This document shows, piece by piece, positions 1 to 64,000 of a stretch of DNA of 64,000 bases (positions are counted from its first letter, which is position 1; each line of letters starts with the position of its first letter). Where the stretch lies: the NCBI RefSeq assembly GCF_000403355.2, contig NZ_KE159646.1, forward strand, positions 266,424 to 330,423, in the 5' to 3' direction. This DNA comes from Adlercreutzia caecimuris B7 (GTDB lineage Bacteria > Actinomycetota > Coriobacteriia > Coriobacteriales > Eggerthellaceae). Made by a program: the position numbers and the translations under genes. The notes beneath the pieces are model-generated. The model did not search any database, was not told the origin of the DNA, and was given only the letters and a program-made list of their open reading frames with translations.

Positions 1-126
1 GCGAGGGCCTCGGAGGTGGTACAATCCGTCGGGAGCGGGTACGAGCCGCCCCATCGCGCCAGCGTGGCGCAGATGGCGCCCGTCGTGCCGCTCGCGGCCG
101 GCCTGGACTCGGGCATGGCCTTCTAG
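1..126 (+). CDS. C-terminal end of an unidentified protein (partial)
   Basis: An open frame enters from the left edge and stops at TAG 124-126, giving 41 residues that end in GLDSGMAF. There is no recognisable motif and too little protein to name a family. The frame uses GC-rich codons like its neighbours, and the FMN-riboswitch promoter follows 55 bases later, consistent with a real gene end. It could also be a chance frame. Confidence 0.4.
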   Translation, partial: ARASEVVQSVGSGYEPPHRASVAQMAPVVPLAAGLDSGMAF

Positions 127-181
127 GATGCGGGAGCCTCCGCCCCCATCAACTTTACGCCGTCGCCGATAGTCCGGAGGC

Positions 182-210
182 TTGCGTGTTCGGCCCGCCT
201 GCCCTACAAT
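182..210 (+). promoter_or_regulatory. Promoter of the riboflavin-uptake operon
   Basis: A -35 box TTGCGT at 182-187 and a -10 box TACAAT at 205-210 are separated by 17 bases. Transcription would begin near 217, just before the first helix of the FMN riboswitch. This placement supports the call. Confidence 0.7.
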
Positions 211-223
211 GCATCCCGTGAAT

Positions 224-382
224 TCTGTTTCAGGGCGAGGTGGAAATCCTCACTGGCGGTAAGCACGGCGGCGCATCCGAGCGCTTCCGGCAAGCCCGCG
301 ACCCTGCGAAGCCCATGCGGCTTCCAGGCTGACCCGGTGAAAATCCGGGGCCAACGGTTACAGTCCGGATGGAAGAGGCAGA
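224..382 (+). promoter_or_regulatory. FMN riboswitch (RFN element)
   Basis: The conserved RFN segments are present in order: AGGGCGAGGTGGAAAT near 232, ACTGGCGGTAA near 251, GCCCGCGACCC near 294, then GGTGAAAATCCGG and GTTACAGTCCGGATGG near 363. The closing helix P1 pairs 224-231 with 375-382 using two G-U pairs. FMN binding normally stops expression of riboflavin synthesis or uptake genes, and the downstream gene is a RibU transporter, which fits. Confidence 0.95.
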
Positions 383-435
383 TGTTCGCGCGCCGGTCTT
401 ACGGGGCCGGCACCCGGCAAGGGGAGCGCGAACCG

Positions 436-479
436 ACGAGGCCTGTATGAACCGAATTCATACGGGCTCGTTTTCTTTC
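436..479 (+). terminator. Riboswitch-linked intrinsic terminator
   Basis: The arms at about 436-450 and 458-471 (ACGAG-CCTGTATGA against TCATACGGG-CTCGT) form a long stem with one bulge, followed by TTTTCTTT at 471-478. It sits between the aptamer and ribU, so it is the likely expression platform: when FMN is bound the terminator forms and the uptake operon is off. Confidence 0.85.
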
Positions 480-538
480 TGGCGAGGGGAAGGCGAATCC
501 GCGCAGACAAGATACCTCGCCGGAAGAAGGTGATTCCC

Positions 539-1177
539 ATGGCCGACAAGCCCACCAACCACCCTGCTGCGGCAAGCCCCGTGCGCCCCGCGAAGACTCC
601 CACGGCCCAGCGTGCCCTGGCCAACACGAACCGCTGGTCCACCCGCGTGCTCGTGACCATCGCGCTGCTCTGCGCCATCTCGGTGCTGCTCACGTTCGTG
701 GAGTTCCCGCTGCTGCCCGGTGTGGCGTGGCTGTCCTACGATGCCTCGTTCATGCCCGCCATGGTATGCGGCTTCGCCTACGGGCCCGCCGCCGGCCTTG
801 CCTGCGGTGTCATTTCCGTAGTGGCCCATGGCATCCTGTTCGCCGACTTCACCGGCGCGCTCATGAACTTCCTCGTGGTCATCGGCTACGTGCTGCCGGC
901 CGCCATCGTCTACCAGCGCATCCATAACTTCAAGGGCGCCGTCATCGGGCTTGTGCTCGGCATTGTGGTGGCCGTGGTCATGGCCGTGCTCGGCAACCTG
1001 GTGGTCACGCCCGCCTGGCTCGGGGTGCCGGTGGACGCCGTGGTGGCCATGATCGTGCCCATCCTCATTCCGTTCAACTTGGCGAAGGGCATTCTGAACT
1101 CGGTGCTCACCCTTATCGTGTACAAGGCCATCTCAAATCTCATCACACCGAAGAAAGACCAAGTGAAGGGCTTCTAA
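539..1177 (+). CDS. ribU: Riboflavin ECF transporter S component RibU
   Basis: This is a 212-residue membrane protein, the substrate-binding S component of an energy-coupling-factor transporter for riboflavin. After a hydrophilic N-terminus of about 35 residues come five or six hydrophobic segments, starting with one that contains ALLCAISVLL. The RibU-like stretch with a YDASFMPAMVCGFAYGP motif follows. ATG at 539 is preferred over GTG at 530 because GAAGAAGG lies 8 bases upstream of it. The gene is directly under an FMN riboswitch and its stop abuts the GTG of the first ATPase gene, so all four ECF components are one operon. Substrate assignment rests on the riboswitch and the family resemblance together. 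Confidence 0.92.
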   Translation: MADKPTNHPAAASPVRPAKTPTAQRALANTNRWSTRVLVTIALLCAISVLLTFVEFPLLPGVAWLSYDASFMPAMVCGFAYGPAAGLACGVISVVAHGILFADFTGALMNFLVVIGYVLPAAIVYQRIHNFKGAVIGLVLGIVVAVVMAVLGNLVVTPAWLGVPVDAVVAMIVPILIPFNLAKGILNSVLTLIVYKAISNLITPKKDQVKGF

Positions 1178-2137
1178 GTGACGCAATCTGTCCCCTCTTC
1201 CGACCGAATCGCCGCTGCGGGCGCAACCGCGCCCGACGGTCATGCCTCCCCGGCCGGCTCGCTGCAGGGCGGCGCTGAGTCGGGCGCCCGTACGGACGGC
1301 TCCGCCGAAGAGGTGTTCGTCGATTTCCGCGACGCGGGCTTCACCTACGACGGCGAGCGCTTCGTCTTCCGCCATCTGGACCTCACGGTGCCCCGGGGGC
1401 AGTTCCTCTGCCTGCTCGGCGGCAACGGCTCGGGCAAGTCCACGCTCGCCAAGCACGTAAACGCCTTGCTTCTGCCCGACGAGGGAGAGGTGCGCGTGTT
1501 CGGGTGCGACACGCGTGACCCCGAGCAGACCTATTTCATCCGCTCCAACGCCGGGCTTGTGTTCCAGAATCCGGACGACCAGATCGTGGCGAGCCTCATC
1601 GAGAACGACGTGGCCTTCGGTCCCGAGAATTTGGGCGTGCCCAACCCGGAGCTGCGCGAGCGGGTGACTCGGGCGCTCGCCGAGGTGGGCCTCATGGGCT
1701 TCGAGGAGCACGAGACTCACGCGCTGTCCGGCGGCCAGAAGCAGCGCGTGGCCATTGCCGGCGTGCTGGCCATGGACCCGGCCATCCTCATCCTGGACGA
1801 GGCCACGGCCATGCTCGATCCGCGCGGGCGCGCCGGGCTCATGCGGGTGGTGCGCGAGCTGCACGTCGCGGGCATGACCGTGGTGATGATCACCCACTAC
1901 ATGGAGGAGGCCGCCGCGGCCGAGCGGGTGGTGGTGCTCGACGGCGGCGCGGTGGTGCTCGACGGCGCGCCCGCCGAGGTGCTCACCCGGGCCGACGAGC
2001 TGCGGGCGCTGTCCTTGGAGGTGCCGTTTGCCTGCCGCCTGTCCCTTGATCTGCAGGCCAGCGGCGTGCCCGTGCGCACCTGCGTGTCCGACGACGAGCT
2101 GAAGGAGGAGCTATGCGCCTTGCGTTCGAAGATGTGA
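1178..2137 (+). CDS. ecfA1: ECF transporter ATPase subunit EcfA1
   Basis: This 319-residue ABC ATPase powers the riboflavin ECF transporter. It has Walker A GGNGSGKST at 81-89, a Q-loop QNPDDQ near 130, signature LSGGQ at 173-177, Walker B ending LDEAT near 196-200 and an H-loop His at 220. The QNPDDQ Q-loop is typical of EcfA1/CbiO proteins. A GTG start immediately follows the ribU stop. The first ~45 residues are a polar extension not usual in the family, so an internal start is possible, but no better ribosome site is obvious. The 3' end overlaps ecfA2 by 25 bases, which suggests coupled translation. Confidence 0.93.
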   Translation: MTQSVPSSDRIAAAGATAPDGHASPAGSLQGGAESGARTDGSAEEVFVDFRDAGFTYDGERFVFRHLDLTVPRGQFLCLLGGNGSGKSTLAKHVNALLLPDEGEVRVFGCDTRDPEQTYFIRSNAGLVFQNPDDQIVASLIENDVAFGPENLGVPNPELRERVTRALAEVGLMGFEEHETHALSGGQKQRVAIAGVLAMDPAILILDEATAMLDPRGRAGLMRVVRELHVAGMTVVMITHYMEEAAAAERVVVLDGGAVVLDGAPAEVLTRADELRALSLEVPFACRLSLDLQASGVPVRTCVSDDELKEELCALRSKM

Positions 2138-3123
2138 GCTACTCCTACGACGGCGGCCAGGCGAAGCGCCGCCGCGGGAAGCGGGCCGCCGAGAAGCAGG
2201 AGCGCCGCGCCGACTGGGGCAACGCCCCCGATGCGCGCTGGGCTTTGCGCGAGGTGACGTTTGCCGTGGAGCCGGGGGAATTCCTCGGTGTGGCGGGGCA
2301 TACCGGCAGCGGCAAGTCCACGCTCATCCAGCATATGAACGGGCTCGTGCACCCCACCTGCGGCCGGGTGACTGCCGACGGGGAGGACCTGGCGGCCAAG
2401 GGCGTGGCCGCCAAGGTGCGCAGTCGGGTGGGCCTTGTGTTCCAGTACCCCGAGAACCAGCTGTTCGCCACCACGGTCTACGATGATGTGGCTTTCGGGC
2501 CGCGCAACATGAAGCTGTCCGAAGACGAAGTGGCGCGCCGGGTGGAACAGGCCCTCGCCCTCGTGGGCCTGTCGGTCGACGAGATCGGCGAGCGCAGCCC
2601 CTTCGACCTGTCCGGCGGTCAGCAGCGCCGTGCGGCCTTCGCCGGCGTACTCGCCATGGAGCCCGAGGTGCTCGTGCTCGACGAGCCGGTGGCCGGCCTG
2701 GACCCGCTTTCCCGCGCCGATTTCCTGGCGCTCATCGCATCGTTTCACGCCTCGGGGATGACGGTTGTGATGGTGTCGCACTCTATGGAGGATCTGGCGG
2801 TGTTGGCCGACCGCATCCTCGTGCTGTCCGAGGGCAGCGTGTTCTCCCTGGGCGCGCCCGCCGAGGTCTTCGCCGACCCGGCGGCCTTGAAGGCGGTGGG
2901 GCTGGCCGCCCCGGCGCCCCAGGCCTTCGCGAACGCCCTGCGCGAGGCGGGGTTTGCTCTTAACCGCGCGCTCTACGACGAGGAGGCGCTTGCGGCCGAT
3001 ATTGCCGCGCAGCTGGATGGCATCGCGAACGGCACGGGCGAGGTGGCTGCCGATGCCGGCAATGCCGCTCCGGGGGCTGCCTGCGGCGACCTGTGCGCCG
3101 AGGGCGGTGTCGATCATGGCTGA
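2113..3123 (+). CDS. ecfA2: ECF transporter ATPase subunit EcfA2
   Basis: The second ATPase of the ECF energising module has 336 residues. Walker A GHTGSGKST is at 62-70, the Q-loop is QYPENQ near 111, signature LSGGQ is at 166-170 and Walker B ends LVLDEP near 182. The QYPENQ Q-loop is characteristic of EcfA2. A basic insertion of about 27 residues (15-41) interrupts the first beta strands and is not normal for the family. There is also a low-complexity Ala/Gly tail of about 40 residues. AAGGAGGA lies just upstream of the ATG, inside ecfA1. The stop overlaps the ecfT start by 8 bases. Confidence 0.93.
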   Translation: MRLAFEDVSYSYDGGQAKRRRGKRAAEKQERRADWGNAPDARWALREVTFAVEPGEFLGVAGHTGSGKSTLIQHMNGLVHPTCGRVTADGEDLAAKGVAAKVRSRVGLVFQYPENQLFATTVYDDVAFGPRNMKLSEDEVARRVEQALALVGLSVDEIGERSPFDLSGGQQRRAAFAGVLAMEPEVLVLDEPVAGLDPLSRADFLALIASFHASGMTVVMVSHSMEDLAVLADRILVLSEGSVFSLGAPAEVFADPAALKAVGLAAPAPQAFANALREAGFALNRALYDEEALAADIAAQLDGIANGTGEVAADAGNAAPGAACGDLCAEGGVDHG

Positions 3124-3916
3124 GCGTGCCATCATCGGCCAGTACTGGCCCGAGGAGTCGGTGGTGCACGCCATGGATCCGCGGGTGAAGTTCGTGCTGT
3201 CCCTCGTGCTCATGGCGGCGGTGTTCTGCGCTGCCACCCCGCTTTCCCTGGCGGTGGCGGCGTTGTTCGTCGTCGGCTTCTATGCGGCGTCGCGCATCCC
3301 GCTTATCCAGGTGGTGCGCGCTTTGGCGCCCTTGCTTGTGCTCGTGGTGCTGACGGCGCTTCTGAACGTGTTGTTCGTCCAAGGCGGCCAGGTGTACTTC
3401 CAGTGGGGCGTTATCTGCATCAGCGAGAAGGGCCTGCAATCGGCCGTCTTCATCGGCTGTCGTCTGCTTTTGCTGCTTATGGGTATGAGCCTGCTTACGC
3501 TGACCACCACGACTCTGGATATCACTGCGGCCTTCGAGCGTCTCATGGCGCCGCTGGCCCGCATCGGCTTACCCGCTCACGAGCTCGGCATGATCCTCGG
3601 CATCGCCCTGCGTTTCCTGCCTCAGTTCATGACCGAGCTCGGCGTCATCTACCGGGCCCAGGTCAGCCGCGGGGCCCATTTCAACGTGAACCCCTTCAAG
3701 GGGGGCGTGCGCACGCTCACGGCCCTTATGGTGCCGCTGTTCGCGAGCGCCTTTCGGCACGCCGAGACGCTCTCGGGCGCCATGGAGGCGCGCTGCTACC
3801 ACGGCGGCGTGGGCATAACGCGCCTGAACCCCCTTGCTCTCACCTGGCGCGACGGCGTGGGCACGGGTGCCATTCTGCTTATGCTGGCCGCCGTCATCGC
3901 CGTGAACTTCATTTAG
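3116..3916 (+). CDS. ecfT: ECF transporter transmembrane subunit EcfT
   Basis: This 266-residue scaffold membrane protein joins RibU to the two ATPases. It starts with a cytosolic IGQYWPEESVVHAMDPRVK segment typical of EcfT/CbiQ, followed by hydrophobic helices. The C-terminal coupling region contains RGAHFNVNPFKG and AMEARCYHGG, which matches the Ala-Arg-X motif that contacts the ATPases. ATG at 3116 was chosen because it overlaps the ecfA2 stop and gives the normal length; longer in-frame starts lie deep in ecfA2. With ribU, ecfA1 and ecfA2 in the same operon, this looks like a dedicated riboflavin importer, although EcfA/T could also serve other S components. Confidence 0.93.
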   Translation: MAERAIIGQYWPEESVVHAMDPRVKFVLSLVLMAAVFCAATPLSLAVAALFVVGFYAASRIPLIQVVRALAPLLVLVVLTALLNVLFVQGGQVYFQWGVICISEKGLQSAVFIGCRLLLLLMGMSLLTLTTTTLDITAAFERLMAPLARIGLPAHELGMILGIALRFLPQFMTELGVIYRAQVSRGAHFNVNPFKGGVRTLTALMVPLFASAFRHAETLSGAMEARCYHGGVGITRLNPLALTWRDGVGTGAILLMLAAVIAVNFI

Positions 3917-3929
3917 AAAGGAATTTCCC

Positions 3930-4358
3930 ATGTCCCAAGGAAAAGAGACCATCGTCAGCTACCTGACCAGCGTTCCCGCGTGGTACCTGTCCACCGTAGA
4001 GGAGACTCCGGAAGGGCCGCGGCCCCACGTGCGCCCCTTCAGCTTCGCCATGATGCAGGACGGCGATATCCAGTTCTGCACCGCCACCACGAAGGACTGC
4101 TACCGCGAGATGGCCGCGAACCCCTCCGTGGAGCTGACCGCCTGGAAGTCGGGTGCCGGATGGGTGATCCTGCGCGGGAAGGCGAACCTGACCGACACCG
4201 CCGACGCCCGTACCCGCGAAGAGGGCTTCAAGCACATGGTGGCCCTCGGGGAAGATTGGGCGAGCGCCGACGACGAGCGCCTTACCTTCTTCACCATCGA
4301 AGAGGCCGAGGCCTGGATCTGCGATATCGACGGCAGCTGGAACCCCGTTGAGCTATAG
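3930..4358 (+). CDS. Pyridoxamine 5'-phosphate oxidase-like flavin-binding protein
   Basis: The protein has 142 residues with the split-barrel PNPOx fold: WYLSTVEE early strand, HVRPFSFAMMQDGDIQFCT barrel strands, and an Asn-Pro-Ser-Val-Glu-Leu segment typical of the family, ending WNPVEL. Such proteins usually bind FMN or a related flavin and reduce small substrates; the exact reaction cannot be told. GAAAGGAA precedes the ATG, and the gene begins 13 bases after ecfT. It is therefore probably co-transcribed with riboflavin uptake and under the same FMN riboswitch. A heme- or nitro-reducing role is equally possible. Confidence 0.8.
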   Translation: MSQGKETIVSYLTSVPAWYLSTVEETPEGPRPHVRPFSFAMMQDGDIQFCTATTKDCYREMAANPSVELTAWKSGAGWVILRGKANLTDTADARTREEGFKHMVALGEDWASADDERLTFFTIEEAEAWICDIDGSWNPVEL

Positions 4359-4396
4359 TGGTCAGCTGGCTGTAGCCGATTCGTTCCTTATGGGTA

Positions 4397-4526
4397 GTCG
4401 GTGGAGGGGCCGAAGGGCTCGCGCGCAGATTCCGCAGTCTCGGAAATGTTGGTGTAAAATTCTTACACCAACATTTCCGAAAGCGAGGACCTGACCGAGC
4501 ACGAGGCCTTCGGCCCCTCCACCGAC
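4397..4526. repeat. Nested palindromic repeat, copy A
   Basis: A perfect 20-bp outer inverted repeat (4397-4416 with 4507-4526) encloses a second perfect hairpin at about 4439-4480 (TCGGAAATGTTGGTGTAA and its complement). Between the stems are segments shared with other copies: CGCGCGCAGATTCCGCAG on the left, and AAAGCGAGGACCTG then CGAGCACGAG on the right. The outer arm sequence is unique to this copy. It fills the gap between the PNPOx-like gene and the first symporter. Confidence 0.85.
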
Positions 4527-4548
4527 GGTCAGGCTCTATAAGGATCCT

Positions 4549-5979
4549 ATGACTGACATCCTCACCACTATCGACTCCATCGTGTGGGGCCCCGCGATGA
4601 TCGCGCTCCTTCTGGGCACCCACGTCTACCTCACCTTCCGCACCGGCTTCATCCAGCGCAAGCTGCCGGCGGCCATCCGCAGGTCGGTGCACCGCGACCC
4701 CGACGGCAAAGGCGATATCTCCAGCTTCGGGGCCCTGGCCACGGCGCTGGCGGCCACCATCGGCACCGGCTCCATCGTGGGCGTGGCCACGGCGCTTCTG
4801 GCAGGAGGCCCGGGTGCCATCTTCTGGATGTGGATCGCCGGCCTGTTCGGCATTGCCACTAAATACGTGGAGACCTATGCGGCGGTGAAGTACCGCGTGC
4901 GCGACCGGCGCGGCCAGATGATGGGCGGCGCCATGTTCGTGTGGAAGCGGGCCTTCGCCCGGCCCGATGGCACGGTGCCCTGGTGGGCGACGCTAGGGGC
5001 CGTGGCCTTCGCCGCCTTCGCTATCATCGCCACCATCGGCACCGGCTCGGCGGTGCAGGCGGCGGCCATCTCGGGTATTGTCACCTCGTCCATTCCCGCC
5101 ATTCCGGCTGTGGCCGTGGGTCTGGTCATCGTGGTGGCCGTGGCGGCGGTCATCTTCGGCGGCGTGAACTCCATCGCCCGGGTGTGCGAATGGCTCGTGC
5201 CCGTCATGGCCGGCGCCTACGCCCTCGGCTGCCTCGTCATCATGGCCATGAACGCCCCGGTGCTGGGCCAGGCCGTGGGGCTCATCCTGGAATGCGCTTT
5301 CACGGCGAAGGCCGCCTTCGGCGGGGCCGTGGGCTCCGGCATGATCATGGCCCTGCAATTCGGCTGCGCCCGCGGGCTGTTCTCCAACGAGAGCGGTCTG
5401 GGCACCGCCCCCATTGTGGCGGCCGCCGCCAAGACCCGCAACCCGGCCGACCAGGCGCTCATCTCCATGACCGGCGCCTTCTGGTCCACCGGCGTCATCT
5501 GTCTGCTCACCGGTCTCGTGCTTGTGTCCACGATGATCGCCCATCCCGAGATCGGCCAGGAGATCCTCGCCGATCCCTCCGTCGCCACCGGTGCGGCGCT
5601 GGCCAGCGCCGCCTTCGCCGAGATTCCCGTGTTTGGCACGCCCATCCTGGTGCTCGGTATGTGCTCGTTCGCCTACTCCACCATTTTGGGCTGGAGCTAC
5701 TACGGCAACCGCTGCGTGGCCTACCTGTTCGGGCCCAAGGGCATCAAGCCCTATCAGATCGTGTACGTGGCCGTGGCCTTCTTCGGGGCCATCGGGGTGG
5801 GGGACGTGGTGTGGACCATCTCGGATATCGGCAACGCGCTCATGGCCATCCCCAACATCATCGTGGTGCTGTTGCTGTCGGGCATGATCGCGCGGGAGAC
5901 CCGGCATTTCGTCTACGAGGGGCATCTGGACGAGGAGTACGCCGAGCCCGTGCCCGTGGTGGACAAGGCCCAGCTGTAG
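4549..5979 (+). CDS. Alanine/glycine:cation symporter family protein (first paralog)
   Basis: This 476-residue polytopic membrane protein belongs to the AGCS (AlsT/DagA) family, which imports alanine or glycine with sodium or protons. The family signature appears around FGCARGLFSNESGLGTAP, with GTGSIVGVATALLAGGPGA earlier and a WSYYGNRC segment late. About ten hydrophobic helices are visible. The ATG lies eight bases after TAAGGATCC. The next gene is a paralog of identical length, so the pair arose by duplication; substrate differences cannot be read from sequence. The 5' gap is occupied by repeat copy A, so how the gene is transcribed is unclear. Confidence 0.93.
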   Translation: MTDILTTIDSIVWGPAMIALLLGTHVYLTFRTGFIQRKLPAAIRRSVHRDPDGKGDISSFGALATALAATIGTGSIVGVATALLAGGPGAIFWMWIAGLFGIATKYVETYAAVKYRVRDRRGQMMGGAMFVWKRAFARPDGTVPWWATLGAVAFAAFAIIATIGTGSAVQAAAISGIVTSSIPAIPAVAVGLVIVVAVAAVIFGGVNSIARVCEWLVPVMAGAYALGCLVIMAMNAPVLGQAVGLILECAFTAKAAFGGAVGSGMIMALQFGCARGLFSNESGLGTAPIVAAAAKTRNPADQALISMTGAFWSTGVICLLTGLVLVSTMIAHPEIGQEILADPSVATGAALASAAFAEIPVFGTPILVLGMCSFAYSTILGWSYYGNRCVAYLFGPKGIKPYQIVYVAVAFFGAIGVGDVVWTISDIGNALMAIPNIIVVLLLSGMIARETRHFVYEGHLDEEYAEPVPVVDKAQL

Positions 5980-6083
5980 CACCGGGGCCGCCGACGGGCG
6001 AAACCGCGCTCCGCGCCCGCGCATGCCCCACGGCGCGCGGGGCGCGCGGCTGCCGTTCGCTGGTAATTCTCTCATTGTTAACA

Positions 6084-6110
6084 TTGCCGCTCAGCTTCTC
6101 TGCCTATAAT
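6084..6110 (+). promoter_or_regulatory. Promoter of the second symporter gene
   Basis: A perfect -10 box TATAAT is at 6105-6110 with TTGCCG at 6084-6089, a 15-base spacer that is slightly short. The stretch 6060-6120 is AT-richer than its surroundings. It lies about 125 bases before the ATG at 6235 and suggests that the two symporter genes are independently transcribed. Confidence 0.5.
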
Positions 6111-6234
6111 GCGGGTACTTTAGCGCGTTAAAGTGCCCGGGTCGCTCTGGCGGCGGCTCGGACCGCGATGGGGCTTGGGGGCCTTACGCTCGCGGGCCCT
6201 GTGCCGACGCGCCCGTAGGAGAGGAGTGCGATTC

Positions 6235-7665
6235 ATGGATATGATCGTGAACGCCATCAACGCCATCGACGGCTTCGTATGGGGACCGCCGATGCTCGTG
6301 CTGCTGCTGGGCAGCCACATCTTTTTGACCTTCCGCACCGGGTTCATCCAGCGGAAGCTGCCGACGGCCATCAAGCTATCGGTAACCAAGGACCCCGACG
6401 CCCCCGGAGACATCAGCCAGTTCGGCGCCTTGTGCACGGCCCTGTCGGCCACCATCGGCACCGGCAACATCGTCGGCGTGGGCACGGCCATCATCGCCGG
6501 CGGCCCGGGCGCGGTGTTCTGGATGTGGATTACCGGCGTCTTCGGTATCGCCACCAAGTACTCCGAGACCTTCGCCGCGGTGAAGTACCGCGTGAAGGAC
6601 CACAACGGCAACATGCTCGGCGGCGCCATGTACGCCTGGAAGCGCGGCTTTATCGACAAGGCCGGCAACACTCCCTGGTGGGCCATGCTCGGCGCCGGCG
6701 CCTTCGCCCTGTTCGCGGCCATCGCGTCGTTCGGCATTGGCTCGGCCGTGCAGTCCTCGGCCATGACTGAGGTTATCTCCACGAACCTGCCCGGCGTACC
6801 GGCTTGGGGTATCGGCCTGGCCATCGTCATCATGGTGTCCGTGGTCATCTTCGGCGGCGTGAAGGTGATCTCCAACGTCTGCGAGAAGCTCGTGCCCTTC
6901 ATGGCCCTGGCCTACATCTGGGGTTGTGTGGTCATCCTCGGCATGAACTGGGAGCTTGTCTGGCCGGCGCTCTGTCTCATCGTGGAGAGCGCCTTCACGG
7001 CCAAGGCGGCCTTCGGCGGCGCGCTCGGTTCCGGCCTTATGCTGGCGCTGCAGTTCGGCTGCGCCCGCGGCCTGTTCTCCAATGAGTCGGGCCTCGGCTC
7101 GGCGCCCATCGTGGCCTCGGCGGCCGCTACGCGCAACCCGGCGCGCCAGGCGCTCGTCTCCATGACCGGCACCTTCTGGGACACCGTGGTCATCTGCCTG
7201 CTCACCGGCCTCGTGCTCGTGTCCACTATGCTCGGCAACGCCGACCTGCAGGCTGAGATCATGGCCGGCAATATCACCGCCGGTGCGGCCCTGTCCTCGG
7301 CGGCCTTCGCCGAGATCCCCTACATCGGCACGCCCATCCTCATCTTCGGCATGATCCTGTTCGCCTACTCCACTATTCTCGGCTGGTCCTACTACGGCAA
7401 CCGCTGCGTCACCTACCTGTTCGGCAAGCGCGCCATCCGCCCCTACCAGATGCTCTACGTGCTGGTGGCCTTCCTCGGCGCCATCGGCGTGGGCGACGTG
7501 GTCTGGACGGTCTCCGATATCACCAACGCGCTCATGGCCATCCCCAACATCATCATGGTACTGCTGCTCTCGGGCCTCATCGCCCGCGAGACGCGCCACT
7601 ACGTGTACGAGGGCAACCTCGAGGAGCGCGACGAGACCCCCATCCCGCAGCTGGACAGCAAGTAA
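6235..7665 (+). CDS. Alanine/glycine:cation symporter family protein (second paralog)
   Basis: This 476-residue AGCS symporter is closely similar to the preceding one along its whole length. It shares GTGNIVGVGTAIIAGGPGA, FGCARGLFSNESGLGSAP and WSYYGNRC. The ATG at 6235 is chosen because AGGAGAGGAG lies 8-17 bases upstream and the resulting length matches the paralog exactly; the frame is open 34 codons further upstream but without a ribosome site. It has its own likely promoter and is followed by a strong hairpin. It probably carries small neutral amino acids with sodium. Confidence 0.93.
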   Translation: MDMIVNAINAIDGFVWGPPMLVLLLGSHIFLTFRTGFIQRKLPTAIKLSVTKDPDAPGDISQFGALCTALSATIGTGNIVGVGTAIIAGGPGAVFWMWITGVFGIATKYSETFAAVKYRVKDHNGNMLGGAMYAWKRGFIDKAGNTPWWAMLGAGAFALFAAIASFGIGSAVQSSAMTEVISTNLPGVPAWGIGLAIVIMVSVVIFGGVKVISNVCEKLVPFMALAYIWGCVVILGMNWELVWPALCLIVESAFTAKAAFGGALGSGLMLALQFGCARGLFSNESGLGSAPIVASAAATRNPARQALVSMTGTFWDTVVICLLTGLVLVSTMLGNADLQAEIMAGNITAGAALSSAAFAEIPYIGTPILIFGMILFAYSTILGWSYYGNRCVTYLFGKRAIRPYQMLYVLVAFLGAIGVGDVVWTVSDITNALMAIPNIIMVLLLSGLIARETRHYVYEGNLEERDETPIPQLDSK

Positions 7666-7691
7666 TCATTCTGCAAAATATGGTGTGACGG

Positions 7692-7720
7692 ACGAGCGCT
7701 CTGCCATGCAGGGCGCTCGT
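7692..7720 (+). terminator. Hairpin after the second symporter
   Basis: Thirteen base pairs (7692-7704 with 7708-7720, one G-U) close on a three-base loop. The run after it is GTTAGAAT rather than a clean T tract, so termination efficiency is uncertain. The TAGAAT there may be the -10 of the following small gene. Confidence 0.5.
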
Positions 7721-7800
7721 GTTAGAATGGCCAGATGGTCGACGGGCCGTAAGTCCTGAGCGCCAGGCGGTGCCTTCTTTTTCGAGAGGAGGTGAATCGC

Positions 7801-7914
7801 TTGGACGTCTTCGTTTTCATCGTGCGCCTGGTGACAGCTGTTGTCGGGTTGCTGAGGGAGGCGGTTGCGTTCTCCGAGACGCTCAGGAGGGGCCAACATA
7901 GGAAGGACCGCTAG
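7801..7914 (+). CDS. Small hydrophobic peptide, possible type I toxin
   Basis: A TTG-started frame of 37 residues has a very strong ribosome site (GAGAGGAGGTGA) eight bases upstream. The peptide begins DVFVFIVRLVTAVVGLL, enough for one membrane helix, and ends in the basic tail RRGQHRKDR. That shape is common to type I toxins and holin-like small peptides, but I recognise no family. A TAGAAT box at 7723-7728 could drive it. A 10-bp hairpin at 7905-7930 overlaps its stop, and an extended -10 faces it from the other strand near 7984-7992. Function is inferred only from architecture. Confidence 0.5.
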   Translation: MDVFVFIVRLVTAVVGLLREAVAFSETLRRGQHRKDR

Positions 7915-7930
7915 TTCGCGCTAGCGGTCC
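7905..7930. terminator. Bidirectional hairpin at the end of the small peptide gene
   Basis: GGACCGCTAG at 7905-7914 pairs perfectly with CTAGCGGTCC at 7921-7930 around a six-base loop. There is no strong T run on either side. It would be shared by the peptide mRNA and by any leftward transcript starting near 7978. Confidence 0.5.
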
Positions 7931-7983
7931 CAACTAAACGACGGTGCCGCCTGCACATCACCTCAGGCTGGTCCGTTGGCCTC

Positions 7984-7992
7984 ATTCTAGCA
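7984..7992 (-). promoter_or_regulatory. Possible extended -10 promoter for an antisense RNA
   Basis: On the minus strand TGCTAGAAT (7992 to 7984) matches an extended -10 box, but no clear -35 is seen. A transcript from it would run left into the hairpin at 7905-7930 and overlap the 3' end of the small peptide gene, giving an RNA of roughly 75 bases. Confidence 0.35.
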
Positions 7993-8027
7993 TAAGTTGC
8001 ACGGGAAGGCGAACGGGCGGAAGCGGT

Positions 8028-9452
8028 ATGCGCGAAGCGAAGACGGCGGCAATCATAGGCGGCGGCGCGGCGGGGCTTGCGGCGGCGGTGGCGGCGGCAA
8101 AGGCCGCCCGCGCAGCCGGGGCGGCCGTGGCCGTCGTGGTGTACGAGGCGTCCGATCGGGTGGGCCGCTCCATTTTGGCCACGGGCAACGGGCGCTGCAA
8201 CTTCTCGAACGCGCGGCCCGACGCGGCCCTCTACCGCCACGGCGATTTCGTGGCCGCGGCCTGGGAGGCCCTGGAGGCGAAGGGTGCCGGTGCGGAAGGC
8301 GACGGGGCGGCCGACCCCGGTCCCGCCAACGCCGTGCTGCGGTTCTTCGCCGATCACGGCCTGCTGTGGCGCGAAGAGGGGGAGGGACGCCTGTACCCCC
8401 TTGCGAACAAGGCCACCTCGGTGCTCGATTGCCTGCGGGCATCCTGTGCCGCTTTGGGTGTGGAAGAACGCTGCGGGTTCTCCGTGGCCGCAGTGGAGCC
8501 GCCGCGCGGCCCGGGGCGCCCCTTCACCCTGCGCCTGGCCGATGGGCGCTTCGAACGGGCCGACGCGGTCATCGTCGCCGTCGGGGGCGCCGTTGCGCGC
8601 AACCTCCTGCCGGAGGGCCTGCCCTTCGTCGAACCGGTGCCCACGCTAGGGCCCCTTGCCACCGAGACCCGCTGGTGTCGTCCCCTCGACAATATCCGCG
8701 TGCGCGGGGCTCTGGTTCTGCGTCGTGGGGGAGCCGTCATGGCGCGGGAGTTGGGAGAGGTGATGTTTCGCAAGTACGGTGTGTCGGGCATCGCCGCCTT
8801 CAACCTGAGCCGTCTGGCCGCGGTGGGCGACGCATTGGCCGTGGACTTCCTTCCGGCTCTGCCCGCCGACCGCACCGAGGCCTTCCTGCGTGACCGCCGA
8901 AAGGCCCTACGGGCCGCTCTGGGCCGGGAAGTAACATGGGACGATATGCTGCGCGGCGTGGTGCTGGCCCCCGTGGCCGATGTGTTGCTGGCCGCCGTGG
9001 GCCTCAAGGGGAAGACCCCGGCAGCCGCGGCCGAGGCTGCCCCGGTGGCCGCTGTGCTCAAGGGGCTCACGCTGCCGGTGGAGGGCCTCGGCGATGTGCG
9101 CCAGTGCCAGGTGCATCGCGGCGGCGTGGCCGTAGAGGCGGTGGACGCTGCCTCCTGCGAGGTGCGCGGCGTGCCGGGACTCTACGTCGTCGGCGAGGCA
9201 CTGGACGTGGACGCCCCCTGCGGCGGCTACAACCTGCACTGGGCCTGGGCCTCGGGGCTGCTCGCCGGGAAGAGCGCGGTGGAGGGGCTGGCACCCTCCT
9301 CCGGCTCCGAGCGGGGCGAGGGGGAGCCGTGCTCAGACAGCCCTTGCCTGGTGCGACGGTCCGCAGGACCGTCGCAGTCGCTGCGGAGCTGCGCGCAGAC
9401 CCCCTCGTCCCGTTCGGAGCCTGCTGGTTCGAGGAAGCGGGGGCGGCGATGA
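8028..9452 (+). CDS. BaiN/HI0933-type NAD(P)/FAD-dependent oxidoreductase
   Basis: This is a flavoprotein of 474 residues. It starts with the FAD-binding Rossmann motif AAIIGGGAAGLAAAV and continues with the family's GRCNFSN segment and GGxxARN-type motif. Near the C-terminus GLYVVGEALDVDAPCGGYNLHWAWASG binds the flavin. The family includes aminoacetone oxidase-like and bile-acid-linked enzymes; the substrate is unknown here. ATG 8028 is chosen because it places the GxGxxG fold at the N-terminus. The last ~50 residues are not family sequence: they are encoded by repeat copy B (9303-9421), so the protein carries an odd Ser/Arg-rich tail. It overlaps the next flavoprotein by 4 bases. Confidence 0.88.
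   Translation: MREAKTAAIIGGGAAGLAAAVAAAKAARAAGAAVAVVVYEASDRVGRSILATGNGRCNFSNARPDAALYRHGDFVAAAWEALEAKGAGAEGDGAADPGPANAVLRFFADHGLLWREEGEGRLYPLANKATSVLDCLRASCAALGVEERCGFSVAAVEPPRGPGRPFTLRLADGRFERADAVIVAVGGAVARNLLPEGLPFVEPVPTLGPLATETRWCRPLDNIRVRGALVLRRGGAVMARELGEVMFRKYGVSGIAAFNLSRLAAVGDALAVDFLPALPADRTEAFLRDRRKALRAALGREVTWDDMLRGVVLAPVADVLLAAVGLKGKTPAAAAEAAPVAAVLKGLTLPVEGLGDVRQCQVHRGGVAVEAVDAASCEVRGVPGLYVVGEALDVDAPCGGYNLHWAWASGLLAGKSAVEGLAPSSGSERGEGEPCSDSPCLVRRSAGPSQSLRSCAQTPSSRSEPAGSRKRGRR
9303..9421. repeat. Nested palindromic repeat, copy B (inside a gene end, inverted)
   Basis: The outer arms 9303-9324 and 9400-9421 match at 20 of 22 positions. The inner hairpin at 9352-9376 is perfect with a three-base loop. 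Read on the minus strand the interior is GCGCGCAGCTCCGCAGCGAC, and on the right CAGGCAAGGGCTGTCTGAGC, matching the other copies. It lies within the reading frame of the flavoprotein gene and encodes its last residues. Confidence 0.8.
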
Positions 9453-11083
9453 TCCAAGCATCGAATATTCCCGTCTCCCTTGACGCGCTGCTCCCTGAAA
9501 ATAAGGGGCTCTTCCGCAAGGAGGTGGCTCGGGCCCTCGGGGTGAAGGCGACGGCCCTCGGCGAGGTACGGCTGCTGAAGCGCTCCATCGACGCCCGCAA
9601 GAAGGCGAACGTGCACGGGGTGGTGACCGTGGCCGCGGCCCTGGCCGACGGGGCAGTGCCCTCGCCGGCGAAGGGCGTGACCGTGCGCCCCTTCGAGCCG
9701 ACGCCGCCCTTGGCGGTGCCCGCCGTTGTCGGCGGCGAGATGCGCCCCATCGTCGTGGGCGCGGGGCCGGCGGGGCTGTTCTGCGCTCTGTACCTGGCCC
9801 GGGCCGGCCTGGCACCGTTGGTGGTGGAGCGCGGGGCCGCCGTGGACGAGCGCGTGGCCATCGTGGAGGCCTTCAATACGGGCGCGCCCCTCGACGAGCG
9901 CACGAACATCCAGTTCGGCGAAGGGGGCGCCGGCACGTTTTCCGACGGCAAGCTGAACACGGGCATCAAGAGCCCGCACATCCGCCATGTGCTGGAGGCC
10001 TTCGTTCAGGCCGGGGCGCCTGGGGACATTCTTGTGGATGCGAAGCCCCATATCGGCACCGATCTTCTGGTGGGTGTGGTGCGCAACCTGCGCCGGGCCA
10101 TCGAAGAGGCGGGCGGCGAGGTGCGCTTCCTCACGCGCCTGGCCGACGTGACGGTGGAAGACGGGCGCGTGGCCGGTGCCGTTCTCGTCGACGAGCGCAC
10201 CGGGGCGATCGAAGCGGTTCCAGCCGACCGTATCGTGGTGGCTTGCGGCCATTCGGCCCGGGATACCTTCGATCTGCTCGGCCGCCTCGGCGCGAACCTT
10301 GCTCGCAAGCCCTTCGCCGTGGGCGTGCGCATCGAGCATCCCCAGGCTCTTGTGAACGAGGCCCAGTACGGCACGGCCGCATCTCATCCGGCCCTCGGGG
10401 CGGCCGACTACAAGCTGGCCGTGAAGACCGGCGACGGGCGCGGCGTGTACAGCTTCTGCATGTGCCCGGGCGGGGAGGTGGTGGCCGCCGCCAGCGAGGA
10501 GGGCGGCCTGTGCGTGAATGGCATGAGCCGCCATGCCCGCGCCGGCGCCAACGCCAATGCCGCCCTGCTCGTGGAGGTGCGCCCCGACGACCTACCCGGC
10601 GACGACCCCCTGGCGGGCGTCGCCTTCCAGCGCGCGTTGGAGCGGGCCGCCTATGATCTGGGGTGCGCGGGCGGCAACGCGCCCTACACCGCGCCGGCCC
10701 AGACGGTCGGCGGCTTTCTGGGCAGCACGGCCCCGACAGCGCCGTCTGCCACGGTGCGCCCCACCTACCCGCGGGGCGTGGTCTGGTGCGACCTGCGCGA
10801 CTGCCTGCCGCCCTTTGTGGCCGACGCCCTGGTCGAGGCCCTACCGGCTCTCGATCGCAAGCTCCATGGCTTCGCAAGTCCCGAGGCGGTCATGACCGCC
10901 GTGGAGGCCCGCAGCTCGAGCCCGGTGCGCGTCGAGCGCGACGGGGGCTTCCAATCGAACATCGCCGGGCTCTATCCCTGCGGGGAAGGGGCCGGCTATG
11001 CCGGCGGCATCATGAGCGCTGCCGTGGACGGCCTGCGCGTGGCCGAGGCCATCGTCTCAGAATGCGAGGTGGTTCCATCGTGA
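9449..11083 (+). CDS. FAD-dependent dehydrogenase, COG2509-type
   Basis: This 544-residue flavoprotein has an N-terminal domain of about 100 residues (VARALGVKATALGEVRLLKRSID and more), typical of the uncharacterised FAD-dependent dehydrogenase group. The FAD motif IVVGAGPAGLFCALYLA follows. Later motifs are ERTNIQFGEGGAGTFSDGK, VVACGHSARDTF, FCMCPGGEVVAA and a C-terminal GLYPCGEGAGYAGGIMSAA flavin-binding segment. The ATG overlaps the stop of the preceding oxidoreductase (ATGA), so the two are co-translated. It is known widely in anaerobes but its substrate is not established. Confidence 0.9.
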   Translation: MIQASNIPVSLDALLPENKGLFRKEVARALGVKATALGEVRLLKRSIDARKKANVHGVVTVAAALADGAVPSPAKGVTVRPFEPTPPLAVPAVVGGEMRPIVVGAGPAGLFCALYLARAGLAPLVVERGAAVDERVAIVEAFNTGAPLDERTNIQFGEGGAGTFSDGKLNTGIKSPHIRHVLEAFVQAGAPGDILVDAKPHIGTDLLVGVVRNLRRAIEEAGGEVRFLTRLADVTVEDGRVAGAVLVDERTGAIEAVPADRIVVACGHSARDTFDLLGRLGANLARKPFAVGVRIEHPQALVNEAQYGTAASHPALGAADYKLAVKTGDGRGVYSFCMCPGGEVVAAASEEGGLCVNGMSRHARAGANANAALLVEVRPDDLPGDDPLAGVAFQRALERAAYDLGCAGGNAPYTAPAQTVGGFLGSTAPTAPSATVRPTYPRGVVWCDLRDCLPPFVADALVEALPALDRKLHGFASPEAVMTAVEARSSSPVRVERDGGFQSNIAGLYPCGEGAGYAGGIMSAAVDGLRVAEAIVSECEVVPS

Positions 11084-11688
11084 AGTTCTTGACCGTGGAT
11101 GAGGCTGCGGGCGCCCTTGCCGCCGGCGAGGCGGTGGTCATGCCCACCGACACCGTGTACGGGGTGGGGGTGGCCGTGGATGCCGTGGACGACCCCGGCG
11201 TGCTTTTCCGCCTGAAGGGGCGCCCCGCCGGCAAGGCCGTGGCGTGGCTCGTGGAAGGCCCGGCGGCCCTCGACCGCTACGGCGCCGGAGTCCACCCCTG
11301 GGTGCATCGGTTGGCCCGGCGCTTCTGGCCCGGCGGCCTCACCCTGGTGGTGCGGGCCTCCGAGGCGGTGCCTCCTGCGTTCCGCTCGCCGGAAGGCACC
11401 ATCGGCCTGCGCATGCCGGCCTCTCCTGAGGTGCTCGCCCTCATCCGCGCCGTGGGCTGCCCTTTGGCCGTCACCTCGGCGAACCTGTCGGGTGCTCCCG
11501 CGGCCGCCGTGCCCGAGCTGCTCGACGGCGATCTGGTTTCCCGCACGGCCGGCGTCCTCGAGGGCCCGTGCGGCGCCAGTGGCGGCGGATTGGCCTCGAC
11601 GGTGATCGATTGCACGACCGTCAAGCCGAGCGTGCTGCGATGCGGCCCCGTCAGTTCCCGCGATTTGGAGGAGTGCTCCCATGACTGA
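11080..11688 (+). CDS. L-threonylcarbamoyladenylate synthase (Sua5/YwlC/YrdC family)
   Basis: The 202-residue protein makes threonylcarbamoyl-AMP from threonine, bicarbonate and ATP for the t6A modification of tRNAs. Family motifs are PTDTVYGVGV near 21-30, LFRLKGRPAGKAVAWLV (the KxRp/KxxPl region), FWPGGLTLVV, RMPASPEVLALI and TSANLSGAPA. GTG at 11080 overlaps the previous stop by 4 bases and gives the usual short YrdC length. The downstream hydrolase start overlaps its stop. The role in t6A synthesis is known for the family; no partner gene (tsaB, tsaD) is in this window. Confidence 0.9.
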   Translation: MKFLTVDEAAGALAAGEAVVMPTDTVYGVGVAVDAVDDPGVLFRLKGRPAGKAVAWLVEGPAALDRYGAGVHPWVHRLARRFWPGGLTLVVRASEAVPPAFRSPEGTIGLRMPASPEVLALIRAVGCPLAVTSANLSGAPAAAVPELLDGDLVSRTAGVLEGPCGASGGGLASTVIDCTTVKPSVLRCGPVSSRDLEECSHD

Positions 11689-12787
11689 TTCCCTAACCGA
11701 CCTCTCACCGATCAGCGAGACCGGCGAGCCGGCAGCTGTCGTAACCGGGCCCGCTGTCGTTGCGGCCGGCGCTCCGGCCCATAGCGCCGCGGCCTCTCTC
11801 GACCCCATCGATTTCACGTTCGACTCCGCCGATGGGGAGAGCGCGGTGCACGCTGTGCTGTGGCTGCCCACCTCCTTGCGGGAGGATCGCGCCCAGGGAG
11901 CGGGGAAGAGCCTCGGCACCTTCCGTCCCCGGGGCGTAGTGCAGCTCATCCACGGCATGGCCGAGCATATCGGCCGCTACGACGACTTCGCCCGCTGCCT
12001 CGCCCGCGCCGGCTACCTGGTGTGCGGTCACGACCACGTGGGCCATGGCGACACGGCTCCCACTGCGGCCCATCGCGGACGCATGCACCCGGTGCACGGC
12101 GGTGATGCGCTCGTGGCCGATGTGCAGTCGCTGCGCCTGCTCGTGAGCCAGCAGGTGGCGGCCGAGGTGCCCTATTTCATGTTCGGCCACTCCATGGGCT
12201 CCCTCGTGCTGCGCAACTACCTGCCGCGCTTCGGGAGGGGGCTTGCCGGTGCCGTCCTCTGCGGCACGGCCAACCAGCCCGAGGTCGTGGCCACGGCGGG
12301 CAACGTGCTCGCCCGCGCCATCGTCAAGGTGCGCGGGGCCGACTACAAAAGCAGGCTTCTGCACAGCTTGGCCGACGGCGCCTACAGCCATCAGGTGAAG
12401 GACGCCCGCACGCCCTTCGATTGGCTCTCCCGCGACCCGGCGGTCGTGGACGCCTTCATCGCCGACGAGCGCGCGGGCTTCATGTTCTCGGCCGGCGCCT
12501 ACGCCACCTTGACCGAGCTGGCCGCTCGCGCCAACAGCCCCGCGGCCTACCGGGCCACGCCTCACGAGGTGCCTCTGCTCTTCGTGGCCGGCGATGCCGA
12601 CCCGGTAGGGGACTGCGGCCGCGGCGTGGCCCGGGCCGCTGAATCGATGGAGCGCGCCGGCGGCGAGGATGTGACCCTGAAGCTCTTCCCCGGCATGCGC
12701 CACGAGATTTTGAACGAGATCGGCAAGGACGAAGTCTACGACTTCGTCCTGGAGTGGATAAACGCGCACAACCAAGGCAGAGCGTAG
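11681..12787 (+). CDS. Alpha/beta hydrolase (serine aminopeptidase S33 / monoacylglycerol lipase-like)
   Basis: The 368-residue protein has an oxyanion segment HGMAEHIGRYDDFA at 91-104 and the nucleophile elbow GHSMG at 169-173 (Ser171). A late Asp lies in VAGDADPVGD and a final His in GMRHEILNE, so the catalytic triad is complete. The HGMAEH motif points to the lysophospholipase/monoglyceride lipase group. The first ~45 residues are an Ala/Pro-rich extension. It overlaps the ywlC stop by 8 bases. The next gene on the same strand is glycerol kinase, so release of glycerol from lipids is a reasonable but unproven role. Confidence 0.85.
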   Translation: MTDSLTDLSPISETGEPAAVVTGPAVVAAGAPAHSAAASLDPIDFTFDSADGESAVHAVLWLPTSLREDRAQGAGKSLGTFRPRGVVQLIHGMAEHIGRYDDFARCLARAGYLVCGHDHVGHGDTAPTAAHRGRMHPVHGGDALVADVQSLRLLVSQQVAAEVPYFMFGHSMGSLVLRNYLPRFGRGLAGAVLCGTANQPEVVATAGNVLARAIVKVRGADYKSRLLHSLADGAYSHQVKDARTPFDWLSRDPAVVDAFIADERAGFMFSAGAYATLTELAARANSPAAYRATPHEVPLLFVAGDADPVGDCGRGVARAAESMERAGGEDVTLKLFPGMRHEILNEIGKDEVYDFVLEWINAHNQGRA

Positions 12788-12788
12788 A

Positions 12789-12900
12789 GGAGGTGCCGGA
12801 TGCCTTGACCGAGCGAGTTCCGCAGCGACGAGAACAGGACTGAATGTCCTGTTCTCCAAAGCGAGGACTGTCTGAGCGAATCAAGGTATCCGGCACCTCC
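12789..12900. repeat. Nested palindromic repeat, copy C
   Basis: The outer arms 12789-12808 and 12881-12900 match at 19 of 20 positions. The inner hairpin centres on GAACAGGAC-TGAAT-GTCCTGTTC near 12832-12854. Shared interior: CCGAGCGAGTTCCGCAGCGA on the left, AAAGCGAGGACTGTCTGAGC on the right. The element fills the gap between the hydrolase and glpK. Confidence 0.85.
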
Positions 12901-12940
12901 GACCAGCGGCGAGCTGCGAGCGGCAATAAGGAGGAGTTCC

Positions 12941-14431
<1,491 letters not shown>

Positions 14432-14616
14432 GGCGATTTCGTCTTGGGATGGATTGCATTGCGCGACGCGAGGCTGCCGCCCGCGTGCGCAGCCAAGGTG
14501 GCCGTGGCGGTCGACGCTCTGAACGCGGATCGACTTTGGCCGCTTGAGGTGTCGTGGTTTTGGGAATGCGGTCAATCCTCTTTTTCGCCTTGCTGACGTT
14601 TGCTTCCGAAGCGCTC

Positions 14617-14768
14617 GCTTTTGTGCAGCAAACTTCGCGAAATAGATTATTCCCAATTTTGAATAGATCAAATCAAACCGATTTCGGCAATTCTTGGGCC
14701 CTTTTCGGTGTGCCAGGTTCTCGTGCGACAGAGCAAAGTCTATCTCGCGGAGTTTGCTGCACAAAAGC
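14617..14768. repeat. 29-bp imperfect inverted repeat with an AT-rich centre
   Basis: 14617-14645 (beginning GCTTTTGTGCAGCAAACT) and 14740-14768 are inverted copies agreeing at 27 of 29 positions, with 94 bases between. Weaker complementarity continues about 20 bases outward. The centre is much more AT-rich than the surroundings. It occupies most of the 470-base gap between glpK and rpiB; no gene is seen there. Confidence 0.7.
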
Positions 14769-14901
14769 AAGGTTTTCGGAAACAGGTGCAGGATGCCATC
14801 CGTCGCGATTTGGTGCGGATAGCGGAAGCGCGGAGCGTGGCAGGGGTCCAAGCGCATACAATAGGTACGTTGTGCCCCAGCGTTGGAAAGGACGGACGCC
14901 C

Positions 14902-15336
14902 ATGCGCGTGAGCATCGGAAGCGACCACGCCGGCTTCGAGCAGAAACAGGCCCTCGTGGATTACCTGAAGGGGAAGGGGCACGAGGTCGTCGATCGCGGT
15001 CCTGCCAACGACGATCGGGTGGATTACCCCGACTACGCCGCGCCCGTGGCCCGGGATGTGGCCGATGGCTCCGCTGACTACGGCGTGCTCGTGTGCGGCA
15101 CCGGCATCGGCATGGCCATGGCCGCCGACAAGGTGCCCGGCGCGCGCGCCGCCAACATCATCAACCCTGAGTTCGCTGCGCTGTGCCGCGAGCACAACGA
15201 CGCGAACGTCATCACGCTTTCCGGCCGCTTCGTGCCGCTCGAGGAGAACGAGCGCATCCTCGACGCCTTCCTCGCCACCGACTTCGGCGGTGGTCGCCAC
15301 GCCGGTCGCGTCGAAAAGATCATGGCCCTTGACTAG
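14902..15336 (+). CDS. rpiB: Ribose-5-phosphate isomerase B
   Basis: The 144-residue RpiB/LacAB-family enzyme interconverts ribose 5-phosphate and ribulose 5-phosphate in the pentose phosphate pathway. It has SDHAG at 7-11, the catalytic Cys65 in [13 protein letters not shown], and the [13 protein letters not shown] segment. ATG 14902 is chosen because the N-terminus [15 protein letters not shown] is the family start; TACAAT at 14857-14862 is a possible -10 just upstream. The gene is 16 bases before glyA and probably in the same transcript. Confidence 0.95.
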
Positions 15337-15352
15337 CAAAGGAGACGATTTT

Positions 15353-16609
15353 ATGGCTTTGGAATTTCTCGCCGGGGAAGACCCTCAGGTAACCGAGTGC
15401 CTGCGGGCCGAGTTGGCGCGCCAGCGCGTCAGTGTGGAGCTCATCGCGTCGGAGAACTTCACCTCCCGCGCCGTGATGGAGGCCGTGGGCAGCGTGCTGA
15501 CGAACAAGTACGCCGAGGGCTACCCGGGCCGTCGCTATTACGGCGGCTGCGAGAAGGTCGACATGGTGGAGGATCTGGCCCGCGACCGGGCTTGCGAGCT
15601 GTACGGCGCCAAGTACGCCAACGTGCAGCCCCACTCCGGCGCCAGCGCGAACTTCGGCGCCTATCTTTCCATCATCGAGCCCGGCGACACGGTGCTCGGC
15701 ATGAGCCTCGATCACGGCGGGCACCTCACCCACGGCAGCCCCGTGAACTTCTCGGGGCTGCTGTACCACATCGTCTCCTACGGCGTGGATCCGGAAACCG
15801 AGGTCATCGACTACGACGAGGTGGAGCGCATCGCCAAGGAGTGCCGCCCGAAGGTGGTCGTGGCGGGCGCGAGCGCGTACCCGCGCTTCATCGACTTCGA
15901 GCGCATGGCCGAGATCGCCCATTCCGTGGGCGCCTACCTCATGGTGGATATGGCCCACATCGCCGGCCTCGTGGCCGCGGGCCTGCACCCGAGCCCGGTG
16001 CCCCATGCCGATATCGTCACCTCCACGAGCCACAAGACCCTGCGCGGCCCGCGCGGCGGCTTCATCCTCACCAACTCCGACGAGCTGGGGGCCAAGATCA
16101 ACAAGGCCATCTTCCCCGGCGCCCAGGGCGGCCCGCTCATGCACGTCATCGCCGGCAAGGCCGTGGCCTTCGGCGAGGCCCTGCGCCCTGCGTACCGCAC
16201 CTATATGGAGCACGTGGTGGAGAACTGCCGCACTCTCGGCCAGGGCATGATCGACGGCGGCCTGCGCCTGGTGTCCGGCGGCACCGACAACCACCTGTGC
16301 CTCGTGGATCTTACCGCCTCCGACATCACCGGCAAGGACGCCGAGAAGCTGCTGGAGGGCGTGGGGCTCACGGTGAACAAGAACTCCATTCCCAACGAGC
16401 AGCGCTCGCCCTTCGTGACGAGCGGCATCCGCGTGGGAAGCGCCGCGGCCACCACCCGCGGATTTACCGCCGAGGACTTCTACGAGGTGGGCCAGCTCAT
16501 CGCCACCACGGTGTTCAACGCCGCCGATGAGGCCAAGCTCGCCGATGTGCGCCGCCGGGTGAACGCCCTGCTGGACGCCCACCCGCTGTATCCGGGACTG
16601 GAGTACTAG
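15353..16609 (+). CDS. glyA: Serine hydroxymethyltransferase
   Basis: This 418-residue PLP enzyme converts serine and tetrahydrofolate to glycine and methylene-tetrahydrofolate. Motifs are [13 protein letters not shown] near 29, [26 protein letters not shown] and the PLP lysine Lys228 in [24 protein letters not shown] precedes the ATG by a normal distance. Its start gives the family N-terminus. It follows rpiB closely and is separated from upp by repeat copy D, which could act as a transcript boundary. Confidence 0.97.
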
Positions 16610-16626
16610 ACAATAAAGTGAGGGCA

Positions 16627-16754
16627 GGGGAAGGGCCCGGCGACGGTTCGCGCGCAGATTCCGCAGACTCGGAAATATTGGGGTAAAATCCCCACACCAA
16701 TATTTCCGAAAGCGAGGGCCTGCCCGAGCACGAGCCGTCGCCGGGCCCTTCCCC
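16627..16754. repeat. Nested palindromic repeat, copy D
   Basis: A perfect 20-bp outer inverted repeat (16627-16646 with 16735-16754) surrounds a near-perfect inner stem at about 16669-16709 (TCGGAAATATTGGGGT and complement). The interior CGCGCGCAGATTCCGCAGACTCGGAAAT is almost identical to copy A, but the outer arms are unrelated to those of copy A. Confidence 0.85.
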
Positions 16755-16795
16755 GGCGGGACTGCCTTCTCGATCCACACGAAAGGAAGCGCGTT

Positions 16796-17434
16796 ATGGA
16801 GTACAACGACCGCGTCGTCGTCATCGATCATCCCATGGTGCAGCACAAGCTGTCGAAGCTGCGCAACAAGAACACCTCCTCCAAGGACTTCCGCCAGCTC
16901 GTGCGCGAGTTGGCCCTGTTCGAGGGCTACGAGGCCACCCGCGATCTGGCCCTGGAGGACGTGAAGGTGGAGACCCCCATCTGCACGGCCGACTGCAAGC
17001 AGGTGGCGGGCAAGAAGATGGTGATCGTGCCCATCCTGCGCGCCGGGCTGGGCATGGTGGACGGCCTGCAGGAGCTCATGCCCTCCACCTTCGTGGGACA
17101 CGTGGGCATGTACCGCGACCCCGAGACCCACGAGCCCCACGAGTACTACGCGAAGCTGCCCGACAGCATCGATCAGCGCGACGTGCTCGTGGTGGACCCG
17201 ATGCTCGCCACCGGCGGCTCGGCCGTGGCGGCCATCCAGTACCTGCGCAAGCAAGGTGTGAAGAACATCAAGCTCATGGTGCTCGTGGCCGCGCCCGAGG
17301 GCATCGAGGCGGTGCTTGAGGCCGATCCCGACGTGCGCATCTACACCTGCTCCATCGACGAGGGGCTGAACGAGCGCGCCTACATCGTGCCCGGCCTCGG
17401 CGACGCCGGCGACCGCATCTTCGGCACGAAGTAG
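16796..17434 (+). CDS. upp: Uracil phosphoribosyltransferase
   Basis: The 212-residue enzyme salvages uracil with PRPP to make UMP. Motifs are [20 protein letters not shown] at the N-terminus, [13 protein letters not shown] and the PRPP loop [10 protein letters not shown] at 134-143, ending [22 protein letters not shown] is the ribosome site. The dCMP deaminase gene starts 26 bases later, so pyrimidine salvage genes are together. Confidence 0.96.
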
Positions 17435-17460
17435 CGGGGGCGCGATGGGAAGGAGCACCA

Positions 17461-17919
17461 ATGTCAGCAGATAACCGCCCCAGCTGGGACGAGTACTTCA
17501 TGGGCCTGGCCAACCAGGTGGCCGAGCGCACCACATGCTTGCGCCGCGGGGTGGGGGCTATCATCGTGAAGGACCGCCGCATTCTGGCCACGGGCTACAA
17601 CGGCGTGCCCACCGGGCTCGCCCATTGCTCCGAGACCGGATGTTTGCGCCAGCAGCTCGGCGTGCCGAGCGGCCAGCGCCACGAGATCTGCCGCGGCCTG
17701 CATGCCGAGCAGAACGCCATCATCCAGGCGGCCCGCTTCGGCACCGATATCGACGGCGCCACCATTTACGTGAATACCCAGCCCTGCGTCGTGTGCGCCA
17801 AGATGCTCATCAACGCCGGCATCAAGGAGATCGTGTACCAGAACCCGTACCCCGACGAGCTTTCCCAACAGCTTCTCGCTGAATCCGGCATCCTCGTCCG
17901 CGAGTACGCAGGGGAGTAG
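17461..17919 (+). CDS. dCMP deaminase (ComEB-like)
   Basis: The 152-residue zinc deaminase converts dCMP to dUMP, feeding thymidylate synthesis. The catalytic signature HAEQN is at 81-85 (His81, Glu83) with PCVVC at 108-112 (Cys109, Cys112). N-terminal [22 protein letters not shown] and the [11 protein letters not shown] context are those of dCMP deaminases. GGAAGGAGCACC lies before the ATG. It follows upp directly; the pair fits a pyrimidine salvage operon. Confidence 0.92.
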
Positions 17920-17964
17920 GGAAGTGGAACGCGCTCCTCTCTTCAACTAAAGGTTGAGCGTAGA

Positions 17965-18074
17965 GGAGACGACGGGTGTCCCAACCGAGCGAGTTCCACG
18001 GCGACGGGAAGTGTCCAGTGGACACTTCCCCAAAGCGAGGATTGCCTGAGGGAGTTGGGATATCCGCCGCCTCC
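17965..18074. repeat. Nested palindromic repeat, copy E
   Basis: The outer arms 17965-17985 and 18054-18074 agree at 17 of 21 positions. The inner hairpin at about 18006-18030 (GGGAAGTGTCC-AGT-GGACACTTCCC) is perfect. The interior has CCGAGCGAGTTCCACGGCGA and AAAGCGAGGATTGCCTGAG. It is preceded by GAGCGTAGAG, which also precedes copy C. The rest of the gap up to 18265 holds GTGCACGTGCAC near 18100 and an AT-richer leader of the ATP operon with no clear promoter match. Confidence 0.85.
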
Positions 18075-18265
18075 GACCGAGGGGGCCGCAACAAAGTTTC
18101 GTGCACGTGCACAATTTGCCCAGATCACAGGCTCCTCCGACTACGCGAACTTTTCACCGCTCACCAATTAAAGGGTTGTTTCGGGCGCCATCTGTTGGCA
18201 AGCCGTTATCATACATTACGGTTTATTGGGTTTTCAGCGCGTAGGCGCCCAAACGGAAGCAGGGT

Positions 18266-18547
18266 ATGGCACTGGCAATCGTACTCGGTGTGGCAGCGGG
18301 TATAGCGGGGTTTTCCCCGCTTATCTTCGGTTTGCACCGGGTAAGGCACATGACGGACTCGGGCAATTTCGGACATATGGGCGTGCTCATGGTCTGCCTT
18401 CTCATCTCGTTCATCCTCATGTTCGCCGCCGCTCTCCTCTGCATCTCGCTGGCTCGCGATCTCGCGCTGCCCTTCGTCCTGTCGGAAGCCGTGGCGCTTT
18501 CGCTCACCGCCATCGTCTTCGGTGTGAGCAAGCTGGTCCGGAAATAG
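18266..18547 (+). CDS. Small membrane protein at the head of the ATP synthase operon (AtpI-like position)
   Basis: The 93-residue protein has three hydrophobic segments (LAIVLGVAAGIAGFSPLIFG; GVLMVCLLISFILMFAAALL; a C-terminal helix ending GVSKLVRK). It starts the atp operon 18 bases before atpB. That is where atpI sits in other bacteria, where it helps assemble the c-ring. Sequence similarity to AtpI is not evident to me, so the function is inferred from position and topology. Confidence 0.75.
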   Translation: MALAIVLGVAAGIAGFSPLIFGLHRVRHMTDSGNFGHMGVLMVCLLISFILMFAAALLCISLARDLALPFVLSEAVALSLTAIVFGVSKLVRK

Positions 18548-18565
18548 CATAGGAAAGGTTGATAC

Positions 18566-19339
18566 GTGGACGCTCTTTCAACTCTCTCGGCTGAGGTGCC
18601 CCATCTCCAGGCATCCTTCGATCCCACCGTTGTGTTCGGCGGGGTCACCCAGTACATCGTCTGGATGGTCATCTGCTGGATCATCACCTGCGCCATTGTG
18701 CTCGTGGTGGCCAAGAAGCTCACCCTTATTCCCACGAACAAGTTCGTGAACACCGTGGAGTACGGCTACCAGTTCGTCCGCAACGACATGGGCGAGGGCA
18801 TCATCGGCCACGGCTTTAAGAAGCACGTGCCGTTTCTGGCCACGATGTTCTTCTTCATCCTGGTGTCGAACTTCGTGGGACTCATCCCCGGCTGCAAGAC
18901 GCCGACGGGCACCATCTCGGTGACCTGGGCGCTGGCCACCATCTCGTTTGTCTACTTCAACTTCTGGGGCATCAAGGCCAAGGGCGGCCTGGCCTATCTG
19001 AAGTCCTTCGCCCCCTCGGGCCTGCCCACCGTCATGGTGCCGGTCATCTGGTTTCTGGAGCTCATCTCCACGGTGATCCGCTGGCTGACGCTGGCCGTCC
19101 GACTCTACGGCAACATGTTCGCCGGCCACATGGTCCTCGGCATTTTCGCCCTGGCTTCCAGCGTGTTCCTCACGGTGGGCATCCAGGCGCTCGACCCCAT
19201 CTCCGGCGTGCTGTCGCTGCCGTGGTTCATCCTGCTCATCGCCATGTACGCCCTGGAGACGCTCGTCGCCTTCCTGCAGGCCTACGTGTTCACGGTGCTC
19301 TCCGCGGTCTACGTCCAGATCGCCACGTCGGCCCACTAG
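18566..19339 (+). CDS. atpB: ATP synthase Fo subunit a
   Basis: The 257-residue membrane subunit forms the proton half-channels. The essential arginine is in TLAVRLYGNMFAGH, with the preceding LELISTVIR helix and the family segment VSNFVGLIPG. The GTG start follows AGGAAAGG by eight bases. Hydrophobic segments and length are normal. It is the second gene of a canonical I-B-E-F-H-A-G-D-C operon; a 150-base gap separates it from atpE. Confidence 0.96.
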   Translation: MDALSTLSAEVPHLQASFDPTVVFGGVTQYIVWMVICWIITCAIVLVVAKKLTLIPTNKFVNTVEYGYQFVRNDMGEGIIGHGFKKHVPFLATMFFFILVSNFVGLIPGCKTPTGTISVTWALATISFVYFNFWGIKAKGGLAYLKSFAPSGLPTVMVPVIWFLELISTVIRWLTLAVRLYGNMFAGHMVLGIFALASSVFLTVGIQALDPISGVLSLPWFILLIAMYALETLVAFLQAYVFTVLSAVYVQIATSAH

Positions 19340-19491
19340 GCCGCACCGACCTTAAGCGCCCTTCTCGGCGTCGGGAGGCTGGAAGGCCTCCGCCCCCCCC
19401 CTGGGTTAAGCCGGCTCCTCCAAAGCCGGAGACCATATCCGTTAAGTGTTTTTGGGAAACAGGCTCAAAAACGACCTTTAAGGAGGAAATT

Positions 19492-19710
19492 GTGGAAACT
19501 GTTTTCGTCATCGCTGCGCTGAAGCTCGTCGGCTACGGCCTGGCCACCATCGGCCCTGGCCTGGGCATCGGCATCGCCTGCTACGGCTGCTGCGTGGGCA
19601 CCGCCCGTCAGCCCGAGGTGCAGGGCCGTCTGTTCACCAACTTCATCATCGGCGCCGCTCTGGCCGAGGCTCTGGCCCTCATCGGCTTCGTGCTCGCGTT
19701 CATCCTCTAA
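19492..19710 (+). CDS. atpE: ATP synthase Fo subunit c
   Basis: The 72-residue hairpin protein of the rotor ring has a polar loop RQPE at 39-42 and the ion-carrying carboxylate Glu59 in GAALAEALALIG. The position that is Gln in sodium-binding rings (GPGxGQG) is Ile here and no Ser/Thr follows Glu59, so the ring looks proton-type. GTG 19492 follows AAGGAGGAAAT closely. This start gives a standard subunit c length. Upstream 19340-19491 holds a run of nine C residues and a small stem near the ribosome site. Confidence 0.95.
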   Translation: METVFVIAALKLVGYGLATIGPGLGIGIACYGCCVGTARQPEVQGRLFTNFIIGAALAEALALIGFVLAFIL

Positions 19711-19758
19711 ATCCGTCTCATCAATCAATTCGGAAGCCTGCAGAGGCAAGAAAGAGGT

Positions 19759-20373
19759 ATGCACGTGAAGACAAGAGCGAACAAAGCAGTGGCCAAGGTC
19801 GCCTTCGGCGCCGTGGCCCTGAACGCTGCTTTCCCTGCGCTCGCGTTTGCTAGCGAGGAGGAGTCGGGCGGCCTGTCCGCCATTCTCCCCGACATGGCGG
19901 AGTTCATCCCCATGCTCATCGCCTTCATCATCCTGTGGATCATTCTCGCGAAGTTCGGCTGGCCCATGTTCGCCGGCATGCTCGAGAAGCGCGAGAACAC
20001 CATCCGCGAGGCTCTGAAGAAGTCCGAAGAGGCTCAGATTGAAAGCGAGCGCGTGCTTGCGGAGTACCAGCAGCAGCTGGCTGACGCCAAGACCCAGTCG
20101 GCTCAGATCATCGCTGACGCCCGCGCGGTGGGCGAGGCCGTGAAGGCCGACATCACCGCTCAGGCCCAGACCGAGGCGGCCGACATGATCGCCAAGGCGA
20201 AGGCCGCCATCGAGGCCGAGAAGAAGGCCGCCGTGGCCGAGCTCCAGTCCTCGATCGCCGACACGTCGGTGGATGTCGCGTCCCGCCTCATCGGCCAGGA
20301 CCTGACCGAGGGCGAGCACCGCGCCATCATCGAGCGCTACGTCAAAGAGGCAGGGAGCTTCAATGGCAACTAA
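19759..20373 (+). CDS. atpF: ATP synthase Fo subunit b
   Basis: The 204-residue peripheral stalk subunit has an N-terminal signal-like segment (VAFGAVALNAAFPALAFAS) ahead of the usual membrane anchor MLIAFIILWIILAKFGWPMF. A long charged, Ala/Glu/Lys-rich coiled coil (roughly 75-180) follows. The extra N-terminal hydrophobic segment is seen in actinobacterial b subunits. AAGAAAGAGG precedes the ATG. Its end overlaps atpH by 11 bases. Confidence 0.94.
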   Translation: MHVKTRANKAVAKVAFGAVALNAAFPALAFASEEESGGLSAILPDMAEFIPMLIAFIILWIILAKFGWPMFAGMLEKRENTIREALKKSEEAQIESERVLAEYQQQLADAKTQSAQIIADARAVGEAVKADITAQAQTEAADMIAKAKAAIEAEKKAAVAELQSSIADTSVDVASRLIGQDLTEGEHRAIIERYVKEAGSFNGN

Positions 20374-20940
20374 TCGTCTCGTCGTCAAAGAGGAAGTCGC
20401 CGTCTTCGCGTCGGTGCTCTTCGACAGCGCCAACGAGGCTGCGGGCCAGGAGGGCGTTCTCGAGGTGCGCGAGCAGATGGCTGAGGTCATCCGCGCCATG
20501 CGCGCCGACTTGGACCTCACCATGGCGCTCTCGAACCCCGATTTCACCCCCGAGCAGCGCCGTGCGCTGGTGGAGAACGTCTTCGCCGATGCGCACGTGG
20601 CGTTCCGCGAGGTGCTGGCGGTCATGGCCGAGCGCGGCCAGGCCGACCTGCTGCCCCGGGTGAACGACGAGTTCCGCGCGCTGATCGGCGAGCGCTTGGG
20701 GATTTGCGTGGTGGACGTGACCACCGCGGTGCCCCTCGACGACGGGCTGCGCCAACTTATTACGGAAAAAGCAGAGGCTGACCTGGGCAAGAAGGCGGTG
20801 CTGCGCGAGCGCATCGACAAGTCTATCTTGGGCGGCATCATCATGGACGTGGACGGCAACTACATTGACGCGAGCATGATCTCGCAGCTCAATCGCGCCC
20901 GCAACGTCCTCAAAGACACAACAGATGGAGGTGAATGCTA

Positions 20941-20941
<1 letters not shown>
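20363..20941 (+). CDS. atpH: ATP synthase F1 subunit delta
   Basis: The 192-residue OSCP/delta protein links the b stalk to the alpha/beta head. The N-terminal helical domain is followed by the C-terminal family segment [30 protein letters not shown]. The ATG lies in the end of atpF; CAGGGAGC is the ribosome site. It ends on the first base of the atpA GTG. Divergent sequence is normal for this subunit. Confidence 0.94.
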
Positions 20942-22506
<1,565 letters not shown>

Positions 22507-22518
22507 GGTAGGTAGACC

Positions 22519-23448
22519 ATGCCCAACCTACACGACATCGAACGGCGAATCAAATCCGTCTCTTCGACGAAGCAGATCACGCGCACCATGGAAATGGTCG
22601 CAGCTGCCAAGATTCGCCGTGCTTCCGAGCGCGTGGACAACGCGCTGCCTTGGGCGGTCGCCATCTCAGACATGCTCATCAGCACGGCAAAGTACGCTCA
22701 TCTGGACAACGAGCCGCTGTTGCAGGTCCACGACGAGGTGAAACGCGTGCTCATCGTCGCCGTCACCTCGGACCGGGGCCTCGCGGGCGGTTTCAACACC
22801 AACGTGCTTCGCTACGTGGAGAAGCTCATGAAGCTCAAGCAGCGCGAGGGCGCCGAGGTGGAGGTGGCTGCCTGCGGCAAGAAGGCCATCGGGTACTTCA
22901 CCTACCGCGGCATCGAGCCGGTCTTCTCCTTCGCGGGCTATTCGGCCGACCCCGAGTTCGCTCAGGCGGCCGAGCTGTCCGGCTACGTGATGCAGGCGTA
23001 CGCCGAGGGCAAGCTCGACGAGGTGTTCATCGTGTACAACCACGCGAAGAACGCCGCCGAGCAGACCTTGGTGGAGCAGCAGGTGCTGCCGGTGAAAGAG
23101 GAATCCTACGTGGATCTTCTGGGCCTTAAGGCCAAGGAGGAGGACGTGTTCAAGTCCTTCCGCGAAAAGGACGACTCCGCCATCCCGGGCGACATCGACT
23201 TCGAGCCGAGCACGGAGTCGGTCATGTCCTACATGATGAACGCCTACCTGAACAACGCGTTTTACTACGCGATGCTCGATTCCGCAGCGGGCGAACAAGG
23301 CGCTCGCCGCAACGCGATGAAATCGGCTACCGATAACGCGAACGAGATGGTCTCCACCCTGGAGCGCGTGTACAACACCGTGCGCCAGGGCGCCATTACC
23401 ACGGAGATCACCGAGATCGTGGGCGGTGCCGCAGCTTTGGAGGATTAA
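22519..23448 (+). CDS. atpG: ATP synthase F1 subunit gamma
   Basis: The 309-residue central shaft protein has the N-terminal helix DIERRIKSVSSTKQITRTMEMVAAAKIRRA, the SDRGLAGGFNTNV segment, and a C-terminal helix ARRNAMKSATDNANEMV with TTEITEIVGGAAAL. All are hallmarks of gamma. It starts 12 bases after atpA with AAGGTAGG upstream, and its TAA is followed directly by the ATG of atpD. Confidence 0.96.
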   Translation: MPNLHDIERRIKSVSSTKQITRTMEMVAAAKIRRASERVDNALPWAVAISDMLISTAKYAHLDNEPLLQVHDEVKRVLIVAVTSDRGLAGGFNTNVLRYVEKLMKLKQREGAEVEVAACGKKAIGYFTYRGIEPVFSFAGYSADPEFAQAAELSGYVMQAYAEGKLDEVFIVYNHAKNAAEQTLVEQQVLPVKEESYVDLLGLKAKEEDVFKSFREKDDSAIPGDIDFEPSTESVMSYMMNAYLNNAFYYAMLDSAAGEQGARRNAMKSATDNANEMVSTLERVYNTVRQGAITTEITEIVGGAAALED

Positions 23449-24893
<1,445 letters not shown>

Positions 24894-24894
<1 letters not shown>

Positions 24895-25331
24895 TGGCCG
24901 TTATGCGCTGCACGGTGGCCCTTCCGGATCGCGCTCTGTTCCAGGGCGAGGTCTCCTATGCCAGCATCCCCGGCACGGACGGCTACTTCGGTGTGCTGCC
25001 CGGCCACGAGCTAGCGGTCTCGCTCAACCGCGAGGGCGGCGTCGTGACGCTGACCGTCGGGGAGAACGAGCAGGACAAGAGGCAGTTCCTGGTCATGGGC
25101 GGCGCTACGTCGGTTCTGGACGACCAGGTGACGGTGCTCGCCCGGTTCGGATGCGCCGTGGAGGACATCGACGCCGAGGCCGTGAAGGCCGAGGCCGATG
25201 AATGCCGCGCGATTATCGCGGATCTCGGCTCGTCCGACGATCCGCAGGATCAGGCCACCCTCGTCACCAACCAGAAGAAGCTGGAGTGGTGCGAGGCGCA
25301 GCTGAAGCACGTGAGCGGAGCCGCCGCCTAG
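24894..25331 (+). CDS. atpC: ATP synthase F1 subunit epsilon
   Basis: The 145-residue protein has the beta-sandwich N-domain (LPDRALFQGEVSYASIPGTDGYFGVLPGHE) and a C-terminal helical hairpin (residues ~90-140). It regulates the motor and sits on the gamma shaft. The ATG shares one base with the atpD stop. It is the last gene of the operon; hairpins follow. Confidence 0.95.
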
Positions 25332-25391
25332 CGAGAGCGCCCCTCGGGGCGCGGCCGTTGGCAAGCGAGCCCGCAAGCATTTGAGCCTGTT

Positions 25392-25433
25392 TTGAGGGGC
25401 GTCCCATCCGGGGCGCTCCTCTTAGTTTGGGTG
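25392..25433 (+). terminator. Terminator of the ATP synthase operon
   Basis: GAGGGGCGTCC and GGGCGCTCCTC form a stem with two G-U pairs around CATCCG, followed by TTAGTTT. A second smaller hairpin (GCGCCCCTCGGGGCGC near 25337) precedes it. The next gene lies on the opposite strand, so this is a transcript end. Confidence 0.65.
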
Positions 25434-25443
25434 CCGCCGCATG

Positions 25444-25773
25444 CTAAAGAGCGGCGGCGATTGCCTCAGCGACGAATTGGTTCAGGGACTCTTTCCGCGC
25501 CGCGGCCGCCATCGCGGCCGCGCGATGCACCTCGGGGTTCACGCGCACGTTGAACGAGCCCTTGTAGGACTTTTCCGGCTCCTTGCCTTTCTCCGCACAG
25601 AAGGCGAGGTAGTCATCGACGGCCTCGCGGAAGGCATGATCGATGTCGGCGGCGCTTTGCGACTCGAAGTAGACGCCATCGTTCATGCCAACAACCGACC
25701 CGCAGAGCATGCGGGAGTCGCCGTCGAACTCAACGGTGGCGTAATAACCTTTATACACGAGAACATTGCTCAT
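25444..25773 (-). CDS. hicB: HicB family antitoxin
   Basis: The 109-residue protein has a HicB-like partial RNase H fold at the N-terminus (YKGYYATVEFDGDSRMLCGSVVGMNDGVYFE) and a ribbon-helix-helix C-terminus (GSFNVRVNPEVHRAAAMAAAARKESLNQFVAEAI). It neutralises HicA and represses the operon. Its start overlaps the hicA stop by four bases on the same strand, so toxin comes first, as in many hicAB loci. Confidence 0.85.
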   Translation of the reverse strand: MSNVLVYKGYYATVEFDGDSRMLCGSVVGMNDGVYFESQSAADIDHAFREAVDDYLAFCAEKGKEPEKSYKGSFNVRVNPEVHRAAAMAAAARKESLNQFVAEAIAAAL

Positions 25774-26027
25774 AGCGTTTCCTCTCCGCCCAAGAACTTC
25801 ACTGCGGCACGAATCGCTCCGCGACTCATCTCGTTTGATGGATGAGGGGAATGCATGAGGAACATGCGCCCGTCCTTCTCTCGAAAGAATCTGATCCGCG
25901 ATCCCGATGAGATTCCTTTATGGTCGAGTTCGTAACCGAGATGCTCCATAATGCGCACAAAATCGCGAAAGCGGTAAGTGCTCGGCGTCGATAGCAGTGC
26001 CTCGAGAAGCTTTTCTATTTGCGTCAT
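25770..26027 (-). CDS. hicA: HicA-like toxin
   Basis: The 85-residue small dsRBD-fold mRNA-interferase-like protein pairs with HicB. It reads LLSTPSTYRFRDFVRIMEHLGYEL, then SSGSRIRFF and HSPHPSNEMSRGAIRAAVKFL. The usual HicA catalytic segment GSH is GSR here. The same replacement, with a PHP-N-E motif, occurs in a known HicA subgroup. ATG at 26027 has GGAAG six bases upstream; a longer frame to 26078 would cross the promoter and is rejected. Activity is uncertain because of the missing His. Confidence 0.82.
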   Translation of the reverse strand: MTQIEKLLEALLSTPSTYRFRDFVRIMEHLGYELDHKGISSGSRIRFFREKDGRMFLMHSPHPSNEMSRGAIRAAVKFLGGEETL

Positions 26028-26040
26028 GACGTCTTCCTTC

Positions 26041-26078
26041 TGCAACTGAATATTAGTTGCAAATCTTGCATATGTCAA
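26041..26078 (-). promoter_or_regulatory. hicAB promoter with overlapping operator
   Basis: On the minus strand TTGACA (26078-26073) and TAATAT (26055-26050) are 17 bases apart, close to consensus. A palindrome TGCAACT-N7-AGTTGCA at 26041-26061 covers the -10 box. This is where a HicB ribbon-helix-helix dimer would bind to repress its own operon. Confidence 0.8.
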
Positions 26079-26122
26079 TAGGATGCAGAGAGGGTAGCGA
26101 GAATGATCAGGAAGGAACAGAC

Positions 26123-26160
26123 TTGACTTTTTGAATTGTTGTACTCAAAATGTTGTACAA
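26123..26160 (+). promoter_or_regulatory. Promoter and operator of the RelB-like/PIN operon
   Basis: TTGACT at 26123-26128 and CAAAAT at 26146-26151 have a 17-base spacer. GTTGTAC occurs twice (near 26138 and 26152), the second as the palindrome GTTGTACAAC, covering and following the -10. This fits autorepression by the antitoxin. Confidence 0.65.
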
Positions 26161-26178
26161 CGTGGAAGGAGAGTCGAC

Positions 26179-26475
26179 ATGGCCGATGCAATGGTGACGG
26201 GGCGTATGCCCGAGCAGAAGAAGCAGCGGGGAATGCGCGTGCTGCAAAGAAGCGGACTCAATGCCTCGCAGGCGGTGAACCTCATGTTCGATCGCCTGAT
26301 AGAGGAGGGGAGTGCCGACTTCCTTCTTCAGGACGACTTGAAGCCCGCTGCGGAACGGTGGGCATCGGCGGCGAGCTTCGTCGACGGTCTCTCGTGCAAA
26401 CGCGCCACGCGCTTCGACACCATGACGAAGGCGGAGATCAACCTCGATCGTCTTGCCGCCAAGGGGCTGGTGTGA
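26179..26475 (+). CDS. RelB/DinJ-like antitoxin
   Basis: The 98-residue protein has an N-terminal ribbon-helix-helix region (MRVLQRSGLNASQAVNLMFDRLIEEG) typical of RelB/DinJ antitoxins, and a charged C-terminus that would wrap the toxin. ATG 26179 has AAGGAGAG upstream and lies after the promoter; an earlier in-frame ATG would be inside the operator. It is two bases before a PIN-domain gene, an antitoxin-toxin pairing. Confidence 0.75.
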   Translation: MADAMVTGRMPEQKKQRGMRVLQRSGLNASQAVNLMFDRLIEEGSADFLLQDDLKPAAERWASAASFVDGLSCKRATRFDTMTKAEINLDRLAAKGLV

Positions 26476-26476
26476 C

Positions 26477-26941
26477 ATGGCCCAGGTCAAGCTGCTTCTC
26501 GACACCAATGTGGTCATCGACTATCTGAACGAGCGCGAACCGCATTACAAGAAGGCGCGGTTGCTGATGATCGGCGGCCGTGTGGGAGAGTTCGAGTTGT
26601 GGATCTCCTCGTCGCAGGCAACCGATCTCGTGTACATTCTCTCCAACGGAGGGCGAGCGAACGAGATCGATGTCGTCATGGAGCAGTTGCGGGGTTTGCG
26701 TACGTTCGTGAACGTGTGCGCGGCAGGCGAGAGAGAGGTCGATCTGATGCTCGCCGCCTCGCGGCGCGATCCGGAAGACTACCTCCTCTACGAGATCACC
26801 CTGGCGCTGAGGGCCGACGCTCTCATCACGCGAAACCAACACGATTTCCCCCAAGGCCTCGTTCCCGTCATGGACTGCGACGAGTTCTTCCGGTGGATGC
26901 GGGATGCGCACGGCCTCGACTACGACGAGGTCGAGCTTTAG
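26477..26941 (+). CDS. PIN-domain ribonuclease toxin (VapC-like)
   Basis: The 154-residue PIN protein has the first acidic motif LLLDTNVVIDYL (Asp9), an Asp in PEDYLLYEI (Asp101) and the late motif ADALITRN (Asp114, Asn120). These acidic residues bind metal for RNA cleavage. It starts one base after the antitoxin stop. PIN toxins usually go with VapB-type antitoxins; here the upstream protein looks RelB/DinJ-like. The RNA target is unknown. Confidence 0.82.
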   Translation: MAQVKLLLDTNVVIDYLNEREPHYKKARLLMIGGRVGEFELWISSSQATDLVYILSNGGRANEIDVVMEQLRGLRTFVNVCAAGEREVDLMLAASRRDPEDYLLYEITLALRADALITRNQHDFPQGLVPVMDCDEFFRWMRDAHGLDYDEVEL

Positions 26942-26997
26942 AGATCTTCGATGTTTGAGCCTCCGCAACGGCGCCTACAAAGCTGAGGCAACGGCGC

Positions 26998-27213
26998 TCA
27001 CCACCCGGGCTCGCCAGTGGCGATGAGGCTGTCGATGTCGCGGAAGGCGTTCTCGATAGCCTCGCTGTGGTACATCTCGTACATGTTGTAGACGAACTCG
27101 GTACGACCCTGGGCATCGAGGGCTGCGAGCACATCCGCCGCTCTCGTATGGCGGCTCTGCGCGTAGCTTTCCAGCAGATAGGTGAAGAACACGAATTCCT
27201 TAGGCAATCTCAT
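26998..27213 (-). CDS. DUF3791 family protein
   Basis: The 71-residue protein has the DUF3791 pattern: an N-terminal helix (EFVFFTYLLESYAQSR), then AADVLAALDAQGRTEFVYNMYEMYHSEAIENAFRDIDSLI. In other genomes this family is found next to a DUF3990 toxin and is thought to be its antitoxin or partner. No DUF3990 gene follows here; the next gene downstream is the convergent PIN gene. ATG 27213 or GTG 27216 could be the start. It overlaps the upstream 84-residue gene. Confidence 0.7.
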   Translation of the reverse strand: MRLPKEFVFFTYLLESYAQSRHTRAADVLAALDAQGRTEFVYNMYEMYHSEAIENAFRDIDSLIATGEPGW

Positions 27214-27454
27214 CACCTCGCAGGTACAGCGAGTTGCGCGGATCTCCGGTAGCTTGCTCGTTTTCCCACATATCGAAGACTGCCAGCGGGCTGAAGTGCC
27301 ACATCTTCAGGTTGTCGTCGAGGAGCATCAGGCGGGTTTCCGATGGGAGAAAGAGTCGGAGTGCCTCAAGGGCGTCAAGCCCACGGCTCTCGGCGATGAG
27401 CCGGGATACCTCGGAATCGAAGTTCTGCATGATGGTGGGCGTCGTCTCAGTCAA
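27200..27454 (-). CDS. Small protein of a DUF3791-type cassette
   Basis: The 84-residue protein ends MWENEQATGDPRNSLYLRGDE, a motif I associate with small proteins encoded just before DUF3791 genes in gut Firmicutes and Actinobacteria; no function is known. The start is TTG 27454 with GAGGAAG about nine bases upstream; an ATG at 27430 is an alternative without a ribosome site. Its stop overlaps the DUF3791 start, so the two are co-translated. Confidence 0.6.
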   Translation of the reverse strand: MTETTPTIMQNFDSEVSRLIAESRGLDALEALRLFLPSETRLMLLDDNLKMWHFSPLAVFDMWENEQATGDPRNSLYLRGDEIA

Positions 27455-27500
27455 GAAGCATCACTTCCTCGCAGGAAAGATGGCGAAGCGCCTTCTGGGC

Positions 27501-28355
27501 TTATGCGTGCTTGCGCTTTGTCTGGTAGCTCTGAAGGAAATCGGCGAATTCGGGTGAAGTGTCGGAGTTGCCGCTGCGCCAGGCTTTGTGATCGATGATC
27601 TCGCTCTCGAAGCCATAATAGTCGTCGATGTAGGCGATGAGCGCATCTAGGGCATCAAGCTGCGCTTCGGGGTAGTCGTCCTCGCCACTCACGTGCACCA
27701 TCTCGATGCCGATGGATGAACCGTTCATACCGTAATCAGCGAAGGCGCCGCCGATGGGGGAGGAGCCCTTCATATCATCGCGACCGTCTTCGCTAATGCT
27801 GTATTGCTCGTTGTGCCCCGTGTCGCCGTAGCCGGCATGATGTGCAATGCGATCCAAGGGAACGCATTGCCAGATGCTGCCGTCCTTATTCACGATGAAG
27901 TGGGCAGCGACGAGGTTCCCGTTGGAGTCCCACCAGTCGATCACGGAGGCCGCATCCGATTTGCCTTCGGTGTCGTGCAGCACGATGTACTTCTGGTACT
28001 CGGCTCCTTTGGGCCCATGGTCGAAGCTTTCGCGGAAATCTTCTGTGATGGCGATAACGGGGACGGCGGTTGACTCGGCGTCCGATGCTTCGCTGGCGTC
28101 GGCCTCGGCGTCAGTTCTGACAGGCCGTTCTCTCGTGTCCGCTCCAACCTCGTCCTCATCGTTTGTCGGTTTGGGGCAATCGCGAACGGGCTCGACCTCT
28201 ATCTGCTGAGGCTCCGCCTGGACCGCTTTACCCGCCTCGCCTCGTTTATCGGCCGTATCGGTGCACCCAAAGAGCAGCGTGGAAGCCATGGCCGCCGATA
28301 TTGCCAGAATGACGAGCGAGAGTCGTTTAGTTGAGATAAGGTGAGTTTTGCTCAT
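27501..28355 (-). CDS. N-acetylmuramoyl-L-alanine amidase lipoprotein
   Basis: The 284-residue protein has a lipoprotein signal: basic start, hydrophobic stretch and lipobox LLFGC with Cys31. A polar, Asp/Glu/Ala-rich linker of ~70 residues follows, then an Amidase_2 (T7 lysozyme/PGRP) domain from about 120. Zinc ligands appear to be His127 (VLHDTEG), His256 (IIDHKAW) and Asp265. It would cut the bond between muramic acid and the stem peptide outside the membrane. ATG 28355 overlaps the end of the large YARHG gene by 29 bases, so the two are expressed together. The middle of the protein carries a DSNGNLVAAHFIV segment typical of the family. Confidence 0.87.
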   Translation of the reverse strand: MSKTHLISTKRLSLVILAISAAMASTLLFGCTDTADKRGEAGKAVQAEPQQIEVEPVRDCPKPTNDEDEVGADTRERPVRTDAEADASEASDAESTAVPVIAITEDFRESFDHGPKGAEYQKYIVLHDTEGKSDAASVIDWWDSNGNLVAAHFIVNKDGSIWQCVPLDRIAHHAGYGDTGHNEQYSISEDGRDDMKGSSPIGGAFADYGMNGSSIGIEMVHVSGEDDYPEAQLDALDALIAYIDDYYGFESEIIDHKAWRSGNSDTSPEFADFLQSYQTKRKHA

Positions 28356-30885
28356 GTTCAATCTCCAAGATGAGGTCCATGTTTGCTTTCTCGTATTCGT
28401 TGGGACTGAACCAGCCGTCGAAATCCTCTGGCGAATACTCGCCGTTGTACCACGGTTGAGAGGAGAAGTAATCAGCCAGATCATCGTTCTTGAATTGTCG
28501 CCCATAGCGGGCAAACACCTCGTTGCGGGCCAGATACAACTCCCACACGCTCAGCCCTTCCAACTCCGCTCGTGTATACATTTTGCTATCGCTTTCGGGA
28601 AGGATGTAGTCGATATTCCCAGTCGCATCAATTTCCCCTTTAAGCACAACATAGGGAACAATGCTCTCTGCAACGTGTTGGGCGTCTTCTCTTGCTACTT
28701 TCTCCCCCTCATCCTGATTTCCGAAGGGAACCTCTACATATACTCTGAGTGCACCATCGATATCGGAATCGACCGATCCCACATAGGCGTTTGCGTAACG
28801 CTCCTCTCCGGGCCCATCCTCGCCAGAATAACAGGATACGAAGAAAAGCGGCATCTTCCCTCGATCCCCTCCCTCATATGCGGAGAGAGTGAACCCGGTT
28901 CCACCAGGCCGCATATCACTTTCATCAAAGCCATCGTAATATTCGAAGCCAACATTTTCGTATTGAGGATACTTTAAAGTTAACCCCTCTGTATCAATGG
29001 AATAATAGGGAGTTTCTGGGCTATCGTTGGCGGGTTCAATCCTGGCCTCACCAGTTTCGGCAAGTTGCTCTGCATTAGAAGAATCGCTTTCGGTTTCACT
29101 TTGGGAGGGAAGGGCCGAAGCATCGTCGAGCTCGCTGGAGAATTCTCCCCACTGCCTTATTTCATCGGGGCATTCGCTAATATCAACGGGGGAGATCACA
29201 ATGCTTGTTCTCGAGCTGCCTGTTGGAGCGAGCCAGATCTGACTGGGCACATACATTTCCGGATACTCATCATCTTCTGGAAAGTAAAACAGAGAACCGC
29301 TACTTGACGTTCGCGAAATCGCGAAGTGATATGTTTGTCCTTTGTACTCAATGGTGCCAAGCGATAGCTGTTGTGAACCCCAAAAGCCCGTGGCTTTCTC
29401 ATCCTTGTCATTTTTAATCTGATCCAGCAGCGAAAGTAGCGCATCAGCATATTTGATCTCTTTCGATTCCCTGCTTTCAATGTTGATGCTCGCATTCTGA
29501 AATCCGAGGGATTCCAGAAGGAACCGGTCGTTCTCCTCGCTATCGTCGCCGAGTTGAATATCACTTTTCGGGCATTTGCCCAGCTCCTCAATCTCGCGCA
29601 CTATGTCCATATCGGTAACCCTTCCCCAATATTCCGGGTTGCACTCCGATTCGGGGCCATAGCTTATCATCCTGTCGGAAAGGTAAACTTCACCCGTAGG
29701 TAGCATATATATCTCAGGGCCGTCGTATGTCGTACCCTCGAAAAAAAGCACTGCAACGCTGGGACGACCCGCAAAAGATACGTCGTCGGTCTCCATAAAA
29801 AATTGAATCGAGTCCGGTGCCGCCCATCGCTTGTCAAAATCGAGATCTGAGAGGACTGAGTGGTAGTGCTCGGCACGCTCTTTCTTTTCGTATTCCTCAA
29901 GAAAATCAAGGGACGACTCTCCGTCGGGATCAATCACCTGGTCATAGTCGGCATAAGTCCAATCTTGAGCGGCATGCATAATGTCAGCCACGTTGGGCAA
30001 CTCGCCCGGCTTGCGCGGTTCTACATGATTGTCTAAGTAGTTGAGGAAGAGCACGCCAGCCAACACAACAACAGCAGCGATGGCAATGGCTGACATGACG
30101 CCGGCTCTCTTCCGCGACGCTTTCTTTTTGCGCCCTTGCTCGACTTGTCCTTGCGCTCGTTTATCAATAAACGCCTGAATACTCTCTATCGATTCGGTGT
30201 CGAGAAGCAATTCTTTCGAGCACCCGCATGACCAGCATTTATCTCTGTGAACATTGGGCTGACCACATGCACAAATCCAAAATTTGTCGTTGTTCTGAAC
30301 CTGTCCATCCGCGGGAATGGCGGCGAGCGGGGAAGGCGTGCCGCACGTGCGACAAGGTTCGAGTCCCTTGCCGGGGCTACCGCACGAGCAAGTCCATAGA
30401 GCTTCCTCCTGCTTTCCGCTTGCTCCCTTTTCAAGGAGAAGGGCGCTTCGCTCAGCAAGCAGATGCTCGTCGTAGTCGAGTATCGCTCGTGGCGGGAGCA
30501 GGCTCATAGCCCCCTCGGACGCCCAGGGATCGCTCTCTGCTTCCACGTTCAGGATACGAACTTCCAGCCCCACTGTCTTTGTGCCGCTGAGGGTGATGGG
30601 CGTGGCATCGAACATGCCGCCGGGATTGAGATCGACATCGAGGTGACGTTCTTGCACGTCCTGGGTCGTGCTATCGGCAAACCTCACCGTGGCTCGCCAG
30701 GCAAATTCGTTAACCACTTCTCCAGAGATGTTGCGAAAGCGCAGCTGAAGATGCTCCTTGCCTGTTTCCCGGTTGAGAGAGACCTGCACGGCTGCCGGCA
30801 CGAGAGGACAGCCCTCCTCCCAACGTAAGAAACCACTATCGGGCCCGAAGTAATCACGAATAAGAACCTTGTAATCAGAATCCAT
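28327..30885 (-). CDS. Large membrane protein with two zinc ribbons and a YARHG domain
   Basis: The protein has 852 residues. A beta-rich N-terminal domain (~1-150) is followed by two short zinc ribbons (Cys166, 168, 178, 181; Cys205, 207, 217, 220), a basic patch 251-260 and one transmembrane helix at about 261-284. A long extracellular part of ~560 residues follows. The C-terminus carries a YARHG domain (about 770-845) with VWELYLARNEVFARYGRQF and YFSSQPWYNG. Positive charges before the helix put the ribbons inside and YARHG outside. YARHG is found in cell-surface proteins and may bind the wall. The middle is unrecognised. The codon use is AT-richer than neighbours, suggesting acquisition. 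GGGAGG precedes the ATG. Confidence 0.8.
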   Translation of the reverse strand: MDSDYKVLIRDYFGPDSGFLRWEEGCPLVPAAVQVSLNRETGKEHLQLRFRNISGEVVNEFAWRATVRFADSTTQDVQERHLDVDLNPGGMFDATPITLSGTKTVGLEVRILNVEAESDPWASEGAMSLLPPRAILDYDEHLLAERSALLLEKGASGKQEEALWTCSCGSPGKGLEPCRTCGTPSPLAAIPADGQVQNNDKFWICACGQPNVHRDKCWSCGCSKELLLDTESIESIQAFIDKRAQGQVEQGRKKKASRKRAGVMSAIAIAAVVVLAGVLFLNYLDNHVEPRKPGELPNVADIMHAAQDWTYADYDQVIDPDGESSLDFLEEYEKKERAEHYHSVLSDLDFDKRWAAPDSIQFFMETDDVSFAGRPSVAVLFFEGTTYDGPEIYMLPTGEVYLSDRMISYGPESECNPEYWGRVTDMDIVREIEELGKCPKSDIQLGDDSEENDRFLLESLGFQNASINIESRESKEIKYADALLSLLDQIKNDKDEKATGFWGSQQLSLGTIEYKGQTYHFAISRTSSSGSLFYFPEDDEYPEMYVPSQIWLAPTGSSRTSIVISPVDISECPDEIRQWGEFSSELDDASALPSQSETESDSSNAEQLAETGEARIEPANDSPETPYYSIDTEGLTLKYPQYENVGFEYYDGFDESDMRPGGTGFTLSAYEGGDRGKMPLFFVSCYSGEDGPGEERYANAYVGSVDSDIDGALRVYVEVPFGNQDEGEKVAREDAQHVAESIVPYVVLKGEIDATGNIDYILPESDSKMYTRAELEGLSVWELYLARNEVFARYGRQFKNDDLADYFSSQPWYNGEYSPEDFDGWFSPNEYEKANMDLILEIEHEQNSPYLN

Positions 30886-31264
30886 AAGTACCTCCCGCTA
30901 GAAACTTGGAAATTCGGAAGCCTTGTCTGAGATTTCGTCGCTTTTTCTCAGGAAGCGCCGCAGCAAAGAGTCCGAGTATGATGGGCGCGGCAAAAAAGCC
31001 GATAAGCTACAGCCAGACGGTTTTGGTCTCTTGAAAATAGCTCTTGGTCCGAGCAATTGCAGCAAAGCCTTTTATGGATACAACGCCGGTAACGAAATAG
31101 ATCACCGTGAGAAGAATCCAGGGCAAAGATTGAATTGGAGAGAGCGCATTTCCAGGTAATTCCCATGCCATGACGGCAAATGAGCCAAAGATAATCGGCA
31201 TTGCCGCAAGAATCAATGTTGTTTCTGCAGCAGACGGCGTCTCTTCCTCAACCAATACCCTCAT
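30875..31264 (-). pseudogene. Small four-helix membrane protein broken by an in-frame amber codon
   Basis: From ATG 31264 the frame codes 85 residues with two or three membrane helices (TTLILAAMPIIFGSFAVMAW, LPWILLTVIYFVTGVVSI) and stops at TAG 31007-31009. Immediately after, in the same frame, 43 more codons encode another hydrophobic helix LIGFFAAPIILGLFAAALPEK and a basic tail, ending at TGA 30875-30877 over the start of the YARHG gene. The full product would be 129 positions. Either the gene is recently inactivated or only the shorter protein is made. GGAGGAAAAGAGG precedes the start. Confidence 0.65.
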
Positions 31265-31300
31265 GGCATCCTCTTTTCCTCCAATTCTCTCGGTGAAATA

Positions 31301-31319
31301 ATATCCTAAATTGGGATAT
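31301..31319. promoter_or_regulatory. Operator between the XRE regulator and the membrane gene
   Basis: The palindrome ATATCC-N7-GGATAT at 31301-31319 lies in the spacer of a minus-strand promoter (TTGACT near 31325 and TATTAT near 31303). It is positioned to let the adjacent XRE protein repress the leftward operon. No equally good plus-strand promoter is seen. Confidence 0.55.
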
Positions 31320-31347
31320 AGTCAAGGTTAACGTATCGTGCTCGACA

Positions 31348-31578
31348 ATGAACGTCGACGCAAACAGAGCTATTGGCCGATGCCTGAAAGAGACACGGGT
31401 GCGGCAGGGATATACCCAAAGCCAGCTGGCAGGGGCTCTCGGGCGCCCGCAGTCGTTTGTGTCGAAAATCGAGTCAGGTGAGCGCAGCCTGCATCTCAGC
31501 GAGATATTCGACTACGCCCACGCCCTTGATGTTTCCATCGGGCGTCTTATGCGGGATATCGACGCCGCTCTAAGTTGA
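31348..31578 (+). CDS. XRE-family helix-turn-helix regulator
   Basis: The 76-residue protein is almost entirely one HTH_XRE domain: KETRVRQGYTQSQLAGALGRPQSFVSKIESGERSLHLSEIFDYAHAL, with TQSQLAGALG as helix 2 and RPQSFVSKIESG as the recognition helix. It is divergent from the membrane/YARHG/amidase genes and 84 bases away, with a palindrome between, so it probably controls them. The ATG lacks a strong ribosome site. Confidence 0.82.
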   Translation: MNVDANRAIGRCLKETRVRQGYTQSQLAGALGRPQSFVSKIESGERSLHLSEIFDYAHALDVSIGRLMRDIDAALS

Positions 31579-31766
31579 TTCAAGCGGAGCATATTGCGCT
31601 CATGCGCGTTCAAGGTACGAGGGCATACTCCTGATACGTCTCCCCTTTGGATCGCCTTGATTTTCGGCGGGAGGGCCATCGTGGTAGTAGAGGTTGCGCA
31701 CGAAAGAGTTTAGATAAAGGAGCCTGCTTTTCATTCGGGAGACGATGAGGATTGAACGGCTTAATC

Positions 31767-31803
31767 CTACCACGCCGGCTCGCCGGTAACGATGAGGCTG
31801 CAA
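31767..31803 (-). pseudogene. Relic of a DUF3791 gene 3' end
   Basis: Read on the minus strand this piece gives SLIVTGEPAW then stop, nearly identical to the SLIATGEPGW end of the intact DUF3791 protein at 26998. The homology ends abruptly, so it is a leftover fragment. The surrounding 31579-32292 has no convincing intact gene. Confidence 0.6.
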
Positions 31804-31973
31804 CGCAAATACCCAGAGGTCTGCGCCGTTCTATGCAGAGCGGATTCCCAGCTTCTTCCAAAGTAAGGTACGAGTTTCTGCGGCGTGTCGATGACAGGGT
31901 TGCCGTTTCCGGTTTAAGATGGCTCGCACTCGATTTCCTTGTACTGTAGAGTTTTGCGACTTCTTTTATAACC

Positions 31974-32057
31974 CTAAAGAGTGGCTTCTACGGTATCGGC
32001 GACGAATTGATCGAGAGACCTTCTTTTGAGCACCGCTTCTCCGGCGCTCTTTGCCCC
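31974..32057 (-). pseudogene. Relic of a HicB-type antitoxin 3' end
   Basis: The minus-strand frame ending at TAG 31974-31976 reads RRSLDQFVADTVEATL, aligned with RKESLNQFVAEAIAAAL at the end of intact HicB (25444). The upstream part does not continue the HicB fold. It appears to be the tail of a decayed antitoxin gene. Confidence 0.6.
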
Positions 32058-32292
32058 GTCGCTCAGGCAATCCATGCAAAACCCACTGTTTGTTCGCACG
32101 CCTGGGGTGTGCGGGCTGGTATCATGGCACCCGAGAAACTGACGGAACTTGAGAGCGGCCGCGTGGGGTCGCGCGAGCGCTTCGGCGCTTGCGGCGAGCA
32201 CCCTTCCCGACCCAGCATGACACGATACGCGCGCATAACCCACTACAATCGAACTCCGTGCGCCGAGACCCGACTGAAGGGGCGGACACCCT

Positions 32293-35200
32293 ATGGCATT
32301 CGTACACTTGCACAACCACACCGAGTACTCGCTGCTCGACGGCCTCACGCACATCAAGGACATGGTGCGCCGCGCCGCCGAGCTGGACATGCCGGCGGTG
32401 GCCGTCACCGACCACGGCGTCATGTCGGGCATGGTGGAGCTCTCCGACGCGTGCGACGCGGTGGAGAAGGAGACGGGCAAGCGCGTGAAGCCCATCTTCG
32501 GCTGCGAGGTGTACTTCACCACCGACGAGTCGCTGCGCAAGGACGTGAAGCCGAAGCTGTACCACCTGCTGCTGCTGGCGAAGACCAACGAGGGCTACCA
32601 CAACCTGCTGAAGCTCGTGAGCGAGTCGCACGTGGACAACTTCTACTACAAGCCGCGCACCACGTTCAGCATGCTGCAGAAGTACGGCCACGGCATCATC
32701 GGGTCGTCGGCCTGCATCGCCGGCATTATCCCCAAGCTTCTGGACGATCGTCGCTTCGACGACGCGGTGGAGTGGGCGAAGAAGTTCGCCAGCTGCTTCG
32801 ATGAGGGCGACTTCTACATCGAGCTGCAGAACCAGGGCATCCGCACCGACGCCGGCTTCACCCAGACCGAGCTCAACCACCAGCTGACCGCCGTGGCCAA
32901 GGCGGCGGGGCTCAAGACCATCGCCACCAACGACTTTCACTACCTCCTGAAGGAGGACGCGCGCGCCCAGGACATCATGCTGTGCATCGGCACCGGCGCC
33001 ATGGTGAACGACGAGAAGCGCATGAAGTTCGAGAACGACCAGTTCTACATGAAGACCGAAGAGGAAATGCGCGAGGCCATGGCCGATTTCCCCGAGGCCT
33101 GCGACAACACGGTGGAGGTGGCCGAGAAGTGCCACGTGGTGCTCGAGCGCGATTCCATCCTGCCGCGCTTCCCCTTGCCCGAGGGCGAGACCGAGGAGTC
33201 GTGGTTCCGCAAGCGCGTGCAGGAAGGCCTCGTGAAGCGCTACGGCGACCCGGTGCCCGCCGAGGCCCAGGAGCGCGCCGACTACGAGATGGGCGTCATC
33301 ATCCAGCAGGGCTTCCCGGCCTACTTCCTCATCGTGCAGGAGTACATCGAGTGGGCCCGCTCCCAGGGCATCGGTGTGGGGCCGGGCCGTGGCTCGGCGG
33401 CAGGCGCCATCGTGGCCTACGCCATGGGCATCACCGACTTGGACCCGCTGCCCAACGGCCTGCTGTTCGAGCGATTCCTCTCGCCCGAGCGCGTGGAGAT
33501 GCCCGATATCGACGTCGACTTCGAGCAGGGCCGCCGCGAAGAGGTCATCAACCACATCAAGGACGTCTACGGCGAGGACCACGTGTCCCAGGTGATCACC
33601 TTCGGCACCCTGCAGGCCAAAAATGCCGTGCGCGATACGGCCCGCGTGCTGTCGGGCACGCTGCAGCTGGCCCAGGGGCTCGATGCCGATCTGGCCCGCA
33701 AGCAGGCCTACGGCCTGGGCGACCGCATCTGCAAGATGATCGGCGACGAGCTGGGCATCACCATCGACAAGGCGCTCGAGACGAACCCCGACCTGAAGAA
33801 GGCCTACGAGACCGAGCCCGATGTGAAGACCATCATCGACGCGGCCCGCTCCATCGAGGGCCATGTGCGCGGCGAGGGCGTGCACGCCTGCGCCACCATC
33901 ATCTGCCGCGACCCCATGAGCGATCACGTGCCCATGAAGCGCGATACCAAGGGCGGCGGCATCATCACCCAGTACGACGGCCACTACACGCCCGATCTGG
34001 GCCTTCTGAAGATGGACTTCCTCGGCCTGCGCACCTTGGACGTGCTGTCCATCGCCTGCCGCAACATCGAGGAGCGCACGGGCCAGAAGATCATTCCCGA
34101 GGAGATTCCCACCGACGACCCGCTTGCCTTCAAGCTGATGCAGTCCGGCAACATGGACGGCCTGTTCCAGGTGGAGGGCTCCCTGTACGTGAGCCTCTTC
34201 GCGCGGCTGCCACCCACGCGCTTCTCCGACGTCGTGGCCTCCATCGCCCTGAACCGTCCGGGCCCGCTGGAGTCCGGCATGGTGGAAGACTACATCCAGG
34301 TGGCTAGCGGCAAGACGCCGGCCCACTACTACGACGACCGCCTGCGCCCCATCCTGGAGGAGACCTTCGGCACCATGGTCTACCAAGAGCAGATCATGCA
34401 GGTGTCCATGGCCATGTCGGGCTTCTCCGCCGGCAAGGCCGACAAGCTGCGCAAGGCCATGGGCAAGAAGAAGATTGACGTCATGCGCCAGCTGCAGGCC
34501 GACTGGAACTCCGGTGCGGTGGAGAACGGCTACGCGCTGGAGATCGCCGAGAAGATCTGGGACGACGCCGAGAAGTTCGCGAAGTACGCCTTCAACAAGT
34601 CGCACTCGGCCGCCTATGCCATCCTGGTGATGCGCACGGCCTATTTGAAGGCGCACTACCCGAACGACTTCATGGCCGCCGTGCTCACGAGCTACATGGG
34701 CAACACCGACCGGCTCATCCGCTACATCGCCAGCTGCAACCACAACGGCACGCCGGTGCTGCCGCCGGACATCAACTCGTCGCGCGCGGAGTTCACGCCG
34801 GTGGACGAGGGCATCCGCTTCGGTTTGGTGGGCGTGCGCGGCGTGGGCCAGAACGTGGCCGACGCCATCATCGCCGAGCGCGAGGAGAACGGGCCCTTCT
34901 CGTCGCTGCACGACTTCGTGAACCGCGTGGACGCCAAGGCCTACAACCGCAAGACCCTGGAAGCGCTCATCAAGGGCGGCGCCTTCGACTCCACGGGCTA
35001 CACCCGCAAGCAGATGATGCACTTCATCGAGGAGACGCCGCTGCTCGAGGGCGCCGCCAAGCGCCAGAAGGACCGCGACCGCGGCCAGGTGTCCATGTTC
35101 GACATGTTCGCCGACGACGCCGACTCGGGCTTCCAGGAGGACGTGCCTGCTCCCGACGGTGTGGAGTGGGACAAGCGCACCAAGCTCGCCTACGAGAAGG

Positions 35201-35799
35201 AGATCATGGGCATCTACGTGTCCGAGCATCCGCTGGCCCCCTACGAGGGCACCATCTCGCGTCTGTCGAAGTTCACCATGGGCGACCTGTCCGAGCGCAC
35301 CAAGGAGATCCGCAACGCGGTGTTCGTGGGCATGGTTTCGAACGTGGTGGTGAAGCTGACGAAGCGCGGCACTAAGATGGCCACCTTCACCTTGGAGGAC
35401 ACGACCGGCTCCTGCGAGTGCATCTGCTTCAAGTACGACGAGAACGCCCAGGTCATCCAGGAGGATGTCATCGCGAAGGTGAAGGGCAAGTTCGAGGTGA
35501 ACGACCGCGGCAGCCAAATCATGGCCTTCGAGCTGGAGGCGTTGGAGCTGCGGGAAGAGGATGCCCGCCCGCGCCATCTGGAGCTCTCCGTGCCCTCGCG
35601 CACCTTCGACCAGAACCGCTCGGCGCGCCTGAGCCGCATCTTGCGGTCGTATCCCGGCCGCGATGCTGTGGTGCTCATGGTGCAGCAGGCCGACGGCCGT
35701 AGGTTCCGTGCCGAGCTGCCCGTGTCGGTAGATGCCCAATCGCCCATCATGAAGGCAGAGATTCGGGATCTGTTCGAGCAGGAAGTGATGATCGCGTAG
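32293..35799 (+). CDS. dnaE: DNA polymerase III subunit alpha
   Basis: The 1168-residue replicative polymerase has an N-terminal PHP domain with HLHNH at 5-9 and VTDHGVMSG. The polymerase active site is PDIDVDF at 404-410 (Asp405, Asp407 as metal ligands), with GPGRGSAAGAIVAY before it. The fingers/beta-clamp regions follow, and an OB-fold near 1010-1070 (FVGMVSNVVVKLTKRGTKM). Length is normal for DnaE1. TACAAT at 32244-32249 may be a -10; GAAGGGG precedes the ATG. Its stop overlaps the truA GTG by one base. Confidence 0.97.
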   Translation: MAFVHLHNHTEYSLLDGLTHIKDMVRRAAELDMPAVAVTDHGVMSGMVELSDACDAVEKETGKRVKPIFGCEVYFTTDESLRKDVKPKLYHLLLLAKTNEGYHNLLKLVSESHVDNFYYKPRTTFSMLQKYGHGIIGSSACIAGIIPKLLDDRRFDDAVEWAKKFASCFDEGDFYIELQNQGIRTDAGFTQTELNHQLTAVAKAAGLKTIATNDFHYLLKEDARAQDIMLCIGTGAMVNDEKRMKFENDQFYMKTEEEMREAMADFPEACDNTVEVAEKCHVVLERDSILPRFPLPEGETEESWFRKRVQEGLVKRYGDPVPAEAQERADYEMGVIIQQGFPAYFLIVQEYIEWARSQGIGVGPGRGSAAGAIVAYAMGITDLDPLPNGLLFERFLSPERVEMPDIDVDFEQGRREEVINHIKDVYGEDHVSQVITFGTLQAKNAVRDTARVLSGTLQLAQGLDADLARKQAYGLGDRICKMIGDELGITIDKALETNPDLKKAYETEPDVKTIIDAARSIEGHVRGEGVHACATIICRDPMSDHVPMKRDTKGGGIITQYDGHYTPDLGLLKMDFLGLRTLDVLSIACRNIEERTGQKIIPEEIPTDDPLAFKLMQSGNMDGLFQVEGSLYVSLFARLPPTRFSDVVASIALNRPGPLESGMVEDYIQVASGKTPAHYYDDRLRPILEETFGTMVYQEQIMQVSMAMSGFSAGKADKLRKAMGKKKIDVMRQLQADWNSGAVENGYALEIAEKIWDDAEKFAKYAFNKSHSAAYAILVMRTAYLKAHYPNDFMAAVLTSYMGNTDRLIRYIASCNHNGTPVLPPDINSSRAEFTPVDEGIRFGLVGVRGVGQNVADAIIAEREENGPFSSLHDFVNRVDAKAYNRKTLEALIKGGAFDSTGYTRKQMMHFIEETPLLEGAAKRQKDRDRGQVSMFDMFADDADSGFQEDVPAPDGVEWDKRTKLAYEKEIMGIYVSEHPLAPYEGTISRLSKFTMGDLSERTKEIRNAVFVGMVSNVVVKLTKRGTKMATFTLEDTTGSCECICFKYDENAQVIQEDVIAKVKGKFEVNDRGSQIMAFELEALELREEDARPRHLELSVPSRTFDQNRSARLSRILRSYPGRDAVVLMVQQADGRRFRAELPVSVDAQSPIMKAEIRDLFEQEVMIA

Positions 35800-36614
35800 T
35801 GGAAGAGATTCACCGTCCCACTTTGGAAGAGCGGGCTGCTGAATGCGAGCGGGAGCAGACGCTGTCGTGCACGGTGGCCTACGACGGGGCGCCCTTCGCG
35901 GGGTTCGCGAAGCAGCCGGGGCAGCTTACGGTGCAGGGGGAGTTGGAAGGCGCTCTGGCGCTGCTGTTCCGCCGTCCGGTGGACGTGGTGTGTGCCGGGC
36001 GTACCGATGCGGGGGTGCACGCGCGCGGGCAGGTGGTCTCCTTCGAGGTGGATGGCGACGAGCTGCGCGGCCGCAGCCTGCACAACCTGCGCCGGTCGCT
36101 GAACGCGCTGACCCGCGAAGGCATCGTGGTGCGCTCGGTGGACGAGCGGCCCCGCGGCTTCTCGGCTCGCTTCGATGCCCAGTGGCGCGAGTACCGGTAC
36201 TTCCTGGCCACCGGCGACACGCCGCCGGTGTTCACCGAGCGCACTGCCTGGTATGTGGGCCCGAACCTGGATATTGCCGCCATGGAGCGGGGTGCGGCCC
36301 ACCTTATCGGTGAGCACGACTTCAAGAGCTTCTGCATGGCCGCCTCGGCGGTGGGCAAGCCAACGTGTCGCAACGTGAGCGAGATATCCATCGCCTCCGA
36401 GGAGATCTTAGGCGAGCCGCACCGGGTCATCACCGTGCGGGGCAATGCCTTCCTCCACTCCATGGTGCGCACCATCGTGGGTACGCTGGCCATGGTGGGA
36501 AGAGGCCAGCGCGACCCCGACTGGGTGGCCGAGGTGCTCGCCGCCCGCGACCGCCAAGCCGCCGGCGAGAACGCTCCGGCAAAGGGCCTCGTCTTCTGGA
36601 GTGTGGCGTACTAA
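35799..36614 (+). CDS. truA: tRNA pseudouridine(38-40) synthase TruA
   Basis: The 271-residue enzyme isomerises U38-U40 in the anticodon arm. The catalytic Asp70 is in CAGRTDAGVHARGQ. YDGAPFAGFAKQPGQLTVQGELEGAL and HDFKSFCMAAS with FLHSMVRTIVGTLAMVG are family blocks. GTG 35799 shares a base with the dnaE stop. The N-terminus is ~15 residues longer than usual before the first strand; a later start is possible. Confidence 0.94.
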   Translation: MEEIHRPTLEERAAECEREQTLSCTVAYDGAPFAGFAKQPGQLTVQGELEGALALLFRRPVDVVCAGRTDAGVHARGQVVSFEVDGDELRGRSLHNLRRSLNALTREGIVVRSVDERPRGFSARFDAQWREYRYFLATGDTPPVFTERTAWYVGPNLDIAAMERGAAHLIGEHDFKSFCMAASAVGKPTCRNVSEISIASEEILGEPHRVITVRGNAFLHSMVRTIVGTLAMVGRGQRDPDWVAEVLAARDRQAAGENAPAKGLVFWSVAY

Positions 36615-36671
36615 CCTGCTATGATGGACTCACTTATATTTTGCGCGTGCGCATAAAAGAAGGGGGTTCCC

Positions 36672-37793
36672 ATGGAGAAGGTCGACAAGCTGGCGCCGCT
36701 CGGGTTCGGGTTCATGCGGCTGCCGCTCAGGGACGCGGACGATCCCACATCCATCGACATCGGCAAATGCTGCGAGCTCGTGGACATCTTCATGGACGCG
36801 GGGTTCACCTACTTCGATTCCGCCCGCGGCTACCACGGCTGCAAGTCTGAATGGGCCCTTCGCAAGGCCCTTGTGGAGCGCTACCCGCGCGAATCGTTCA
36901 CTATCGCCACGAAGCTGCCGGCTTGGCTTGCCAAGAACGCCGAGGAGGCCCGCTCCATGTTCGACACCTCCCTGGCGGAGTGCGGCGTGGATTACTTCGA
37001 CTACTACCTGCTGCACAACTTGGGCGAGTCGCTCACGCCTCCCTTCGAGGAGTACGGTCTGTGGGAGTTCTGCGCCGAGAAGAAGGCCGAGGGGAAGATC
37101 AAACGGTTCGGCTTCTCCATCCACGACAACGCCGAGGAACTGGAGAAGGTGCTGGATGCGCACCCCGAGGTTGACTTCGTGCAGCTGCAGGTCAACTACG
37201 TGGACTGGGAAAGCGATATCATCCAGTCGCGGAAGTGCTACGAGGTGTGCCTGGAACGCGGCCTGCCCGTGGTCGTCATGGAGCCGGTGAAGGGCGGCAC
37301 CCTCGTGAAGCTGCCCGATCCGGTGGCCGACATTCTGCGCACGGCCGAGCCGGGCGCCCCGCTCGCGTCCTGGGCCCTGCGCTTCGCCGGCTCGCTGCCG
37401 GGCGTGATCGCGGTGCTCTCGGGCATGAACACGCCGGAGATGGTGGCCGAGAACGCGGCCATCATGCGCGACGGCGTGCCGCTTGCGGCGGGGGAGTACG
37501 AGGTGATCGAGGCGGCCCGCGAGGCGCTCGCGGCCCTGCCCGGCGTGCCCTGTACCGACTGCCGCTACTGCATGAAGGGCTGTCCGGAAGGGGTGCACAT
37601 CAACACCATCATGCAGTCGCTCAATATCTACGACCAGATGGGCGACGCCTACCGCGCCCAGGAGAACTATAACTGGAACACCGGCGCCGGCAAGGCGAGC
37701 GCGTGCATCCAGTGCGGCGCCTGCGAGAGCGTGTGCCCCCAGCACATCGCCATCGTAAGCGAGCTTGAGCGCGCCGCAGAGCTCTTCGAGTAG
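36672..37793 (+). CDS. Aldo/keto reductase with two 4Fe-4S clusters
   Basis: The 373-residue protein has an N-terminal AKR barrel (LGFGFMRLP, FTYFDSARGYHGCKSE, YYLLHNLGE, FGFSIHDN) with Asp/Tyr at the active site. Its C-terminal ferredoxin-like part has Cys294, 297, 300, 304 (CTDCRYCMKGCP) and Cys345, 348, 351, 355 (CIQCGACESVCP). Such proteins are common in anaerobes and probably move electrons to a carbonyl substrate; the substrate is unknown. GAAGGGGG precedes the ATG. It stands alone after truA. Confidence 0.9.
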   Translation: MEKVDKLAPLGFGFMRLPLRDADDPTSIDIGKCCELVDIFMDAGFTYFDSARGYHGCKSEWALRKALVERYPRESFTIATKLPAWLAKNAEEARSMFDTSLAECGVDYFDYYLLHNLGESLTPPFEEYGLWEFCAEKKAEGKIKRFGFSIHDNAEELEKVLDAHPEVDFVQLQVNYVDWESDIIQSRKCYEVCLERGLPVVVMEPVKGGTLVKLPDPVADILRTAEPGAPLASWALRFAGSLPGVIAVLSGMNTPEMVAENAAIMRDGVPLAAGEYEVIEAAREALAALPGVPCTDCRYCMKGCPEGVHINTIMQSLNIYDQMGDAYRAQENYNWNTGAGKASACIQCGACESVCPQHIAIVSELERAAELFE

Positions 37794-37814
37794 GGGCCCG
37801 GGGGTCGGAGCCGC

Positions 37815-37849
37815 CGACTGAGCGAATCGGAGTATCCCGCACCCTCGCC
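37815..37849. repeat. Probable half copy of the nested palindromic repeat (copy H)
   Basis: CCGACTGAGCGAATCGG followed by AGTATCCCGCACC resembles the right half of copies C and E (GACTGTCTGAGCGAATC, then TATCCGGCACC). No left half or inner hairpin is left. It looks like a decayed copy. Confidence 0.45.
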
Positions 37850-37904
37850 CCCGGCGAGCCGCCCCTTTCCCCGGAAAAGCGGGCGTCTCTCAGCGGTTTC
37901 ACGC

Positions 37905-37960
37905 TATAATCACACGGTTTCGACGGGCGGCTGCACCGCGAGCGCGATGCAGCCGCCCGT
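37905..37960 (+). promoter_or_regulatory. TATAAT box and leader hairpin before the NSS symporter
   Basis: A perfect -10 box TATAAT at 37905-37910 has no strong -35. Just downstream, ACGGGCGGCTGCA (37923-37935) pairs perfectly with TGCAGCCGCCCGT (37948-37960), so the transcript would begin with a very stable hairpin. No T run follows, so it is more likely a stabiliser or protein site than a terminator. Confidence 0.5.
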
Positions 37961-38013
37961 TCCGCTTGTTGGGAAAGGCACAGGGGAGTGCCTGGAAATG
38001 GGAAAGGATAACC

Positions 38014-39396
38014 ATGGCAGGAGAAATGAAGAAGCAGCGCGCTTCCTGGTCGGGGAAGTGGGCCTTTATTCTGGCCGCGGCCGCCTCGGCGGTGGGCCTG
38101 GGGAACATGTGGCGCTTCCCCTATCTGGCGGCGAAGTACGGCGGCGGCACCTTCCTTATCACGTACCTGGTGCTCGTGTTCACCTTCGGCGTGTCGCTGC
38201 TGCTGTTGGAGACGGCCTTGGGCCGCAAGACCGGCCAGTCCGCCATCGGAGCCTTCAAGAGCTTCGGCAAGAAGTACGCCTTCATCGGCATTCTGGCCTC
38301 GGCGGTGCCCTTCATCATCACGCCGTACTACTGCATCATCGGCGGCTGGGTGACGAAGTACACGGCCGCCTACCTGGTGAACGGGCCGGCTGCCCTCGCT
38401 GATGGCGGCGACTTCTTCACCGGCTTCATCACCTCGAGCGCGGAGAGCTACATCTGGATGCTCCTGTTCATGGCCATCGTGTTCGTGGTCGTAGGCCTGG
38501 GCGTGAAGGGCGGTATCGAGAAGGCGAATCTGTTCATGATGCCGGCGCTCATCATCATGGCCATCGGCATTGCCATCTACACGCTCACCATGCCCGGTGC
38601 CGTGGAGGGCGCGCTGTACTACCTCACGCCGGACTTCAGCAAGTTCTCGCCGGAGCTGGTCATCGGTGCTTTGGGCCAGATGTTCTACAGCCTGTCGCTG
38701 GCCATGGGCATCATGATCACCTACGGCTCCTACATGCGCAAGCAGGACAGCCTCACCTCTTCGGTGCTGCGCATCGGCGGCTTCGATTTGGGCGTGTCCT
38801 TCATCGCCGGTCTGCTCATCGTGTCCGCGGCCTTCGTGGCCATGGGCTCCGGTGACGCCGTGGCCGCCAAGGCCGGCCCCTCCCTCATGTTCGTGACGCT
38901 GCCCACGGTGTTCGTCGACATGGGCGGCATGGCTACCATCATCGGCTTTCTGTTCTTCCTGCTGGTGCTGTTCGCTGCTCTCACGAGTGCCATCTCCCTC
39001 GTGGAGACCCTCGTCTCCATCGTGCACGACGGCCTGCAGTGCTCCCGCGGGAAGGCCCTCGGCATCGTGATCGCGTTCGTGGTCATCGCCGGCGTCATCA
39101 TCAATGCCGGCTACAACGTAGCCTCCTTCATCGAGCCGCTCGGGGCCGGCAGTTCCATGCTCGACTTCGCCGACTTCATCTCCAACTCGGTGCTCATGCC
39201 CATCGTAGCGCTGCTCACCTGCGTGTTCGTCGGCTGGATCATCAAGCCCAAGGCCATCATCGACGAGGTGCGCATCTCCAGCAAGTTCACTGCCGCCGGT
39301 GCCTGGACGATCATGATCAAGTACATCGCCCCGGTGCTCGTCATCATCATCCTGGTGGCCTACGTGGCCGCTCAGTTCGGGTTCTTCGCGATGTAG
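38014..39396 (+). CDS. Neurotransmitter:sodium symporter family transporter
   Basis: The 460-residue NSS transporter has WAFILAAAASAVGLGNMWRFPYLAAKYGGG at the first helix, the sodium and substrate site of this family, and about 11 hydrophobic helices. Bacterial members import amino acids such as tryptophan, tyrosine or leucine with sodium. ATG 38014 follows GGGAAAGGATAACC; the earlier in-frame ATG at 37966 has no ribosome site. A strong terminator follows. Confidence 0.92.
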   Translation: MAGEMKKQRASWSGKWAFILAAAASAVGLGNMWRFPYLAAKYGGGTFLITYLVLVFTFGVSLLLLETALGRKTGQSAIGAFKSFGKKYAFIGILASAVPFIITPYYCIIGGWVTKYTAAYLVNGPAALADGGDFFTGFITSSAESYIWMLLFMAIVFVVVGLGVKGGIEKANLFMMPALIIMAIGIAIYTLTMPGAVEGALYYLTPDFSKFSPELVIGALGQMFYSLSLAMGIMITYGSYMRKQDSLTSSVLRIGGFDLGVSFIAGLLIVSAAFVAMGSGDAVAAKAGPSLMFVTLPTVFVDMGGMATIIGFLFFLLVLFAALTSAISLVETLVSIVHDGLQCSRGKALGIVIAFVVIAGVIINAGYNVASFIEPLGAGSSMLDFADFISNSVLMPIVALLTCVFVGWIIKPKAIIDEVRISSKFTAAGAWTIMIKYIAPVLVIIILVAYVAAQFGFFAM

Positions 39397-39424
39397 CGTT
39401 GCAGGCCCGTTGGAATTCCATGGC

Positions 39425-39458
39425 GAAGGGCGCCCCCGTGGGCGCTCTTCGTTGTTTT
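39425..39458 (+). terminator. Terminator after the NSS symporter
   Basis: GAAGGGCGCCC and GGGCGCTCTTC form an 11-bp stem with one G-U pair and a short loop, followed by GTTGTTTT at 39451-39458. Confidence 0.8.
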
Positions 39459-39505
39459 GCGGTAGGATAGTCAATCACTGAAACCAATCGGATCGAAGGA
39501 TTTCC

Positions 39506-40579
39506 ATGGCTCTCTCAATCGGTATCGTGGGGCTGCCCAATGTGGGCAAGTCCACGCTGTTCACGGCGATGACCAACAAGGGCGGCCTGGCCGCCAACTA
39601 CCCGTTCGCCACCATCGAGCCCAACGTCGGTATCGTGCCGGTGCCCGACGAGCGCTTGGATGCGCTGGCCGAGATCGATCATCCGGCGAAGATCGTGCCC
39701 GCCACGGTGGAGTTCGTGGATATCGCCGGGCTTGTGGCTGGCGCCTCCCAGGGCGAGGGCCTGGGCAATCAGTTCCTCGCGAACATCCGCGAGACCGACG
39801 CCATCGCCGAGGTGGTACGCTTCTTCGGCGACCCGGATGTGACCCATGTGGCCGGCAAGGTGGATCCGCAAAGCGATGTGGACACCATCAAGACCGAGCT
39901 TATTTTGGCCGACATCGCCACGGTGGAGAAGGCTATCCCGCGTCTGGAGAAGGAGGCCAAGCGCGACAAGGCCGGCGTGGCGAAGCTGGAGGTCGCCAAA
40001 AAGGTGCTCGAGGGCCTGAACGAGGGTCATCGCGCCCGTACGTTGGGGCTGACCGACGACGAGGTGGCGGCCATCTACGAGTTGCACCTGCTCACCATGA
40101 AGCCGATGCTCTACATCGCCAACGTCGACGAGGGCGCGGTGGATGCCGAGCTGCCCGAGATCGACGGCTGTGTGCCCGTGCCCATCTCCGCGAAGGTGGA
40201 GGCCGATATCGCCGAGCTGGCCGAGATGGACCCGGAAGAGGCGAAGGAGTATATGGAGGCCCTGGGGCTTGCCGAGAGCGGCCTGGCCCGCCTCATCCGC
40301 GAGGCCTACGCGCTTCTGGGCCTGCAGAGCTACTTCACGAGTGGCGAGACCGAGACCCGCGCCTGGACCATCCCCATAGGTGCGAAGGCTCCCCAGGCCG
40401 CCGGCGTCATCCACACCGACTTCGAGCGCGGCTTCATCAAGGCCGAGACGGCCAGCTTCGAGGACTATGTGGCCTTGGGCGGCGAGAAGGGCTGCCGCGA
40501 TGCCGGCAAGCTGCGTCAAGAGGGCAAGGACTACGTCGTCCAGGACGGCGACGTCATGCATTTCAAATTTAACGTATAA
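39506..40579 (+). CDS. ychF: Redox-regulated ATPase YchF
   Basis: The 357-residue Obg-like P-loop protein prefers ATP and binds ribosomes in stress control. G1 loop GLPNVGKST is at 8-16; then [33 protein letters not shown] and the TGS domain near the C-terminus, ending [27 protein letters not shown] precedes the ATG. Length and order are standard. Confidence 0.96.
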
Positions 40580-40636
40580 GAGCGGGCGGCGGCGGGCATC
40601 CCCCTGCTGTGTCGCTTTGGCGGAAAGGAGTGCTAG

Positions 40637-41713
40637 ATGGCGGGTTTCAGCGATCGAGATAACGGGCGTGAGCGCAGGGGCGCGAGACCCGATAGGGAAG
40701 CGCAGCGTGAGGAGCGCCGGCGAGAGGCGGTGCGGCACACAGGGCTGATGAAGGCGGCCTTCGGAAAGGAAACCGACGAGGCCATTGAGGCTGCCCGTAT
40801 CTACGAGGAGGGCGAGGGCCGCAGGTTGCTGTGGGGCGCCGAGGCGGCCGCCGCAGCGAAGGAGGCCGCGGCGATGGCCGAGGCCGACGCCGACGGTGCC
40901 CAGGTGGGCAACGAGGAAGCGCGCGAAGAGGCCGTCGCGGCTGAGGAGATGGCCGAGGCGGCGGATGCGCCTGTCGATGACGGCCCAGCTGCTGTGCCGG
41001 CGGCGACCGAGACGGTGGCGAAGGTGGTGACGTCGTTCGCTCCTGAGGCGCTGTACCGCGACGGCGAGGGCAAGACGATGATCGTGGATCCCGGCGCCTT
41101 CACGCGTCCTGGCGGCGCCTACGAGGACGGCGCCTTCGGCCCCGAGCAGATCCTGTGTTCCGAGAGCAACCTGTACCCGGTGCTTTGTGCCCACAAACGC
41201 GACTTCTACGACAAGAACCGCGATTACCGTCGTGGCTCGCTGTTCACCGACCGCGCCCTGTACGTGCCCGAGGTGCTGTTCTCCCGCGAGGGGGACACGC
41301 GCCGCGCCGACGTGCTGGTCATCGCCGAGCCCATTCGCGCTTACGCACTGGATAACCACCGTTCCGAGCGCGAGTGCGACAAGGCGCTTGCCGATCGCAT
41401 CGAGACCATCTTCCGCATTGCCGCGGCCAACAACGTGCAGACGCTCATCATGGGCGCCTTCGGCTGCGGGCGTAACGGATACCCGTCTGCGCAGGTGATC
41501 GAGTTGATTCGCACGTGGATCGGCGAGCATCCCGGCGCGGTGCCCCGGGTGGTGTTCGCCGTGCCCCGCATGCACGTGGATGCCTTCCGTGCCGCCTTCG
41601 GCAGCGTCGAGGAGGAGAAGCCGGCGACGATCGAGGAGGTCGTCGAGCGCGACGAGGAAGCCGACGACGACTGGCGTGCCGTCGAGCTGCCCGAGGGCAT
41701 CACGCTGCGCTAA
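40637..41713 (+). CDS. TIGR02452-type PARG-like macrodomain protein
   Basis: The 358-residue protein has a basic/Ala-Glu-rich linker, then a bacterial PARG-like domain from about 135: IVDPGAFTRPGGAYEDGAFG, LCSESNLYPVL, and GAFGCGRNGYPS. These enzymes remove ADP-ribose. The family signature GGG-X6-8-QEE reads GGA (159-161) then PEQ (169-171), so the second Glu, which is catalytic in PARG, appears to be Gln171. The protein may bind rather than cleave ADP-ribose. GGAAAGGAGTGC precedes the ATG. The C-terminus is acidic. Confidence 0.8.
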   Translation: MAGFSDRDNGRERRGARPDREAQREERRREAVRHTGLMKAAFGKETDEAIEAARIYEEGEGRRLLWGAEAAAAAKEAAAMAEADADGAQVGNEEAREEAVAAEEMAEAADAPVDDGPAAVPAATETVAKVVTSFAPEALYRDGEGKTMIVDPGAFTRPGGAYEDGAFGPEQILCSESNLYPVLCAHKRDFYDKNRDYRRGSLFTDRALYVPEVLFSREGDTRRADVLVIAEPIRAYALDNHRSERECDKALADRIETIFRIAAANNVQTLIMGAFGCGRNGYPSAQVIELIRTWIGEHPGAVPRVVFAVPRMHVDAFRAAFGSVEEEKPATIEEVVERDEEADDDWRAVELPEGITLR

Positions 41714-41788
41714 ACGAAATCGAATGATTGCCTGCGGCGGTTATGGGCCGGGCAGGCCGGGCGGGCGGCCTTCGGGCCGTCCGCGTGC

Positions 41789-42529
41789 ATGGAAGGAGAG
41801 ATTGCGGTGGGTGTTCCCATGGATGTGAGGAAGGCTGGCTCACTAGAGGAGAACCGCACGGCCGCCGATTACGAGGCGCATATCGCCGAGGACACCGAGG
41901 ATGTGGGGCCCGGTCAGCATCTGTTCGGCGAGCCGTTGGAGATGTACTTGCTTCGGGAGCCGAGGCTGGCCGTGGCCTTCTCCGGCGGCTGCGATTCGTC
42001 GCTTCTGCTGGCGGCGGCGAAGCTCGCTGGCTGCGAAGTGCGTGCCTACCTGGTGAAGACTGCCTTCCAACCGGACTTCGAACTGGATGACGCCCGGCGT
42101 GTGGCCGAGGCGCTGGGCGTGCCGCTCACGGTGGTGGAGGCCGACGTGCTTGCGCAGGCCGAAATCTGCGAGAACCAGCTCGACCGCTGCTACCGCTGCA
42201 AGCGCTTCATCTTCCAGAAGGTGCGCGAGGCGGCTGCCACCGACGGCTTCACGGTCATCGTCGACGGCACCAATGCCTCCGATGACCCTGCGCGTCGCCC
42301 CGGCTTCAAGGCGCTCGCTGAGGCCGGGATAGTGTCGCCCTTGCGCCGCGCGGGCATGACCAAGGCCAACGTGCGCGCGGTACTCGCGCACTTGGAGAGG
42401 TCGTTCGGCTTGGAGGCGGGCGCCCTCATGTCCGCCAAGCCGAGCTTTCCCTGCCTGGCCGTCTACGTGCCCGAAGGCGAGCCCATCACTCAATCCGCCT
42501 TGGACGCCGCCCAGATGCGGGGACTGTAG
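41789..42529 (+). CDS. LarE/ExsB-like ATP-dependent sulfurtransferase, shortened at the C-terminus
   Basis: The 246-residue PP-loop protein has SGGCDS at 65-70, RCYRC with Cys134 and Cys137, VDGTNASDDP, RPGFKALAEAGIVSPLRRAGMTK, and KPSFPCLAVYVPEG with Cys222 at the place of the sacrificial cysteine in LarE. Characterised LarE proteins go on for about 50 residues with conserved arginines; here the frame stops at AAQMRGL, so that part is missing. The first ~40 residues are extra. LarE makes the nickel-pincer cofactor; no larB or larC is seen in the window. Confidence 0.75.
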   Translation: MEGEIAVGVPMDVRKAGSLEENRTAADYEAHIAEDTEDVGPGQHLFGEPLEMYLLREPRLAVAFSGGCDSSLLLAAAKLAGCEVRAYLVKTAFQPDFELDDARRVAEALGVPLTVVEADVLAQAEICENQLDRCYRCKRFIFQKVREAAATDGFTVIVDGTNASDDPARRPGFKALAEAGIVSPLRRAGMTKANVRAVLAHLERSFGLEAGALMSAKPSFPCLAVYVPEGEPITQSALDAAQMRGL

Positions 42530-42546
42530 GGCTCAGGCGCTGAAAC

Positions 42547-42695
42547 GGCACATATTGTCGGTTCTGGTGCAACAAGAGGGGAGGCGTGCGGCGTTGCATG
42601 CGAATTACTGCACCATAACCGGCAATTCGCGCCATTTTCTCCCGCCCGCGAAGCAAAAGGGCTTTTACTTTGCACCGGAACCGACAATTTGCGCC
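42547..42695. repeat. Three evenly spaced 24-bp repeats
   Basis: Related 24-mers start at 42547, 42610 and 42672 (steps of 63 and 62). The second and third are direct copies (GCACCATAACCGGCAATTCG and GCACCGGAACCGACAATTTG at their starts). The first is inverted and matches the third at about 21 of 24. Spacers of 38-39 bases are unrelated. They fill the gap after the shortened LarE gene and before gatC. Confidence 0.65.
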
Positions 42696-42822
42696 AAATC
42701 GGCTGCCCAGAGCATCCATCCTGTTAAATCTTCGCCCTTGGGGTGGGTGCCGCCGTTCGGGAAGCGGCCTTTTGCTATCATAATTCGGTTGACTTACGGA
42801 AATCGAGAAGGAGCGCTCAGCC

Positions 42823-43134
42823 ATGACGCAGCATCTTTCCGAGGCTGATGTGCGGGGCATTGCCGAGTACACCCGCATTGGCCTTACGGCGGAGGAGGTC
42901 GTCGCCATGACGGCCGACCTGAACGCCATCATCGACAGCCTCGCGCCCATCACCGAGTTCGACTTGGATGGCGTGGAGCCCACGTTCCATCCTATCGGCG
43001 ATCTGTCGAACGTCATGCGCGACGACGCGGTGCGCGGCAGTTTCACCCAGGCCGTGGCTCTTGAGAACGCCCCGAAGCAGGAGGGCGGCAGCTTCCTCAT
43101 TCCGTCCATTCTGGGTGAGGGGGGTGACCGCTAA
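42823..43134 (+). CDS. gatC: Asp/Glu-tRNA(Asn/Gln) amidotransferase subunit GatC
   Basis: The 103-residue small subunit stabilises GatA on GatB. Family pattern: DVRGIAEYTRIGLTAEEVVAMTADLNAIIDSLAPITEFD at 9-47, then EPTFHPIGDLSNVMRDD. GAAGGAGC precedes the ATG. Its stop shares a base with the gatA ATG, first gene of a C-A-B operon. Confidence 0.94.
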   Translation: MTQHLSEADVRGIAEYTRIGLTAEEVVAMTADLNAIIDSLAPITEFDLDGVEPTFHPIGDLSNVMRDDAVRGSFTQAVALENAPKQEGGSFLIPSILGEGGDR

Positions 43135-44627
43135 TGGCAACGCCGTTCGGAAGCATGTCCATCGGCGAGCTCCAGGCGGGGCTCGCCGCCAAGGAGTTCT
43201 CCGCCGCCGAGGTGGCCCGCGGCACCTTCGAGCGCATCGAGGCCGCCGATAGGGTAGTGCATTCCTTCCTGGAGACCACCGAGGCGCTGGCCCTGGATGC
43301 TGCTGCCCGCATCGACGGGGCCATCGCCGAGGGGCGCCTGGCCGAGATGGGCCCTCTGGCCGGCGTGCCTGTGGGCTACAAGGACAACCTGAACCTGACG
43401 GGCACTCACACCACCTGTGCCTCGAACATGCTGCGCGACTACGTGTCGCCCTACACCGCCACCTGTGTGGAGCGCACCTTGCGGGCCGGGGCGCTGCCCA
43501 TCGGCAAGCTGAACATGGACGAGTTCGCCTTCGGCGGCTCCACCGAGACCTCCGCCTTCGGGCCCACGCGCAACCCGTGGGATACCGAGCGCGTGCCCGG
43601 CGGCTCCTCGGGTGGCAGCGCCGCGGCTGTGGCGGCGGGCCTCGTGCCCGTGTCCCTCGGCTCCGACACCGGCGGCTCCATCCGCCAGCCCGGCTCCTTC
43701 TGCGGCCTGGTGGCCGTGAAGCCCACCTACGGCGTGGTCTCGCGCTACGGCGTGGTGGCCTTCGGCAGCTCGCTGGACCAGGTGGGCCCCTTCGCCCGCT
43801 CGGTGGAAGATGCGGCGCTCGTTCTGAACGCCATCGCCGGCCGCGACGCGTTGGACTGCACGAGCCAGCCGAGCGACGTGGACTTCACGGCGAACCTCGC
43901 CGAGGGGGTGCGCGGCATGAGGATTGGTGTCGTGCCCGCGTTCTTGGAAGCCGCCGGCTTGGCCCCCGAGGTGAGGGCCAAGACCCAAGAGGCCGCCCTC
44001 GCCCTGGAGAAGATGGGCGCCGAGCTTGTGGAAGTGGAGCTGCCCCATGCTCAAGCGGCCATGAGCGCCTACTACGTGCTGGGTCCCTGCGAGGCCTTCA
44101 GCAACCTGGCCCGCTTCGATTCGGTGCGCTACGGCTACTGCGATCCGGGCCACAAGGACCTGGGTAGCCAGTACGAGGCCAGCCGCGCCCGCGGTTTCGG
44201 GCCCGAGGCGCGCCGCCGCATCATGCTCGGCAGCTACCTTCTGTCGGCCGGCGTGTACGATACGTACTACTACCCGGCCCAGCAGGTGCGCACCCTCATC
44301 ACCCGCGACTTTGCCGTCGCCTACGAGTCGGTGGACTGCATCCTTGCGCCGGTGGCCCCGCGCACGGCCTTCAAGCTCGGCGAGATCGGCGATCCCACCG
44401 AGATGTATTTGGGCGACATGTTCACCATCTCCATCAACATCGCCGGCAACGGCGGCATGTCCGTGCCCGTGGGCCTGGGCGCCGACACGGGCCTGCCCGT
44501 GGGCGTGCAGCTCATCGCGCCGCCCTTCAAGGACGCGAACATGTTCCGCGCCGCAGCGGCCCTGGAGACCGTTTACGGTCCGGCGCCGGTGGCCCCCGAC
44601 TACGCCGACGGAAAGGTGGGTGCGTAA
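43134..44627 (+). CDS. gatA: Asp/Glu-tRNA(Asn/Gln) amidotransferase subunit GatA
   Basis: The 497-residue amidase subunit frees ammonia from glutamine for transamidation of Glu-tRNA(Gln) or Asp-tRNA(Asn). The catalytic Lys is in PVGYKDNL and the two serines are in GGSSGGSAA and GSDTGGSIRQPG, the amidase signature. NPWDTERVPGGSSGG is present. It overlaps gatC and abuts gatB. Length is normal. Confidence 0.96.
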   Translation: MATPFGSMSIGELQAGLAAKEFSAAEVARGTFERIEAADRVVHSFLETTEALALDAAARIDGAIAEGRLAEMGPLAGVPVGYKDNLNLTGTHTTCASNMLRDYVSPYTATCVERTLRAGALPIGKLNMDEFAFGGSTETSAFGPTRNPWDTERVPGGSSGGSAAAVAAGLVPVSLGSDTGGSIRQPGSFCGLVAVKPTYGVVSRYGVVAFGSSLDQVGPFARSVEDAALVLNAIAGRDALDCTSQPSDVDFTANLAEGVRGMRIGVVPAFLEAAGLAPEVRAKTQEAALALEKMGAELVEVELPHAQAAMSAYYVLGPCEAFSNLARFDSVRYGYCDPGHKDLGSQYEASRARGFGPEARRRIMLGSYLLSAGVYDTYYYPAQQVRTLITRDFAVAYESVDCILAPVAPRTAFKLGEIGDPTEMYLGDMFTISINIAGNGGMSVPVGLGADTGLPVGVQLIAPPFKDANMFRAAAALETVYGPAPVAPDYADGKVGA

Positions 44628-46208
44628 ATGAAGACGCTGGAAGAGGTATTCGAGACCTGGGAGGCCGTCATCGGCCTGGAGATCCACGCCGAGCTGACCA
44701 CTCTGGAGACGAAGATGTTCTGCGGCTGCAAGCTGGAGTTCGGCGCGGCCCCCAACACCCACACCTGCCCGGTGTGCCTGGGGCTGCCCGGGGCGCTTCC
44801 CGTGCCCAACCGCGCGGCCATCGAGTCCATCGTACTGGCGGGTTTGGCCACCAACTGCGATATCGAGAAGCACTCGATGTTCTACCGCAAGAACTACATG
44901 TACCCTGATATGGCGAAGAACTTCCAAACCACCCAGGGCCCTATCGCCTTCTGCATGCGCGGCCATCTGGATCTGGATGTGGACGGCCGCGGGGCCGCTG
45001 AGCGCTACCGCCTGGACGCGCTCGCGCCCGGTGAGCGCGACGGCAACATCACGCGCACCGAGGACGGATACGTGGCCCATGTGGGCATCACCCGCATCCA
45101 CATGGAGGAGGACGCCGGCAAGATGGTGCACCTCGGCGGCGGTGAGGGCCGTATCGCCGGGGCCACGCACTCGCTGGTGGACTACAACCGCGCCGGCACG
45201 CCCTTGATCGAGTTGGTGACCGAGCCCGACCTGCGCACGCCCGAGGAGGCGCGCCTGTTCATGCAGAAGCTGCGCCAGATTTACCTGGCCTTACGTATCT
45301 CCGACTGCTCCATGGAGGAGGGTAGCCTTCGCTGCGACGGCAACGTGTCCCTGCGCCGCCGCGGCACCACCGCTTTTGGCACCAAGACCGAGCTGAAGAA
45401 CATGAACTCCTTCAAGAACCTCCACGACGGTTTGGCCTATGAGATCTGCCGTCAGGCCGAGGTGCTGGAAGAGGGGGGCGTCATCTACCAGGAGACGCGC
45501 CACTGGGACCCGTCCGCCAAGCGCACTATCGTCATGCGCGTGAAGGAGACCGCCGACGATTACCGCCTGTTCCCCGAGCCCGACTTGGCGCCCTATGATC
45601 TCACCGACGAGTTCATCGAAGGGGTGCGGGCCAAGCTGCCCGAGCTGCCCGACCAGAAGGCGGCCCGCTATGCCGCTGACTTCGGGCTCACCTCCTACGA
45701 TGCTCGCCACCTGGTGGAACACCGCGCCACCGCAGACTTCTTCGACGAGTGCATGGCGCTGGCTGCCGCCGAGGCCGACGGTGGCGCGTTCGCCAAGCCG
45801 CTTGCGAACCTCATCATCAACGATGTGACGGCGTGGCTGAACGCCCACGAGGGTGAGGCGCTGGCCGCCACGCCGCTCTCGGCCGCCCGTGCGGTGTCCC
45901 TCGTGAAGCTGACGGTCGCCGATGCCATCTCCTCCAAGCAGGCCAAGGAGGTGTTCGCCGCCATCATGGACGAGGACGCCGACCCCGAGGCCATTGTAGA
46001 GGCCCGCGGTATGAAGCAAGTGTCCGATACCGGCGCCATCGAAGCAGTGGTGGACGAGGTGATCGCCGCCAACCCCGACGAGGTGGCCCGCTACCGCGAC
46101 GGCAACGACAAACTCATCGGGTTTTTCGTGGGCCAGTGCATGAAGGCTATGTGCGGCCAGGGCAACCCCAAGATCATCAACGAGCTTCTGGCGAAGAAGC
46201 TGGGGTAG
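44628..46208 (+). CDS. gatB: Asp/Glu-tRNA(Asn/Gln) amidotransferase subunit GatB
   Basis: The 526-residue subunit binds the misacylated tRNA and activates it with ATP. Motifs: VIGLEIHAELTTLETKMFCGC, CPVCLGLPGALPVPN (zinc cysteines), FYRKNYMYPDMAKNFQTTQ, and HMEEDAGKMVH. The C-terminal YqeY-like tail ends MKAMCGQGNPKIINELLAKKLG. It starts directly after gatA and ends the operon at a terminator. Confidence 0.97.
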   Translation: MKTLEEVFETWEAVIGLEIHAELTTLETKMFCGCKLEFGAAPNTHTCPVCLGLPGALPVPNRAAIESIVLAGLATNCDIEKHSMFYRKNYMYPDMAKNFQTTQGPIAFCMRGHLDLDVDGRGAAERYRLDALAPGERDGNITRTEDGYVAHVGITRIHMEEDAGKMVHLGGGEGRIAGATHSLVDYNRAGTPLIELVTEPDLRTPEEARLFMQKLRQIYLALRISDCSMEEGSLRCDGNVSLRRRGTTAFGTKTELKNMNSFKNLHDGLAYEICRQAEVLEEGGVIYQETRHWDPSAKRTIVMRVKETADDYRLFPEPDLAPYDLTDEFIEGVRAKLPELPDQKAARYAADFGLTSYDARHLVEHRATADFFDECMALAAAEADGGAFAKPLANLIINDVTAWLNAHEGEALAATPLSAARAVSLVKLTVADAISSKQAKEVFAAIMDEDADPEAIVEARGMKQVSDTGAIEAVVDEVIAANPDEVARYRDGNDKLIGFFVGQCMKAMCGQGNPKIINELLAKKLG

Positions 46209-46240
46209 GGAAGCGAAGTCGTCAATTTTGCCTTGCGCCG

Positions 46241-46275
46241 CGAAGGGCCGTCCTGAAAGGGGCGGCCCTTCGTTT
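46241..46275 (+). terminator. Terminator of the gatCAB operon
   Basis: CGAAGGGCCGTCC (46241-46253) pairs with the segment ending GGCGGCCCTTCG (to 46272) around a short loop, followed by TTT. Confidence 0.75.
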
Positions 46276-46315
46276 AGAAGGGGGCCTCTCTTTTCAAAGT
46301 AGTACTTTTTTCCTC

Positions 46316-46380
46316 TTGCATTTGCTGTCTCACGATCTTATAATGGAACAAATGTTCTTACAATTTCACCAGTGGTGAAA
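46316..46380 (+). promoter_or_regulatory. Strong promoter and palindrome before the Rpn-like gene
   Basis: TTGCAT at 46316-46321 and TATAAT at 46339-46344 have an exact 17-base spacer. About 20 bases downstream, TTTCACC-AGT-GGTGAAA (46364-46380) is a perfect palindrome apart from its centre, in the early transcribed region. It may be an operator or RNA hairpin. Confidence 0.75.
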
Positions 46381-46442
46381 CTGAGGCTGGGGAGCCCCTA
46401 ACCCGGAGACGGGGACAGCCGCCGAGAGGAAAGGGGGCTGCC

Positions 46443-47342
46443 ATGACCAGCCGTATTACCATATCCAACAACTTCATGTTCGGACGCGTGCTCTGCCGCG
46501 AGGATATTTGCCGGGGCTTTTTAGAGCGCGTCCTCGGTACCGAAGTGGGTTCCATCTCCTATCTCAATCGGGAACAGGTGCTCCAGCCCGCCGCGGCATC
46601 CCGCGGGGTGCGGCTCGATGTGTACGCTGAGACGGCCTTGGGCGTCATCGATGTGGAGATGCAGGCCAATCCCCATGCCGATTTGGGGCGCCGTCTGCGC
46701 TACTATCAAGCGAGCATCGATTCCGGGCTGCTCGACCAGGGCTCGTCGTGGAGGGATTTGCGCGACAGCTACATCATCTTTGCCTGTGATTTCGACTGGC
46801 CCGGCGCAGGCCTTCCCGTGTACACCTTCGACCGTCTCTGCCGGGAGAATCCAGCCCTTGCGGCCCAAACCGGCTCCACGTGGGTGGTGCTGAACGCACG
46901 GGCCGCCGCTGCCGCGCCCAATGAGGGGCTGCGTAATCTGCTAGAATATATTCAAAGAGGCTCCGTAGCGCCAGATGACAAGCTCGTGAGCGCCATGGAC
47001 GCCGCAGTTTCCACGGCCAATGAGGATAGAGAGTGGGTGGCCTCCGTGATGACCGTAAGAGATTTGCTGGAAGAAGCCCGCGCTGATGCCATCGCCGAAG
47101 GCTTGGCAGAAGGCCGTGCCGAGGGTATTGCCGAGGGCCGCGAGGAAGGCCTGGCGGAGGGCCGCGCCGAGGGCCGCGCTGAGGGTCGTGCCGAGGGCCG
47201 CGCTGAGGGTCGTGCCGAGGGCGTTGCCAGGATGGCTGCTCTTGCGGCCAAGCTGGCAGAAGATGGCCGCGCTGAAGACGTCCTTTCCGTTATGGCTGAC
47301 CCTGTGGCGGTTGAGAATCTTCTTCGAGAATACAGGTTGTAA
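46443..47342 (+). CDS. Rpn-family PD-(D/E)XK nuclease/transposase-like protein
   Basis: The 299-residue protein belongs to the Rpn/PDDEXK family of recombination-promoting nucleases: ISNNFMFGRVL at the start, the nuclease core RLDVYAE (Asp59) and VIDVEMQ (Glu72, Gln74), and YYQASIDSGLLDQG. The C-terminal helix (about 217-262) is a run of AEGR tetrapeptides coded by a 12-bp tandem repeat, followed by MAALAAKLAEDGRAEDVLSVM. It has its own strong promoter and AGGAAAGGGGG ribosome site. In other bacteria Rpn proteins stimulate RecA-independent recombination; function here is unproven. Confidence 0.85.
   Translation: MTSRITISNNFMFGRVLCREDICRGFLERVLGTEVGSISYLNREQVLQPAAASRGVRLDVYAETALGVIDVEMQANPHADLGRRLRYYQASIDSGLLDQGSSWRDLRDSYIIFACDFDWPGAGLPVYTFDRLCRENPALAAQTGSTWVVLNARAAAAAPNEGLRNLLEYIQRGSVAPDDKLVSAMDAAVSTANEDREWVASVMTVRDLLEEARADAIAEGLAEGRAEGIAEGREEGLAEGRAEGRAEGRAEGRAEGRAEGVARMAALAAKLAEDGRAEDVLSVMADPVAVENLLREYRL
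47092..47228 (+). repeat. 12-bp tandem repeat in the Rpn-like gene
   Basis: About eleven tandem units of the type GCCGAGGGCCGC or GCTGAGGGTCGT encode (A/L)EGR/I tetrapeptides. Units vary mainly at third positions, the last ones being nearly identical pairs. Copy number could change by slippage without breaking the frame. Confidence 0.85.
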
Positions 47343-47459
47343 GCGGCGGCTTGCTGTGACGGGTTCGTGACAGGGGTGGCGCTCGGGCGCCCCTGCGCGG
47401 AGGCAATGGTAGAATCCCAACCAAAAGTTGTAAGGTCAACATTGACGAAGGGATTTTCC

Positions 47460-47768
47460 ATGGGCATCTTCAAGGACGAGAACGGCCGCAGCTACGGCGA
47501 CTGGACGCACCGCGGCCAGGGGCGCACCCGCGAGCAGGCCAACGAGATCGTCACCACCGACGACGAGAAGAAGTGGTACGAGCAGACCTTCTGGATCATC
47601 TTCTTCCTCGTGATCTTCTGGCCTGTGGGGCTCGTGCTGATGTGGCGCGGCTCCTGCACCTGGCATGTAGCGGTGAAGGTTGTCGTGACCGTTGTGCTTC
47701 TGGGTGTTGTGGTGCTGTCCTACCAGATGTCCCAGGCGGTTTTGGCCGCGCAAGGGACGCTCGGCTAG
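47460..47768 (+). CDS. Small membrane protein with two helices
   Basis: The 102-residue protein has a polar N-terminus of ~40 residues (DENGRSYGDWTHRGQGRTREQ) and then two hydrophobic helices (FWIIFFLVIFWPVGLVLMW and VKVVVTVVLLGVVVLSYQM). No family is recognised. ATG 47460 follows GAAGGGATTTTCC. Its TAG stop lies within the 6-bp target of the IS element next door, but the target duplication restores the stop, so the gene is intact. Confidence 0.75.
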   Translation: MGIFKDENGRSYGDWTHRGQGRTREQANEIVTTDDEKKWYEQTFWIIFFLVIFWPVGLVLMWRGSCTWHVAVKVVVTVVLLGVVVLSYQMSQAVLAAQGTLG

Positions 47769-48736
47769 GTGTTGTGTGCCAATAGGTTGTTTACGCCGAC
47801 GATGCGCGACATGGGCGGCAGGCCCCCGCAGGCGCTGTGCGGCCTGTCCCAATTATAATGCTCGATGAAGGCGGGGAGGGCGGCGCCCCTCCCCGCCTCG
47901 CTCTCCCACGCCCTGCCGTACTGCCACTCCTGGGCGAGCGTGCGGTTCATGCGCTCGACCTTGCCGTTCTGCCAGGGGCTGAAGGGCCTCGTGTAGACGT
48001 GGCGGACCCCGCGCCCCTCGAGCAGCGCGTTGAACTCGCCGCTGCGGTAGCCCGGCCCGTTGTCGGTCATCACGCGCTCGACCGAGACGCCCATCTCCCC
48101 GAAGAAGCCCAGGCAGCGGCCCATGAAGGCCGCGCAGGTGCCCTTGCGCTCGTCGGGCAGCAGCTCGGCGTAGGCCACGCGGCTGAAGTCGTCGACGGCG
48201 ACGTGCAGGCACGCCGTGCCCGCCCCCGGCCTCGGCCGGCCGGCGCGGCCGCGCGCCCGCCAGCCCCCGCCGTCGGGGACGCGGGCCACCTTCTTGACGT
48301 CGACGTGCAGCAGCTCGCCGGGGGCCTCGCGCTCGTAGCGCACCGGCGTCGCGGGGCCGCGGCGCCGGACCTCGCCGGTCACACGGTCGACGTCGGCGAG
48401 GCGCGGCATCCCGCGGCGGGCCACTATCCTGGCGCAGGTGCGGGCGGGGACGCCGGTGGCCGCCGCCAGCGCGAGCGGCGCGAGCAGCATGGACGCGCGG
48501 GCCTCGGCGACGCGCTCCTCGGCGTCGGGCGGCGTGAGCCTGGCGAGCCTGCGCGGCCGGCTGCTGCGGTCCGCCAGCCCCTCGCCGCGCCGGCTGCGGC
48601 GCAGCCACTTGCACGCGGTCTGGCGGCTGACGCCCATCTGGCGGGCGGCGTCGGCCACGCCGACGCCGGATTCTATGCGGGAAACGAGGGTTTCCCGCCC
48701 CCTCGGGGTCAGCTTTGCGTTAGGATGCGATGGCAT
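47765..48736 (-). CDS. IS481-family transposase
   Basis: The 323-residue DDE transposase has an N-terminal HTH (RIESGVGVADAARQMGVSRQTACKWLRRSR) and an integrase core with HVDVKKV, DDFSRVAYAELLPDE, TDNGPGYRS and KVERMNRTLAQEW. Those give the D-D-E triad. ATG 48736 has GAAGGGGGG upstream. The last Thr codon and the stop use bases of the target site: the TAG at 47765-47767 comes from host DNA. The gene appears full length. Confidence 0.93.
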   Translation of the reverse strand: MPSHPNAKLTPRGRETLVSRIESGVGVADAARQMGVSRQTACKWLRRSRRGEGLADRSSRPRRLARLTPPDAEERVAEARASMLLAPLALAAATGVPARTCARIVARRGMPRLADVDRVTGEVRRRGPATPVRYEREAPGELLHVDVKKVARVPDGGGWRARGRAGRPRPGAGTACLHVAVDDFSRVAYAELLPDERKGTCAAFMGRCLGFFGEMGVSVERVMTDNGPGYRSGEFNALLEGRGVRHVYTRPFSPWQNGKVERMNRTLAQEWQYGRAWESEAGRGAALPAFIEHYNWDRPHSACGGLPPMSRIVGVNNLLAHNT

Positions 48737-48835
48737 GGGAGGCCCCCTTCGCTGCGAATCTAGACAACTCACAGCTTGGCGGAGGCCTCCCTATTTGTCG
48801 CCACCCGGATGTAAACAACGTCTTGGCACTAAACA
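47770..48835. mobile_element. Complete IS481-type insertion sequence
   Basis: Terminal inverted repeats 47770-47794 and 48811-48835 match at 21 of 25 positions, starting TGTT and ending AACA. The flanks 47764-47769 and 48836-48841 are both GCTAGG, a 6-bp target duplication. The element is 1066 bp with one transposase gene. Intact ends and an exact duplication suggest a recent insertion between the small membrane gene and repeat copy F. Confidence 0.92.
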
Positions 48836-48851
48836 GCTAGGTGGCGGCGTA

Positions 48852-48963
48852 GAGAGAGTGCGGGGCTCTCTGACCGAGTGAGCTTCGCAGCGACGGGAAG
48901 TGTCCGGTGGGCATTTCCGCAAATCGAGGTCTGTTTGGGCGAATCAGAATGCCGCGCATATCC
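48852..48963. repeat. Nested palindromic repeat, copy F (degenerate)
   Basis: The interior CCGAGTGAGCTTCGCAGCGA and the GGGAAGTGTCC-GGT-GGGCATTTCC stem match copy E with several changes; the right side is AAATCGAGGTCTGTTTGGGC. The outer arms pair only partly. It is preceded by GGCGTAGAG as in copies C and E. The IS element inserted about ten bases upstream. Confidence 0.65.
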
Positions 48964-48997
48964 AACTTCGAGGACTCGTCGCAACGTTTCCCCTGAT

Positions 48998-49036
48998 GAA
49001 AGCCTGCCATCGACCTTCGCGATGGCGGGCTTTCCC
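48998..49036 (+). terminator. Terminator between copy F and the CoA ligase
   Basis: GAAAGCCTGCCATCG and CGATGGCGGGCTTTC form a 15-bp stem with a short loop, followed by CCTATT. Before IS insertion it probably ended the small membrane gene's transcript. Confidence 0.7.
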
Positions 49037-49158
49037 TATTCTGTATGCGTTTTGCCCTTGCTCGGCGCCGTGGCTTCGGGCATCATACTGACCCACGCAA
49101 AAGAGGCGAGGAGACGCTGGGTCTCCCGCATTCCAGGAGACCGGAACAAGGAGCAGTG

Positions 49159-50499
49159 ATGGCGAAGAAGAACATCCCCTACGATCAGAAGTACTACGAT
49201 CCCGAGATCGAGTGCATGCCGCGGCCCGAGCTGGAAGCCATGCAGCTGGAGCGTTTGCAGGAGATGGTGGCCTACGCCTACGAGAACACCGTCTGGTACA
49301 AGCGCTCCTTCGACGAGGCCGGCGTCGCGCCTACCGACATCAAGACCCTGAAGGACCTGGAGAAGTTCCCCTTCGTGGACAAGAAGACCGAGCGCGAGAC
49401 CCAGCACGTGGGCTCGTTCTTCGGCGAGATGTGCTCGGTGCCCGAAGAGGAGGTCATCTTCATGGCCACCTCGTCCGGCTCCACGGGCGTGCCCACGGTG
49501 AGCCCCTTTACCCAGGAGGACTTCGACCTGTGGCAGGACACCGAGGCGCGCCTGTTCTGGCAGGCCGGCATGCGCCCCACCGACCGCTACGTGCACGGCC
49601 TGAACTTCGCCCTCTACGTGGGCGGCCCCGACGTCATCGGCGCCCAGCGTCTGGGGGCTCTGGCCATCTGGGTGGGCGCGGTGCCCTCCGATCGCCTCAT
49701 CTTCGTGCTGCAGCAGTACCAGCCCACGGTGATCTGGACGAGCCCGTCCTACGCCTGGACGCTGGGCGAGAAGATCAAGGAGAAGGGGCTCGACCCGCGC
49801 CGCGACTTCTCCATCCACACCATCATCGTGGCCGGCGAGCCGGGCGGCTCCATCAAGAGCACCCGCGAGGCCATCGAGAACCTGTGGGACGCGAAGGTGG
49901 TGGACTTCTTCGGGCTGTCCGACATCTACGGCGCCTGCGCGGCGGCCTGCGAGGCCCACGACGGCCTGCATATCGTGGAGGACCAGATCCTCGTGGAGAC
50001 GGTGGACCCGGCCACCGGCGAGGTGCTTGAACCCGGCGAGGTGGGCGAGCTGGTGTACACCACCCTCATGAAGAAGGCCCGCCCCATGATCCGCTTCCGC
50101 ACCGGAGACATCGGATACGTGTCCAACGAGCAGTGCACCTGCGGGCGCACCCTGGCCCGCATCCACATCACCGGCCGCAAGGACGAGATGTTCATCGTGG
50201 GCGCCGTGAACGTGTTCCCCTCCGATGTGGAGTACGTGGTGCGCGCCGAGGTGGGGCTGACGGGTGAGTACCTCATCCGCGTCTACGACGAGAACTTCTC
50301 CACCCGCTACGAGGTGAGCGTGGAGCGAGCCCAGGGGTCCGACGAGCCCTTCGACGCCGTGGCCGCCCGCGTGTCGGCGGCGCTGAAGGCCCATACCGGC
50401 GTGAAGCCGGCCAAGGTGCTCGTCTACGACGCCGGCAAGCTGGGCACCTCCTCCGAGCACAAGGCCAGCCGCTTCATCGACGAGCGCAAGGGCGCCTAG
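49159..50499 (+). CDS. Phenylacetate-CoA ligase family protein
   Basis: The 446-residue PaaK-type adenylate-forming enzyme joins an aryl acid to CoA. Its ATP loop is TSSGSTGVPT; IIVAGEPGG, FFGLSDIYG, and RFRTGDIGYV with RITGRKDEM-like ITGRKDEM follow, and the C-terminal domain ends GTSSEHKASRFIDERK. ACAAGGAGCAG precedes ATG 49159; a longer frame upstream crosses the terminator. It is followed by a LysR effector-domain gene and the 2-oxoacid oxidoreductase operon, which suggests a pathway for aromatic amino-acid degradation with aryl-CoA formation. Confidence 0.92.
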   Translation: MAKKNIPYDQKYYDPEIECMPRPELEAMQLERLQEMVAYAYENTVWYKRSFDEAGVAPTDIKTLKDLEKFPFVDKKTERETQHVGSFFGEMCSVPEEEVIFMATSSGSTGVPTVSPFTQEDFDLWQDTEARLFWQAGMRPTDRYVHGLNFALYVGGPDVIGAQRLGALAIWVGAVPSDRLIFVLQQYQPTVIWTSPSYAWTLGEKIKEKGLDPRRDFSIHTIIVAGEPGGSIKSTREAIENLWDAKVVDFFGLSDIYGACAAACEAHDGLHIVEDQILVETVDPATGEVLEPGEVGELVYTTLMKKARPMIRFRTGDIGYVSNEQCTCGRTLARIHITGRKDEMFIVGAVNVFPSDVEYVVRAEVGLTGEYLIRVYDENFSTRYEVSVERAQGSDEPFDAVAARVSAALKAHTGVKPAKVLVYDAGKLGTSSEHKASRFIDERKGA

Positions 50500-50593
50500 G
50501 GCCCGAAGTTCCTCGTTGCACTTGATGGCCGCGCGCCGCCCTCCAGCCGTGCGCGGCCCGCTATAATGCGGATAACCGATAGAAGGGAACCCC

Positions 50594-51250
50594 ATGACCG
50601 CTTTCGACTTCTCCATCTCTGGGCAGCACTACCTGTTCGACGTGCAGTCCTTCGCCCACACCATCCTGGCCGCCGGCGGCGATAGCTATTCCTACGCCCT
50701 GCGCGACCGCACCACCCAGGGGGTCATCGATGACGTGGCCTCGGGCACCTCCGAGCTGGGCGTGGTCATGCTGACCTCGGCCACCGAGGCGGCGCTCGAC
50801 GAGGCCTTCACCGAGGCGGGGCTCACCTTCCACGAGCTGGCTGCCTCGGCGCCGCTGGTGGCCCTGCCGTCGAGCCATCCGCTCGTGAACGCCAAAAAGC
50901 TCAGCTTGGAGCAGCTGGCCGATTACCCCTATGTGTATTTCGACCAGGGCGAGGGCGCTCCCATCGCCTTTTACGAGGAGGCCCTGTCCGACGTGCCCCG
51001 GGCCAAGAAGGTGGCCTGCACCGACCGCGCGTCGCTCACCGAGCTCATCATGGCCATCAACGGCTATACGGTGACGAGCGGCATTTTGGTGGGCATCACC
51101 GACGGTAGCGCGCTCACGACCATTCCGCTGGAAACCGATGTGGTGCTGCATCTGGGCTATGTGTCTGCCGACAATCGCGACCTGTCGGTCATGGGGGAGC
51201 GCTTCGTCACCCATCTCGCGCGCAGCCTGGACTACTATGCGAATAAATAG
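50594..51250 (+). CDS. LysR-type substrate-binding domain protein without a DNA-binding domain
   Basis: The 218-residue protein matches only the effector half of LysR regulators: DVASGTSELGVVMLTSATEAALDEAF, ASAPLVALPSSHPLVNAKKLSLEQLADYPYVYFDQG, and a C-terminal GILVGITDGSALTTIPLE. No helix-turn-helix precedes it; the ATG has AGAAGGGAA upstream and a TATAAT box at about 50562. It could sense an aromatic ligand and act through another protein, or be a domain remnant still in frame. Confidence 0.8.
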   Translation: MTAFDFSISGQHYLFDVQSFAHTILAAGGDSYSYALRDRTTQGVIDDVASGTSELGVVMLTSATEAALDEAFTEAGLTFHELAASAPLVALPSSHPLVNAKKLSLEQLADYPYVYFDQGEGAPIAFYEEALSDVPRAKKVACTDRASLTELIMAINGYTVTSGILVGITDGSALTTIPLETDVVLHLGYVSADNRDLSVMGERFVTHLARSLDYYANK

Positions 51251-51322
51251 TCGCGAGGGATAACGAGAGAGATGCAAGGGCGGCCGTTACGGTCGCCCTT
51301 CGGTATTGAGAGAGGGATGCCC

Positions 51323-51955
51323 ATGCTGGAAGTCATTTGGCACGCGCGGGGCGGCCAGGGGGCCTTTACGGCGGCCCGGTGCCTGGGCGCCGCGGCGGCC
51401 CTGTCGGCTGGGGCGTGTGCCCTGGCCTTCCCGACCTTTGGACCGGAACGGAGAGGCGCCCCCATGCGCGCGTTCACGAAGATCGATGGGGCGCCTATCG
51501 GCGACCGCAGCGTCGTGGCCCGGGCGGGCATCGTGGTGTACCTGGACGAGACGCTGCTGGATGGCAGCTGGGATGCCGAGCTGGCCGACGGCGGCCTCAT
51601 GCTGCTGAACACGCGCCGCGCGGTGGACGACCCGCGCGTGGTGGCCATCGACGCCGACGGCATCTCGGCGGCCGTGCTGGGACGACCCATTCCCAACACG
51701 GTGTTTTTGGGCGCCATTCCGGCCCTCTGCGACGCGGTTAGCTTGGAAGACGTGCACGAGGGCATTCGCGCCACCATGCCCGCGCGGCTGCATGAGAAGA
51801 ACGTGCGCATCGTGGATGCTGCCTTCGAGGCGCTGGCGTCCCGGCCCGACTTGCCCCACCTGGGCGGCCTCGGTCAGCGCGGGGGTGACTCGGGCACGGG
51901 CCTGTTCGATTTGGCGGCTGCGGTGCTGCTTGAGGGAGAGGGGAGCGAGGCATGA
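51323..51955 (+). CDS. 2-oxoacid:acceptor oxidoreductase subunit gamma
   Basis: The 210-residue POR/VOR gamma subunit begins WHARGGQGAFTAARCLGAAA (family RGGQG motif) and continues with FGPERRGAPMRAFTKID. These subunits help bind CoA and the other chains. ATG 51323 was chosen with GAGAGGG six bases upstream; ATG 51317 is directly against that site. It starts a four-gene operon with overlapping ends (gamma, delta, alpha, beta). Confidence 0.9.
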   Translation: MLEVIWHARGGQGAFTAARCLGAAAALSAGACALAFPTFGPERRGAPMRAFTKIDGAPIGDRSVVARAGIVVYLDETLLDGSWDAELADGGLMLLNTRRAVDDPRVVAIDADGISAAVLGRPIPNTVFLGAIPALCDAVSLEDVHEGIRATMPARLHEKNVRIVDAAFEALASRPDLPHLGGLGQRGGDSGTGLFDLAAAVLLEGEGSEA

Positions 51956-52437
51956 CCGATCGGAAGTTCACGCCCCATCTGCGGGAGGGTCTGGGGGCGC
52001 GGCCCGAGGAGTTCGCCCGCTCCACCTGCTTTGAGGGCGGTTACCTCACCTCGGTGAACGCCGGCTGGCGCAGCCTGCGGCCCTTGATCGACCCGGTGCA
52101 GTGCACGCTGTGCCTCAACTGCTATATGTACTGCCCCGACGGCACCATCTTCAAGGTGCGCGACGGCGAGGGCGTCTGCGCGGCGCTTGCCATCGACTAC
52201 GATTTCTGCAAGGGCTGCGGCGTGTGTGCGAAGGTGTGCCCCGTGCCCTGCATCGCCATGGTGGACGAGCGCGGCGACGGGGAAGTGGCGGCGGGGATCT
52301 CGGGCGTCTCGACCGAGCGAGTTTTGCAGCGACGGGAGCAGGGCCTCATGTCCTGTTCCCCAAAGCGAGGACTGTCTGAGCGAATCGAAATGTCCGAGAC
52401 CCCCGCTCGGAAAGATGCAGAAGGAGGTGCGGCATGA
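51952..52437 (+). CDS. 2-oxoacid:acceptor oxidoreductase subunit delta (2x 4Fe-4S ferredoxin)
   Basis: The 161-residue protein carries two 4Fe-4S motifs, CTLCLNCYMYCP near 61-72 and CKGCGVCAKVCP near 86-97, with PVPCIAMV after. It passes electrons from the TPP site to ferredoxin. The last ~45 residues come from repeat copy G (52291-52406) and are not typical of the family; the normal protein would end near residue 112. It overlaps both neighbours by four bases. Confidence 0.9.
   Translation: MTDRKFTPHLREGLGARPEEFARSTCFEGGYLTSVNAGWRSLRPLIDPVQCTLCLNCYMYCPDGTIFKVRDGEGVCAALAIDYDFCKGCGVCAKVCPVPCIAMVDERGDGEVAAGISGVSTERVLQRREQGLMSCSPKRGLSERIEMSETPARKDAEGGAA
52291..52406. repeat. Nested palindromic repeat, copy G (inside a gene end)
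   Basis: The outer arms 52291-52312 and 52385-52406 match at about 17-18 of 22 positions. The interior CCGAGCGAGTTTTGCAGCGA and AAAGCGAGGACTGTCTGAGC match copies C and E; the inner hairpin centres on GAGCAGG and CCTGTTC. It lies in frame within the delta subunit gene and keeps the reading frame open into the alpha subunit start. Confidence 0.8.
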
Positions 52438-53627
52438 GGAAATTCCTCTCGGGCAACGAGGCCTTCGCCGAGGGCGTGCGCCTGGCGCGGCCCCAGGTGA
52501 TATCGGCCTATCCCATCACGCCCCAGACCACGGTGGTGGAGGCCTTGGCCACCATGGTGGAAGAGGACAGCCTTGCCTGCGAGTACCTGCACGTGGAAAG
52601 CGAGCACACCGCGCTGGCAGCGGCCATGGGGGCATCGGCTACGGGCGCGCGCACGTTCACGGCCACCTCGTCCCAGGGCCTGCTGTACATGGCCGAGTGC
52701 CTCACCTACGCCTCGGGCGGGCGGTTTCCCATCGTGATGATGAACGCGAATCGTGCCCTGGCGCTACCGTGGAACATCTACGGAGACCAGCGCGACTCCC
52801 TTTCGCTTCTGGATCACGGCTGGATCCAGGTGTATGCCGAGAACAACCAGGAGGCGCTCGATCTGGCGCTCATGGCCTACGCCGTGGCCGAGGACGAGCG
52901 CGTGAGCCTGCCGGTGATGGTGAACGTGGACGGCTTCGCTCTCACCCACACCTACGAGTCGGTGGAGGTGCCTGAGGCCCAGGCTGCCGACGCCTTCCTG
53001 CCGCCTTACCGCACGGCCAATCGCTTCGATTTCGGGCATCCCGTGAGCATCGGCTATTCAGCCGGCCCCGAGTTCAACCGCTACTACCAGTACTGGCACC
53101 ACCGCGACATGCTGGCCGCCGAGACGGTGGTGGAAGAGGTGGAGGCCCGCTTCGCCGCCACCTGCGGGCGCCGGTACCCGGGCCTTGTGGACGCCTACCG
53201 CTGCGGGGACGCCGATTTGGTGCTGGTCACCTTGGGCTCGGCAGCCGGCATCGCCCGCGATGTGGCCGACGAGCTGCGGGCGGCGGGCACGCGAGCCGGC
53301 GTGCTGCGCATCCGCTACCTGCGCCCGGTGCCCGGCCGCCAGCTGGCCGAGGCCCTGGCCGGGGTAGCGGCCGTGGGCGTGCTGGAGAAGGACATCTCCT
53401 TCGGCGGCGACGGCGGCGCGGTGTTCTCCACCGTGCTGGCCGCCTGTGCCCGCCGCGGCGTGGCCCGGCCGGCCCTGAATTTCATCGGGGGCCTGGGCGG
53501 CGCCGATATTTCCCGCGACCAGGTGCGGGCCTGCTTCGCCGATCTGGAGCGCTTGGCAGCCGGCCAGGGCGAGGCCGGCCGGGTCGTGTTCCTGGGCATT
53601 GACGACGAGGAAGGGGGCCTGCGATGA
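52434..53627 (+). CDS. 2-oxoacid:acceptor oxidoreductase subunit alpha
   Basis: The 397-residue POR alpha chain opens KFLSGNEAFAEGVRLARPQVISAYPITPQTTVVEALA (family start), then LHVESEHTALAAAMGASATGARTFTATSSQGL and GDQRDSLSLLD. It binds the 2-oxoacid. The ATG overlaps the delta stop and AAGGAGGTG lies upstream. The gene is part of a pyruvate/branched-chain/aryl-pyruvate ferredoxin oxidoreductase; the neighbouring CoA ligase makes an aryl-pyruvate substrate plausible. Confidence 0.93.
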   Translation: MRKFLSGNEAFAEGVRLARPQVISAYPITPQTTVVEALATMVEEDSLACEYLHVESEHTALAAAMGASATGARTFTATSSQGLLYMAECLTYASGGRFPIVMMNANRALALPWNIYGDQRDSLSLLDHGWIQVYAENNQEALDLALMAYAVAEDERVSLPVMVNVDGFALTHTYESVEVPEAQAADAFLPPYRTANRFDFGHPVSIGYSAGPEFNRYYQYWHHRDMLAAETVVEEVEARFAATCGRRYPGLVDAYRCGDADLVLVTLGSAAGIARDVADELRAAGTRAGVLRIRYLRPVPGRQLAEALAGVAAVGVLEKDISFGGDGGAVFSTVLAACARRGVARPALNFIGGLGGADISRDQVRACFADLERLAAGQGEAGRVVFLGIDDEEGGLR

Positions 53628-54541
53628 CCGTGAACGCGCGCAACATCACCGATGAGGAGTTCTTCTACGGCCACAAGGCCTGCCCCGGCTGCGGCGGTGC
53701 GCTCGTGGTGCGCCAGGTGCTGAAGGTGCTCGGGCCCCATGCGGTGAGCGCCCTGCCCGCCGGATGCATGAGCGCCGTGGGCTTCAACTTCCCCCAGCTG
53801 GCCTTCGGCAACAACGCCATGATCACCCCCTTCGCCGCCACGGCCGCGGTGCTCTCGGGCATTCGGGCCGGGCTTGCGGCCCAGGGGACGGCGCCCGACG
53901 ACTGCACTGTGGTGGGCTTTGCCGGCGACGGCGGCACGGCCGACATCGGCCTGCAGGCCCTGTCGGGGGCCATCGACCGCAACGACGATGTGCTCTACAT
54001 CTGCTACGACAACGAGGCCTATATGAACACGGGCATCCAGAAGTCGGGACTCACCCCCTTCGGTGCCTCCACGACGACCACGCCCGCCGGCGCGCGCGAG
54101 CACGGCTGCCTCACGCAGAAGAAGAGCCTGTTCGATATTGTGGCGGCCCACGGCATTCCCTACGCCGCCACGGCCTCGGTGGGCTATCTGAGTGATTTCT
54201 TGAAGAAGGTGGAGCGGGCCCGCGATGTGCGCGGCACCCGGTTCATCCACGTGGTGGCGCCCTGTCCGGTGGGCTGGGGCTTTCCCTCGGAGGACATGGT
54301 GGACGTGGCCAAGGAGGTCGTGGACACGGGCCTGTGGTACCTCGCCGAGTACGAGGGCCCGGCGCTGTCGGGAGTGCCCGGGGGCGCCTTCCGCCTGAAC
54401 CGCAATCCCAAGGCGTTCAAGCCCATCGAGCCCTACCTGCGCCGCCAGGGCCGCTTCCGCGCCGATGACGAGGCCGACTTGGCCGCCATCGAGGCCGCCC
54501 GCGACGAGCGCTGGGCCTATATGCGCGAGCGATGGGCATAG
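53624..54541 (+). CDS. 2-oxoacid:acceptor oxidoreductase subunit beta
   Basis: The 305-residue TPP-binding chain has CPGCGGALVVRQ at 23-34 with cluster cysteines, and the TPP motif GFAGDGGTADIGLQALSGAIDRNDDVLYICYDNEAYMNTG. The ATG overlaps the alpha stop. It decarboxylates the 2-oxoacid and passes electrons to the delta ferredoxin. A terminator-like hairpin and tRNA-Arg follow. Confidence 0.94.
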   Translation: MTVNARNITDEEFFYGHKACPGCGGALVVRQVLKVLGPHAVSALPAGCMSAVGFNFPQLAFGNNAMITPFAATAAVLSGIRAGLAAQGTAPDDCTVVGFAGDGGTADIGLQALSGAIDRNDDVLYICYDNEAYMNTGIQKSGLTPFGASTTTTPAGAREHGCLTQKKSLFDIVAAHGIPYAATASVGYLSDFLKKVERARDVRGTRFIHVVAPCPVGWGFPSEDMVDVAKEVVDTGLWYLAEYEGPALSGVPGGAFRLNRNPKAFKPIEPYLRRQGRFRADDEADLAAIEAARDERWAYMRERWA

Positions 54542-54570
54542 CGGGCAGGTTGCGCTATAATAGGCAACCT

Positions 54571-54592
54571 GCCGAGGTGGCTCGGCGTTTTT
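54571..54592 (+). terminator. Terminator after the 2-oxoacid oxidoreductase operon, directly before tRNA-Arg
   Basis: GCCGAG (54571-54576) pairs with CTCGGC (54581-54586), followed by GTTTTT ending at 54592, one base before the tRNA. Immediately upstream TATAAT at 54556-54561 lies in the loop of a perfect 10-bp palindrome (54544-54553 with 54564-54573). Confidence 0.7.
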
Positions 54593-54668
<76 letters not shown>

Positions 54669-54675
54669 GAAACAA

Positions 54676-54705
54676 GAAGGCCGGGGTCGCTGACCTCGGC
54701 CTTTC
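54676..54705. terminator. Shared terminator between convergent tRNA genes
   Basis: GAAGGCCGGGGT and ACCTCGGCCTTTC form a stem with a G-U pair and a short loop, with TTTC on the right and, on the minus strand, CTTC/TTGTT. It lies between tRNA-Arg (plus) and tRNA-Gly (minus). Confidence 0.65.
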
Positions 54706-54713
54706 GAATGCTC

Positions 54714-54787
54714 TGGAGCGGGCGACGGGAATCGAACCCGCCTCATCAGCTTGGAAGGCTGAGGTTCTACCAATGAACTACGCCCGC
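54714..54787 (-). tRNA. tRNA-Gly (anticodon TCC)
   Basis: On the minus strand GCGGGCG (54787-54781) pairs with CGCCCGC (54724-54718). The stem TCAGC/GCTGA encloses CTTCCAA, anticodon TCC, reading GGA/GGG. CCA is encoded (54716-54714). TATACT at 54809-54804 is the likely -10, with the palindrome ATGCAACTTGCAT around the start site. Confidence 0.97.
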
Positions 54788-54915
54788 ACGATGCAACTTG
54801 CATAGTATAGCGCAACCCAGCCGCCCCGCAACGAGAAAACAGAAGTGGGCCTCCATTCCGCCGTTACGGCGATGCTCCGCTTTTGCGCGGGTGCCAAGAC
54901 CCTGGTATGCGGCCG

Positions 54916-55302
54916 TTAGGGGCGGACGGGGCCGTCCAGGTGCGCCTGCACCTCTTGCGGAAGCTCATCGAAGGAGACTTCCTCCCACCCGACCACGCCA
55001 CGAATGGGCTCTACCTCCAGTTTCAGATACGCCCCCTCTCTCAGTTGGCGCTCGGTACCGAACGAGACCTCCCGCCCGTTGCCCTGCTCATCGTAGGCCG
55101 GCAGGCGGTAGAGAAGGCTCATACCCCCGGTAGGGTCGATGACCCCGCCCCGCGATTCCAGCTCTTCGGTTCGCGCGTTGTCCACTTGCGTGTAGTACGC
55201 GGCGTTCATGTTGCCGGAGAGCACCCACCATCCGGCGATTACCGCGGCTACCGCCACCGCTGCTATGGAAAAGCCCACTGCTACTGCTACCTTTGTGCGC
55301 AT
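54916..55302 (-). CDS. YxeA family protein
   Basis: The 128-residue protein has an N-terminal membrane/signal helix (about 5-29) followed by a YxeA (DUF1093) domain: AAYYTQVDN, LPAYDEQGNGREVSFGTERQLREGAYLKLEV and the WEEVSFDELP segment. YxeA proteins are small extracytoplasmic proteins with a toxin-like OB fold in Firmicutes; function is unknown. The ATG lies after GGAAGGAGATTCC on the minus strand. It is 128 bases from tRNA-Gly on the same strand. Confidence 0.85.
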   Translation of the reverse strand: MRTKVAVAVGFSIAAVAVAAVIAGWWVLSGNMNAAYYTQVDNARTEELESRGGVIDPTGGMSLLYRLPAYDEQGNGREVSFGTERQLREGAYLKLEVEPIRGVVGWEEVSFDELPQEVQAHLDGPVRP

Positions 55303-55588
55303 GTTGGAATCTCCTTCCCGTGGATCGGATGCGATTTCCCAAGGCGCCTTCGATGCTATGCCTATGGCCCGCGAGTCGCCATCGAAGTGCCTTACGGGCG
55401 GCTTGCATTTTTGTAAGCGCAGCGCAAGGGCAAAGCTGTCCCTTTGGAGCTCTTCCAGGAGGGGGGCGGTTTGCGGTGCGCGCCGGCCCCGGGAATTCTT
55501 TGGAGGTGGCCGCCGCGCGGCAGCGGCATGGCGTAGCCGGAACGGCAGTCGTCAAGCTCCCGAAGAGCCGCGAGGATCCCCATGCTCG

Positions 55589-55742
55589 ACGGACGGCTCC
55601 GCTATGCCCTGGATCGCGGACACCTTGTGCGTTTCCGTCGTCACCGTGCGATCCCTTTTGCAAGAACTTGTATCGTAAGGCGGGTATTAGCAAGAAGCTT
55701 AAGCACGTGCATCTGGTGCAGCAGCTACGCGCTCGAGAGCAG
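55589..55742 (+). pseudogene. Relic of a LuxR-type HTH regulator C-terminus
   Basis: One frame reads MPWIADTLCVSVVTVRSLLQ and the next frame continues NLYRKAGISKKLKHVHLVQQL. Joined by one frameshift they give the LuxR HTH pattern (IA..L.VS..TVR.H..N.YRKAG..). Nothing upstream in the 450-base gap (55303-55588) continues the gene. It looks like the last piece of a decayed regulator. Confidence 0.5.
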
Positions 55743-55752
55743 GGAGGCTTCC

Positions 55753-56268
55753 ATGGAGATCGTCGTCGCGACGCCCGGGCACATTGACGCTATGACCGCT
55801 ATCACCGATGCCGCGGTGGCCGACATGGCCGCCCGCGGGCTCGACCAGTGGCAGTGCGGGTACCCGTGCCGCGCCACCTGGGAGGCTGATGTGGCCGAAG
55901 GTGCGGCCTACGTTGCCCTGGACGAGGGCCGGGTGGTGGGTGTGTTCCGCTACGGCACCGAGCCCGAGGCGGCCTACGACACCCTCGAGGGCTCCTGGCT
56001 CGCGAGCGGCCCCTACGCCACCGTGCACCGCTGCGCCGTGGATCCGGTCTGTCGCGGCCGGGGCGTCATGGGCGCGCTCTTCGCTTTCGCCTGCGAGAGG
56101 GCCGCCGCCGACGGCATGGCCTCGGTGCGTGTGGACACCCATGCCGATAACGCCCCTATGCGCCGCGCCACCGAGAAGGCCGGCTTCACCTACTGCGGCC
56201 CCATCGTGCTCACGGAAGGCGTCGAGGCCGGCGCCCCGCGCATCGCCTTCGAGAAAGTGCTGGGGTAA
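55753..56268 (+). CDS. GNAT family N-acetyltransferase
   Basis: The 171-residue acetyltransferase begins EIVVATPGHIDAMTAITDAA. It has the acetyl-CoA pyrophosphate loop in VDPVCRGRGVMGALFAFACERA (R/Q-x-x-G-x-G/A type: RGRGVMG) and the C-terminal DTHADNAPMRRATEKAGFTYCG. ATG 55753 follows GGGAGGCTTCC; earlier in-frame codons cover the LuxR relic. The substrate is unknown. Confidence 0.9.
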   Translation: MEIVVATPGHIDAMTAITDAAVADMAARGLDQWQCGYPCRATWEADVAEGAAYVALDEGRVVGVFRYGTEPEAAYDTLEGSWLASGPYATVHRCAVDPVCRGRGVMGALFAFACERAAADGMASVRVDTHADNAPMRRATEKAGFTYCGPIVLTEGVEAGAPRIAFEKVLG

Positions 56269-56387
56269 AGGCGTCTCCGATAGCGGCCGGCGGGTCGGCG
56301 ACATCATGCGTCGAGCGCCCGGGCGCTTGGCGAGTCGTGCTATGATGGCGGCTGATGCAACCGAGGGTTTGAAGGAGGTGAGGCGAT

Positions 56388-56729
56388 ATGTCCAAGAAGC
56401 GAAAGCGCACGGGGCGCTGTGCGGCCGAGCGGGCGCGCCGGGCGGCGACGCAGCAGGCTCGGGCCGCGGGGCGCGATGGCGTTCTGTGGCGCCAGACGGC
56501 CGAGGAGGCCACGCTGGCGGCGAAGCCGCGCTACAACGGCTACGCCTGCGGCCACGGCGCCCACGGCGACGTCAAGTACAGTCGCGCGAAGGCCAAGCGA
56601 GCCTGGCGCGCGCAGATCGGACACGAAGGAGCCTCTCGGGGCTCCTTCCTCTTTTTTGGCGTATTGTGGCAAGTTTGGGGCGGTTCCCAACATGAAGGCC
56701 GCGCGAGTGCGGACTACTTCATACACTGA
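56388..56729 (+). CDS. Small basic protein of unknown function whose frame runs through a terminator
   Basis: A frame of 113 residues follows a near-perfect ribosome site AAGGAGGTGAGG and starts SKKRKRTGRCAAERARRAA; a middle part reads KPRYNGYACGHGAHGDVKY. From residue ~80 the frame crosses a strong terminator (56625-56657), so the last third may not be translated or the original stop has been lost. No family is recognised; it is very basic and could bind nucleic acid. TATGAT near 56341 may be a -10. Confidence 0.6.
   Translation: MSKKRKRTGRCAAERARRAATQQARAAGRDGVLWRQTAEEATLAAKPRYNGYACGHGAHGDVKYSRAKAKRAWRAQIGHEGASRGSFLFFGVLWQVWGGSQHEGRASADYFIH
56625..56657 (+). terminator. Strong terminator inside the small basic protein frame
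   Basis: GAAGGAGCC (56625-56633) pairs with GGCTCCTTC (56640-56648), followed by CTCTTTTTT to 56656. It is one of the clearest terminators in the window yet sits within an open frame. Confidence 0.85.
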
Positions 56730-56925
56730 GAGAGAAATCCCAGTTCAAAACTGATGACATTTTCAAAGGGGATGGTTGGATGCCCCGCTGCCGCCCTTCG
56801 ACTGATGGGAAGCGCTTCAAACTTGTCACTGGCGGCGGCTCAGATTGCAAGGAACGGAAAAGATCGGCTTCGCGAACGCTATAATGATCGCAGAAAGTGA
56901 TGAGGCGGAGCGGGAACGAGGTCTT

Positions 56926-58521
56926 ATGGAAGCGACGCGCATTTACACCTACGACTCGACCCTGCGCGACGGGGAGCAGTGCGAGGGCATCACGCTCTCG
57001 CTCGCCGACAAGCTCGCCATCGTGCGGCGCCTCGACGAGTTCGGCATCGACTACATCGAGGGCGGCTTTCCGGCGTCGAACCCCAAGGACGTGGCGTTCT
57101 TTCGCGAGGTGGCCGCCATGGAGCTGCGTCACGCCCAGATCGCGGCCTTCGGATCCACGTGCAAGAAGGGCGCGCCCGCGGCCGACGATGCGGGCCTGGC
57201 CGACCTTCTGGCGTGCGGGGCGCCGGTGGTCACCATTGTGGGCAAGACCTGGGATGCCCAGGTGGAGCGCGCTTTGCAGACCACCCTTGAGGAGAACCTG
57301 CGCATGATCGCCGACTCGGTGGCCTATCTGAAGGCGGCCGGCCGGCGCGTGGTGTTCGATGCCGAGCACTACTTCGACGGCTACAAGGCCAACGCCGACT
57401 ACGCGCTGGCCTGCGTGGGGGCCGCCGTGGAAGCGGGGGCTGACTCGGTGGACCTCTGCGAGACCAACGGCGGCGCGCTGCCCTTCGAGGTGGAGGCCGT
57501 CGTAGCCGCCACGGCGGGCGCCTTCCCGAACGCCGCCTTCGGCATCCACTGCCATAACGACTCGGGGTGCGCGGTGGCCAACACGCTGGCGGCCGTGCGC
57601 GCCGGCGCCACGAGCGTGCAGGGCACGGTGAACGGCATCGGGGAGCGGGTGGGCAACACCGACCTGCTCACGGTCATTGCCGACCTGGAGCTGAAGATGG
57701 GCGCCCGTTGCGTGGGGGAGCACAGCTTGGCGCAGCTTACGGGCGTGGCGCAGTACGTGGCGGAGCTCTGCAACGTGTCGAAGCCGGCCCACCACCCCTA
57801 CACCGGCACGAGCGCCTTCGCCCACAAGGGCGGCCTGCACGCGAGCGCCATCGCGCGCTTTCCCGAGGCCTACGAGCACGTGAGCCCGGCGGCCGTGGGC
57901 AACGCGAGCCGCACGGTGGTGAGCGAGCTGGCGGGCAAGGCGTCGCTGCTGTCGAAGGCGGCCGCCCTCGGGTTCAACCTGGAGGAGGCCGGTGTGACCA
58001 CCCAGGACGTGCTCGACGACATCAAGGACCGCGAGGCGGCGGGCTTCACCTACGAGGTGGCCGACGGCTCGCTGGGACTTCTGCTCATGCGCCATCTGGG
58101 GCTGTATGCGCCCGCGTTCACGCTGGAGAGTTTTCGCGTCATCGTGGACGATCGCGAGGACACCGGCGCGCTTGCCAAAGACGCGCTGTCCGAGGCCACG
58201 GTGAAGATCCACGTGGGGGACGCGCGCTTCGTGGCCACCGGCGAGAGCACCGGCCCGGTGGGCGCCCTCGACGCCGCTCTGCGCCGCGCCATCGTGGAGT
58301 CGTATCCGCAGGTGGCGGCCATGGAGCTCATCGACTACAAAGTGCGCCTGCTCGACGAGAGCCAGGGCACCGACGCCATCACCCGCGTGACCATCACCGC
58401 TACCGACGGGGTGGATACCTGGGGCACGGTGGGCGTGTCCGAGAACGTCATCGAGGCCTCGTGGAACGCCCTCGTGGATTCCCTCGAGTACGGTCTCTTC
58501 CTTGCCCGCGCCCGCGCCTAG
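56926..58521 (+). CDS. cimA: (R)-citramalate synthase
   Basis: The 531-residue DRE-TIM enzyme condenses pyruvate and acetyl-CoA to citramalate for isoleucine synthesis. [24 protein letters not shown] is the catalytic start; then [64 protein letters not shown] and [10 protein letters not shown]. The C-terminal leucine-type regulatory domain follows. ATG 56926 is used because TATAAT at 56880-56885 is the likely -10 and would lie inside a longer frame. Length agrees with the long CimA class; homocitrate synthase is less likely. Confidence 0.92.
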
Positions 58522-58660
58522 AGCAGCCTGCAGCGGGAAAGCTGAAGTTTTCTCTTGCGGACATCCTGAAAAGTTGCATGACCCGTACTCTGCATTGCTC
58601 TTTTCGGTTGGTGCTCACGTGCACCGACTCTTGCGATAGTTTGTTCCGACGGCTATTCGG

Positions 58661-59785
58661 CTAGGCGGCCGGGGCCGTGCCCTGCTCTTGCCTCGCTTCG
58701 GCCAGAAGCAGGTCCACCATGCGGCCGTAGCTCTTGGTGCCGTCTTCCTGCTTGTTGGCCTTGAGGTAGACGTTGTTGGCGGCGTTGCTCGCCTCGGCCA
58801 CCGGGCCCTCGAACTGCTTGAGGTATTCCGCGCGCGCCATGCGGTCGGCGCGCACCGCGTCGGACAGCGTGCCGTTCACGGCGACGGCTGCCTCGCGGTC
58901 GGTGCGGATGAGGGCCGACAGTGCGTAGTCGTAGGCGAGCGAGTATCCGCTGTAGCGCGTGAGGGGGTCGGCGGATTGCTTGCAGGAAAGGTAGCCAATG
59001 AAGTTCGCCTCGTCCTCGCGCATAAACCCGCACTGGTGGGCCAGCTCGTGTCCCATGGTGGCGGGAATGGTGAAGAACGGGCCGTCCACGTTGATGTTCG
59101 ATTCCACGGTGAAGGGGAAGTACATGCCGGCGATGTCCAGGTAGGACAGCACCTCCGAGAACAGCACGGGCTTGGGAGGGGAGTACAGCGGACGGGAGAG
59201 CACCGGGTAGATCTCCGCCAGCGATCGCATGTCTTCCACGGCCTCGCGGGCGTAGGCCTCGAAACCGCCGCGGGCCGCGGCGTAGCTGTCGGGACTGTCG
59301 TCGATGGCCGCCCGGGCGTCGTTCATCTCGTCGGCCAGGTGCTCGCAGAGGGCCGCAAGCTCGGTCGTGCTCGACGGGGCCAGGTCGAATCCGGCGTCCT
59401 CGGCGAAGGTGAGCCGGTGGTAGTTGAGGCCGCACATGAGCGCGAAGAGGCAGTAACCCACGGACACCACCGCCAACATCGTGGCCGCCGCCCGCCACAG
59501 CACGAACCGCCGCCCTCCCGCGTCCCGCATCAAGGCCACCGCGTAGAAGACGAGCCATCCGATGCAGAACGCGAGAAACGCCACCACGACCCACTGCGCC
59601 ACCGACCAGGGCGCAAGCGAGGGCAGAAAGCCCCAGGCCGAGGATAGCCATGGGTACACGCCCCGCGAGAACCACATCTCGGTGAGCCCCGGATTTGTCG
59701 AGGCCGCCCACGTCAGCAGCAGCGCCGCCGCCCCGGGCAGCAAAAGCCACAGCCGCTTCAGCCGATATGTCTGCGTCTTTTCCAT
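58661..59785 (-). CDS. DUF3810 membrane metalloprotease-like protein
   Basis: The 374-residue protein has three or four N-terminal membrane helices (LWLLLPGAAALLLTWAAS, VAQWVVVAFLAFCIGWLVFYAV, ATMLAVVSVGYCLFALM). A soluble domain follows with the zinc motif HELAH in TIPATMGHELAHQCGF and a later EDEANFIGYL, which supplies a possible third ligand. This is the DUF3810 pattern. Substrate and role are unknown. The promoter region upstream is AT-rich. It is convergent with cimA. Confidence 0.85.
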   Translation of the reverse strand: MEKTQTYRLKRLWLLLPGAAALLLTWAASTNPGLTEMWFSRGVYPWLSSAWGFLPSLAPWSVAQWVVVAFLAFCIGWLVFYAVALMRDAGGRRFVLWRAAATMLAVVSVGYCLFALMCGLNYHRLTFAEDAGFDLAPSSTTELAALCEHLADEMNDARAAIDDSPDSYAAARGGFEAYAREAVEDMRSLAEIYPVLSRPLYSPPKPVLFSEVLSYLDIAGMYFPFTVESNINVDGPFFTIPATMGHELAHQCGFMREDEANFIGYLSCKQSADPLTRYSGYSLAYDYALSALIRTDREAAVAVNGTLSDAVRADRMARAEYLKQFEGPVAEASNAANNVYLKANKQEDGTKSYGRMVDLLLAEARQEQGTAPAA

Positions 59786-60025
59786 GACTGCATTATGCCG
59801 AAATTAGGCAAGCAGAACCAAAGAAGATAAATAGAGTAAACATTTTGTAGAACAGGTTCGCCCAAGGAAGTCAGCGAGGATCCGACAGGTGCCTGGAATT
59901 GTGCTGAACCGCGGCCGAGCGGCCTTCGGGCCGTGAGGGAAAGCGGTGAAGTGCAAGGCCGGGTGCATGCCGGAACCGCAGCATCGGCCTCGTTCGTCGT
60001 TGCGTCAGCAACGACGAAGCAAAAA

Positions 60026-60102
60026 TGGTCGGGATGACAGGATTCGAACCTGCGACATCCTGCTCCCAAAGCAGGCGCGCTACCAGACTGCGCCACATCC
60101 CG
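60026..60102 (-). tRNA. tRNA-Pro (anticodon TGG)
   Basis: On the minus strand CGGGATG (60102-60096) pairs with CATCCCG (60036-60030). The anticodon stem CCTGC/GCAGG encloses TTTGGGA, giving TGG. The T arm has GGTTCGAATCC and CCA is encoded (60028-60026). TATAAT on the minus strand (60158-60153) is the likely -10. Confidence 0.97.
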
Positions 60103-60159
60103 ACGCATACACAGGCTTGCTGTCGGCCGAAAAGCCGCATAGCAGCTCGATGATTATAG

Positions 60160-60460
60160 CAAGAATTGCTTGCTGGCAATTGAACTATTTTGTTGATGGC
60201 GCAACCGCTCTGAACCCCTAGCAAACCGCTTATCAAAAATAAAGACCTTTCAGCTCAACTTTAATTGACAGTCTGGTGTCAGATTGCTTGCGCATTGTCA
60301 AACAAAGCCATGTTTCCACAGTGTTTCGGTGACGAAATGCGAAGGTGGTCTCAGTCAAACACAACAGACCTTCACCACGGCTTGGGGCGAGGCGCTCAAG
60401 GCGCGCAAGATCATGTGTGGCTGGCGAAGTTTCTATCCGTTTCCAAGATAGGAGAGCTTT
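60160..60460 (+). other. Leader region of the arginine deiminase operon
   Basis: This 300-base gap is AT-richer than the chromosome around it and holds no gene. TTGACA at 60265-60270 is a possible -35, but no convincing -10 follows at the right distance. I see no clear ArgR or CRP-type palindrome. GGAGAG before the arcA ATG is the ribosome site. Confidence 0.4.
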
Positions 60461-61684
60461 ATGCAAGGAGTAAACGTCAAGAGCGAGATCGGCAACCTCA
60501 AGAAGGTTATCTTGCACCGTCCCGGCGACGAGCTGCTCAACCTCACTCCGAACACCCTGGAAGAGTTGTTGTTCGACGACATCCCGTTTTTGCCAGTGGC
60601 CCAGGAAGAGCACGACGCGTTCGCGAAGATTCTGCGGGAAGAGGGTGTGGAAGTCGTCTACCTCGAGGACCTCATGGCCGAGGTACTCGATGCGAAGCCC
60701 GAGCTGCGCCGCCAGTTCCTCGACCAGTGGATTTACGAGGCGGGCATCCGCACCGAGATGTACCACGACATCATCACCGATTACATTGAGAGCAACTACG
60801 CCGACACCAAGGCCATGGTCATGAAGACCATGGCGGGCATCAACCTCCAGGAGCTGCCGCAGCGCGACACGCACCTGTTGGTCGACATGGTATCCGATCG
60901 CTGCAAGCTCGTGTGCGCCCCCATGCCGAACCTGTACTTCACTCGCGATCCGTTCGCGATGATCGGCAACGGCGTGTCCATCAACCGCATGTACAGCCAG
61001 ACCCGCAACCGTGAGACCATCTACGGCGACTATATCTTCAAGAACCATCCCGACTTCGTGGGCACTCCCGAGTACTACAGCCGCAACGACACCTTCCACA
61101 TCGAGGGCGGCGACATCCTGAACATCAACGAGCACGTGCTGGCCATCGGCATCTCCCAGCGCACCGAGCCCGACGCCATCGACCACATCGCCCACAACAT
61201 CTTCAACGATGAGACGAGCCCCATCGACACCATCCTGGCCTTCAACATCCCGGTGTCCCGCGCCTTCATGCACCTGGACACCGTGTTCACCCAGATCGAT
61301 CGCGACAAGTTCACCATCCACCCCGGCATCATGGGACCTTTGACCGTCTTCGAGATCACCCCCGACGGCAAGGGCGGCACCAAGATCCGCGAGCGCAACG
61401 AGGACTTGGAGAGCGTGCTGTCGGAGTACGTGGGCCAGAAGGTCACGCTCATCCCCTGCGGCGGCGGCGACCGCATCGCCGCGGAGCGCGAGCAGTGGAA
61501 CGACGGCTCCAACACGCTGTGCGTCCGCCCCGGCACCGTGGTGGTGTACCAGCGCAACAACGTCACCAACGACGTGCTGTACAAGAACGGCATCAACTGC
61601 CTGGTCATGCCGTCCGCGGAGCTCTCCCGCGGCCGCGGCGGCCCGCGCTGCATGTCCATGCCGGCCTGGCGCGAGGCCCTGTAG
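60461..61684 (+). CDS. arcA: Arginine deiminase
   Basis: The 407-residue enzyme hydrolyses arginine to citrulline and ammonia, first step of the ADI pathway. Motifs: KKVILHRPGDELLNLTP, NLYFTRDPFAMIGNGV, HIEGGDILNI, HLDTVFTQID and the catalytic Cys397 in GGPRCMSMP. Start and length are normal. arcB follows 167 bases later and a carrier after that, the usual ADI order of A-B-D; no arcC (carbamate kinase) is in view and it may lie beyond the window. Confidence 0.97.
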   Translation: MQGVNVKSEIGNLKKVILHRPGDELLNLTPNTLEELLFDDIPFLPVAQEEHDAFAKILREEGVEVVYLEDLMAEVLDAKPELRRQFLDQWIYEAGIRTEMYHDIITDYIESNYADTKAMVMKTMAGINLQELPQRDTHLLVDMVSDRCKLVCAPMPNLYFTRDPFAMIGNGVSINRMYSQTRNRETIYGDYIFKNHPDFVGTPEYYSRNDTFHIEGGDILNINEHVLAIGISQRTEPDAIDHIAHNIFNDETSPIDTILAFNIPVSRAFMHLDTVFTQIDRDKFTIHPGIMGPLTVFEITPDGKGGTKIRERNEDLESVLSEYVGQKVTLIPCGGGDRIAAEREQWNDGSNTLCVRPGTVVVYQRNNVTNDVLYKNGINCLVMPSAELSRGRGGPRCMSMPAWREAL

Positions 61685-61851
61685 GATCCACGCGCACCGG
61701 CGTGCAACCGCGCCGACGCCCGACAACGGCGCACTCCGCGCGGCATGATCGCCGCACCCCATTGAATCGTTAGTCGGGCGGCTGCCCTAAGCGGCCGCCC
61801 ACTCCCGGCGGCACCGCTTGCGCGGCATCCGCCCTCTTGAAAGGAAACACT

Positions 61852-62847
61852 ATGCCTGTGAATCTTTCCGGCCAGTCCTATCTGCGCCTCCTCGACTTCT
61901 CCACCGATCAGATCGACTACCTGCTGAAGCTCTCCAAGAACTTCAAGGACCTCAAGCGCACCGGCACCCCGCACCGCTACCTGGAGGGCAAGAACATCGT
62001 TCTCCTGTTCCAGAAGACCTCCACGCGCACCCGCTGCGCCTTCGAGGTGGGCGCCATGGACCTCGGCATGGGCGTGACCTACCTGGATCCCGGCTCCTCC
62101 CAGATGGGCAAGAAGGAGTCCATCGAGGACACCGCCCGCGTGCTCGGCCGCTTCTACGACGGCATCGAGTTCCGCGGCTTCGATCAGGCCGACGTGGAAG
62201 AGCTGGCCGCCAAGGCCGGCGTGCCCGTGTGGAACGGGCTTACCGACATGTGGCATCCCACCCAGATGCTCGCCGACGCGCTGACCGTCCAGGAGAACTT
62301 CAACTACGACATCAAGGGTCTGAAGTTCGTGTTCTTCGGCGATCTGAAGAACAACATGGGCCGCTCGCTCATGGTGATGTGCGCCAAGCTCGGCATGAAC
62401 TTCGTCGGCTGCGGCCCGAAGGACTGCTGGATGGACGACGAGCTCATCAAGACCTGCGAGCAGATCGCCGCTGAGAACGGCTGCACCGTGAAGTGCACCG
62501 AGGACGTGAAGGAAGCCGCCACCGACGCCGACGTCATCTACACCGATGTGTGGGTGTCCATGGGCGAGCCCGACGAGGTGTGGGAGCAGCGCATCAAGCA
62601 GCTGTCGCCCTACCGCGTGACCACCGAGATCATGGCCATGGCCAAGCCGACCGCCATCTTCCTGCACTGCCTGCCGGCCTTCCACGACACCAACACCACC
62701 ACCGGCGCCGACATCGCGAAGCGCTTCGGTGTGACCGAGATGGAAGTGGAGGACGCGGTGTTCGAGTCGAAGCAGTCGAAGGTCTTCGACGAGGCCGAGA
62801 ACCGCATGCACACCATCAAGGCCGTCATGTACGCCACCCTGCAGTAA
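61852..62847 (+). CDS. arcB: Ornithine carbamoyltransferase (catabolic)
   Basis: The 331-residue enzyme splits citrulline with phosphate to ornithine and carbamoyl phosphate. STRTR at 57-61 binds carbamoyl phosphate; HPTQMLADALTVQE, DVWVSMGEP and HCLPAFHD are family blocks. GAAAGGAAAC precedes the ATG. Context with arcA supports the catabolic role. Confidence 0.96.
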   Translation: MPVNLSGQSYLRLLDFSTDQIDYLLKLSKNFKDLKRTGTPHRYLEGKNIVLLFQKTSTRTRCAFEVGAMDLGMGVTYLDPGSSQMGKKESIEDTARVLGRFYDGIEFRGFDQADVEELAAKAGVPVWNGLTDMWHPTQMLADALTVQENFNYDIKGLKFVFFGDLKNNMGRSLMVMCAKLGMNFVGCGPKDCWMDDELIKTCEQIAAENGCTVKCTEDVKEAATDADVIYTDVWVSMGEPDEVWEQRIKQLSPYRVTTEIMAMAKPTAIFLHCLPAFHDTNTTTGADIAKRFGVTEMEVEDAVFESKQSKVFDEAENRMHTIKAVMYATLQ

Positions 62848-62891
62848 ACCTGTAGCTCTGCTGCAGCTCTACTGCAGCTGGCACATATTCG

Positions 62892-62943
62892 ATACCTCGG
62901 GGCCGTGCGGAATCGGGAGGGATAACCGCGCGGCCCCTGGTAT
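62892..62943 (+). promoter_or_regulatory. Large hairpin between arcB and the carrier gene
   Basis: ATACC-CGGGGCCG-GCG pairs with CGC-CGGCCCC-GGTAT across 62892-62943 with small interruptions. Its loop contains GGGAGGGATAACC, nearly the same as AAGGAGGGATAACC, the ribosome site of the next gene. It could control processing or translation of the downstream carrier. Confidence 0.6.
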
Positions 62944-62975
62944 TCCCATAGGCAATCGATTAAGGAGGGATAACC

Positions 62976-64000
62976 ATGGCAACGGCTGAGAAAGGCAAGA
63001 AGAAGAGGGCGCCGCTGTCCTCGTTCACGATCCTGCTCATTATCTTGGTGGTGCTGGCTGTTATCACCGTCATCATGGCCGCCAGCGGCGTGGAGGGCGT
63101 CCAGGGGGCGACTCTGTCCCAGGTGCTCACCGCGCCCGTGTTCGGCTTCCAGGACGCTATCGGCGTGTGCCTGTTCGTCATGATCCTCGGCGGCTTTTTG
63201 GGCATCATCACCGAGACCGGGGCGCTCGACGCCGGCATCGCGGCGCTGGTGCACAAGCTCAAGGGCAACGAGCTCGTGCTCATTCCCATTCTGATGTTCA
63301 TCTTCTCCATCGGCGGCACCACCTACGGCATGTGCGAGGAAACGGTGCCCTTCTACCTGCTCTTAGCCGCCACCATGGTGGCCGCGGGCTTCGACAGCCT
63401 CACCGGCGCGGCCGTCGTCTTGCTCGGCGCCGGCTGCGGCGTGCTGGGCTCCACGGTGAACCCGTTCGCCGTGGGCGTGGCCGTCGACGCGCTCTCCGGC
63501 ATCGGCATCGCCGTGAACCAGGCCATCATCATCGTGCTCGGCCTCATCCTCTGGCTCGTGACCCTGGCCATCTCCATCGTCTTCGTCATGCGCTACGCCA
63601 AGAAGGTGAAGGAGGACAAGGGCTCCACGTTCCTGTCGCTGCAGGAGCAGGAGGCCATGATGAACGAGTGGGGTATGAAGGAGTCCGATGAAGAGGCTGT
63701 CGACGGCCAGGCCGCCGCGACCCCGAAGATGACCGGCCGCCAGAAGTGGTCGCTCATCGTGTTCGCGCTCACCTTCGTCATCATGATCGTGTCGTTCATT
63801 CCCTGGGCTGACCTCGGCGTCACTATCTTCGACGCCGGCGCCACCACCGAGGAGGTCACCACCACGATGACCGGCGACGAGATTACCGCCTTCATCGACG
63901 ACGCCAACGACGGCGCCACGGTGACCACGCTCTCCGAGCCTGTTGAGGCCACCTCCGTCTCCGAGGAAGAGGTCACCCCGGCCTGGTCGAGCTTCCTCAC
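62976..64000 (+). CDS. YfcC/ArcD-type arginine-ornithine carrier (partial)
   Basis: A frame starting at ATG 62976 with TAAGGAGGGATAACC upstream runs off the right edge after about 341 residues. The first helix is SSFTILLIILVVLAVITVIM; conserved parts include FSIGGTTYGMCEETVPFYLLLAATMVAAGFDSLTGAAVVLLGAG and VNPFAVGVA. These match the YfcC/DcuC-superfamily carriers (also called ArcD-type in ADI operons). An acidic loop (~260-340) is only partly seen. It probably exchanges arginine for ornithine. Confidence 0.88.
   Translation, partial: MATAEKGKKKRAPLSSFTILLIILVVLAVITVIMAASGVEGVQGATLSQVLTAPVFGFQDAIGVCLFVMILGGFLGIITETGALDAGIAALVHKLKGNELVLIPILMFIFSIGGTTYGMCEETVPFYLLLAATMVAAGFDSLTGAAVVLLGAGCGVLGSTVNPFAVGVAVDALSGIGIAVNQAIIIVLGLILWLVTLAISIVFVMRYAKKVKEDKGSTFLSLQEQEAMMNEWGMKESDEEAVDGQAAATPKMTGRQKWSLIVFALTFVIMIVSFIPWADLGVTIFDAGATTEEVTTTMTGDEITAFIDDANDGATVTTLSEPVEATSVSEEEVTPAWSSFL

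Follow-up and report, generated by a model that had tools for sequence, protein, structure and literature searches.

Several described type I toxin-antitoxin systems resemble the locus reported here. As set out in the sections cited, the Fst/RNAII (par) system of Firmicutes has a small hydrophobic peptide with a charged C-terminal tail, a convergent antisense RNA, and a hairpin at the 3' end of both genes; its two RNAs use a common bidirectional terminator and pair via direct repeats at their 5' ends (PMC8167048, PMC3543317). For AapA/IsoA of Helicobacter pylori and for hok/Sok, the cited portions describe a long-distance interaction between the 5' and 3' ends of the toxin mRNA and a Shine-Dalgarno (SD) sequence that is masked in the primary transcript (PMC6733600, PMC8167048). 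In a third group, comprising txpA/RatA, yonT/SR6, and Clostridioides difficile pairs, the excerpts cited give a convergent antisense RNA that overlaps the 3' end of the toxin gene and toxins with a hydrophobic N terminus and a lysine-rich tail (PMC8167048, PMC6563280, PMC5848175).

We analyzed a 64,000-nucleotide stretch of the 2.96-Mb genome of Adlercreutzia caecimuris B7, here called the window, in which an initial annotation had proposed a candidate type I toxin-antitoxin locus. Judging from sequence, we consider it likely that the locus is a chromosomal type I module, with a predicted toxin and an antisense antitoxin, whose family is restricted, as sampled, to the Coriobacteriales. The proposal is supported by the conservation of both the peptide and the antisense RNA and by their lopsided loss; the hairpin that was to terminate the peptide transcript did not hold up on the sense side. 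The 37-codon frame has a sodium:alanine symporter gene on one side and an HI0933-type flavoprotein gene on the other, and two tandem symporter genes (PF01235; window 4549-5976 and 6232-7662, plus strand) adjoin the element. The TTG-started frame for a hydrophobic and basic peptide, its SD sequence, both extended -10 elements, and the 10-bp hairpin were found where, and as, they had been described (Table 1). The locus is not a chance arrangement, because the peptide is found in other genomes and genera and the combination of parts turns up again at dozens of loci. A near-perfect hairpin (GAGCGCTCTGCCATGCAGGGCGCTC) occupies positions 7694-7718, immediately 5' of the sense -10. Elsewhere in the window there is an FMN riboswitch (RF00050, 98.8 bits; 222-384, plus strand), and tRNA-Arg(TCT) and tRNA-Gly(TCC) genes face each other at 54593-54787.

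Table 1. Predicted features of the window locus (positions within the window)
Feature	Position	Strand	Basis or remark
-35-like CTGCCA of predicted sense promoter	7701-7706	+	Sequence read
Extended -10 TGtTAGAAT of predicted sense promoter	7720-7728	+	Sequence read and consensus scan
Leader segment X1 (GTCGACGGGCCG)	7738-7749	+	Predicted partner X1' at 7970-7981; 5'-3' pairing prediction for the sense RNA
Leader segment X2 (AGGCGGTGCC)	7765-7774	+	5' arm of SD-sequestering hairpin; complement of X2' at 7943-7952
Shine-Dalgarno AGGAGGTGA	7787-7795	+	Sequence read; conserved in leader alignment
Peptide gene, 37 aa (TTG start 7801; stop TAG 7912-7914)	7801-7914	+	Predicted toxin: one hydrophobic helix and basic tail
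T-tract of antisense terminator	~7896-7904	-	Falls in Lys/Arg-codon region of peptide gene
10-bp hairpin GGACCGCTAG-ttcgcg-CTAGCGGTCC over stop codon	7905-7930		Terminator of antisense RNA
X2' in predicted sense 3' UTR	7943-7952	+	Covaries with X2
X1' in predicted sense 3' UTR	7970-7981	+	Complementary to X1, G-U pairs included
Predicted antisense RNA (antitoxin), ~80 nt: 5' hairpin, then terminator hairpin	7896-7978	-	Model R1 match and consensus structure
Extended -10 TGcTAGAAT of antisense promoter	7984-7992	-	Sequence read; fixed position in family copies

One plan was common to the approximately 80 loci that we read. A -10 box precedes a leader that carries GTCGACGGC- and GGCAGCGCC-like segments and holds the SD sequence in a hairpin; the peptide, of about 36 to 56 amino acids, has a hydrophobic N-terminal part and a K/R-rich tail; and the stop hairpin is followed by AACGGCGCTGCCC, farther on by GGGCTGCCGTCGAC, and by a reversed -10 box. 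The peptide, SD sequence, stop hairpin, and opposite-strand promoter recur together in the Coriobacteriales genera Adlercreutzia, Slackia, Collinsella, and Olsenella, often several times per genome.

The initial annotation had suggested searching related genomes for the peptide. We found it in two of eight further genomes of the genus, as well as in two other genera (E values of 2e-5 or better), with the frame conserved, and an alignment profile extended the search to relatives in Eggerthellaceae-like, Collinsella-like, and Olsenella-like genomes. Over codons 2 to 26, pN/pS was 0.29 in the window's own group and 0.38 to 0.59 in five others; by this measure, the peptide is under purifying selection in six of seven groups. 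The remaining value, 1.09, comes from three near-identical sequences (three pairs) with few differences. A 19-residue segment with a mean hydropathy of at least 1.6 was present in all 36 peptides tested, the C-terminal tail was net positive in 32 of them, and AlphaFold predicted a single helix for residues 2 to 33 of the window peptide (mean pLDDT of 84.5). In hydropathy, tail charge, and predicted helix, the family thus has the small hydrophobic peptide, often with a charged tail, that is typical of type I toxins. What is conserved is a hydrophobic peptide with one predicted helix and a mostly basic tail, preceded by a strong SD sequence within a leader hairpin. In a variant group (L070, L047, L080, and L213), the peptide lacks the hairpin stop and extends to about 56 amino acids, with the region of the antisense 5' hairpin encoding its last residues (e.g., NGTAR). 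At L006 (near position 1609), the hairpin stop codon TAG is changed to TCG and the peptide is longer by about 8 residues; L202 shows a similar read-through.

On the opposite strand, a covariance model of the antisense RNA (R1) matched the window copy at G000:C1:274323-274409 (G000 being the window's genome), minus strand, with an E value of 1.7e-14. The consensus fold of 41 aligned antisense sequences consists of two hairpins, both of which contain compensatory changes (both sides changed, pair kept; 13 of 20 consensus pairs). The minus-strand RNA of the window folds with a z score of -2.4 against shuffles. Of 92 peptide-linked copies, 87 have a TANNNT box upstream of the start of the antisense RNA, compared with 7 of 92 for a control stretch, and in 82 of the 92 it occupies one fixed position, the other 5 of the 87 matches lying off it. 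For this count, we used 74 of the 81 antisense-matched peptide loci, dropping near-identical copies and second matches, and left out four of 22 peptide-bearing antisense matches. Among copies without a peptide, the box was present in 16 of 25 (control, 3 of 25). The nine bases after the hairpin included at least four T's in 37 of 41 loci on the antisense side and in 1 of 41 on the sense side. The stop hairpin, with the T-tract in the Lys/Arg codons, therefore resembles a one-way intrinsic terminator, serving the antisense RNA alone. By sequence conservation, then, the complementary antisense RNA has its own promoter and terminator, as a type I antitoxin should. The proposed minus-strand extended -10, driving a short antisense RNA through the hairpin, is borne out at this level as part of a conserved structured unit: a separately promoted RNA of about 80 nt whose predicted terminator is encoded within the last codons of the peptide gene. 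At four loci (L191, L223, L213, and L227), antisense units occur in tandem, about 126 to 266 bases apart, with one intact peptide gene each; the additional units are antisense-only duplicates or relics.

The sense strand is less regular. Of 74 family loci, 55 have a TANNNT box at the equivalent position, compared with 12 of 74 for a control stretch counted by at least four matches to TATAAT. The peptide transcript had been proposed to end in the 10-bp hairpin. That hairpin does lie over the stop codon; its use as a terminator of the sense RNA is unsupported given the single sense-side T-tract, and we found no clear sense terminator. Because the T-tract is on the antisense side only, the sense RNA probably continues some 50 to 60 nt past the hairpin, into a 3' UTR that is predicted to pair with its own leader. 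There, X2' lies about 28 to 35 bases after the stop and is complementary to the 10-base leader segment X2. Among 26 distinct X2 and X2' pairs, 235 of 260 cells were paired, versus 218.5 ± 2.1 in shuffles (0 of 20,000 reached the observed value), and slid registers gave 30 to 54% pairing. L065, which is without a leader, was excluded from this count, and the low score of L043 (4 of 10) reflects a shifted register, as 12 positions pair two bases further on by eye. The pairing is preserved through changes such as GGGCAGCGCC/GGCGCTGCCC, GGGCAGAGCC/GGCTCTGCCC, GGGTCGCGCC/GGCGCGACCC, and GGGCGGCACC/GGTGCCGCCC; one segment of the leader and one of the predicted sense 3' UTR thus covary.

Folding predictions agree with a closed sense RNA. 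The predicted sense RNA of the window folds better than 200 of 200 shuffles (z score of -3.7), with the SD sequence inside a hairpin. In 36 folded sense RNAs, the first and last 32 bases shared a mean of 15.5 predicted pairs, versus 4.0 when the 3' UTR was shuffled, and at least 8 such pairs were predicted in 34 of the 36 loci. In the full-length RNA, X2:X2' pairing has a mean predicted probability of 0.52, and pairing of X2 with the SD region climbs from 0.32 to 0.65 once the 3' UTR is removed. In the window copy, X1:X1' and the SD hairpin (X2:SD) are predicted to form together and the X2:X2' probability is near 0. The masking of the SD sequence in the primary toxin transcript that characterizes type I systems is thus predicted here as well. 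Since the mean unpaired probability of the SD sequence is low both in the full-length RNA (0.13) and when the RNA is cut after the hairpin (0.08), the model does not account for the activation step. Complementarity between the leader and the 5' part of the antisense RNA was not beyond that of shuffles (means of -37.9 and -37.2 kcal/mol, 36 loci). It follows that X2' acts within the sense RNA or that the inverted segments are kept alike for another reason, perhaps mimicry or gene conversion between inverted repeats.

These features allow the family to be placed among the known systems. Like Fst/par, it has a hydrophobic peptide with a charged tail, a convergent antisense RNA, and a hairpin at the 3' end. 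Unlike in par, the T-tract is on the antisense side only and the repeats are inverted, so that the antisense 5' end resembles the leader, to which it is no more complementary than shuffled sequence. With neither the complementary 5' direct repeats nor the shared bidirectional terminator of par found here, we rejected membership in Fst/par. Profile comparison of 35 family members with Pfam and NCBIfam at E values of up to 1 reported no Fst family. Nor were the AapA or hok peptide families among those matches. The family resembles AapA/IsoA and hok/Sok in the predicted, covarying 5'-3' pairing of the toxin mRNA and the predicted masking of its SD sequence, but it belongs to a different phylum, a local upstream hairpin is also predicted to mask the SD sequence, and the region covered by the antisense RNA is the 3' end of the gene together with the 3' UTR. 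The converging layout pointed out in the initial annotation is that of known systems: as in the cited accounts of txpA/RatA and the C. difficile pairs, the antisense RNA overlaps the 3' end of the gene. The family shares with these pairs and yonT/SR6 the hydrophobic N terminus and basic tail and has no protein or RNA family match to them; covariation between leader and 3' UTR and antisense-only relics are features observed in the present family.

No Pfam or NCBIfam family exceeded its cutoff with the window peptide. The nearest, TisB, gave an E value of 0.14 (best among 35 family members, 0.0033), and with 13.1 bits against a curated Pfam cutoff of 25, we rejected membership. IstR-1, the TisB antitoxin, is encoded divergently and targets a ribosome standby site, a layout that is absent here. 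At the RNA level, no Rfam family reached its gathering threshold over the window element or in 20 loci, and matches of the element below threshold were at chance level; Corio-PBP (RF02945), at 7971-8024 on the plus strand, was discarded with 20.6 bits against 63.5 (E value of 0.21). The module as a whole fits no Pfam, NCBIfam, or Rfam family. In the titles and abstracts listed by full-text searches on type I toxins or antisense RNA combined with Coriobacteriia, Collinsella, Eggerthella, or Actinobacteria, we found no such system in the order. The module would work like type I systems with a 3'-overlapping antisense RNA (txpA/RatA and the C. difficile pairs) and like those with a 5'-3' interaction (AapA/IsoA and hok), and it belongs to none of the families that we tested.

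The family is confined, as far as sampled, to the order Coriobacteriales. In 84,980 species genomes, a strict DNA pattern of the leader picked out 34 stretches, of which 31 lay in Coriobacteriia and 3 elsewhere. Peptide, X2', and antisense -10 were all present in 26 of these, one had no clear -10, and three ran off the stretch; the four that did not fit the plan were the three from outside the Coriobacteriia and one from an Atopobiaceae metagenome-assembled genome (MAG). We took the three outside matches (a Pirellulales MAG, Streptomyces, and Nonomuraea), which have no peptide, X2', or antisense -10, as chance. At E values of ≤0.01, the antisense covariance model found matches in 99 of the 296 class genomes, representing 36 of 125 genera; the most in any one genome was 8. 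Within the class but outside the Coriobacteriales, one genome matched (E value of 0.0057). Among 396 genomes across the phylum, 22 matched, and the 8 outside the order all had E values of 3.6e-4 or worse. Viral contigs contained no match to the element, plasmids and phages queried with one Collinsella-type peptide gave nothing of weight, and plasmids queried with the DNA of the paralog L069 gave just a 73-base stretch of 76% identity in three Rhodococcus plasmids. We therefore rejected phage or plasmid carriage for the sequences so queried.

Peptide and antisense RNA are not lost equally. An antisense match lay at the stop in 81 of 84 peptide loci, and two of the three misses were at contig ends; the 84 include two loci fetched twice (L055/L076 and L056/L071) and omit matches in long reading frames (L042, L048, and L051) and early matches (L001 to L005 and L007 to L022) that were weak or came from the same loci again. 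We examined 47 antisense matches: 22 had a peptide (19 by rule and 3, L193, L202, and L229, by eye) and 25 lacked the peptide or its start, a proportion that is not a genome-wide rate because the sample was drawn mainly from sites for which we had not already retrieved a peptide locus. We compared 18 of the 25 peptide-less copies with intact elements, and 17 matched. In eleven relics (L197, L203, L212, L226, L218, L225, L209, L217, L199, L215, and L220), whose nearest intact relatives span at least six different peptide types, the kept piece starts in the region of the antisense terminator, 11 to 75 bases ahead of where the stop codon used to be. L226 also keeps the first 39 bases of the leader side, which implies loss of the peptide by an internal deletion. 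In four Collinsella-type copies (L201, L205, L206, and L214), the body of the frame is kept and the ATG and SD sequence are lost. That the antisense RNA often occurs without a peptide and the peptide hardly ever without an antisense RNA fits a toxin-antitoxin pair, in which an antitoxin can persist without its toxin but a toxin is not expected without its antitoxin. Peptide genes in three Collinsella-type assemblies (L102, L104, and L130) are truncated at contig ends, as if assemblies break within near-identical copies.

The element is also variable in position. The window genome has two further copies, near C1:1010590 and C1:991412 (L069 and L070); in their neighborhoods, five of six reading frames tried, some of which are perhaps wrong frames, had no Pfam match. 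The flavoprotein gene is present in all nine genomes of the genus, and the element precedes it in three (G000, G001, and G002). The other six have a plain T-rich hairpin there instead, and in one of them (G005), the upstream neighbor differs. The module has thus been gained or lost at one site within the genus. In these element-free relatives, the T-rich hairpin and a TATACT lie just 5' of the flavoprotein ATG, which suggests a leaderless transcript.

The main rival explanation is that the antisense RNA controls a small regulatory membrane peptide that is nontoxic at native levels and modulates a membrane protein or stress response. Sequence does not distinguish such a peptide from a toxin, and the peptide genes of the window, L005, and L006 lie just 5' of an HI0933-type flavoprotein gene or the like. 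Still, we think it unlikely: the peptide sequence diverges strongly in Olsenella types while the RNA layout is kept, the peptide is often lost with the antisense RNA retained, and the element is multicopy and present or absent at one site within the genus. A secreted or surface-active peptide (bacteriocin- or modulin-like) under antisense control would also have a hydrophobic helix and a basic tail; we give this little credence, as the window flanks are the symporter and flavoprotein genes, with no transporter or immunity gene, and antisense-only relics would not be expected if the peptide were aimed at other cells. It is about as improbable, or slightly more so, that the locus is a small nonautonomous mobile element whose terminal inverted repeats (promoter and X1-X2 on each side) mimic convergent promoters, with the peptide as a passenger. 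The two ends are indeed imperfect inverted repeats, -10 boxes included, and the copy number in many genomes and the presence or absence at the symporter-flavoprotein junction would suit mobility; against it stand the selection on the peptide at the protein level, the compensatory changes in the antisense hairpins, the one-sided T-tract, the lack of any target-site duplication noticeable by eye at the window locus, and the searches of viral contigs (no match) and of plasmids and phages (none of weight). A leader peptide or attenuator of the flavoprotein gene, suggested by the order of peptide, hairpin, and flavoprotein gene on one strand, is scarcely credible when relatives keep that gene without the element, two more copies lie elsewhere in the window genome, and the hairpin has no sense-side T-tract.

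For the type I module that we favor, a mechanism can be proposed. Both RNAs would be transcribed, and the sense RNA (about 245 nt) would read through the hairpin. The primary sense RNA would be closed: its leader would be base-paired with the 3' UTR, and its SD sequence would be masked. Both the 3' UTR and the end of the coding region are perfectly complementary to the antisense RNA, which would bind there and strip the 3' UTR from the leader; this binding would mark the mRNA for decay or keep it closed, and no peptide would be made. Upon a shortage of antisense RNA, a processed mRNA would be translated, and the peptide would enter the cell's own membrane and cause depolarization or growth arrest. 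A more specific and tentative version, which as a whole we hold to be possible but rather doubtful, is one of mimicry. The antitoxin RNA would be a near-copy of the toxin leader that arose as an inverted duplication of the promoter and the X1-X2 segments, and the two would compete for one 3' UTR and so decide whether the SD sequence is masked; the Lys/Arg codons of the toxin would contain the antitoxin's terminator, and the antitoxin would outlive the loss of the toxin as a ready anti-addiction RNA.

If the module is real, it represents a large multicopy family in common gut bacteria, whose peptides are unlikely to be annotated as a family because no curated model matches them. It would be a test case for competition among the 3' UTR of a toxin mRNA, its leader, and an antisense RNA, and the antisense-only relics would be natural material for asking whether antitoxins are kept against incoming or duplicate toxins.

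Follow-up and report, generated by a model that had tools for sequence, protein, structure and literature searches.

Evidence for genetic linkage of YARHG membrane proteins with a predicted wall amidase, read from an XRE–operator locus of Adlercreutzia caecimuris B7

The locus described here is one copy of a gene set that combines the gene of a membrane-spanning protein with that of a wall-cutting amidase. It lies in a window of 64,000 nucleotides, the whole stretch of DNA analysed (contig NZ_KE159646.1, positions 266,424 to 330,423; coordinates below are those of the window). The locus is the junction of two conserved units: a tail unit, made up of YARHG and Amidase_2, and a head unit, composed of an unannotated domain of about 150 residues, zinc ribbons and a helix, with a small membrane protein gene just upstream. 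In the best reading, held with slightly better than even confidence, an XRE-autoregulated membrane partner would anchor and control the wall amidase. The reading builds on features taken directly from the sequences, namely domain make-up, catalytic residues, gene adjacency, the overlap kept within modules, the pairing of XRE and operator, a fusion protein and the decay of the small gene. The features are:

27501–28355, minus strand: Amidase_2 protein with a lipoprotein-like signal (LLFGC); PF01510, E 4.3e-23
28327–30885, minus strand: 852-residue membrane protein, with head, putative zinc ribbons, one helix, variable middle and YARHG tail
28333–28611, minus strand: YARHG domain (here FARYG), residues 759–843; PF13308, E 4.3e-20
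28651–29031, minus strand: conserved domain preceding YARHG, residues 619–745, at module loci only
30040–30108, minus strand: single membrane helix, residues ~260–282, by hydropathy
30217–30393, minus strand: two Cys-rich ribbons, CxC-x8-CxxC at ~165–186 and CxC-x9-CxxC at ~203–223
30448–30885, minus strand: head domain, residues 1–146, without a Pfam or NCBIfam family
30898–31264, minus strand: decayed small membrane partner gene, with TAG at 31007–31009 and the C-terminal tail in another frame
31298–31325, minus strand: predicted operon promoter TTGACT-16-TATTAT, with the operator inside its spacer
31302–31318, no strand assigned: operator TATCCTAAATTGGGATA, an imperfect palindrome
31348–31578, plus strand: XRE/HTH_3 regulator of 76 residues, divergent from the operon; HTH_3, E 6.8e-12

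The sequence-only reading proposed finding out whether the gene set is conserved as a unit in other genomes, and a sample of genomes of the class supports genetic linkage of YARHG and amidase far beyond chance. The two genes are adjacent (within 5 kb) in 33 of the 43 genomes that hold both, where the chance of such adjacency is ~0.4–0.8% per genome, and 32 of the 34 adjacent pairs lie on one strand. The remaining 10 genomes carry the genes apart, and each gene is also seen without the other. Adjacent pairs occur in five families (f1, f2, f3, f4 and f6) of one bacterial class. Within the family, 37 genomes hold both genes versus 18.5 expected (p 1e-11, with kinship ignored), and adjacency in 21 genomes spans 10 genera and both gene orders, so the pair is not one frozen block.

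In the 41 adjacent loci read, a membrane helix precedes YARHG in every case. The partner carries a classic zinc-ribbon head in 35 of them, a kinase head in 2 and a head of the window type in 4, one of which (G007) has an interrupted reading frame. The classic ribbon was confirmed with Pfam in the amidase partners of genomes G354 and G193; G354 also encodes a single protein fusing zinc ribbon, membrane helix and Amidase_2. A scan of genome contigs returned one YARHG protein, from an uncultured Lachnospiraceae, and no match to the head domain.

The window amidase scores 82.5 bits with PF01510, against a cut-off of 26 bits, and has the catalytic residues; the zinc-ligand pattern of His, His and Asp, together with a Glu, is invariant in 69 relatives. 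It is predicted to be a lipoprotein-type N-acetylmuramoyl-L-alanine amidase and, judging from signal patterns, which a crude test detected in 46 of 77 relatives, is likely to reside outside the membrane. The catalytic fold family and the His/His/Asp and Glu residues are common to AmpD and phage endolysins (e.g. 2l47), from which the window amidase is distinguished by its lipoprotein-type signal and by a score below the AmpD equivalog cut-off (34.2 versus 143 bits). Matches to PHROG endolysins reflect the Amidase_2 fold only, and a phage lysis cassette was rejected on a close-relative search of viral contigs, which gave no viral relative. The amidase ATG, at 28355, places the start of the gene 29 nt inside the large gene. 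This translational overlap, picked out from the sequence alone, is kept in all four module loci at 26–29 nt, being 26 nt in each of the three related ones.

The YARHG domain of the large protein scores 71.9 bits with PF13308, against a curated cut-off of 27 bits, and has a solved relative, 4g2a (E 2.3e-5). By hydropathy, the helix lies between the ribbons and YARHG. The CxC..CxxC pattern of the ribbons, recognised by eye, marks them as putative zinc-binding zinc ribbons, the Cys residues of the second being invariant in 10 relatives; no Pfam ribbon model (PF12773, PF13240, PF13248) matches at E up to 1. Self-comparison found no internal duplication in the middle region, which is absent from the 629-residue paralogue in the same genome. 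The order of ribbons, helix and YARHG agrees with the inside-to-outside protein first proposed, and head, helix and tail fit such a partner of a wall amidase.

The head domain, which matches no Pfam or NCBIfam family, is present in 12 of 358 class genomes and is also seen, as part of the head unit, with tails other than YARHG. It is probably a β-sandwich, as suggested by a single-sequence AlphaFold2 model that is all-β with a pLDDT of 48.5; Foldseek gave no match below E 0.03 for the structure model, and prediction yielded no confident fold for head or middle. In 10 loci, the gene immediately upstream of the head gene encodes a small membrane protein with an LPx tail, and head domain and small partner are a second conserved pair without annotation.

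The small gene is intact in three related loci. The window copy carries an in-frame TAG at 31007 and a frameshift; the open reading frame at 31007–31264 is the front part of the decayed gene, and a profile built without the window copy matches it with one TAG inside (E 1.8e-14). Set against the intact relatives, the two lesions rule out a functional 85-residue small membrane protein. The four genes around a palindromic operator that the sequence-only reading described are therefore present, but one of them only as a broken copy, and the window system either works without this partner or relies on the intact one made by the paralogous module.

The XRE regulator has no sensor domain, and its homologues at the other three module loci are 67–71% identical. 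Its divergent partner is an envelope operon, not a toxin, and its score with the type II toxin–antitoxin model couple_hipB is 42.1 bits, against a cut-off of 71.65. The operator is common to all four modules. Exact sites number 7 among 138 genomes, each adjoining a close XRE homologue, and the 2 in the window's own genome both lie within modules, which speaks against a regulator of wider reach. The degenerate pattern, with up to one mismatch, occurs in 7 of 138 genomes versus 2 genomes for the reversed pattern used as control. This rarity, and the position of all exact sites beside XRE homologues, indicate that the palindromic operator claimed earlier is real and not due to chance; by these matches, XRE and the predicted operator are shown to pair one-to-one. 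The promoter-like site that encloses the operator is the best in the region, scoring 10/12 by consensus match only, and its hexamers and spacing are alike at all four module loci.

In the preferred reading, the amidase would be a lipoprotein-type enzyme on the membrane's outer surface, and the large protein would cross the membrane once, its YARHG tail outside near the wall, where it could hold or gate the amidase. The head, with the new domain and the zinc ribbons, would be inside the cell and pair with the small membrane protein, whose ELPxF-like C-terminal tail would be cytosolic. Translational overlap may keep amidase and YARHG protein in step, and XRE, bound to the operator within the promoter, would repress the operon and probably itself too. 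We infer the contact between YARHG and amidase, the topology, the repression and the precedence of gating over inward signalling; an intracellular signal may in this way be coupled to wall cutting, as was suggested from the sequence alone.

Proteins combining a zinc ribbon, a transmembrane helix and YARHG have been published (Coggill & Bateman 2012, PMC3355149; example A5KMW1), and there YARHG was described as still 'in search of a function', with fusions suggesting peptidoglycan binding. They share with the window protein cytosolic Cys ribbons, one helix and an extracellular C-terminal YARHG. The window protein differs in its ~150-residue unannotated head ahead of the ribbons, in ribbons outside the Pfam models and in a long, variable middle, and its locus adds the gene of a small membrane partner and an XRE–operator switch; the amidase is unmentioned in that literature. 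Kinase-PASTA-YARHG receptors have the same tail on the same membrane side and adjoin the same amidase in G072 and G353, with a kinase head where the window protein has zinc ribbons. Staphylococcus aureus TcaA, with an intracellular zinc finger, one helix and an extracellular part, alters autolysis (PMC10328498, in the portion of the text available, which reports no YARHG or amidase gene pairing); the likeness is one of layout only, and no TcaA model matched the window protein when Pfam was searched with E values up to 1. The Lactococcus lactis operon llmg_0524-0525-0526, compared by description, likewise encodes CxxC membrane proteins and a short hydrophobic protein, and its mutant has altered lysozyme resistance, but no amidase is mentioned (PMC4628341). 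Our literature search found no publication on the amidase pairing, the head domain, the small partner or the operator.

A broader proposal, which we put forward tentatively, is that the YARHG tail is the amidase's receptor or activator in a modular transmembrane kit that controls wall amidases. Its heads would be exchangeable, being either a zinc ribbon, a kinase or a new domain that reads the C-terminal LPx tail of a small membrane protein. If so, bacteria of the class could switch wall cutting from inside or report it inward. The pairing gives YARHG a specific, testable partner (one amidase family, five bacterial families, three head types and a fusion) and ties the domain to wall cutting, and it offers a compact two-gene system for the question of how membrane proteins control wall hydrolases.

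Kinase heads are as compatible with inward signalling as with outward control. Less probably than in the preferred reading, the large protein might be an inward receptor: YARHG would sense wall fragments or wall state, perhaps what the neighbouring amidase releases, and the head would signal to cytosolic partners. The amidase would then make the ligand and not be controlled by the large protein. Kinase-PASTA-YARHG and kinase-YARHG partners do adjoin the amidase, kinases lie beside it in G058 and G059, and zinc-ribbon/YARHG proteins have been proposed in print to be a membrane-tethered regulator. Against this, the head mostly consists of a single ribbon pair of ~25 residues without an output domain, XRE accompanies only 4 of 41 loci, and the zinc ribbon–helix–amidase fusion carries the enzyme on this same platform and lacks YARHG.

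The window module is an extra copy at an accessory site between atpC and dnaE, and an intact paralogous module lies beside uvrA in the same genome. Together with the TAG and the frameshift that break the small partner, this could mean that the window module is a degenerating, redundant duplicate and the paralogue the working system; we think this unlikely, given that the large gene of 852 codons, XRE and the operator are intact, as is the amidase, in which no catalytic residue is missing.

The sequence-only reading also raised an acquired defence or competition system. On this view the window copy, together with its toxin–antitoxin neighbours, would cut walls to kill either the cell itself or its competitors. 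Those neighbours are real (HicAB, RelB-PIN, DUF3791), a PDC-M13 pair also adjoins the module, and acquisition is supported by the empty atpC–dnaE site in G003, G007 and G008. The defence or competition role itself is very improbable: the other three modules adjoin uvrA and an MFS gene, and toxin–antitoxin genes are absent from the part read around them, the core pair occurs across the class outside such a context, the close-relative search gave no viral relative of the amidase, there is no immunity gene, and the small partner is decayed. PADLOC assigned no defence family, its generic HTH models matching XRE only, and nothing in the amidase, the large protein or the small partner. That unrelated neighbours were brought together by chance is scarcely credible: every part also occurs alone, but the adjacency rate, the fusion and the operator–XRE pairing all speak against it.

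The large gene has a G+C content of 0.52, versus ~0.65 in its flanks, so the difference in base composition that had been read as a trace of acquisition is genuine. The gene is similarly AT-rich in every related locus (0.53–0.55); low G+C is thus not by itself a sign of recent acquisition, and the argument from it was rejected.

The module occupies the minus strand of the window, in a genome of 2.96 Mb, and is transcribed in the order small membrane gene, 852-residue membrane protein and amidase, with a 76-residue XRE regulator encoded divergently. In a Pfam scan of the window proteins, HTH_3, YARHG and Amidase_2 all scored well above cut-off, and nothing matched within residues 1–750 of the large protein. 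The amidase starts at ATG 28355; its proposed translational overlap with the large gene is borne out, at 29 nt in the window and 26 nt in each of three related loci. A search for the gene set as a unit found the whole set (XRE, operator, small gene, large gene and amidase) in three loci besides the window: a paralogue in the same genome at 472–476 kb (L004), and loci in G006 and G007, the genomes of two other species of the genus, the G007 large gene being split over two frames. Low G+C of the large gene, 0.52–0.55, is common to all four. The layout of zinc ribbon, transmembrane helix and YARHG is already known. No description of the amidase pairing, of the head domain (residues 1 to ~150 of the large protein) and its small membrane partner, or of the XRE operator turned up in the open literature searched, where work on YARHG makes no mention of an amidase.

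Judged from co-occurrence and gene neighbourhood, YARHG and the amidase are linked throughout the class. Among 138 genomes of the family, 52 carry the amidase, 49 YARHG and 37 both, against 18.5 expected (p 1e-11, by a statistic that ignores relatedness). The two genes are adjacent in 21 family genomes from 10 genera, in both gene orders, and lie apart or on separate contigs in 16, half of which belong to one genus (g44). In an evenly sampled set of 318 class genomes, with adjacency defined as within 5 kb, 33 of the 43 genomes with both genes have them adjacent, and 32 of 34 pairs share a strand; outside the family, adjacency was found in 19 of 26 genomes, in families f2, f3, f4 and f6. When 41 adjacent loci were read, the partner was a classic paired-CxxC ribbon, helix and YARHG protein in 35, of window type in 4, and a kinase, helix and YARHG protein in 2 (G072, with Pkinase and PASTA; G353, with a weaker Pkinase). 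The G354 amidase itself bears an N-terminal Zn_Ribbon_1 and helix, and adjoins a zinc-ribbon/YARHG gene. At locus L177 of G353 the amidase is surrounded by three kinase-like membrane proteins, all with the same head; one of them ends in YARHG and another carries DUF6273. Elsewhere, G317:C98:3799-4899 encodes four tandem YARHG domains in a single reading frame, with three more in G317:C123.

Three features, namely the G354 fusion, the overlap of the genes and their adjacency in either order, suggest that the YARHG protein and the amidase are paired physically or through regulation, and count against a frozen operon. The constant parts would be a membrane-crossing helix with YARHG and the amidase both on the outer side, the head being the variable part, and the YARHG protein would control or anchor the amidase. 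Inward signalling by the YARHG protein, which the kinase heads would fit, is less likely, because most heads lack any output domain and YARHG is absent from the fusion. Published zinc-finger, one-helix wall proteins by analogy point the same way, towards amidase control or anchoring: TcaA, such a protein, alters autolysis (PMC10328498), and an L. lactis operon for a zinc membrane protein alters lysozyme resistance (PMC4628341). YARHG itself has been proposed to bind peptidoglycan or something nearby (PMC3355149, PMC3848476).

The amidase N terminus ends in a lipobox-like LLFGC, and by a crude pattern 46 of 77 relatives have one as well. The Amidase_2 site, His126, His255, Asp264 and Glu217 (numbering starts at Ser2), is identical in 69 of 69 relatives; the roles of these residues are presumed by analogy to AmpD. 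The head, found in 12 of 358 class genomes, matches no Pfam or NCBIfam family; it is followed by a ribbon with four invariant cysteines and then by tails that vary between YARHG, TPR-like repeats and unknown sequence. A single-sequence model of the head is all-beta at low confidence, and Foldseek with this model returned no match.

The sequence-only reading counted a small membrane protein among the four genes; its family is present, but the window copy is broken:

31007–31009, minus strand: TAG in the small membrane gene, which reads ...TVWL*LIGFFAAPIILGLFAAALPEK...

A profile built from the other loci only matched this copy with the one TAG inside (E 1.8e-14), and its ...EFPSF end falls in a different frame. 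An intact membrane protein of ~120–130 residues stands at the equivalent position in L004, G006 and G007, and intact relatives end ...GWLWFVGIFATPITLGILVLALPE...ELPNF. The family lies directly upstream of almost every other gene with a window-type head, mostly at gaps of 3–20 nt, and also precedes head genes with non-YARHG tails (G002, twice; G004, G005, G055 and G250), and further instances come from G016 and, in degenerate form, from G133. Because members without this LPx tail (G101, G112, G123 and a second G133 gene) do not stand beside a head gene by coordinates, we infer that the tail may be what the head recognises. At L202 (G133:C4), head gene and partner are both degenerate, the partner as in the window.

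The operator, TATCC[CT]AAATTGGGATA, lies at a constant distance from the XRE start in 4 of 4 loci. In the window it falls within the spacer of the region's best promoter-like site, TTGACT-16-TATTAT (10/12), which is similar in relatives. Searching the 138 genomes with at most one mismatch gave eight places, seven exact and one with a mismatch (G135), and the reversed control pattern occurred in two genomes. All seven exact sites lie just 5' of an XRE homologue (both own-genome copies, G006, G007, G064, G088 and G089), which argues for a private operator with only two targets in this genome. Near homologues of this XRE, each with an exact copy of the operator, occur without the amidase module in G088, G089 and G064 (L053, L054 and L055); there the gene diverging from the regulator encodes a small membrane protein or is lipoprotein-like.

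Whereas the window module is flanked by atpC and dnaE, the remaining three adjoin what we take, from our own reading of the sequences, to be uvrA and an MFS gene. The amidase tree joins those three in one group (support 97/81) and sets the window copy as its sister (100/97 for all four), so the window copy is either a duplicate of some age or a transfer from one close relative to another, and not a recent copy. The atpC–dnaE gap measures ~430 bp in G003, ~370 bp in G008 and ~265 bp in G007, holds RelB-PIN only in G004, and holds RelB-PIN remnants or genes plus other cargo in G001 and G005. Since relatives leave it empty or fill it with RelB-PIN or other cargo, the gap is an accessory insertion site. 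The toxin–antitoxin neighbours claimed earlier are present within it, as HicA/HicB and RelB-PIN pairs at 25444–26941. At 26998–27454 on the minus strand, two small genes match components B (E 1.4e-33) and C (DUF3791; E 1.3e-32) of the PADLOC candidate system PDC-M13; neither component A nor a toxin gene adjoins them. At L080 (G002:C12), a YARHG–amidase pair lies between dnaE and truA, which touch in the window; insertions thus occur on both flanks of dnaE within one genus.
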